Made by a program: the position numbers and the translations under genes
From: Brevibacterium sp.
Lineage (GTDB): Bacteria; Actinomycetota; Actinomycetes; Actinomycetales; Brevibacteriaceae
DNA: 32,621 bases
NCBI GenBank assembly: GCA_031179165.1
Contig: JAPSIC010000018.1
Span: forward strand, 1-32,621
Direction of reading: 5' to 3'
In this document: one piece after another, positions 1 through 32,621 of the stretch
Numbering within the stretch: the stretch's first letter is position 1
Layout of the letters: every line of letters begins with the position of its first letter
The notes under the pieces: generated by a model
Database searches by the model: none
Told to the model about the DNA's origin: nothing
Seen by the model: the letters and a program-made list of their open reading frames with translations, nothing else

Positions 1-595
1 TGAACCGTGCGTGATCGACGCCCGGGCGGGCGACGACGACCGCGTGGGGATCGGCGCCGAGTTCGTGGATGAGGTCGCGCCTCTCCGCGGGCGTGTTCGC
101 GACGAGCAGGTCCACCGCCGAGGCGATCCTGTTCTCCGCGTGCAGCCGCTGGGGCCGTTCGTGATTCGTCTCCGAGTCGCGGTTCTTCACCGCGCCGATC
201 GTGTGCATGCTGACGACGAGCCCGGGCCCGGTCTCCTCGGCGAGCTCCCGGGCGCGCAGTGCCGCCTCGGCGGAGATCCAGTAGTGCGCCCAGATGAGAT
301 CGGCCGAGGTGAAGCTCGGGTGGGCGAGCAGCAGCGCGGCGATCTCATCGATGGCGTCGGCGAGATCGTCCTTGTCCGCGGCGTCGACGGGCAGATGGTG
401 GAGGCGGACGGTGTCAGGCAGCCGGGCACCGGCGGGATCGGCCGGGGCAGGGTCGGCGGTGAACACGTCGACCTCGTGGCCGGCTGCGGCCAGTGCGCGC
501 ACCGAGTGGTCGACGTAGACGTTCATGCCTCCTGCATCGCCTTGGCCCGGCTGAGCCACCGGCGAGGTGTGGATGGAGAGGACTGAGATGCGCAC
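1..595 (-). CDS. mshA: MshA-like family 4 glycosyltransferase (D-inositol-3-phosphate glycosyltransferase), N-terminal part, truncated by window edge
   Basis: Minus-strand reading from GTG at 595 gives VRISVLSIHTSPVAQPGQGDAGGMNVYVDHSVRALAAAGHEVDVFTA..., the characteristic MshA N-terminus (HTSPxAQPGxGDAGGMNVYV). Not in the supplied ORF list because it is open at the edge. Confidence 0.85.
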   Translation of the reverse strand, partial: MRISVLSIHTSPVAQPGQGDAGGMNVYVDHSVRALAAAGHEVDVFTADPAPADPAGARLPDTVRLHHLPVDAADKDDLADAIDEIAALLLAHPSFTSADLIWAHYWISAEAALRARELAEETGPGLVVSMHTIGAVKNRDSETNHERPQRLHAENRIASAVDLLVANTPAERRDLIHELGADPHAVVVARPGVDHARF

Positions 596-604
596 GCGCC
601 CAGT

Positions 605-1411
605 CTAGCCAAAGAACTCGCAGAGAATCCGGCGGACCTCGGACCGGCCCCTCCACAGGATCGAACCGGGAGGCAGGACCTCGAGATGCGACCCCGGAAT
701 GGCTGCGGCGATGTCCTCGGCGACCTCGACGGGGTGGGCCGGATCGTCCTCGTGCGTGAGCACCAGCACCTGACCGGGGAACCCCTTCAGGGCCGCGAGA
801 GGACTCTCGGCCTCGACGGCGATCTCGAGCGCGAGGCCGAGGCCGTCGGACATGTCCGTGTCGATGAGATTCTCGGCCTTCGCCCGTGTCCACGCCCGGG
901 CAGGGGGCAGCGCGGCCACCTCGGCGGGCTCCCGCGAGAGCATGAGGTCGACGACGCCCTCGACATCGCGGGCGGCGACGAGGGCGTGCAGCCGTTCGAG
1001 GTGGTCGCGGTTGCGGGCGGCCACCTCGGCCGGAAATCCGGTGAACGAGGCGGGCAGGACGAGGGCCACCTTCTCCAGCTCGCCGGCGGCGGGGTGGCCG
1101 ATCGCCAGCAGACGCAGCAGGCCCCCGGCCGACATCGAGACGCCGAGGGCCCGCGTCGCCGAGGTGGCCTCCAGGGCCTCGGCGAGCACCTCGGCGATCT
1201 GCGCGTAGGTCCACCCGGGACCGGGAGAGGGCCGGCCGCCGTGGCCGGGGAGGTGGAGGAAGTGCTTGGTCCCGGTGATGCCGGTGCCGAAGGGGCGGGT
1301 GTCGCGGATCGCGCCGGCGAATCCGTGCCCGAACAGGGTGTGCGGCTCTCCGTGGCCGAACGTCGCGATGTACCCGGTGTCAGCCCCGGGACGGTTGAGG
1401 TCGACCGTCAT
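605..1411 (-). CDS. alpha/beta hydrolase
   Basis: ORF 605..1414 (TTG then ATG at 1411). FGHGFAG, HLPGHGG and GVSMSAGG nucleophile-elbow-like motif. TGATG overlap with the upstream gene. Confidence 0.8.
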   Translation of the reverse strand: MTVDLNRPGADTGYIATFGHGEPHTLFGHGFAGAIRDTRPFGTGITGTKHFLHLPGHGGRPSPGPGWTYAQIAEVLAEALEATSATRALGVSMSAGGLLRLLAIGHPAAGELEKVALVLPASFTGFPAEVAARNRDHLERLHALVAARDVEGVVDLMLSREPAEVAALPPARAWTRAKAENLIDTDMSDGLGLALEIAVEAESPLAALKGFPGQVLVLTHEDDPAHPVEVAEDIAAAIPGSHLEVLPPGSILWRGRSEVRRILCEFFG

Positions 1412-1722
1412 CAATAGTTGCGGTGGCGGCGATCGACGGCCTTGATCTTCGGGCGGACGTCGGTGAGGTAGACGATGGCGGCGACGAGTGCGGCGAGGTT
1501 GAGGATGATGATCCGCATGCCCAGCGGCGGCAGGGCGATGAGTGCGATCGCCAGCCCCACGCCGAGAAGGATCATCCAGAACTTCTTGCTCTGCTTGTCC
1601 ACGGCGCGGTAGTTCTCGTCCCTGTATCGCAGGCAGTCGATGAATGCCCAGATCTGGACGACGAACGCGGCCACGGTCAGGCCGAGGAAGATGAGGCGCT
1701 GAAAACCAGCAATGTACTCCAT
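1411..1722 (-). CDS. DUF2516-type small membrane protein
   Basis: MEYIAGFQRLIFLGLTVAAFVVQIWAFIDCLRYRDENYRAVDKQSKKFWMILLG...; three hydrophobic segments. Located next to mshA and an alpha/beta hydrolase as in many actinobacteria. Confidence 0.75.
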   Translation of the reverse strand: MEYIAGFQRLIFLGLTVAAFVVQIWAFIDCLRYRDENYRAVDKQSKKFWMILLGVGLAIALIALPPLGMRIIILNLAALVAAIVYLTDVRPKIKAVDRRHRNY

Positions 1723-1924
1723 GCCCACCAGCCTAGCAATGCCCCCGGCGGCGGGCACTCGAACGGGGCGGATCCCCACCCGCCCGCCATGGTATTCACA
1801 CCTGGACCGCAGACTGCCGCGCCGCTCGGCAGTCGTGCCGCTGGGAGCCTGTGCTGCTGGACGTTCGCTCAGCGGTGGGCGATGGCATGCACAGGGCGCG
1901 GCGTGCGCCGGGCGCGGCTGGCGG

Positions 1925-2314
1925 TCACAGCAGCCCGGTCGTGCGGATGAGCGCGCAGACGACCATGCCCGCGATCACGCAGACGAGCATCGGCACCCGC
2001 AGGATCGCGGCGAGCACTCCGACTCCGACGCCGATGAGGCGGCCGGGATCGGCGAGGTCCTTCCCGTCGAAGATCGCGGTGGTCGCGCAGACGGCGGCGA
2101 TGAGCACGACCGTTGCCCGGTCCATCCACTTGGTGGCCGCGGGCGTCGACTCGGCGGCGGGTGAGCCCGGTTCGGCCGAAGCAGGGGCGTCGGCCTTCGC
2201 CGTCCGCTGTCCCCGGGTCGCGACCGCGGCGCCGACCTTCACTCCGGCGAAGCGCATCGCATAGGTGCCCAGGCTCAGTGCGGCCAGCGCGATGAGGAAG
2301 CTGACGGCGCTCAT
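1925..2314 (-). CDS. azlD: AzlD family branched-chain amino acid export subunit
   Basis: MSAVSFLIALAALSLGTYAMRFAGVKVG...; hydrophobic protein immediately downstream of and overlapping an AzlC gene. Confidence 0.8.
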   Translation of the reverse strand: MSAVSFLIALAALSLGTYAMRFAGVKVGAAVATRGQRTAKADAPASAEPGSPAAESTPAATKWMDRATVVLIAAVCATTAIFDGKDLADPGRLIGVGVGVLAAILRVPMLVCVIAGMVVCALIRTTGLL

Positions 2315-3111
2315 CGCGGGTCCTCCTTCGTCTCGCCGGCTCCGCCGGTCGCCTGCAGACTCGTCGTCTGCCGTCTCATCTCGCTGCCAGCCGTCCCGCT
2401 GCGAGCCGGCAGCGCCCGCCTGACCAGCCATCCGACCGCGACGAGGGCGAACACCGTCAGCGAGGTCACGGCACCCAGGCCCAGCGGCAGGAACGGGGTC
2501 AGCACCACCGAGATGATCACCCCGGCCAGGGTCAGCGCCAGCGTCGACCGGCTCCTCAGGTCACCGCGGATGAGGCAGAACAAGATGATGGGGAATGCCG
2601 CGTCCAGGCCGAGCAGATCGGCGTCGATGACGCCGCCGAGCCACTGGCCGAGCATCGCCCCGCCCGGCCAGGTCACCGCGATGGCCGCTCCCATCAGGAG
2701 GAAGGCACGCCACCGCGCTCGGGAACCGGTGAGACTGCGGGCGACGGCGATCGTTTCGTCGTTGACCCAGTGGGCCGCGATGAGGGCGCGCCAGTCCTGC
2801 GGGACGAACGGCCCTGCCGCCATTCCGAAGGCGAAGTTCCGTGAGTTGACGAGCAGCCCGGCGAGAACGGCGAGGAGCGGGGCTCCACCGGCGGCGATGA
2901 CTCCGACGAAGGTGAACTCCGCGGCCCCGCCGAGCGCGAAGACGGCCAGCAGCAGCGTCTGCCACCAGGCGAAACCCGAAACAGCACTGATCGCACCATA
3001 GGACAGCGCGACCGCGAGGATCGTCACGGTGATGATCGCGACCGCGCGATAGGTCGATCCGGGCAGCACCCGCTCGATCGACCAGACATCCGTACGAAAC
3101 ACTGAACCCAT
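2311..3111 (-). CDS. azlC: AzlC family ABC transporter permease
   Basis: From ATG at 3111: MGSVFRTDVWSIERVLPGSTYRAVAIITVTILAVALSYGAISAVSGFAWWQTLLLAVFALGGAAEFTFVGVIAAGG...; ATGA overlap with azlD. The longer ORF start at 3669 overlaps the divergent regulator and is rejected. Confidence 0.85.
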   Translation of the reverse strand: MGSVFRTDVWSIERVLPGSTYRAVAIITVTILAVALSYGAISAVSGFAWWQTLLLAVFALGGAAEFTFVGVIAAGGAPLLAVLAGLLVNSRNFAFGMAAGPFVPQDWRALIAAHWVNDETIAVARSLTGSRARWRAFLLMGAAIAVTWPGGAMLGQWLGGVIDADLLGLDAAFPIILFCLIRGDLRSRSTLALTLAGVIISVVLTPFLPLGLGAVTSLTVFALVAVGWLVRRALPARSGTAGSEMRRQTTSLQATGGAGETKEDPR

Positions 3112-3204
3112 GTTCCATATACTGCACGATTTCCAGGCGTTCGTCAAGAAGAACGATCGGACGAAGAATGGAACGAACGGCCCCGATTCGTCTAGACTGG
3201 GACC

Positions 3205-3825
3205 ATGAGCTCTCATACTCGCGCTCAGCCGCCGTCGTCTGACCTGCCATCGCAGCTCGCCACCGAGAACGCCGCTTCGCCGTCGCCTCGGGAGCAGATC
3301 GCGTCCGCCATCAGACGTGAGCGGACGAAGGCGGGGATGTCTCTGTCCGAACTCGCCCGCCGCGCGGGAATCGGCAAGTCCACGATGTCGGGCCTCGAGA
3401 CGGGAGCCGGCAACCCGAGCATCGAGACGATGTGGGCGCTCGCCTCCGCCCTCAATGTTCCGCTGGCCAGACTGCTCGATCCTCCGCAGCACGTGGTCGC
3501 ACTCATGCACGCGAAGGATCTGCCCAGCCTGCCGTCCATGTCCTCGAACTACGCGGCCACCCTGCTGTCGGCGGCCCCGGCTCATTCCCGCCGCGACATC
3601 TACCTGATCCGGGCCGAGCCGGGGGAGCCGCGCGACTCCCAGCCGCATCCGCCCGGAACCGTCGAGCACGTGATCATGGGCAGCGGTTCGGCGCGCATCG
3701 AGGTGGTCGGCGAATCATACGAACTCCACGTCGGCGACTACCTGACCTATCCCGGCGATCAGCCCCACCTCTTCACCGCGCTCGAGCCGGGGACGACCGC
3801 GACCTTCGTCGTCGAGAGCCGGTAG
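3205..3825 (+). CDS. XRE family transcriptional regulator with C-terminal cupin domain
   Basis: HTH: REQIASAIRRERTKAGMSLSELARRAGIGKSTMSGLETGAGNPSIETMWALASALNVPLARLL. Cupin: PGTVEHVIMGSGSARIEVVGESYELHVGDYLTYPGDQPHLF. Confidence 0.9.
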   Translation: MSSHTRAQPPSSDLPSQLATENAASPSPREQIASAIRRERTKAGMSLSELARRAGIGKSTMSGLETGAGNPSIETMWALASALNVPLARLLDPPQHVVALMHAKDLPSLPSMSSNYAATLLSAAPAHSRRDIYLIRAEPGEPRDSQPHPPGTVEHVIMGSGSARIEVVGESYELHVGDYLTYPGDQPHLFTALEPGTTATFVVESR

Positions 3826-3856
3826 CGTCTCACCGGAGCACCCGCAGACGGAGCGC

Positions 3857-4999
3857 TCACTCGACGGGCGGCCCGTCGGCGTTGTCCTCGGCGAGGACGG
3901 GCAGCCGCTCGTGGGCGGCGTCGCTCGTCAGCCCCGCCGCCTGCAGGAGGTCGGCGGCCAGGGGCCGCAGCAGGAGCACGAGGGACTCATCATGGAGGTC
4001 CCAGCTCCTCTCGGCCTTCGGATCGAGCCTGCCGGCCGCCTCGGCGAGAGCGTTCTCGGCCAGGGTCCGGTCGGTGCCGCGACGCAGGGCGATCTCGAGC
4101 TTCTTCGCCCCGTCGGCCAGGGATTCGACGTAGTCGGCGATGATGGGCTTCGGAACGCCGAGCTCGGTCATGGCCAGGACGCGGCGGGCGATGACTCGGA
4201 TCGTGCGCATCGCCCGGTCGGAGAAGGTGTGCGCCCGCGACAGCCGGGTCACCTCGGCGGCATGGCGCCTGCCGCGGGCATTGATCTTCGCCGCCTCCTG
4301 GGACACCTTGAGCGAGGACCCCCAGGAGTCGATGATGTCCTGGGTCTCGCGCGCCCGGTCGAGGGCCCGATCGGCGAGCTCGGGATCCGCGTTGCGCAGC
4401 GCCCTCGCCATCATCCCGAGGACGGCGTCGATCTCGTCGAGGAGGTTCGCCGCCTGGGCTCGCGGGACCTTGCGCGCGTCCCGGGGGATGACGAGCGCGA
4501 GGAGGATGGCGCAGATCGCGCCGACGAGGGCGTCGATCGTGCGCGGGAAGGGCTGGGAGGTGGCGGTGGCCGGGACCGCGATGACGTAGACGGATTGGAC
4601 GGCGATCTGGGTGATGAAGATTCCGCCCGAGTTGAGCATCGTGCCGATGAACAGACCGATCGCCAGGGTCACCGCCAGCTGCCAGATCCCACTGCCGTAG
4701 AGGTTGACCAGGACCTCGCCGACGAGCACCCCGAAGGTCGCCCCGATGCCGAAGTCGAGGGACCGACGCAGCCGCTTGTCGGCGACGACCCCGATCCCCA
4801 CCGCCGAGGCGACCGCGGCCAGGAACGGATAGGGGTGGTCGAGGACGTAGACGCAGAAGGAGTAGGCGGCGGTGGCGGCGATCGGGATCTGGACCATCTG
4901 CGCGAAGTTCGCTCGCACACGCCTGAGGCCCATCCGCACGCGATGGGCCACGGTGGAGAAGGCGCGCTCCGGCAGCCTCCTGACCTCAGGTTTCTTCAT
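3857..4999 (-). CDS. FUSC family / aromatic acid exporter-like membrane protein
   Basis: 380 aa; multiple N-terminal transmembrane segments (MVQIPIAATAAYSFCVYVLDHPYPFLAAVASAVGIGVVADKRLRRSLDFGIGATFGVLVGE...) and a soluble helical C-terminal half. Confidence 0.75.
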   Translation of the reverse strand: MKKPEVRRLPERAFSTVAHRVRMGLRRVRANFAQMVQIPIAATAAYSFCVYVLDHPYPFLAAVASAVGIGVVADKRLRRSLDFGIGATFGVLVGEVLVNLYGSGIWQLAVTLAIGLFIGTMLNSGGIFITQIAVQSVYVIAVPATATSQPFPRTIDALVGAICAILLALVIPRDARKVPRAQAANLLDEIDAVLGMMARALRNADPELADRALDRARETQDIIDSWGSSLKVSQEAAKINARGRRHAAEVTRLSRAHTFSDRAMRTIRVIARRVLAMTELGVPKPIIADYVESLADGAKKLEIALRRGTDRTLAENALAEAAGRLDPKAERSWDLHDESLVLLLRPLAADLLQAAGLTSDAAHERLPVLAEDNADGPPVE

Positions 5000-5083
5000 C
5001 GGCCCTTTCTTCGATCGCTCCCGCTGTACTCAGAGTACCGGAATTATGTCATGCTAAAGTCGGTGCGCCGAGGAGGCTATTGG

Positions 5084-7921
5084 ATGACAACGAACCTGAC
5101 CAGAGACGAAGCGCAGAGCCGTTCCCAGCTGCTGAAGGTCAAGCACTACACCGTTCATATCGACATCGGCAACGCCGAGTCGGAGGATATGACCTACCGG
5201 TCTCGGACGGAAGTCGCATTCAAGGCTCGCGCCTCCGGTCAGACGTTCATCGACCTCATCGCCGAGTCCGTGTCGAGGGTCGTCGTCAACGATTCCGAGC
5301 TCGATCCCGCCGAGGTGTTCGACGGCGCACGGGTGACCTTCCCCGTCCGCGAGGGCAAGAACTCGCTGTCGATCGAGGCCCAGGTCAGATACTCCACCTC
5401 GGGCGAGGGTCTGCACCGCTTCACCGATCCCGCCGACGGCAAGGTCTACCTCTACACGCAGTTCGAGCCCACCGATGCCCGGCGCGTGTTCGCGAACTTC
5501 GACCAGCCCGACCTCAAGGCCAAGTTCCAATTCAGCGTCACCGCTCCCGCGCACTTCCAGGTGCTCTCGAACCAGGCGGAGTCGAGCCGGGAAACCGAGG
5601 ACGGGTCGTCCGCCACCGAGGACGGGCCGTCCGCCACCGCCGGCACCGCCTCGCCGGTCACCCACCATTTCGCGCCGACGCTCAAGCAGTCGAGCTACAT
5701 CACCTGCATCACCGCCGGCCCCTACGAGGGAGCCACCGACCGGTGGACGGACCCCGCCACCGGCAGGGTGATCGAGCTCGGCGCGTGGTGCCGGGCGAGC
5801 CTCGTCGCCCACCTCGACGCCTCGGACATCTTCTCGATCACCAAGGCGGGACTGGAGTTCTTCAGCTCCGAGTTCGACTACCCCTACCCCTGGGGCAAGT
5901 ACGATCAGATCTTCGTCCCGGAGTACAACCTCGGCGCGATGGAGAATCCCGGCCTGGTCACGTTCACGGACTCCCTGATCTTCAAGGACAAGGTCACCGA
6001 CGCGATGTACGAGTCCCGGGCGAACGTCATCCTGCACGAGATGGCGCACATGTGGTTCGGCGATCTCGTGACGATGAAGTGGTGGGACGACCTGTGGCTC
6101 AAGGAGTCGTTCGCCGATTACATGGGCGGTCTGGCGCTGGCCGAGGCGACCCGGTTCAAGGACGGCTGGGTGACCTTCGCGCTTCGTCGCAAGGCCTGGG
6201 CCTACCGCCAGGACCAGTACCCGACGACGCATCCGATCGTCGCCGACATCCCCGACGTCGAGGCGGCGAAGCTCAACTTCGACGGCATCACCTACGCCAA
6301 GGGCGCCTCCGTGCTCAAGCAGCTGGTGGCGTTCGTCGGACGGGAGGCGTTCTTCGCCGGGTCCCGCCTCTACTTCCGGAGGTTCGAGTACCGCACCACC
6401 CAGCTCGCGGACTTCCTCGAATGCCTCGCCGAGGTGGCCCCCGAGAAGGACATCGCCGGCTGGGCCAGCGCGTGGCTGGGCACCTCCGGGGTGTCCGAGC
6501 TGTCCTTGGAGCTGACCACGCGTGAGGCCACCCCCTGGAACGCGTCGACACCCGCGGGCTCCGAGCCGGCGAGCTCCGGATCCGGAGTCGCTGGGCCCGG
6601 CACCGCAGGGACCGGCGCCTGGCCCTCGGGCCGCGACATCATCACCGCGGCGACGGTCACCCAGCTCGACTCCGCCGCCGGTGCCCGGCTGCTGCGCCCC
6701 CACACCCTGGAGATCGCGACGCTCGGACGCTCTGGGCGGGACCTGGTGCCCCTCGACACGGTCGCCGTCGACTTCTCGACCCAGTCGTGCGAGGTCGAGC
6801 AGCTGGTCGGGCGCGCCCGCGGTGAGATCACCCTGCTCAACTACGGGGACCACGACTACGCCAAGGTGCGGCTCGACCCGGCGTCGACGGAGACCGCGGT
6901 CACCTCGGTCTCGCGCATCATCGATCCGCTCTCCCGGGCGCTGACCTGGTCGGCGTTGGAGAACGCGGTGCGCGACGGGCTGCTGCCGGTCCACCGGTAC
7001 CTCACCGCCTACGCCCGCAGCCTGGGCAAGGAGAGTCACGCCGGGATCATGTCCGGCCTCAGCCAGACCGCTCTCACCTGCATCGACCAGTGGGTGTCGG
7101 ACCGCAACTACGAGACGGCCGTCTCCGGCCTGCTCGGTGCCGCCCTCGACGCCCTCGCGGCGGCGAGGTCGGGGTCGGACGCGCAGCTGCATCTGGCGAA
7201 CCTGGTCCTGGCCCTGACCTCGCGGACCGCCCGCTGCCTCAACTCGAGCCCGGCGATCCAGATGGGACGGTCGTTCGCCGCGCAGATCCTCGCGGTTCCG
7301 GTCGGCGATGAGATCGACCGGCTCAGTCCCGAGGGATCGGATTCCGGTGCGGAGGCCGGTTCGGCCGAACATGCGGCCGCCGCACGTCCGTTCAAGGGAC
7401 TGATCAACGACCATTCGCTGCGCTGGAATGCGCTGACGGCACTCGTGTGCCTGGGCTGGGCCGACCATTCGGACATCGCTGCGGAGTCACAGGCCGATTC
7501 CACGTCATCGGGTCGACTCCACGCGGCCACCGCCGCTGCCGCCACTCCCCTGCCGATCGCGAAGATCCGCGCATGGTCGGCGATCGCCGACGCGAAGTCG
7601 CTGAGCAACGACGTGCTGACCGCGATCATCTCCGGCTTCGTCGCCCCATCGACCGTGCCGTTGATCGAGGACTACGTCGACGAGTACTTCCACCGGCTGA
7701 GCGGCTTCTGGGCGGAGAACTCGATCGAGATCGCCCGTCGACTCGTCGTCGGGCTCTATCCGCAGTGGTCGGTCGACGACGAGGCGGTGGTGGAGCGGAC
7801 CGACGCCTGGCTCGGCGAGCACCAGGACGCCCCGGCAGCACTGCGTCGGCTGCTCATCGAACGCCGCGACGACCTCGCTCGGGCCGTCTTCCTCAAGTCG
7901 ACCCAGAGTTCTCGCCACTGA
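5084..7921 (+). CDS. pepN: aminopeptidase N (M1 family metallopeptidase)
   Basis: From ATG 5084 (MTTNLTRDEAQSRSQLLKVKHYTVHIDIG). GAMEN motif (YNLGAMENPGLVTF) and HEMAHMWFGDLVTMKWWDDLWLKESFADY zinc-binding motif. The ORF upstream of 5084 is antisense to the FUSC gene and is not coding. Confidence 0.95.
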   Translation: MTTNLTRDEAQSRSQLLKVKHYTVHIDIGNAESEDMTYRSRTEVAFKARASGQTFIDLIAESVSRVVVNDSELDPAEVFDGARVTFPVREGKNSLSIEAQVRYSTSGEGLHRFTDPADGKVYLYTQFEPTDARRVFANFDQPDLKAKFQFSVTAPAHFQVLSNQAESSRETEDGSSATEDGPSATAGTASPVTHHFAPTLKQSSYITCITAGPYEGATDRWTDPATGRVIELGAWCRASLVAHLDASDIFSITKAGLEFFSSEFDYPYPWGKYDQIFVPEYNLGAMENPGLVTFTDSLIFKDKVTDAMYESRANVILHEMAHMWFGDLVTMKWWDDLWLKESFADYMGGLALAEATRFKDGWVTFALRRKAWAYRQDQYPTTHPIVADIPDVEAAKLNFDGITYAKGASVLKQLVAFVGREAFFAGSRLYFRRFEYRTTQLADFLECLAEVAPEKDIAGWASAWLGTSGVSELSLELTTREATPWNASTPAGSEPASSGSGVAGPGTAGTGAWPSGRDIITAATVTQLDSAAGARLLRPHTLEIATLGRSGRDLVPLDTVAVDFSTQSCEVEQLVGRARGEITLLNYGDHDYAKVRLDPASTETAVTSVSRIIDPLSRALTWSALENAVRDGLLPVHRYLTAYARSLGKESHAGIMSGLSQTALTCIDQWVSDRNYETAVSGLLGAALDALAAARSGSDAQLHLANLVLALTSRTARCLNSSPAIQMGRSFAAQILAVPVGDEIDRLSPEGSDSGAEAGSAEHAAAARPFKGLINDHSLRWNALTALVCLGWADHSDIAAESQADSTSSGRLHAATAAAATPLPIAKIRAWSAIADAKSLSNDVLTAIISGFVAPSTVPLIEDYVDEYFHRLSGFWAENSIEIARRLVVGLYPQWSVDDEAVVERTDAWLGEHQDAPAALRRLLIERRDDLARAVFLKSTQSSRH

Positions 7922-8046
7922 GCGACGATCCGCCGAGGCGACCGTCGAGGCGACGAGCCGCCTCGGCGACGGCGCGGGCAGCGGAGAGTCCGGTTCCGGG
8001 CCAGAGGCTCCGAGTCAGAGGATCCGGAGGACCTGGAGGATCCTCG

Positions 8047-9153
8047 TCAGAGGATCCGGCGGGCTCCGGAGAACTCGTCGCCCTTGTCCCAGGACTTCCA
8101 GTCGACGACCGAGACGTCCTTCGAGGCGTTGGGCGCGTGGATCATCTTCCCGTCGCCGATGTACATGCCGACGTGGTGGACCTTTCCGCTGCTCGTCGAG
8201 AAGAACAGCAGATCGCCGGGTTCGAGGTCCTTCTGCGAGACCTTCGTCCCGACCTTCGCCTGGTCCCCCGAATCCCGCGGGATGTCAATGCCGTGGGCGC
8301 GGTAGATGCTGTAGGTGAAGCCGGAGCAGTCGAAGCCGTATGGGGACACGCCGGCCCACAGGTAGCGCAGGCCCTCGAACTGCTCGGCCGTCCTGACGAG
8401 GTCCTCGCCCTTCGGCTTCGCCGGGTCCTGGTCGATGTCGTAGACGTCGATGTGCTCGGCGTCGACCCATGCTGCTCCTCCGCCGGGCAGGGCCACGCGC
8501 ACGTCCTCGACGTCCTGGGCGATGACGGGGAGTTCGACGTTGAAGGTGAGTTCGGCACCGGCGTCCTTGGTGAACTCGACGCCTTCGAGCTCGCTCTTGG
8601 GTTCGGTGACGACGGCTCGGGGCTGCTCGTCCTGGAGCTGGCCGAAGCGATCGTTCTCGACCAGCTGCTTCGTCGGCAGCCACCCGGGGTAGCCCTGCTT
8701 GTCCTTCGGCGTGGACTGGTCCCTCACGCTCACGCGTGCCCAGTCGCCGTCGACCTCATGGACGCTGACCTCCGAGCCATAGGGCGCCTGCGTCTCCATC
8801 TTCCCGGTCAGGCCTCGACGCACCTCGGTCTCCGACAGGTTCTCGTTCCAGGCATCGAGGTCGACGGGGTGTCCCAGTGCCGGCTCGTCCGCTTTGCGGG
8901 GTGCATCGGGTTCGGTCCACAGCGTGGCGACGGTGACATCGATGTAGGCGGTCTCGCCCTTCTCGATCGTCCCATCCGTGATCGCTTCGAGCTCTTGACC
9001 GGGAACGACCGCAGCTCCCAGGTCGGCTGCGGCGGGCACATCGACGGTGGAGGCGTCAGCGGCCGAGGTCAGATTGCCTGAGATCGCTGGAGCACCTGCG
9101 CCGAATACCAATCCGAGCCCAAGTGCCGTCGAAACAGCAGTTCTGGTACGCAT
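8047..9153 (-). CDS. secreted NlpC/P60 family cell-wall hydrolase with SH3-like regions
   Basis: Signal-peptide-like N-terminus (MRTRTAVSTALGLGLVFGAGAPAISG). C-terminal LRYLWAGVSPYGFDCSGFTYSIYRAHGIDIPRDSGDQA...DLEPGDLLFF...HHVGMYIGDGKMIHAP, with Cys and His of NlpC/P60. Confidence 0.9.
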   Translation of the reverse strand: MRTRTAVSTALGLGLVFGAGAPAISGNLTSAADASTVDVPAAADLGAAVVPGQELEAITDGTIEKGETAYIDVTVATLWTEPDAPRKADEPALGHPVDLDAWNENLSETEVRRGLTGKMETQAPYGSEVSVHEVDGDWARVSVRDQSTPKDKQGYPGWLPTKQLVENDRFGQLQDEQPRAVVTEPKSELEGVEFTKDAGAELTFNVELPVIAQDVEDVRVALPGGGAAWVDAEHIDVYDIDQDPAKPKGEDLVRTAEQFEGLRYLWAGVSPYGFDCSGFTYSIYRAHGIDIPRDSGDQAKVGTKVSQKDLEPGDLLFFSTSSGKVHHVGMYIGDGKMIHAPNASKDVSVVDWKSWDKGDEFSGARRIL

Positions 9154-9493
9154 TATTTCTCTTTCGGTCTGCGGGTGTCACACCCGCGCGGGGGAAGTCT
9201 CCGAAATGACAGCGCCTCCCGGCGCCAACGAGCTGCCGATCAACGGCAGCGACAATGCTCATCCGGCATGCACACCCCGGCCCTCAGAGGACCGGCTCGA
9301 CGAGCACGACCGAGCGCGCATCGAAAGCATGCACAGTGCTGATTGTACTGCCCCCGCCCAAACGGGCAAGGGAGTCTGCACTGCGGAGCGGGCGCCGAGA
9401 TGCTCGGGCGGGGGCTGCGATGCTCGTCGAGGGCCTTGTCGCTCGACGGGGCCTTGTCGCACGACCGGTCGTCGTGTCGGCACCCGCTTCCCG

Positions 9494-10567
9494 TCAGCGC
9501 AGGAGCTCGGAGGCGAGGAGTTCGAGCGTCTGGATGCGGGCCGCGTCCGCGCGCAGGTCCTCGTCCTCCGTCGATCCGGTGACGGGCTGGATCATGATCT
9601 CGTCGACCTCGAACCGGTCGGCCAGCTCCTGCAGCTGCGCCGCCGCGGTCTTCGGGTCACCGATGATCCAGTTCGTCGACAGCTCCTCGGCGACCATCCG
9701 CTCCTGGTCGGTCATGACCGATCGGACGTCGTCACCAACGAGGCGCAGCGGCCCCATCGGCCCGCCGGTGCGCAGCCGGGCCATCTGCAGGAGGAACGGT
9801 TCGGACCGCAGGCGCGCCTCCTCGTCGGTCGGCGCGACCACGGCGTTGGCGGTGACGAAGGTGCGCGGTTCGGCCCCGTATGCGCCCTGGGAGAAGTTGT
9901 CGCGGTAGATCTTCATGGCCGTCGTCGCGCCGGCGGCGAAGTGGTTGGCGAAGACATAGGGCATCCCGAGTTCGGCTGCCAGTCGGGCCGAGTATCCCGA
10001 GGACCCGAGGAGCCATGGCAGCGGCTGGGTTCCGGGCACGGGGGCCGGGGTCGCGCGCAGGACGTGCTCGCGTCCGCCGTGCAGCGGGATGCGCACGCCC
10101 TCGGGCGTCATCAGGCTCAGGGTGTCGATGACGTGCTGCGGGAACTGCTCGACGGGATCGATGGTCTTCCCCTCCCGGTCGACCATCCGTCCCTCGCCGA
10201 GGTGCCCCCTCATCGCCGCCGAGGTGATCGGATCCGTGCCGGGTGCCCGTCCGATCCCGAGATCCACACGGTCACCGTAGACCGCCGAGAGCAGCGCGAA
10301 GAGCTCGGCCACGGCCAGCGGCGCGTGGTTGGGGAGCATGACCCCGCCGGAACCGAGCCGGATCCGCTCGGTGCCCTGACCGAGGTGCATGAGCTCGGCG
10401 CCCGGCATGGTCGAGGCGACGGACGGCATGTTGTGGTGTTCGGCAACCCAGTAGCGGGTGAATTCGAGCCGGTCGGCGGCCCGGACCAGCTCATGCGAGG
10501 ACGCGAGTGCATCGGCAGTGCTCTGTCCGACACGGACCGGCACGAGATCAAGAAGAGAAAGTTCCAT
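9494..10567 (-). CDS. LLM class flavin-dependent oxidoreductase (luciferase-like monooxygenase)
   Basis: MELSLLDLVPVRVGQSTADALASSHELVRAADRLEFTRYWVAEHHNMPSVASTMPGAELMHLGQGTERIRLGSGGVMLPNHAPLAVAE... Confidence 0.88.
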   Translation of the reverse strand: MELSLLDLVPVRVGQSTADALASSHELVRAADRLEFTRYWVAEHHNMPSVASTMPGAELMHLGQGTERIRLGSGGVMLPNHAPLAVAELFALLSAVYGDRVDLGIGRAPGTDPITSAAMRGHLGEGRMVDREGKTIDPVEQFPQHVIDTLSLMTPEGVRIPLHGGREHVLRATPAPVPGTQPLPWLLGSSGYSARLAAELGMPYVFANHFAAGATTAMKIYRDNFSQGAYGAEPRTFVTANAVVAPTDEEARLRSEPFLLQMARLRTGGPMGPLRLVGDDVRSVMTDQERMVAEELSTNWIIGDPKTAAAQLQELADRFEVDEIMIQPVTGSTEDEDLRADAARIQTLELLASELLR

Positions 10568-10594
10568 GTCCTCAAAACAGCCGCCTGACCAGGA

Positions 10595-11617
10595 TCATTC
10601 CTTGACCTTGGTCACGTCGCGGTCGTGCCGATTCCGCTCACGGCTGCGGGACCGGGCCCTGGGCAGCGCAGGCGCGGGCACTCGCCGGCCGACGACGTTG
10701 ACGATCTCGCCGATCCCCTCGATCGACATCCGCACCTCATCGCCGGGCTCCAGCGGCGGCTCGTCATGACCGAGTCCCCAGAGCTCGCCGAGGCAGCCCC
10801 CATTGCCGACCGTTCCCGAACCGAGCACGTCCCCGGCGACGACGACCGAGTTGCGGGAGGCGTAGGCGACGAGCTCGGGGAAGGTCCATCCCATGTTCGA
10901 GACCAGATCGGCACCAAGCAGCCGCCCGTTGACGCGCACCTCGGCGCGGGCGGCGAGGAAACCGTCGTCGAGACGGGAGTCGAGCTCGTCGGCGGTGACG
11001 ATCCACGGCCCCAATGTGAGCGCGAAGTCCTTGCCCTTGCAGGGCCCCAGGCGGACCTTCATCTCGCGCGCCTGCAGGTCGCGCGCCGACCAGTCGTTCA
11101 TCACGGTGTAACCGAAGATGCTCGCCTCGGCGGCGGCCACGTCGAGGTTCTTCCCCGGCGCACCGCCGATGACGGCTGCGAGTTCGAGCTCGTAGTCGAG
11201 GCGATGGGTGACCGGCACGTCGATCGTCTCGCCGGTGCCGCGCACCGTCAGCGGATTCGTGAAGTAGAAGGTCGGAGCCTCGTACCACTCGTCGGCGACG
11301 TGGCTCTTCCCTTCGACCCCCGCGCTGACTCCTTCGACGTGCTCTTCGAAGGCGACGAAGTCGCGCACCGTGCTCGGTACGACCGGCGACAGCAGCCGCA
11401 CCTCGGCGAGCGGGGTGGGGGTGACCTGTCCCGATGAGACGAGCGCGCGGCACTGCTCGTGCAGGTCAGCGGCGGTGCCGAGTCCCGACCGGAGCACATC
11501 GGACACCCGCAGCCCCTCGGGAAAGGGAATGACCCCCTCGGCGAGGACGAAGCCCTCGGCGATCCCGGGCTCGGTCGTCAGCTCATCGCTCGCGGCGATC
11601 CATCTCGCCAGCCTCAT
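10595..11617 (-). CDS. fumarylacetoacetate hydrolase (FAH) family protein
   Basis: 340 aa; ...DYELELAAVIGGAPGKNLDVAAAEASIFGYTVMNDWSARDLQAREM...CKGKDFALTLGPWIVT..., FAH fold motifs. Confidence 0.88.
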   Translation of the reverse strand: MRLARWIAASDELTTEPGIAEGFVLAEGVIPFPEGLRVSDVLRSGLGTAADLHEQCRALVSSGQVTPTPLAEVRLLSPVVPSTVRDFVAFEEHVEGVSAGVEGKSHVADEWYEAPTFYFTNPLTVRGTGETIDVPVTHRLDYELELAAVIGGAPGKNLDVAAAEASIFGYTVMNDWSARDLQAREMKVRLGPCKGKDFALTLGPWIVTADELDSRLDDGFLAARAEVRVNGRLLGADLVSNMGWTFPELVAYASRNSVVVAGDVLGSGTVGNGGCLGELWGLGHDEPPLEPGDEVRMSIEGIGEIVNVVGRRVPAPALPRARSRSRERNRHDRDVTKVKE

Positions 11618-12621
11618 ACCTCTGCCCTTTCCCTGAGCATCACCTCGGCGCTGCCGCCGAGGATCTTCTGCGTCACGTCATCCGAGAATCCCGCGGCGCG
11701 GACGAAGGCCACCGGGTCCTCGAGTCCCATGTCGAAGGGAAAATCGCTGCCGAGCACCACGCGGCCGGCGCCCGCGACCTCGACCAGGTGCCGCAGTCCA
11801 CCGTGGTCGTGGACGACCGTGTCGAACCAGAGCCGACGCAGGTAGGTCGAGGGCGGATGCTCGCACCGCTGCGCCTCGGGCCGGACCCGCCATGCCCGGT
11901 CGCTGCGGCCGATCGCGGTCGGCAGATAGCCTCCGCCGTGTGCGGCGACGATCCTGAGCTCCGGATGCCGGTCGAGAACTCCGGCGAAGATCAGGTGCGA
12001 CAGGGCGACGGCGTTCTCGACCGGTTGGCCCACCGTGTTCGAGAGGTAGAACCGGTCGAGGCGTTCGTCGAGCGAGCATCCGAAGGGGTGGATGAACACC
12101 ACGGTGCGCAGCTCGGCGGCTCGCGCCCAGAACGGTTCGAGCCTCTCGTCCGAGAGCTCCACGTCGCCGGCGAACGAGGAGATCTCGACCCCGGCCAGAC
12201 CGCGGCCGAGCACCGCGTCGTCGAGGTATTCGACGAGCCGTCCCGGGTGCTGCAGGGGAACGAGTCCCAAGCCGACGAGACGGTCCGGCGCCTGCGCCAC
12301 GTGCTCGGCGATGAGGCGGTTCGCCTCGCCTGCGATCCACGCGGCGAGGCCCTCGGGCGCCCACGGATAGAAGTGGTTCGGGGACGCGCTCACCCATTGC
12401 CGGTCGACTCCCTGAGCGTCCATCACGGCGAGACGCTCACAGACCTGCGTCAGCCTCGGGATTCGCGCCCCCACCATGCGACCGGAGATCTCCTGGCTCT
12501 CTGCACCGTTTCGTCGGTCGTCGAGAGCGGCGGCGTCCGCGAGGAGATCCGGGGCCCTGCGCTCCACCTCGGCGTGGAGGCCGGGCAGCAGCACGTGCGC
12601 ATGGACGTCGGTGACGGTCAT
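11614..12621 (-). CDS. amidohydrolase family protein (ACMSD / aromatic decarboxylase-like)
   Basis: MTVTDVHAHVLLPG (HxH), FIHPFG, VAAHGGGYLP, VLGSDFPFDMG metal-site motifs. ATGA overlap with the FAH gene. Confidence 0.85.
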   Translation of the reverse strand: MTVTDVHAHVLLPGLHAEVERRAPDLLADAAALDDRRNGAESQEISGRMVGARIPRLTQVCERLAVMDAQGVDRQWVSASPNHFYPWAPEGLAAWIAGEANRLIAEHVAQAPDRLVGLGLVPLQHPGRLVEYLDDAVLGRGLAGVEISSFAGDVELSDERLEPFWARAAELRTVVFIHPFGCSLDERLDRFYLSNTVGQPVENAVALSHLIFAGVLDRHPELRIVAAHGGGYLPTAIGRSDRAWRVRPEAQRCEHPPSTYLRRLWFDTVVHDHGGLRHLVEVAGAGRVVLGSDFPFDMGLEDPVAFVRAAGFSDDVTQKILGGSAEVMLRERAEV

Positions 12622-13751
12622 GCCGGCTCCGCCATCCGCTCCGCGATGCCGTGGATCAGTCCCCCGGCGTCGGCGTCCCTGTCCCCGTCGATCTGCCACT
12701 GCGCGAGCTGCGTCGACGCCTCGACGACAGCGGTCGCACGGGGCAGCCGCCGGTCATGGAACGAATCCCACAGGCCTTGGTCGACGACGTCGCGCTCGAG
12801 CAGCAGCTCGGTGAGGACGAACGCGTCCTCGAGTCCCTGGGCGGCACCCTGCGCGATCGTGGGAGGGCAGCTGTGCGCGGCGTCTCCGATGATCACGACC
12901 CGCCCCCGGTTCCAGGGCGCGTCGACGATGTGGGTGGTGAACCACGTGTAATTGGCATGCGCGCCCGCGGCCAGGTCGGCCCGGATCGACTCCCAGGGTC
13001 CGCCGTAGGCGCGCGACTCCTCGAGCATGATGCGGGTGGCCTCGGCATCGGTGATGCCGGTTCGGTCCTGCGCCTCCTCCACGAGGAAGGCGTACATCGT
13101 GTCGTCGCCGGTGGGAGTGTAGCCGGCGATGTAGACGGGTCCGCCGTAGTAGAGCTCGGTGCGTCCGACCTCAGCCGGGCGGGAGACGAAGGTGCGCCAG
13201 ATGCCCATGCCGTTGGGGCGGGGGCCCGCCTCGATTCCGATCAGCGTGCGCACCGTGGAGTTGAGTCCGTCGGCGCCGATGACGAGGTCGTAGGCTCCGG
13301 CCGATGCGCCACCGACGATCACCTCGACGGCGTCCCCGTGCGGGGACAGGGCGGTGATCTCAGAACCGAAGTGCACCTTGGCACCTGAGCGCTGGGCATG
13401 GTCGAAGAGGATCTTCGCGAGCGCCGGACGGGGCATGCCCATGGCTGCGGGATAGCCGGGTCCGCCGGTCTTCACGTCGGGCAGGGCCGCGACCACGGGG
13501 GCGTCGGGGCCGGGTGCTCGCAGGGTGAGGCCCTCGAAAGGGAACCCGGCGGCACGCACCTCCTCCCACACCCCGAGCCGGTCGAACACCCGCAGGGCGT
13601 TGCCCTGGAGGGAGATGCCCGAGCCGAGTGCACTCAGCTCGGGACTCGAGTCGAAGATGTCGACGCGCACTCCGGCCTTGGCGAGTTGGATCCCCGCCGC
13701 GAGTCCGGCGAAGCCGGCCCCCGCGACAGCGACTGTGCTGACTGCGGTCAT
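12618..13751 (-). CDS. FAD-dependent aromatic monooxygenase (salicylate hydroxylase-like, class A flavoprotein)
   Basis: GAGFAGLAAGIQLAKAG (GxGxxG), LVIGADGLNSTVR (DG motif), VVIIGDAAHSCPPTIAQGAAQGLEDA (GD motif). ATGA overlap with the amidohydrolase. Confidence 0.9.
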   Translation of the reverse strand: MTAVSTVAVAGAGFAGLAAGIQLAKAGVRVDIFDSSPELSALGSGISLQGNALRVFDRLGVWEEVRAAGFPFEGLTLRAPGPDAPVVAALPDVKTGGPGYPAAMGMPRPALAKILFDHAQRSGAKVHFGSEITALSPHGDAVEVIVGGASAGAYDLVIGADGLNSTVRTLIGIEAGPRPNGMGIWRTFVSRPAEVGRTELYYGGPVYIAGYTPTGDDTMYAFLVEEAQDRTGITDAEATRIMLEESRAYGGPWESIRADLAAGAHANYTWFTTHIVDAPWNRGRVVIIGDAAHSCPPTIAQGAAQGLEDAFVLTELLLERDVVDQGLWDSFHDRRLPRATAVVEASTQLAQWQIDGDRDADAGGLIHGIAERMAEPA

Positions 13752-13806
13752 GATGGTGAGAACCTCTCTGGTCGTGGCTGCTCGGTGGCGAAGTCCTGCT
13801 CGGCGG

Positions 13807-14805
13807 TCAGAGCAGGGCGACGGGGTTGATCGGGGACCCGACCGCCCCGGTGATGGGCAGCGGCGGTGCCGCCAGCAGGAAGTCGTAGCGGCCGAGCTCG
13901 GCGCAGACGATGCCCAGCTCGTCGAGATCCCACATCTCTCCGATCGTCAGCCCCAAGTTCGGGATCGCGATCTGATGCAGGGGCTGGAACGAGGGCACGT
14001 CGAATTCGTTGGGCCTGACTTCGAAACCCCAGGTGTCGGTCGCGACCGCGGCGATCTCGGTGCGGTGCAGCCACCCGGCGGTGGTGATGGACAGCCCCGG
14101 AGAGGCCCCTCCCGCATAGTCGTTCCACCCTTCGCGGCGGGCCCGGGCCAGTCGCCCGGTGCGGACGAGGACGATGTCTCCCCGCTCGACTCGTGAGGTC
14201 TCACCCTGAGCGGCGATCGTGGCTTCGAGGTCGGCAACCGTGATCGCGCAGCCGTCGTCGAGCTCGCCGGTATCGGGACGCAGGTGCCGGGCGACGTCGA
14301 GCAGCACTCCGCGGGACACGATCCGATCCCGGGCGTGCTCGATGCCGGTCACCTGATCGCCGTCGCTCGTCACCACCTCCCCGGCTCGGCGTCCGTTCCA
14401 GGCCCGGCCGTGATCGAATATGTGGCCGAGCCCGTCCCACTGGGTCGAGCACTGCAGCGGCATGGTGATGTAGTCATCGGCCCCGCCGATGCCGTGCGGG
14501 AAGCCCTGACTGCCGCGCTCGGCGTCGGTGCCGGTGTCGGTCATCGTGTGCACGGGATTGATGCGGCGACGCCAGCCCTTCTGCGGACCGTCGGTGTCGA
14601 AGGACTGTGCCAGGGACACGACTCGCCCCTCGGTGACGAGCCCGGCGGCGGCGATTCGCTTGGCCGCGTCGATGAAGTTCAGCGTTCCGAGGGTGTCCGC
14701 CTCACCCCACCGCCCCCAGTTCCGGAAGGCCTCTGCGCGGACGGCGATCTCGCCCTCGGGATCCTGGCGATCGATGTCGACCGCGTTCTCACTCGGCAGG
14801 CTCAT
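13807..14805 (-). CDS. cyclase family protein (kynurenine formamidase-like metal hydrolase superfamily)
   Basis: 332 aa; ...DDYITMPLQCSTQWDGLGHIFDHGRAWNG..., a variant of the HxGTHxDxPxH motif. Confidence 0.78.
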   Translation of the reverse strand: MSLPSENAVDIDRQDPEGEIAVRAEAFRNWGRWGEADTLGTLNFIDAAKRIAAAGLVTEGRVVSLAQSFDTDGPQKGWRRRINPVHTMTDTGTDAERGSQGFPHGIGGADDYITMPLQCSTQWDGLGHIFDHGRAWNGRRAGEVVTSDGDQVTGIEHARDRIVSRGVLLDVARHLRPDTGELDDGCAITVADLEATIAAQGETSRVERGDIVLVRTGRLARARREGWNDYAGGASPGLSITTAGWLHRTEIAAVATDTWGFEVRPNEFDVPSFQPLHQIAIPNLGLTIGEMWDLDELGIVCAELGRYDFLLAAPPLPITGAVGSPINPVALL

Positions 14806-15776
14806 GAGAGGCTCCCCGTCGTCTCGGCCATGCAGCGCACGGTCTGGGTGCCGAGGCCGGCGATCGTTCCGGTCATGACATCGCCGTCGCGCAGGAAGCG
14901 CTTCCAGTGCTGTCCGTTGCCCGCCGGACTGCCGGTGAGCACGAGGTCGCCGGGCAGCAGCGGCAGCGTCTGGGAGGCGGCGGAGACGATGGCGGCGACG
15001 TCGAAGATGAGCTCCGCTGTCGTCGCATCCTGCATCACCTCGCCGTTGAGCTCGAGGCGAACGTTGAGATCGCTCGGGTCGACGAAGGGCGCGGGGACGA
15101 GGAACGGGCCGGTCGGGAGGAATCCGGGGGAATTCTTCGCCCGGAACCAGTCAGCGCCGATGTCGCCGACGTCTCCGGGGAACACCAGATCCCTCGTCGT
15201 GATGTCATTGACGATCGTGTAGCCCGCGACGTGGTCGAGCGCATCGTCGGCGTCGACCCTGAAGGCTTCGCGCCCGATCACGGCCGCGAGCTCGAGCTCC
15301 CAGTCGTGGACGTCGCTCGCCGCCGGCAGGACCAGGGGCTCGTCGTCGCCGACGACGCACTGCGGAAGCCCGATGAAGACGAAGGGACGACCGCTGTCGG
15401 CACGGTTATCCATGATCCTCTCCGCCTCGGCCCGGATCTCCTCGGGTGAGCGGTCATCGGCTCGGGCGGTGAGACCGCCCATGATCAGCTGCACCACATG
15501 GCTGCGGTAGTTGGCGCCGGCCTGGAGAACCTGCCCGGGCGCGACCGGTGCCACCAGTGTGACCTCGGGCATCGGGGTCCACGGTCCCTCCGCCTCGGCG
15601 AGCCGCGCCAACCGGTCCCAGTCGGGCTCGGCCAGGAAGTCGTTGAGCCCGGCCGCGCCCAAGTCCTCGTCGTCGAGCGGGCGGATCCGAGCGCCGACGA
15701 CGAGGCCGAGTCGAACGTCCTCACCCTGCCGATACCGTGCCAGCGCGTAAGGGGCGGTGGGAAGTGGGGTGGTCAT
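14802..15776 (-). CDS. fumarylacetoacetate hydrolase (FAH) family protein
   Basis: 324 aa; QAGANYRSHVVQLIMGG..., DWELELAAVIGREAFRVDADDALDHVAGYTIVNDITTRDLVF..., GDLVLTGSPAGNG. ATGA overlap with the cyclase gene. Confidence 0.9.
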   Translation of the reverse strand: MTTPLPTAPYALARYRQGEDVRLGLVVGARIRPLDDEDLGAAGLNDFLAEPDWDRLARLAEAEGPWTPMPEVTLVAPVAPGQVLQAGANYRSHVVQLIMGGLTARADDRSPEEIRAEAERIMDNRADSGRPFVFIGLPQCVVGDDEPLVLPAASDVHDWELELAAVIGREAFRVDADDALDHVAGYTIVNDITTRDLVFPGDVGDIGADWFRAKNSPGFLPTGPFLVPAPFVDPSDLNVRLELNGEVMQDATTAELIFDVAAIVSAASQTLPLLPGDLVLTGSPAGNGQHWKRFLRDGDVMTGTIAGLGTQTVRCMAETTGSLS

Positions 15777-15818
15777 GATTCCTCCATGGTGGCGATTGCG
15801 GTTCTGCCTGCGACTGCT

Positions 15819-16829
15819 TCAGCCGTGGACCGTGTACGGGTTGAGCAGCGCCTCCCGGATCTCCTCCGGCACGCCTTCCTCGGTCGCGCTCGGTCCGTCC
15901 GCCGGCGGGAACGACTCCGTCATCGACATCGGCATCGCCCCATTGCGATAGAAGTTGCTCGAGCCCAGCGAGGGCTTCCAGGTGTTCGGCTCCCAGTCCG
16001 GGACGTAGTTGCGGTAGCCGCCCGTGTTGAGCTCGATGCGCAGGCTCGACGGCTCCCGGTAGTAGAGGAAGGTCTGCTCACCGATGCCGTGGATGGACGG
16101 CCCGTACTCGATCGGCACCCCGTGCTCCATCAGGGTGTCGGCCGCGATGAGCAGCTCCTCCCGGGTGTCGACCCAGAAGGCGTAGTGGTTGATCCGGCCG
16201 CCGCGGCTGGAGCCGTCGAGGACGACGCCGAGGTCGTGGGACTTCTCGTTGGTCGTGAGCACCGAGAACACCGAGATCGGCGCCTCGTCGAGTTCTGTGC
16301 GGGCCATGATGCGGAACCCGAGCACCTCGTTGTACCACTTCGCGAAGCCGTCGACGTCGCTGGTGGCGATCGTGACGTGGTCGAGCTGACGAGGTGCACC
16401 GGCGATCTTCGACCGCCTCTCCGGCCGGTCCGGGTAGATGGATGCGCAGCCGCGCTCCGCCTGGTGGCGCTGAACGTCCCAGTGCAGCGTCATGGAGTGA
16501 CCCCAGGGCCCGGTGAACCGGTAGGCGCGACCGACCCGGTGGCCGTCGAACCACTCTCCGGTCACACCGGCGGCCTCGATCCGCCTGACCGCTTCGTCAA
16601 GGGCCTCTGCGCTCGAGGTCCGCCATGCCATCGTCTCGAGCGCCGGCTCGTGTCCCGGGACGATCACGAGCGAGTACGCGTAGTAGTCGCCCCAGCAGCG
16701 CAGGTAGACGCGGCCGCCTTCCCGTGCGACCTCGGTGAGGCCGACCTCGGTCCTGTAGAAGTCGACGGAGGCCTCGACATCCGGGGTGGTGATCGCGACG
16801 TAGGAGAGGTGGGAGAGCAGATTGATCAT
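15819..16829 (-). CDS. VOC family extradiol ring-cleavage dioxygenase (catechol 2,3-dioxygenase-like)
   Basis: From ATG 16829: MINLLSHLSYVAITTPDVEASVDFYRTEVGL...; second VOC domain LDHVTIATSDVDGFAKWYNEVLGF...INHYAFWVDTREELLIAADTLMEHG...SLRIELNTGGYRNYVPDWEP, with plausible His/His/Glu ligands. Confidence 0.88.
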   Translation of the reverse strand: MINLLSHLSYVAITTPDVEASVDFYRTEVGLTEVAREGGRVYLRCWGDYYAYSLVIVPGHEPALETMAWRTSSAEALDEAVRRIEAAGVTGEWFDGHRVGRAYRFTGPWGHSMTLHWDVQRHQAERGCASIYPDRPERRSKIAGAPRQLDHVTIATSDVDGFAKWYNEVLGFRIMARTELDEAPISVFSVLTTNEKSHDLGVVLDGSSRGGRINHYAFWVDTREELLIAADTLMEHGVPIEYGPSIHGIGEQTFLYYREPSSLRIELNTGGYRNYVPDWEPNTWKPSLGSSNFYRNGAMPMSMTESFPPADGPSATEEGVPEEIREALLNPYTVHG

Positions 16830-16841
16830 CGTTGATCCTTT

Positions 16842-16869
16842 CGGGTCGTTTCGTCCGGGTCGTTTCGTC
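16842..16869. repeat. perfect 14-bp tandem duplication in the leader of the ring-cleavage operon
   Basis: CGGGTCGTTTCGTC at 16842-16855 and again at 16856-16869, just upstream of the dioxygenase start codon (16829). Confidence 0.85.
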
Positions 16870-17028
16870 GAACTGGTCACCATTCTTCAGGCACACAGCA
16901 CATAAGGGAATCCTCTTTTTCCTATCTCCGATATCACTGTCGTTTATACTCTGAGGACGGGCACCGACCGCCCCGGCGATTCCCGACGCCGTCGCCGGGA
17001 ATCGCATTGATGCGTCAAGGAGGACGAC

Positions 17029-18003
17029 GTGGACACCAGACCATCCCTGGCCAGGCTGGACCTCAACCTGCTCGTCTCGCTGGATGCCCTCCTGCGCGAG
17101 CGCAGCGTCACGCGTGCCGCGCAGCGGCTGATGCTCAGTCAGCCCGCGCTCTCGGCCGCATTGTCGCGACTGCGCTCGCACTTCAAGGATCCGCTCCTCG
17201 CCCGGCGGGGCAACTCCTATGAGCTCACGCCGCTCGCGCTGCGCCTGTCCCACCAGGTCCCGGCGGCGCTGGAGATGGCTCGCCGGGTCTTCGACAGCCA
17301 GACCGACTGGTCACCGGAAACGTCGAACCGGGAGTTCTCCATCCTCGGCTCGGACTACGGGTTCGTCACCACGGGGCAGCTCGTCTCGCGGCTCGCGGTC
17401 AGACAGGCACCCGACATCCGCTTCCACTTCCTCCTGCACACCACGTCCATCGTCGATGATGTCCGTGAGCATCTCCGCACGGTCGACGGCATACTGCTGC
17501 CCCACGGTCACATCACCGACCTTCCCCACGTGGAGCTGTGGACCGATCGCTGGGTGATCATCGCCGCCGACGACAATCCGGCGGTCGTCGACGGCCTGAG
17601 CCTCGAGACCCTCGCCCGGTCGCCCTGGGTGTTCACGTATCAGTCTCGCACCGCCTTCACCTCCGCCACCCAGCAGCTGAGGTCGCTCGGGCTGGAGCCG
17701 CGCGTCGAGGCGATCGTCGAGACCTTCCTCTCGCTGCCTCCGTTCGTCCAGGGAACCCCTCGGCTGGGCCTGCTCCAGGAGCAGGCCGCACGGCTGATCA
17801 GCCATATGCCGGGGATCACGGTGCTGCCCCCGCCGTTCGAGGCACCGCCGATCGTCAATGCCCTGTGGTGGCACCCCGTGCACGAGCACGACCCGGAGCA
17901 CATCTGGATGCGCGAGCAGTTCCGTGAGGCCACCCGTGAACTCCGTGCGGCCTCACGCGAACTGCGTGCGGCCTCACGCGAACTGCGTGGGGCCAAGGAC
18001 TGA
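17029..18003 (+). CDS. LysR family transcriptional regulator
   Basis: GTG start. LARLDLNLLVSLDALLRERSVTRAAQRLMLSQPALSAALSRLRSHFKDPLLARRGNSYELTPLA winged HTH. Divergent from the VOC operon. Confidence 0.93.
   Translation: MDTRPSLARLDLNLLVSLDALLRERSVTRAAQRLMLSQPALSAALSRLRSHFKDPLLARRGNSYELTPLALRLSHQVPAALEMARRVFDSQTDWSPETSNREFSILGSDYGFVTTGQLVSRLAVRQAPDIRFHFLLHTTSIVDDVREHLRTVDGILLPHGHITDLPHVELWTDRWVIIAADDNPAVVDGLSLETLARSPWVFTYQSRTAFTSATQQLRSLGLEPRVEAIVETFLSLPPFVQGTPRLGLLQEQAARLISHMPGITVLPPPFEAPPIVNALWWHPVHEHDPEHIWMREQFREATRELRAASRELRAASRELRGAKD
17923..17985 (+). repeat. 21-bp tandem repeats at the 3' end of the LysR gene (last two copies identical)
   Basis: CGTGAGGCCACCCGTGAACTC, CGTGCGGCCTCACGCGAACTG, CGTGCGGCCTCACGCGAACTG; encodes REATREL-RAASREL-RAASREL. 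Confidence 0.9.
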
Positions 18004-18093
18004 AGTCCTCTCCCCACGCAGATCGCCGGCATTCGCCCGGCCGGCACGCCATGCCCCGCAGATCGACCCGCCGGATCAGAGTCGACACACGGC

Positions 18094-19341
18094 TCAGATT
18101 CGGGGCACGGCCGCTCCGGTCTCCGGCGTCTCCTCGGTGGCGACCAGCGTGGCCCGACGCAGCGGGATCATCACCAGGACCGCGACGACGACGGCGGCCA
18201 CTCCCACGACGCCGACCGCCGTGGTCAGCTCGCCCGTGATGCCGGCGAGAGCGCCGACGAGCAGCGGGGTGAGGAACTGACCGAGGAAGAATGAGGCGGT
18301 CCACCAACCGGTCACCCGGCCGCGCTCCTCGAAGCGGGTGGAGGCCACGACCCAGGTCAGCAGGGAGGGCAGCAGCAGGCCCGAGCCGAACGAGGCGATC
18401 ACTGCACCGACGACGACTCCCGGCAGGGATCCGATTCCCCAGATGACGAGCATGCCGACCGCCTGCAGCAGGAAAGCCCACGGCAGGAGCGAACCCGGCC
18501 TGATCTTCGGCAGGCGCGAGAAGGTGAAACCGGCGATCGCCGTCGCGAGCGACGCGATGGCCGCCACTGTGCCGATGACGCGAGTGTCGCCGGCGCCCAC
18601 CCCGGTTCCCACCACCAGATAGCTGACCTCGATGATGAGAACGTAGAAGGTGAACCCGCCGAAGACCGTGACGAGCAGGGGAACGACGATGCGTCCCCAG
18701 GGAATGCGGACCTTCTCCCCCAGCCCTGCGCGACGATCTGCGGCCTCGCTCGGGCTCGGCTCCCAGAGCGCGAAGATCATCGGGACGGCGATGAGAAGGC
18801 TGATCCCATACACCCAGAACGGCGTCTGCCACCCGGCGACGCCGAGTGCGCCGCCGAGAGCGATGAAGACGGTCGCCGCCAGTGTCGTCGACACGGTCTG
18901 CAGGCCCAGGTACTTCGTTCGGCTCCTGCCGTGGAAGTAGTCGACGATGAGCGTGGTGCAGACCGTCATGATGCCGGCTTCGAACACGCCGATGAGGACG
19001 CGGGTGATGAGGATCGCGTGGAGCCCGTCCAGCCAGACGGGGGCGGTGCCGACGAACGCATAGGCGAGCATGGTGATGATCAGCAGGGTCTTGCGGCCCA
19101 GCCGGTCGACGATCTGGCCGGCGAACGGCGCGAAGACCGCCACCATCAGAGCGGGGATCGCCACGATCATCGGCACCAGGATCGCGGCTCCCGGCACCTC
19201 GGCGAAATGCGCCGACAGCTGCGGGAGCACGGGGGTGATCAGCACGGATCCCAGGACCGGCATGCAGCTGCCGGCGAGCAGCAGCATGCCCTGCAGGGCG
19301 CCCGCCCGTCTGCCGCGAGCGTCAGTGGTGGTCGTCGTCAT
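18094..19341 (-). CDS. MFS transporter
   Basis: From ATG 19341: MTTTTTDARGRRAGALQGMLLLAGSCMPVLGSVLITPVLPQLSAHF...FAGQIVDRLGRKTLLIITM..., 12-TM-like hydrophobicity. Confidence 0.9.
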   Translation of the reverse strand: MTTTTTDARGRRAGALQGMLLLAGSCMPVLGSVLITPVLPQLSAHFAEVPGAAILVPMIVAIPALMVAVFAPFAGQIVDRLGRKTLLIITMLAYAFVGTAPVWLDGLHAILITRVLIGVFEAGIMTVCTTLIVDYFHGRSRTKYLGLQTVSTTLAATVFIALGGALGVAGWQTPFWVYGISLLIAVPMIFALWEPSPSEAADRRAGLGEKVRIPWGRIVVPLLVTVFGGFTFYVLIIEVSYLVVGTGVGAGDTRVIGTVAAIASLATAIAGFTFSRLPKIRPGSLLPWAFLLQAVGMLVIWGIGSLPGVVVGAVIASFGSGLLLPSLLTWVVASTRFEERGRVTGWWTASFFLGQFLTPLLVGALAGITGELTTAVGVVGVAAVVVAVLVMIPLRRATLVATEETPETGAAVPRI

Positions 19342-19413
19342 CGGGAACTCCTTTGTTCTCAGTGGGTTGACGAAAGTCAAACATCGAAGGAGAACATCAG
19401 GGAAGACGAAATC

Positions 19414-19446
19414 ACTGATACGCACATAGATGGGACTGATACCCAC
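19414..19446. repeat. two 12-bp direct repeats ACTGATAC(G/C)CAC, 21 bp apart, in the MFS/ALDH intergenic region
   Basis: ACTGATACGCAC at 19414-19425 and ACTGATACCCAC at 19435-19446. Confidence 0.7.
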
Positions 19447-19539
19447 GTTCCCGCCGGCCGAACCAGGGTTTCCCGCTCAGATGTGACCTGGATCAACTAG
19501 ACTCGGAAGCCCCCGCCCTCACAACAGACAGGGACGACG

Positions 19540-21000
19540 ATGTCCGAGTTCGATTCCCCCCTCTTCATCAACGGTCGGGAGCGCTTCACCGACGACACGC
19601 TCGAGATCGCCGATCCCGGCAAGCCCGGTCGCATCGTCGGCACCGCCGCGGCGGCGAGCGCAGACGACGTCGCAGACGCGGTCGCAGCCGCCGAAGCGGC
19701 CTTTCCGGCATGGTCGGCCCTGACCGGCCCCGAACGCGCGAGCGCGATGGCCGCGGCGATCCAGGGCATCGCCGACCACCGCGACGACGACGCCGCGATC
19801 CTGTCGCAGGAGAACGGCAAGGTCGTGCATGAGGCCTGGGTCGATTCCCTCGTCTTCGAGCTGCGCTGGAACCTCGCGCTGGAGCACCGCGACGACGTCG
19901 ACGCGACCGAGCAGCTTCACCCGGTGCCGGGAGCGATTCCCAACTCGACCAGCATCTCCTATCAGCCGATGGGCGTGGTCACGATCATCGTGCCCTTCAA
20001 CTGGCCGATCGCGATCCTCGGCGCGGCGCTGCCCCACGCGCTCCTCGCCGGCAACACCGTCATCGTCAAGCCGCCGCCGACGGCTCCGCTGGCAACCGCT
20101 CGAGTCGTCCAACGGGTCGCCGAGGCGCTGCCGGCGGGCGTGCTGCAGGTGGTCACCGGCCGCGACGCCGACCTGTCGGGCCTGATCTCGAACGAGAAGA
20201 TCGCGAAGGTCGGCTTCACCGGCAGCGTGCGCGGCGGGAAGACGATCATGGAGCTCGCCTCGAAGTCGCTCACCCCGGTCACTCTCGAGCTCGGCGGCAA
20301 CGACGCGGCGGTCTTCCTCGCAGACGCTCTGCTGGACGACGAGCACCTCGACAGGCTGTTCGGCGCCGTCTACGACACGACCGGTCAGATCTGCATGAAC
20401 GCCAAGCGCATCCTCGTGCACCGCTCGCGCATGGATGAGCTCGTCGAGGGGCTCGAGTCCCGGCTCTCCCAGGTCGTGCTCGGCTACGGCCTCGACGAAT
20501 CCCAGGGCACGACCATGGGCCCCCTGCACTCGCCCAACCAGAAGGCGTTCGTGGACGATCTCATCCGCGAGGCGAAGGAGGCGGGCGCCGACGTGCGCGA
20601 GTTCGGCGAGCTGCCCGGCGGCGACCTCGAGGGCGGCAACTTCGTGAGACCGGCGCTGGTGGTGGACGTGGACCCCGCACTGCGCGTCGTCACGGAGGAG
20701 CAGTTCGGGCCGGTGGTTCCCGTCATCCCGTTCGACAGCGAGGAGGAGGCGATCCGTCTCGCCAACGACACCTGGGCCGGCCTCGGGAACTCGGTGTGGA
20801 CCGCGGACCCCGCCGCCGCACAGCGCGTCGCCCCGCAGCTGCAGTCGGGCTATGTGTGGGTCAACGACCACGGCGCCACCCGTCTCGACCTGCGCGCCCC
20901 CTTCGGCGGGGTCAAGCAGTCGGGCATCGGGCGCGAACAGGGAATCCACGGGGTGCGTGACTTCCAGCAGCCGCACGCGGTGTCGGTGATCACGGAGTAG
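19540..21000 (+). CDS. aldehyde dehydrogenase family protein (candidate aromatic aldehyde dehydrogenase)
   Basis: MGVVTIIVPFNWPIAILGAALPHALLAGNTVIVKPPPTAPL, VTLELGGNDAAVF (Glu), DTTGQICMNAKRILVH (Cys), PFGGVKQSGIGREQG. Confidence 0.93.
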   Translation: MSEFDSPLFINGRERFTDDTLEIADPGKPGRIVGTAAAASADDVADAVAAAEAAFPAWSALTGPERASAMAAAIQGIADHRDDDAAILSQENGKVVHEAWVDSLVFELRWNLALEHRDDVDATEQLHPVPGAIPNSTSISYQPMGVVTIIVPFNWPIAILGAALPHALLAGNTVIVKPPPTAPLATARVVQRVAEALPAGVLQVVTGRDADLSGLISNEKIAKVGFTGSVRGGKTIMELASKSLTPVTLELGGNDAAVFLADALLDDEHLDRLFGAVYDTTGQICMNAKRILVHRSRMDELVEGLESRLSQVVLGYGLDESQGTTMGPLHSPNQKAFVDDLIREAKEAGADVREFGELPGGDLEGGNFVRPALVVDVDPALRVVTEEQFGPVVPVIPFDSEEEAIRLANDTWAGLGNSVWTADPAAAQRVAPQLQSGYVWVNDHGATRLDLRAPFGGVKQSGIGREQGIHGVRDFQQPHAVSVITE

Positions 21001-21043
21001 GCCGTCCGGCGGCCACCGGCCCGGCACGCCCCCGATCCGAATT

Positions 21044-21074
21044 TACCTATGTACATTCCCTACATGCATAGGTA
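21044..21074. promoter_or_regulatory. 31-bp dyad operator candidate overlapping the predicted promoter of the MTHFR-purU-demethylase operon
   Basis: TACCTATG-tacattccctacatg-CATAGGTA (perfect 8-bp arms) with inner ATGTA...TACAT. Possible -35 TGTACA (21050-21055) and -10 TATGCT (21073-21078), 17-bp spacing. Confidence 0.65.
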
Positions 21075-21122
21075 TGCTGGGGATCAGGACGCAAGGAAGC
21101 GCCGTGAAAGGAAGGCTCCGCT

Positions 21123-21974
21123 ATGACGACTCCCGCTGCACTCAAGCTGCTCGACAACTTCTCGTTGGAGATGACCGGCAAGGACATCCCCGGCCTCGAA
21201 GAGGCCAGCCGGGCGATCCCGCAGGGCACCAAGATCAACGTCACCTTCCTCGGCAACGAGGACCTCGAGATGCGCGTGGCCGCGGCCAGGCGGGTGAAGG
21301 AACTCGGCTTCGTGCCCGTCCCCCACATCTCCGCGCGACGCCTGCAGTCGCAGCAGCAGCTCGAGGAGTTCCTCGCAGCGCTGCACGGGGTCGACGCCAC
21401 CGACCACGTCTTCTGCGTCGGCGGTGACCCCGCGACGCCGGAGGGCCCCTACCCTGACTCCCTGTCCGTGATCCGCTCCGGCGTGCTGCAGCAGTACGGC
21501 GTCAGGGAGGTCTCGATCGCCGGCTACCCCGAGGGCCATCCCGACATCTCCGCCGAGGTGCTGTGGCAGCACCTCGAGGACAAGTCGGCGGCGCTGGCGG
21601 AACAGGGCCTCGACGCCGTCGTGCTCACCCAGTTCGCGTTCGACGCCGAGGCGGTGCTCAAGTGGGTGCTCGAGGTGCGTGACCGCGGGATCGATTCCGA
21701 GATCCGCGTCGGTACCCCCGGCCCCGCAGGCATCAAGCGACTGCTCGGCTACGCCCGCCGCTTCGGCGTCGGCACGAGCGCCGGGATCGTCAAGAAGTAC
21801 GGCTTCTCCCTCACCAACCTCATGGGCACCGCCGGCCCCGACCGCTTCGTGGGCGAGCTCGGCGACCTGCTCGCAGCCGATGCTCGCAGCGGTCGGGTGC
21901 GCACGCACTTCTATACCTTCGGCGGTCTGCTCGCGACCGCCGAATGGGCCCAGGCGTTCGGCACGGGTCACTAG
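21123..21974 (+). CDS. methylenetetrahydrofolate reductase (MTHFR) family protein
   Basis: 283 aa; FSLEMTGKDIPGL..., INVTFLGNEDLEMRVAAARRVKELGFVPVPHISARRLQS..., GGDPATPEGPYPDSLSVI, SIAGYPEGHPD. Confidence 0.9.
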   Translation: MTTPAALKLLDNFSLEMTGKDIPGLEEASRAIPQGTKINVTFLGNEDLEMRVAAARRVKELGFVPVPHISARRLQSQQQLEEFLAALHGVDATDHVFCVGGDPATPEGPYPDSLSVIRSGVLQQYGVREVSIAGYPEGHPDISAEVLWQHLEDKSAALAEQGLDAVVLTQFAFDAEAVLKWVLEVRDRGIDSEIRVGTPGPAGIKRLLGYARRFGVGTSAGIVKKYGFSLTNLMGTAGPDRFVGELGDLLAADARSGRVRTHFYTFGGLLATAEWAQAFGTGH

Positions 21975-21983
21975 GGAGCGCCG

Positions 21984-24318
<2,335 letters not shown>

Positions 24319-24340
24319 GCCCGAACAGTGCTTGTACTCT

Positions 24341-24373
24341 GAGAGGGCCCGAGGTTCACCTCCGGGCCCTCTC
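24341..24373 (+). terminator. strong hairpin between the O-demethylase and padR genes
   Basis: GAGAGGGCCCG (24341-24351) / CGGGCCCTCTC (24363-24373), perfect 11-bp stem; 11-nt loop aggttcacctc. No long U tract. Confidence 0.65.
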
Positions 24374-24412
24374 TGCACATCCGACCATCCACCACGAACG
24401 AGGATCCCCACC

Positions 24413-25000
24413 ATGAGCCTGCGCAGTGCACTCCTCGCGCTCCTGCGCGTCGGACCGTTGTCGGGCTACGACCTGCAGAAGCAGTTCTCACAGTCGGTCG
24501 GACACGTGTGGCACGCACCCGACTCGCAGATCTATCCCGCGCTGCGCAAGATGGCGGCCGAGGGCCTCGTCGTCGCCGAGGAGCAGACGCGCGGGGTACG
24601 CGGCATGCGCCGTGTCTACCACGTCACCGAGGCCGGCGACAGGGCGTTCCTCGAGTGGATGAACAGCCCGCCCGAGTACCAGCGCACCCGGGACGCCGCC
24701 CACCTCCGCGCCGCCTACCTCGAATCCGCGGAGCCCGCCGCAGCGCGGGCCTTCCTCCGCGCGCACATCGACCATTGGAGGCATGAGCTCAAGTGCTGGG
24801 AGGGCGAGATCGCGCACATCGACGCGATGGACAACCCGACCCTCGTCCGCAGGCTCAATGTCACCTCCGAGGACAACCGCGAACGCACCATCGAGTACAA
24901 GCGCTTCGCTTATCAGGGACTCGCCGCACGCGCCCGCGCCGAGATCGAATGGGCCGAGCATGGCCTCGAGGTGATCGATCGCCTCGAGGGCCCTGAGTGA
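24413..25000 (+). CDS. PadR family transcriptional regulator
   Basis: From ATG 24413: MSLRSALLALLRVGPLSGYDLQKQFSQSVGHVWHAPDSQIYPALRKMAAEGLVVAEEQ...RRVYHVTEAGDRAFLEWM. Confidence 0.92.
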   Translation: MSLRSALLALLRVGPLSGYDLQKQFSQSVGHVWHAPDSQIYPALRKMAAEGLVVAEEQTRGVRGMRRVYHVTEAGDRAFLEWMNSPPEYQRTRDAAHLRAAYLESAEPAAARAFLRAHIDHWRHELKCWEGEIAHIDAMDNPTLVRRLNVTSEDNRERTIEYKRFAYQGLAARARAEIEWAEHGLEVIDRLEGPE

Positions 25001-25040
25001 GGCTCGTGCCCGCCCACCAGGCGGCACAGGGCTGACCCTT

Positions 25041-25103
25041 TCCTCCCCCACCCGGCCGCCGTCCTCCCCTGTCCGCCGGGCATCCTCCCCTGCCCCCCGG
25101 GAG
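25041..25103. repeat. three degenerate 21-bp tandem units upstream of gntR
   Basis: TCCTCCCCCACCCGGCCGCCG / TCCTCCCCTGTCCGCCGGGCA / TCCTCCCCTGCCCCCCGGGAG. Confidence 0.7.
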
Positions 25104-25167
25104 AGGGCGGTGCGTTATCATCAGTCAAAGTCTGCGACAATATTGTTGCCAATGTGAGGGAGGCACC

Positions 25168-25809
25168 GTGGGCGCACGAACGACGGTCGCGAGCGACGAC
25201 GTGATCCAGGTGATTCGCCAGGCGATCCTCGACGGGGACTTCGCTCCCCGTCAGCGCCTCATCGAGACCGACCTCAGCTCGCAGTTCGAGGTCTCCCGCG
25301 CCGCGGTGCGGACGGCGCTGATGAGCCTGGAGAACGAGGGCCTCGTCGAGCGGATGCCGAACAGGGGCGCCCGGGTGCGCGCGATCAGCGTCACCGAGGC
25401 GGTGGAGATCGTGGAGGTGAGGATCGGGCTCGAGGTCCTCGTCGCCCGGCGCGCGGCCGAGCGAATCGATGACGATCGGATCGGGGAACTCGCCGCCCTG
25501 CGCGAGGACATGCGCGAGGCCGTGGCCGGCGGAAACCTGATGCGCTACGCCTCCCTCAACCAGGAGATGGATGCGGTTCTGCGCGACGTCGCCGGTCATG
25601 CCCTCGCCAAGCAGCTGCTCGAGAGGCTCCTCGCACAGGCGGCGAGGCACCAGTTCAGGCTCGCGTTCGACCCCGACCGGGCCAGTGCCTCGGTCGAGGA
25701 GCACGCCGCGATCATCGACGCTGTCGTCGCGCGGGATCTCGACGCCGCCGAGGAGGCGACCCGAACCCACCTGACCCGGATCATCGAAGCCATGCGGCAG
25801 TCGAGCTAG
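25168..25809 (+). CDS. GntR family transcriptional regulator (FadR/FCD-type)
   Basis: GTG start. QVIRQAILDGDFAPRQRLIETDLSSQFEVSRAAVRTALMSLENEGLVERMPNRGARVRAISVTEAVEIVEVRIGLE...; all-helical FCD-like effector domain. Confidence 0.92.
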   Translation: MGARTTVASDDVIQVIRQAILDGDFAPRQRLIETDLSSQFEVSRAAVRTALMSLENEGLVERMPNRGARVRAISVTEAVEIVEVRIGLEVLVARRAAERIDDDRIGELAALREDMREAVAGGNLMRYASLNQEMDAVLRDVAGHALAKQLLERLLAQAARHQFRLAFDPDRASASVEEHAAIIDAVVARDLDAAEEATRTHLTRIIEAMRQSS

Positions 25810-25811
25810 AA

Positions 25812-25855
25812 GACACCTCTGGTGCGGACCGGAATCGGTCCGCACCAGAGGTGTC
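25812..25855. terminator. bidirectional terminator between convergent gntR and ABC binding-protein genes
   Basis: Perfect 20-bp stem GACACCTCTGGTGCGGACCG / CGGTCCGCACCAGAGGTGTC with 4-nt loop GAAT. Confidence 0.85.
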
Positions 25856-25900
25856 AGCAGGCGGGCCGGGCCGCCCCGCGGGCCCGGCTCGGCCGGGTTC

Positions 25901-27151
25901 CTACTCGATTCCCTCGACCGTGTCGAATCCCTTCCCGTTGTACTTCTGCACGACCACGCTCGACACGGCGGGCTCTCCATCGACCGTGGTATTCACCGAG
26001 GTGCCGTCGAGCATCAGCGGGGCCTTGAAGTCCTCGATGCTGCGCACCGCCTCCATGAAGTTCTCCCTGGTGGGCTCCTGCATGTCCTTGAACACCTCTT
26101 CCAGGGTCGCGCCGAGCATGTAGCTCCACATGCAGTGCGGGAACGCGGGAACCTCGGGGTAGTCCGCGTAGGTCTTGAGATCGGAGAGGAAGGTCTTCAC
26201 GTCCTCGTCGTCGGCGAACTTGGGCGAGGCGGGTGCCTTGGAGAACGCCACCGAGTACACGCCCGGGTAGGCGTCGGCGCCACCGGGCTCCAGGATCGCC
26301 GTGGGGCTCGAGGTGTTCGACGGCAGGAACCAGCTCGGCTCCCAGCCGATGCTCTGCGCCCGCTCGAGCGACGAGATGACCAGCGGGGTGATCGACATCG
26401 CGTTGAACAGGATGTCGGCATCGGTCGCTGCGAGCTCGGTCAGCTGCGCATCGACCGAGGCGTCGGTCGCCTCGTAGCTGAGCTCACCCACGACCTCGAT
26501 GTTCTCTGAGCCCTTGATGGCCTCCTTGAATCCCTCGACGTAGCCCTCGCCGAAGTCGTCGTTCTGGAACAGGATCGCGACCTTGTGATCCTCGGACGAC
26601 TTCGCGAGCATCTCGCCGAACGCGGCGCCCTCGTTCGGATAGGCGGGCACCCAGCCGAGCGACCAGGGGCTCTCGGACTGCTGGCTGAATATCGGGTCGC
26701 CGGTCATGACGAACACCTGAGGCACCTCGTCGGCGGTCGCCGCCTCACGCCAGGCGAGGTTCGTCGGCGTGCCCAGTCCCGAGGTGATCGCGAAGGCCTC
26801 GTTCTTCAGCGTCTGATAGTTCGACGAGGCCTTCTGCGGGTCGTAGGCGTCGTCGAGGGCCTTGATCTCGACGGTGCGGGTCTTCCCGTCGCCGAACTCG
26901 ATGCCGCCGGCCTCGTTGACCGCGCCCATGTAGGCCTCCAGGCCTGCCACGGTGCAGGTGCCGGGCCCGGCGGTGGGGCCGCTGAGCGGGGTCGTGATGC
27001 CGAGGGTGATCGAGTCGTCGGTGATGCCGGGACTGGTCTCACCGCCGCGGCCGCCACCGCCGTCGCGGGCACAACCGGTGGCGGCGAGGAGAACCGCCGC
27101 CGACAGTGCGATGACGCTGGTGACACCGCGTCGTGTAGGGGTCATCTTCAT
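25901..27151 (-). CDS. ABC transporter substrate-binding lipoprotein (LivJ/LivK-type, HAAT family)
   Basis: From ATG 27151: MKMTPTRRGVTSVIALSAAVLLAATGCARDGG (lipobox LAATGC)...SITLGITTPLSGPTAGPGTCTVAGLEAYMGAVNEAGGI...KALDDAYDPQKASSNYQTL... Confidence 0.92.
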   Translation of the reverse strand: MKMTPTRRGVTSVIALSAAVLLAATGCARDGGGGRGGETSPGITDDSITLGITTPLSGPTAGPGTCTVAGLEAYMGAVNEAGGIEFGDGKTRTVEIKALDDAYDPQKASSNYQTLKNEAFAITSGLGTPTNLAWREAATADEVPQVFVMTGDPIFSQQSESPWSLGWVPAYPNEGAAFGEMLAKSSEDHKVAILFQNDDFGEGYVEGFKEAIKGSENIEVVGELSYEATDASVDAQLTELAATDADILFNAMSITPLVISSLERAQSIGWEPSWFLPSNTSSPTAILEPGGADAYPGVYSVAFSKAPASPKFADDEDVKTFLSDLKTYADYPEVPAFPHCMWSYMLGATLEEVFKDMQEPTRENFMEAVRSIEDFKAPLMLDGTSVNTTVDGEPAVSSVVVQKYNGKGFDTVEGIE

Positions 27152-28197
27152 TGATCTGCCTTTCTCGTGGGCTGTTTCGAAGCGGCCTTCTGCACCGCCC
27201 GGGTGGCTGCTTCCTCGCGGGGCGGCGCGCCCGGTCTCGAACCGGACGACCGTCTCAGGCCCGCGATCCTGCGGGGCAGTGAGGCGAGGCCACCGGGAAG
27301 CAGGAAGAGCACGAGCAGCAGGATCGCACCCTGCAGCATGGCCGTCAGGTTCGGGTTGATCGCGTTGGTGAGCACCGGCACGAACACGAAGTAGACACCG
27401 CCGATGACCGACCCGGCCAGGGTCGCCGACCCGCCGACAACCATCGCGGCGAGCAGGGTGATCGAGTGGTGGAAGGCGAGGGTCTCCGGTGAGGTGTACT
27501 GGACCACGGACATGTACATGAACCCGCTGATGCCGCCCACCATCGATGCGATGGTGAAGGACAGCACCTTGTACCAGTACGGGGAGATGCCCATCGACGA
27601 GGCGACCGCCTCGTTCTCCTTGACGATCGCCAGTGCGCGACCGAACTTGCCGCGCACGAAGTTGCGCACGAGCACGAAGGTGACGACGGCGATGACGAGC
27701 ACGATGTACAGCTGCCACTGGTCGTGGTAGAGGCCCGTCCACTCGGGTGCGTCCGAGAACCGGGAGGACAGGCCCTGCGAACCGCCGGTCCAGTGGTCAA
27801 GGCGCCGCGCCAGCGGCAGCCCGACGATCGGCAGCGCGATGGTCACCATCGCGATGGCCAGACCGCCGAGGCGCGCGGCCGCCAAGGCGATGACCAGCCC
27901 CGCGATCGCGGGCAGAACGAGGGCGGCGAGGAACGTCAGCACGATGTTCCAGTCGTTCGTCGCCCCGTACGCGGTCACGTACGAGCCCAGGCCGAGGAAG
28001 AAGATCTGGCCGAGCGACACCTGACCGCCGTATCCCATGACGACGTTGAGGCCGAGCACGGCGACGGCGAACACGCAGATGCGGGCGATCGTGTCGTTGG
28101 CCACCTCGGGCAGCATGAGCGGCAGCACCACGGCGAGCGCGACGAGGACGACGAGCGCACCCCAGCGCACCGCGGGCTTCTTGAGGAGGTTCGACAT
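27148..28197 (-). CDS. livM: branched-chain amino acid-type ABC transporter permease
   Basis: 349 aa; VLGLNVVMGYGGQVSLGQIFFLGLGSYVTAY... LivM signature. ATGA overlap with the binding-protein gene. Confidence 0.92.
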   Translation of the reverse strand: MSNLLKKPAVRWGALVVLVALAVVLPLMLPEVANDTIARICVFAVAVLGLNVVMGYGGQVSLGQIFFLGLGSYVTAYGATNDWNIVLTFLAALVLPAIAGLVIALAAARLGGLAIAMVTIALPIVGLPLARRLDHWTGGSQGLSSRFSDAPEWTGLYHDQWQLYIVLVIAVVTFVLVRNFVRGKFGRALAIVKENEAVASSMGISPYWYKVLSFTIASMVGGISGFMYMSVVQYTSPETLAFHHSITLLAAMVVGGSATLAGSVIGGVYFVFVPVLTNAINPNLTAMLQGAILLLVLFLLPGGLASLPRRIAGLRRSSGSRPGAPPREEAATRAVQKAASKQPTRKADQ

Positions 28198-29078
28198 CAG
28201 ACTCTCACCACTGCTTTCCGGCCGAAGAGACCCTGCGGCCTCAGGATGAGCACCACGAAGATCAGGAGGAAGGGCACCGCCACCTTGAGGTCGTGGCCGA
28301 TGAACGGCACGTAGACGGCGGCGAGGTTCTCCAGCACCCCGATGATGCCGGCCGCCGCAACGACGCCGATCGGACTGGAGAGACCGCCGAGGATGACCGC
28401 GGCCAGGGCGTAGACGAGCGCCGTGTCCATCATGCCCGGGGTCAGCGTCAGCTGCGGGGCGACGAGCACACCGGCCACGGCTCCGAGCGCGGAGGCGAGA
28501 CCCCAGCCGACCATGAGCAGGCGCCCGACGGGCATGCCGGCGAAGGCCGCCGACTGCTGATTGATCGACACCGCCCGCAGCGCAAGGCCCAGCTTGGTGC
28601 CGACGAACAGGAGCTGCAGCAGCCCCATGATGACGAGGATGACGATGATCGTGCCGAGCGAGCGCAGACTGACGGACGCCCCGAACACGGGAATGGTCTG
28701 GTTCGGGAACAGCGACGGGAACAGCTGATTGTTGTACGACCAGAACCAGGCGCAGATGCCGGTGATCAGGGTGAGGAGCCCGATCGTCACCACCACCGCG
28801 GTGTGCTCGTCGCCTCGCTCGAACCTGCGGATCAGCAGCCGTTCGATGAGCGCGCCGACGAAGAACGAGATCACCACCGCGCCGATGATCGCGCCGATCA
28901 GCGGCAGGCCCACCCCGAGCAGGGAGTACGCGATATAGCCGGAGAGGACTGCCATCGCGCCCTGCGCGAAGTTCACCATCCCCGTCGCCTGGTGCACCAG
29001 GACGATGGCCAGCGCGAGGGCGGCGTAGATCGAACCTGTCGACAGGCCGTCGATCAGGAGTTGGATGAACGTGCCCAT
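28197..29078 (-). CDS. livH: branched-chain amino acid-type ABC transporter permease
   Basis: 293 aa; QLLIDGLSTGSIYAALALAIVLVHQATGMVNFAQGAMAVLSGYIAY... LivH signature. TGATG overlap with livM. Confidence 0.92.
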   Translation of the reverse strand: MGTFIQLLIDGLSTGSIYAALALAIVLVHQATGMVNFAQGAMAVLSGYIAYSLLGVGLPLIGAIIGAVVISFFVGALIERLLIRRFERGDEHTAVVVTIGLLTLITGICAWFWSYNNQLFPSLFPNQTIPVFGASVSLRSLGTIIVILVIMGLLQLLFVGTKLGLALRAVSINQQSAAFAGMPVGRLLMVGWGLASALGAVAGVLVAPQLTLTPGMMDTALVYALAAVILGGLSSPIGVVAAAGIIGVLENLAAVYVPFIGHDLKVAVPFLLIFVVLILRPQGLFGRKAVVRV

Positions 29079-29081
29079 CTG

Positions 29082-29792
29082 TCAGCCTCCCAGGTATGCT
29101 CGTCGGATTTCGTCCATGGCGCGCAGCTCCTCCGTCGGTCCCGTGAGCACGCTGCGACCGGTCTCGAGGACCGTCGCCGAGTCGACGAGCGAGAACGCGA
29201 GGTTCGCGTTCTGCTCGACGACGAGCATGGCGATGCCCGACTCCTCGCGCAGGCGGCGGATCGCCTGGTAGACGTTCTTCGCGGTGCTGGGGGCCAGGCC
29301 GAGTGACGCTTCGTCGAGCAGCAGCAGGCGGGGCTTGGCCATGAAGGCGCGCGCCACGGCGAGCATCTGCTGCTCACCGCCGGAGAGGGCGGACCCGTTC
29401 GACTTCACCCGCTCTCGCAGCTGCGGGAAGAGCTCGAGGCAGTAGTCGATGTCGCGGGCGATGCCCGCTTTGTCCTTGCCCAGGTAGGCGCCGACGCGGA
29501 GGTTGTCGCGCACCGACAGGTCCCCGAGGGTGCCGCGCCCCTCCGGGACGTGAGCGATGCCGAGCGCCGCGACCTGGTCGGGGCGCAGACCGCGGATGTC
29601 CCTGCCGTCGAACCGGATCGACCCGCCCGCGCGCACCACGCCGGTGATCGCGCGCAGCGTCGTCGTCTTGCCGGCCCCGTTGGCCCCGAGCACGCCGACG
29701 GCTCCGCGCTCAGGGACCGACAGCGACACGCCGTCGAGCACCTGCACCGAGTCATAGGAGGCGGTGACGCCCTCGAGCTCAAGAAGCGGCAT
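29082..29792 (-). CDS. livF: branched-chain amino acid-type ABC transporter ATP-binding protein
   Basis: MPLLELEGVTASYDSVQVLDGVSLSVPERGAVGVLGANGAGKTTTLRAITG...ALSGGEQQMLAVARAFMAKPRLLLLDEASLGLAP; Walker A, signature, Walker B. Start 29792 preferred over 29828. Confidence 0.93.
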   Translation of the reverse strand: MPLLELEGVTASYDSVQVLDGVSLSVPERGAVGVLGANGAGKTTTLRAITGVVRAGGSIRFDGRDIRGLRPDQVAALGIAHVPEGRGTLGDLSVRDNLRVGAYLGKDKAGIARDIDYCLELFPQLRERVKSNGSALSGGEQQMLAVARAFMAKPRLLLLDEASLGLAPSTAKNVYQAIRRLREESGIAMLVVEQNANLAFSLVDSATVLETGRSVLTGPTEELRAMDEIRRAYLGG

Positions 29793-30561
29793 CGGCTTCG
29801 TCCTTTCCGATGTAGGCCTCGATGACACGGGGATCCGACTGCGCCTCGGCGGCGGTGCCCTCCATCAGCTTCGCCCCGTGATCGAGGACCACGACCCGAT
29901 CGGTCAGCGCCGCGATGAGACCCATGTGATGCTCGACGATGATGATCGTGACGTCGGACTCGGCCCGGAGTCGGCGCACCGTGTCGATGAGCTGCTCGAC
30001 CTCGGAGTGCGGCAGACCCGCGGCGGGCTCATCGAGCAGCAGCAGGCCCGGCCGCATCATCAGTGCACGGCACAGCTCGACGCCCTTGTGCAGTCCGTGT
30101 GAGAGCTCGTCCGCACGGCGGTGCGCGGCCCAGCCGAGCCCGTTCTCCTCGAGCAGCCGCAGCGCCTCGCCACGCAGCTCCTTCTCGGCGCGGACCACGT
30201 GCGGCAGTCTCAGCGACCAGGCGACAGGGCCGCCGCGCAGTCGGGTGTGGGCACCGAGCATGACGTTCTCGAGCACGGTCTCGCGCAGCTGCAGGGCCGG
30301 GTGCTGGAAGGTGCGGGCGAGGCCGAACGAGGCCATGTGCGAGGGCCTCGATCCGCGCACCTCGGTGCCGTCGATCCGGATCGAGCCCGAGCTCGGGCGG
30401 TAATGGCCGCTGATGCAGTTGAACAGCGAGGTCTTACCCGCGCCGTTGGGGCCCACCAGCCCGAAGACCGATCCCGGTTCGACGTCGAAGCTCACGTCGC
30501 GCAGCACCTTGACACCCCCGAAGTGGAGGTTCACTCCCTGCAAAGTCACACGAGCTGCCAT
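29779..30561 (-). CDS. livG: branched-chain amino acid-type ABC transporter ATP-binding protein
   Basis: From ATG 30561: MAARVTLQGVNLHFGGVKVLRDVSFDVEPGSVFGLVGPNGAGKTSLFNCISG...ELSHGLHKGVELCRALMMRPGLLLLDEPAAGL...TIIIVEHHMGLI. Confidence 0.93.
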   Translation of the reverse strand: MAARVTLQGVNLHFGGVKVLRDVSFDVEPGSVFGLVGPNGAGKTSLFNCISGHYRPSSGSIRIDGTEVRGSRPSHMASFGLARTFQHPALQLRETVLENVMLGAHTRLRGGPVAWSLRLPHVVRAEKELRGEALRLLEENGLGWAAHRRADELSHGLHKGVELCRALMMRPGLLLLDEPAAGLPHSEVEQLIDTVRRLRAESDVTIIIVEHHMGLIAALTDRVVVLDHGAKLMEGTAAEAQSDPRVIEAYIGKDEADAAS

Positions 30562-30628
30562 AGCCCTGCTCTTCCTGTTCATCATCATCGATACAACGGG
30601 TGCTTCGGTCCCGCGCCAGGCAGTTCTG

Positions 30629-30657
30629 ACACTAGGAACCTTCGCAGAAAGTGTCAA
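30629..30657 (-). promoter_or_regulatory. predicted sigma70-type promoter for the liv operon
   Basis: Minus strand: -35 TTGACA (30657-30652), 17-bp spacer, -10 TAGTGT (30634-30629); about 65 bp upstream of the livG ATG. Confidence 0.65.
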
Positions 30658-30772
30658 CAATTTCTTGGTCAAAGTTGCCGACAAGTTAGCTGCGTTAGAT
30701 CATTATCCACACAGGACACACGTGCCTGACCACAAACTTTCCATTGAACGGAAATCGCAGAGGAGGATTGCC

Positions 30773-31555
30773 GTGACTCGCTTCAGCATCCTCGGCCTCG
30801 GGGAGGCGGGCCTGAGCTACGCCGCCGGACTCGCCGAGGCCGGTGCGGAGGTGGTCGGGTACGACCCGTTCGTCACCGCCGAGGCGAGAGCCGGGTCGGT
30901 GACCCAGGTGCTCGATCTGGCGGAGGCGCTCGAGGAAGCGGACGTCGTGCTGTCGCTGACCGGGGTCCGGGCTTCGGTCGGGATCGCGCGACAGGCGATG
31001 CCGATCCTTGCCGAGGGCACGGTCTTCGCCGATCTCAACACCGCCTCCGTCGACGTCAAACAGGAGATCGCGAGCATCGCCGCGATGCACGGCGTGGGCA
31101 TGGTCGACGGGGCGGTCCTCGCACCGGTGCCCCGAGCGGGCCATCGCACTCCGCTCGCGGCGAGCGGACCCGGCGCCGCACGGTTCGCGGACCTGGTCGC
31201 CCCGTTCGGCATCCCGGTCGATGTCGTCGGCGACGAGGCCGGGGCCGCGGCGCGGCTCAAGCTCCTGCGCAGCGTGTTCATGAAGGGCCTCGGCGCCCTC
31301 GTCGTCGAGGCGCTCGGCGCAGCCGCGGCCATGGACGCCGAGTCCTGGCTGCGCGATCAGATCACCGCGGAGCTCGGGCCCGCCGGGCCGGCGCTCGTCG
31401 AGCGGCTGATCTCGGGCACGCGCCTGCATGCTCAGCGCCGCGAGCACGAGGTCCGCGACGCGCTCGCGGCGCTCGAGGCAACCGGACGGCCGACCGACAT
31501 GACGCGCGCCGCCCTGATCTGGTTCGAGCGCATCAACGCCGGATGGGCGGTCTGA
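30773..31555 (+). CDS. NAD(P)-binding 6-phosphogluconate dehydrogenase-like oxidoreductase (DUF1932-type C-terminus)
   Basis: GTG 30773 preceded by AGGAGGA. MTRFSILGLGEAGLSYAAGLAEAGAEVVGYDP (GxGxxG), VFADLNTASVDVKQEIA, RLKLLRSVFMKGLGALVVEAL. Confidence 0.85.
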   Translation: MTRFSILGLGEAGLSYAAGLAEAGAEVVGYDPFVTAEARAGSVTQVLDLAEALEEADVVLSLTGVRASVGIARQAMPILAEGTVFADLNTASVDVKQEIASIAAMHGVGMVDGAVLAPVPRAGHRTPLAASGPGAARFADLVAPFGIPVDVVGDEAGAAARLKLLRSVFMKGLGALVVEALGAAAAMDAESWLRDQITAELGPAGPALVERLISGTRLHAQRREHEVRDALAALEATGRPTDMTRAALIWFERINAGWAV

Positions 31556-31567
31556 GCCCCGGCACGG

Positions 31568-31602
31568 GGTTCGCGGTTCGCGGTCTGCGGTTCGGTGTTC
31601 GC
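31568..31602. repeat. degenerate heptamer tandem repeat (about 5 units) in convergent intergenic region
   Basis: GGTTCGC GGTTCGC GGTCTGC GGTTCGG TGTTCGC. Confidence 0.75.
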
Positions 31603-31661
31603 ACTGTGTGCGAGGGCAGCTCTCGCCGTTGGCTGCTCGCCGTCCGCGGGCGCGGTTCGCA

Positions 31662-32621
31662 CTACGTCCGACGGTAGCTCTCGCGGGCGAACCGGGAGTA
31701 CGGTGCCGGCGCCACTCTCGCACGCACACGCACCTGCCGGTGGCGTTCGACGGTCGGCTTGGTCGTGTTCGGGTCCTCGCCCCACAGCACCTCAACCTCG
31801 GTGCCGGGCTCGGCATGGGCGGGATCGAGGCTGGCCAGCGACAGGAAGGTCTGCTCATTCACGCTGTAGCCCACGTCGTGGGACAGTCCGACAGCCTCGT
31901 CGCCGCGGCGCACGAGGTCGACCTGGTGCTGGCCATAACGGGCCTTCGGCAGTTCGAGGAACTTCGCCGGCAGGCCCCCTTCGTACGCGGAACGCTGGAT
32001 CGCCGCGACATCCTCCGGATCCCAGACGAGCGACACCTTGACCCGGTGCGTCCCAGCGGCGCGACGCTCGAACGCGGCTCTGCCGATGAAGTCATGGTCG
32101 AACCTGACCGTGCGCCCGTAGCCGAGCTCGTACGGGGAGAGATAGTAGTCCTCGATGTCCTCGGATTCGAACGAGCCGGCCAGCGACCCGAGGCGGGCCG
32201 CCGGCAGCCAGGCGAGATACTCCTCGCTCCCCTGTCCCGTGTAGATCGCGGGAAGCGGCGACGGCACCCACGCCGACTCGAGGTTCGCCGATGAGTAGGC
32301 GCGCGAACCGACGAGCGTCAGGCCGAATGCGTCCCCCGCCTCGAGCAGCGCCTCGCGCACCCGCTCCCCCTCGGCCCACGGCCCGAACAGCTCGAAGCCG
32401 GGCATGCCCGCCATCCCGTGCCGGAGCGAACGGACGGTGACCCCGGCGATCTCGAAGGTCTCCATGCCGAAGAACCGCGTCTCGGGCGCGGGGTGGCCCG
32501 TCACCCTCTCGAGCAGCGGCAGGGCGTTCGGTCCCTGCAGCTCGTACCGATAGAGCTTCGGATCCCCACCGCCGGCCGCCGCCCGCGCGATCGAGTTCGG
32601 GTCGCGGTCGAAGCTCACGTC
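31662..32621 (-). CDS. second GcvT-fold LigM/DesA-like THF-dependent O-demethylase, N-terminus beyond window edge
   Basis: Closely parallels the 22912-24318 protein: YELQGPNALPLLERVTG...FFGMETFEIAGVTVRSLRHGMAGMPGFELFGPW...[26 protein letters not shown]...[39 protein letters not shown]. Confidence 0.85.
   Translation of the reverse strand, partial: DVSFDRDPNSIARAAAGGGDPKLYRYELQGPNALPLLERVTGHPAPETRFFGMETFEIAGVTVRSLRHGMAGMPGFELFGPWAEGERVREALLEAGDAFGLTLVGSRAYSSANLESAWVPSPLPAIYTGQGSEEYLAWLPAARLGSLAGSFESEDIEDYYLSPYELGYGRTVRFDHDFIGRAAFERRAAGTHRVKVSLVWDPEDVAAIQRSAYEGGLPAKFLELPKARYGQHQVDLVRRGDEAVGLSHDVGYSVNEQTFLSLASLDPAHAEPGTEVEVLWGEDPNTTKPTVERHRQVRVRARVAPAPYSRFARESYRRT

What the first reader, a model, noticed from the sequence alone, without database searches (positions are those of the whole stretch)
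9494..16829. Seven-gene ring-cleavage operon with unknown substrate and two FAH-family enzymes
VOC dioxygenase, FAH, cyclase, FAD monooxygenase, amidohydrolase, FAH and LLM oxidoreductase are all on the minus strand, three junctions with 4-bp ATGA overlaps and the others with gaps of roughly 27-55 bp. Two distinct FAH proteins plus a cyclase-type hydrolase and an ACMSD-like enzyme suggest several hydrolysis or decarboxylation steps after cleavage. The terminal LLM monooxygenase is unusual for a meta-cleavage pathway.
Basis: partly seen in the sequence, partly recalled or inferred. Interest (0 to 1): 0.6.

Follow-up and report, generated by a model that had tools for sequence, protein, structure and literature searches.

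The report
Actinobacterial operon for flavone ring degradation
Six co-directed genes, conserved across many soil and plant-associated actinobacteria, look like a ring-cleavage pathway that takes apart the A-ring of plant flavones; this would be the missing step after bacteria strip the sugar from plant C-glycosides, although no reaction has been tested at the bench.

Summary
In detail: seven minus-strand genes at 9494-16829, with three ATGA overlaps and gaps of 42, 55 and 27 bp. Only six form the conserved unit (VOC, FAH1, cyclase, FMO, amidohydrolase, FAH2). The LLM gene is adjacent only here and in one 96%-identical Brevibacterium relative.

Comparison of 79 relatives (mostly Microbacteriaceae) gives the best clues. 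FAH1 plus amidohydrolase is never found with a C-C hydrolase of the dihydroxypseudooxynicotine-hydrolase type (58 versus 14 loci, none with both; at least 5 switches on the tree). The cyclase is likewise exchanged for an MBL-fold hydrolase (67 versus 4; at least 3 switches). In two thirds of loci the operon sits beside C-glycoside deglycosidase genes.

Best explanation: A-ring meta-cleavage of 5,7-dihydroxyflavone-type aglycones. FMO hydroxylates and VOC cleaves to an acylpyruvate. FAH1 plus amidohydrolase removes pyruvate and CO2 (the alternative hydrolase would release oxaloacetate). Cyclase opens the pyrone lactone. FAH2, which carries the fumarylacetoacetase motif, gives a benzoate plus acetoacetate. 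The carbon balances. This resembles the fde (naringenin) and ifc (isoflavone) pathways but differs in its lower half. The substrate is inferred, not shown. I rate it a new variant of a known kind.

The parts
15819..16829 (-). VOC (vicinal oxygen chelate) extradiol ring-cleavage dioxygenase, 336 aa; proposed A-ring cleavage enzyme
   Evidence: PF00903 E 3.6e-24; nearest NCBIfam catechol 2,3-dioxygenase 241.8 bits, below its cut-off of 320.2; iron ligands H151, H215, E266 and second-sphere H198 and H247 conserved across 82 rows
14802..15776 (-). FAH1, FAA-hydrolase family, 324 aa; proposed acylpyruvate (2,4-diketo acid) hydrolase
   Evidence: PF01557 E 2.7e-56; best NCBIfam 2,4-didehydro-3-deoxy-L-rhamnonate hydrolase E 7.5e-42, below cut-off; HpaG and 8gsr L-2,4-diketo-3-deoxyrhamnonate hydrolase among solved relatives
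13807..14805 (-). CYC, PF04199 cyclase-family hydrolase, 332 aa; proposed pyrone lactonase
   Evidence: PF04199 E 9.2e-23; 5ibz E 1.5e-55; model (mean pLDDT 70) matches 5ibz then isatin hydrolases, E about 1e-7; invariant QWDGLGH motif; replaced by an MBL-fold hydrolase in four relatives
12618..13751 (-). FMO, FAD-dependent aromatic hydroxylase, 377 aa; proposed A-ring hydroxylase
   Evidence: PF01494 E 6.2e-38; PRK06847 subfamily 382.7 bits, above cut-off 372; model pLDDT 89 matches aromatic hydroxylases such as 3-hydroxybenzoate 6-hydroxylase and MHPCO
11614..12621 (-). AMH, ACMSD-like amidohydrolase, 335 aa; proposed decarboxylase of the pyrone carboxylic acid
   Evidence: PF04909 E 2.3e-37; ACMSD structures E 2e-43, LigY C-C hydrolase E 1.6e-15; conserved DVHAH, HPFG, AHGGGY and GSD metal-site motifs; ATG at 12621 overlaps the FMO stop
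10595..11617 (-). FAH2, FAA-hydrolase family, 340 aa; proposed aroylacetoacetate (3,5-diketo acid) hydrolase
   Evidence: PF01557 E 1.8e-48; best NCBIfam fumarylacetoacetase E 5.3e-21, below cut-off; keeps the fumarylacetoacetase stretch NDWSARDxQ...LGPxxxKxFAxTxxPWIVT, largely invariant in 71 rows
9494..10567 (-). LLM-class oxidoreductase (MsnO8 family), 357 aa; adjacent in this lineage, not part of the conserved pathway
   Evidence: TIGR03558 321.3 bits, above cut-off 166.95; absent beside the operon in all other-genus loci and in three of four other Brevibacterium carriers
17029..18003 (+). Divergent LysR-type regulator, probable activator of the operon
   Evidence: PF00126 and PF03466; LysR orthologue beside the operon in about 23 of 79 relatives; the others mostly carry a ROK regulator
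18094..19446 (-). MFS transporter, candidate uptake or efflux protein for the pathway
   Evidence: PF07690 E 4.4e-40; orthologue near the LysR-type operon in several relatives, for example L004, L005, L011, L065, L068

Best explanation
The six-gene operon encodes an aerobic meta-cleavage pathway for the A-ring of plant flavonoid aglycones, most likely 5,7-dihydroxyflavones. Inferred steps: (1) FMO hydroxylates the A-ring next to the 7-OH (C8). (2) VOC cleaves C8-C8a; because C5 carries an oxygen, the product is a 2-hydroxy-4-pyrone with an acylpyruvate side chain, R-CO-CH2-CO-COOH. (3) FAH1 hydrolyses this to R-COOH plus pyruvate. (4) AMH decarboxylates R-COOH to R-H, a 4-hydroxy-6-aryl-2-pyrone. 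(5) CYC opens the lactone to 5-aryl-3,5-dioxopentanoate. (6) FAH2 cleaves that to an aromatic acid (4-hydroxybenzoate, vanillate or syringate according to the B-ring) plus acetoacetate. In relatives, one DHPON-hydrolase-like enzyme (ABH) replaces steps 3-4 by releasing oxaloacetate directly, and an MBL-fold hydrolase replaces CYC. Shown here: gene content, conservation, the exchange pattern and the genomic context. Inferred: substrate, regiochemistry and every reaction.
For: (a) FAH1+AMH and the C-C hydrolase ABH never co-occur: 58, 14 and 0 loci, with at least 5 switches on a VOC+FMO tree. ABH matches DHPON hydrolase 2jbw (E 7e-19) and the Ayg1-like structures. The model explains why two genes are exchanged for one. 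(b) CYC is exchanged for an MBL-fold hydrolase, 67, 4 and 0 loci, at least 3 switches; the nearest solved relatives of CYC with a known function are isatin hydrolases, which open a fused ring. (c) L039 and L064 lack both CYC/MBL and FAH2, as expected if these act in sequence. (d) FAH1 resembles a 2,4-diketo acid hydrolase and FAH2 fumarylacetoacetase, a 3,5-diketo acid hydrolase. (e) C-glycoside deglycosidase or C-glycoside oxidase genes lie beside the operon in 53 of 79 loci; in the 15 ROK-type genomes checked, the 4-6 CGDB genes found lie almost entirely near it. (f) Genes for the predicted products are nearby: 3-oxoacid CoA-transferase in 5 of 79 loci (expected about 0.7), mostly with a thiolase, and 4-hydroxybenzoate hydroxylase plus protocatechuate dioxygenase in L005 and L034. 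Next to the window operon lie a LigM demethylase and C1 enzymes. [quoted passage not shown] IfcA and IfcB do the same for daidzein (PMC11069340). (h) Carbon balance for apigenin: C15 = C7 + C4 + C3 + CO2, or C7 + C4 + C4.
Against: No enzyme activity is shown, and no sequence of FdeC, FdeE, IfcA or IfcB was available, so homology of the oxygenases to them is untested. The FMO's nearest solved relatives act on small (hydroxy)benzoates and pyridines, not flavonoids. No FdeD-like Rieske protein or IfcD-like cupin is in the window operon. The window's own genome has no detectable CGDB or C-glycoside oxidase (genome 88% complete), so the C-glycoside link rests on relatives. Deleting the ABH-like gene in Variovorax (locus 59470) did not stop daidzein degradation. 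The CoA-transferase could serve 3-oxoadipate rather than acetoacetate. The CYC model is poor around its proposed active site. Acylated phloroglucinols, chromones or xanthones would also have the required ring.
Confidence: 0.58

Rival explanations
1. The operon degrades another phloroglucinol-type aglycone released from C-glycosides, such as an acylphloroglucinol or dihydrochalcone, chromone, xanthone or anthraquinone (for example kermesic acid from carminic acid). Ring hydroxylation, extradiol cleavage and diketo-acid hydrolysis would be the same, but the aryl acid would differ.
For: C-glycoside deglycosidases of Microbacterium act on oxidised carminic acid (PMC8563793), and mangiferin is oxidised by a related soil enzyme (PMC10646112). 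The operon clusters with such genes.
Against: The lower module (lactonase-like CYC plus fumarylacetoacetase-like FAH2), with CoA-transferase/thiolase and 4-hydroxybenzoate genes nearby, fits the C-ring remnant of a flavone best. Many LysR-type operons, including this one, have no deglycosidase nearby.
Confidence: 0.2
2. A meta pathway for a simple phenolic acid or lignin monomer (vanillate, syringate or gallate type, via methoxyhydroquinone or trihydroxybenzene), with the flanking LigM and DesA genes as part of the same route.
For: LigM at 22912-24318 is above its cut-off; a PurU and MTHFR-like pair is alongside; the adjoining contig carries a 4-oxalomesaconate-tautomerase-like and a PIG-L gene. 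FMO folds like decarboxylative hydroxylases among others.
Against: No LigM gene lies near the operon in any other-genus locus. A monocyclic substrate does not need two diketo-acid hydrolases, a decarboxylase and a lactonase, and gives no role to nearby C-glycoside deglycosidases.
Confidence: 0.12
3. A hydroxypyridine or other N-heterocycle pathway, like kpi in Arthrobacter (FMO, an amidohydrolase-family dioxygenase, alpha/beta hydrolase and FAA hydrolase).
For: FMO's best sequence hits in the PDB are 6-hydroxynicotinate 3-monooxygenase and MHPCO. The kpi cluster has an FMO, an amidohydrolase and an FAA hydrolase (PMC7356986). ABH resembles a nicotine-pathway enzyme.
Against: No amidase or deaminase is in the operon. 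KpiC belongs to PF01979 and cleaves the ring itself, whereas AMH is PF04909 and a VOC dioxygenase is present. Linkage is to C-glycoside genes.
Confidence: 0.05

Closest known systems
fde operon, naringenin degradation, Herbaspirillum seropedicae SmR1
   Same: FAD hydroxylase then a dioxygenase acting on the flavonoid A-ring; A-ring carbons lost putatively as oxaloacetate to leave an aryl lactone (PMC10755750); LysR regulation (general knowledge).
   Different: FdeE works with the Rieske protein FdeD (PMC8552027), absent here. The lower half here is a cyclase-family hydrolase plus a fumarylacetoacetase-like hydrolase; removal of the A-ring remnant is by FAH1 plus an ACMSD-like enzyme instead of a single hydrolase. 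Host phylum differs.
ifc cluster, isoflavone degradation, Variovorax
   Same: Group A FMO (IfcA, 8-hydroxylation) and glyoxalase-family dioxygenase (IfcB) followed by a 2-hydroxy-4-pyranone intermediate; cluster contains a DHPON-hydrolase-like gene, as in the alternative variant of this operon.
   Different: Variovorax uses cupin enzymes IfcD1/D2 on the pyranone; none in this operon. The Deinococcus aetherius relative (L084) has both the alpha/beta hydrolase and two cupin genes.
CarA/CarB/CarC and PsG3Ox/PsCGD C-glycoside deglycosylation systems
   Same: C-glycoside oxidase, CGD alpha and CGD beta (PF19906) genes cluster with this operon in most Microbacterium, Leifsonia and Subtercola relatives.
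   Different: Those systems remove the sugar; this operon is proposed to degrade the released aglycone. They are absent from the window's own genome as far as searched.
Homoprotocatechuate (hpa) meta pathway
   Same: VOC dioxygenase and FAH/HpaG-family enzymes.
   Different: HpaD score 146.4 against cut-off 321.4; FAH1 124.3 against 276.4 for HpaG C-terminal; no CHMS dehydrogenase, hydratase or aldolase in the operon.
Homogentisate pathway fumarylacetoacetase
   Same: FAH2 keeps the NDWSARDxQ...LGPxxxKxFAxTxxPWIVT stretch and is proposed to cleave an analogous 3,5-diketo acid.
   Different: Scores 75 against cut-off 375.3; no homogentisate dioxygenase or maleylacetoacetate isomerase in the operon.

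Membership tests
fde/ifc-type flavonoid A-ring meta-cleavage pathway | FAD-dependent (group A type) aromatic hydroxylase beside a VOC extradiol dioxygenase | tested here: met
   together in one operon across dozens of genomes
fde/ifc-type flavonoid A-ring meta-cleavage pathway | Hydroxylase and dioxygenase homologous to FdeE/IfcA and FdeC/IfcB | not testable with these tools
fde/ifc-type flavonoid A-ring meta-cleavage pathway | Rieske partner FdeD or cupin IfcD | tested here: not met
   No such gene among the operon genes of the window; two cupin genes lie near the Deinococcus relative
fde/ifc-type flavonoid A-ring meta-cleavage pathway | Acts on the flavonoid A-ring | not testable with these tools
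   Needs enzyme assay
fde/ifc-type flavonoid A-ring meta-cleavage pathway | DHPON-hydrolase-like alpha/beta hydrolase in the cluster | tested here: not met
   None in window or own genome; present in 14 related loci in place of FAH1+AMH
Homoprotocatechuate (hpa) pathway | HpaD equivalog dioxygenase | tested here: not met
   TIGR02295 146.4 bits against 321.4
Catechol 2,3-dioxygenase (equivalog) | Score above TIGR03211 cut-off | tested here: not met
   241.8 bits against 320.2
Type I (VOC) extradiol dioxygenase superfamily | His-His-Glu iron triad in a double VOC-domain protein | tested here: met
   H151, H215, E266 conserved; PF00903
Fumarylacetoacetase (equivalog) | Score above TIGR01266 cut-off | tested here: not met
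   75 bits against 375.3; local signature stretch kept
ACMSD-like amidohydrolase family (PF04909) | Metal-site histidines and aspartate of ACMSD | tested here: met
   DVHAH, HPFG, AHGGGY, GSD motifs conserved; ACMSD hits E 2e-43; decarboxylase activity itself not testable
C-glycoside deglycosylation cluster | PF19906 CGDB and C-glycoside oxidase genes in the same genome | tested here: not met
   None found in own genome, while the same family search finds CGDB in 17 of 20 relatives

The most novel reading that the evidence does not exclude
An unreported actinobacterial flavone-mineralisation pathway with two interchangeable routes for removing the A-ring remnant (acylpyruvase plus decarboxylase, or one oxaloacetate-releasing C-C hydrolase) and a fumarylacetoacetase-like enzyme that splits aroylacetoacetate into a benzoate and acetoacetate. 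Together with the neighbouring deglycosidases found in relatives it would complete aerobic breakdown of plant C-glycosylflavones.
Probability: 0.5. Interest if true: 0.75.

Novelty: new variant of a known kind. Interest (0 to 1): 0.6.

Why it matters
Flavones and their C-glycosides are abundant in leaves, roots and cereal straw, and C-deglycosylation by Microbacterium and Arthrobacter is known only up to the release of the aglycone; [quoted passage not shown] If the model holds, a widespread actinobacterial operon supplies that missing half, explains how these bacteria feed on plant flavones, and provides a fumarylacetoacetase-like enzyme, an ACMSD-like decarboxylase and a cyclase-family lactonase with new substrates. 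The two-for-one gene exchange makes a sharp biochemical prediction: pyruvate plus CO2 from one variant, oxaloacetate from the other.

Tried and rejected
LLM gene as a pathway member: rejected, not conserved beside the operon. Homoprotocatechuate and simple catechol pathways: rejected on curated cut-offs. Kpi-like 4-hydroxypyridine pathway: considered because of FMO similarity; gene content differs. C-glycoside oxidase, CGDB and ABH in the window's own genome: searched, not found. A conserved LysR box in the VOC-LysR intergenic region was looked for with a simple palindrome scan and shared words; nothing convincing beyond the ribosome-binding region. Literature searches for a published flavone operon of this type in actinobacteria or Microbacterium found none in the open-access library; subscription papers are not held. 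Structure prediction of CYC gave a confident outer fold but a poor model around residues 69-155, so no active-site argument is made from it. The FMO fold search was uninformative about substrate. Fisher tests on the exclusivity tables ignore shared ancestry, so counts of switches on a tree are used instead. A first neighbour clustering was spoiled by antisense shadow reading frames and was redone with a codon-position filter.
Full report
Observation. The correct amidohydrolase start is 12621, giving the FMO/amidohydrolase ATGA overlap. Families were confirmed with Pfam and NCBIfam. A LysR gene diverges at 17029-18003, followed by an MFS transporter gene.

Where the operon lives. The window belongs to a Brevibacterium-like genome: a relative in the same genus matches the Brevibacterium permense contig by length and position. 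Orthologues of the VOC gene (78-96% identical) occur in only 4 of 56 other genomes of the genus, while close orthologues (76-89%) are common in Microbacteriaceae. A VOC+FMO tree puts the window inside a Microbacteriaceae clade next to a Microbacterium metagenome bin. This suggests horizontal transfer into this lineage.

The conserved unit has six genes. Relatives were chosen on the VOC protein alone, and in most of them VOC, FAH1, cyclase, FMO, amidohydrolase and FAH2 follow in the same order. The LLM gene is beside the operon only in the window and in the 96%-identical relative G007; it is missing from three other Brevibacterium carriers and from every other-genus locus.

Exchangeable modules. 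Among 79 loci, 58 have FAH1 and AMH without ABH, 14 have ABH without FAH1 and AMH, and none has both; six have neither and one is truncated. ABH resembles 2,6-dihydroxypseudooxynicotine hydrolase and Ayg1-like enzymes, which I know as C-C bond hydrolases. Parsimony on the tree needs at least five switches. CYC is present in 67, an MBL-fold hydrolase in four, both in none, with at least three switches. L039 and L064 lack CYC or MBL and also FAH2. This splits the operon into an upper module (FMO, VOC), a middle module (FAH1+AMH or ABH) and a lower module (CYC or MBL, FAH2).

Genomic context. In 53 of 79 loci, genes for C-glycoside oxidation and deglycosylation lie within about 10 kb; representatives were confirmed as GMC oxidoreductase, PF19906 CGDB and sugar-isomerase-like proteins. 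In the 15 ROK-type genomes tested, the 4-6 CGDB genes found are nearly all within a few tens of kilobases of the operon; three of the five LysR-type genomes tested have none (contig identity was judged from accession order). The Deinococcus aetherius plasmid carries VOC (67% identical), a cyclase-family protein, an FAH2-like protein, ABH, FAD enzymes and two cupins near a C-glycoside-oxidase-like gene. 3-Oxoacid CoA-transferase genes lie within 10 kb in five loci, against about 0.7 expected from their density in 20 genomes; the thiolase next to one scores best as acetyl-CoA acetyltransferase, though below that model's cut-off. 4-Hydroxybenzoate hydroxylase and protocatechuate dioxygenase genes follow the operon in Naasia lichenicola and Agromyces terreus. 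The window genome itself has a PobA-like gene (393.9 bits against cut-off 538.7) and a CoA-transferase gene elsewhere.

Mechanism. A 5,7-dihydroxyflavone hydroxylated at C8 and cleaved at C8-C8a gives a 2-hydroxy-4-pyrone with an acylpyruvate side chain, by established extradiol chemistry. An acylpyruvate hydrolase plus a decarboxylase, or one C-C hydrolase releasing oxaloacetate, would remove that side chain; these are the two middle modules. The remaining 4-hydroxy-6-aryl-2-pyrone is the lactone of a 3,5-diketo acid. A lactonase followed by a fumarylacetoacetase-like enzyme would give a benzoate and acetoacetate; this is the lower module. FAH1 scores best with a 2,4-diketo acid hydrolase and FAH2 with fumarylacetoacetase, both below the models' cut-offs; FAH2 keeps that enzyme's signature stretch. 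Naringenin degradation in Herbaspirillum gives the matching aryl lactone with putative loss of oxaloacetate (PMC10755750), and daidzein degradation in Variovorax gives the matching 2-hydroxy-4-pyranone (PMC11069340). Each enzymatic assignment here is inference; gene content, conservation, exclusivity and context are observed.

The neighbouring island. To the right of the operon, shared with G007, are an aldehyde dehydrogenase, an MTHFR-like protein, PurU, LigM (871.7 bits, cut-off 580), a branched-chain-type ABC transporter and a second demethylase cut by the window end. The adjoining contig has another LigM-like gene, a 4-oxalomesaconate-tautomerase-like gene (434.8 bits, cut-off 440), a PIG-L gene and a VOC paralogue. 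This looks like vanillate, syringate or gallate catabolism. It would suit methoxylated flavones such as tricin, whose B-ring would give syringate, but no other-genus locus shows LigM beside the operon, so that link is speculative.

Limits. The window operon has no C-glycoside genes near it, so here it probably serves free or O-glycosylated aglycones.

Verdict. The finding is real and more interesting than a generic unknown operon: a conserved, modular ring-cleavage pathway most likely for flavone A-rings, a new variant of the fde/ifc kind.

Noticed in passing
window 19540-24318 and 31662-32618; continues on L111 (contig C194): Methoxy-aromatic island: aldehyde dehydrogenase, MTHFR-like protein, PurU, LigM, a second LigM/DesA-like gene; on the adjoining contig another LigM-like gene, a 4-oxalomesaconate-tautomerase-like gene, a PIG-L gene and a catechol-2,3-dioxygenase-like VOC paralogue.
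   Followed up: partly
L006, L007, L042, L058 and other ROK-type loci: The C-glycoside deglycosidase beta-subunit genes of these genomes (4-6 each) are nearly all clustered around the flavone-type operon, beside a ROK regulator and a Gfo/Idh/MocA oxidoreductase.
   Followed up: partly
L084 (Deinococcus aetherius plasmid pDAETH-1), 10322-25023: A distant relative of the cluster on a Deinococcus plasmid: C-glycoside-oxidase-like GMC gene, VOC 67% identical, a different cyclase-family protein, FAH, DHPON-hydrolase-like protein, FAD oxidoreductases, with two cupin genes further on.
   Followed up: partly
L033, L043, L051, L060: VOC orthologues (82-84% identical) sitting among C-glycoside deglycosidase genes without the rest of the operon.
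   Followed up: no
L071 and L047: Operons missing both middle modules (no FAH1, AMH or ABH within the fetched stretch); L071 also lacks CYC but has a CoA-transferase and thiolase 1-3 kb away.
   Followed up: no
window 8047-9153: NlpC/P60 cell-wall peptidase with SH3 domains, unrelated to the operon.
   Followed up: no
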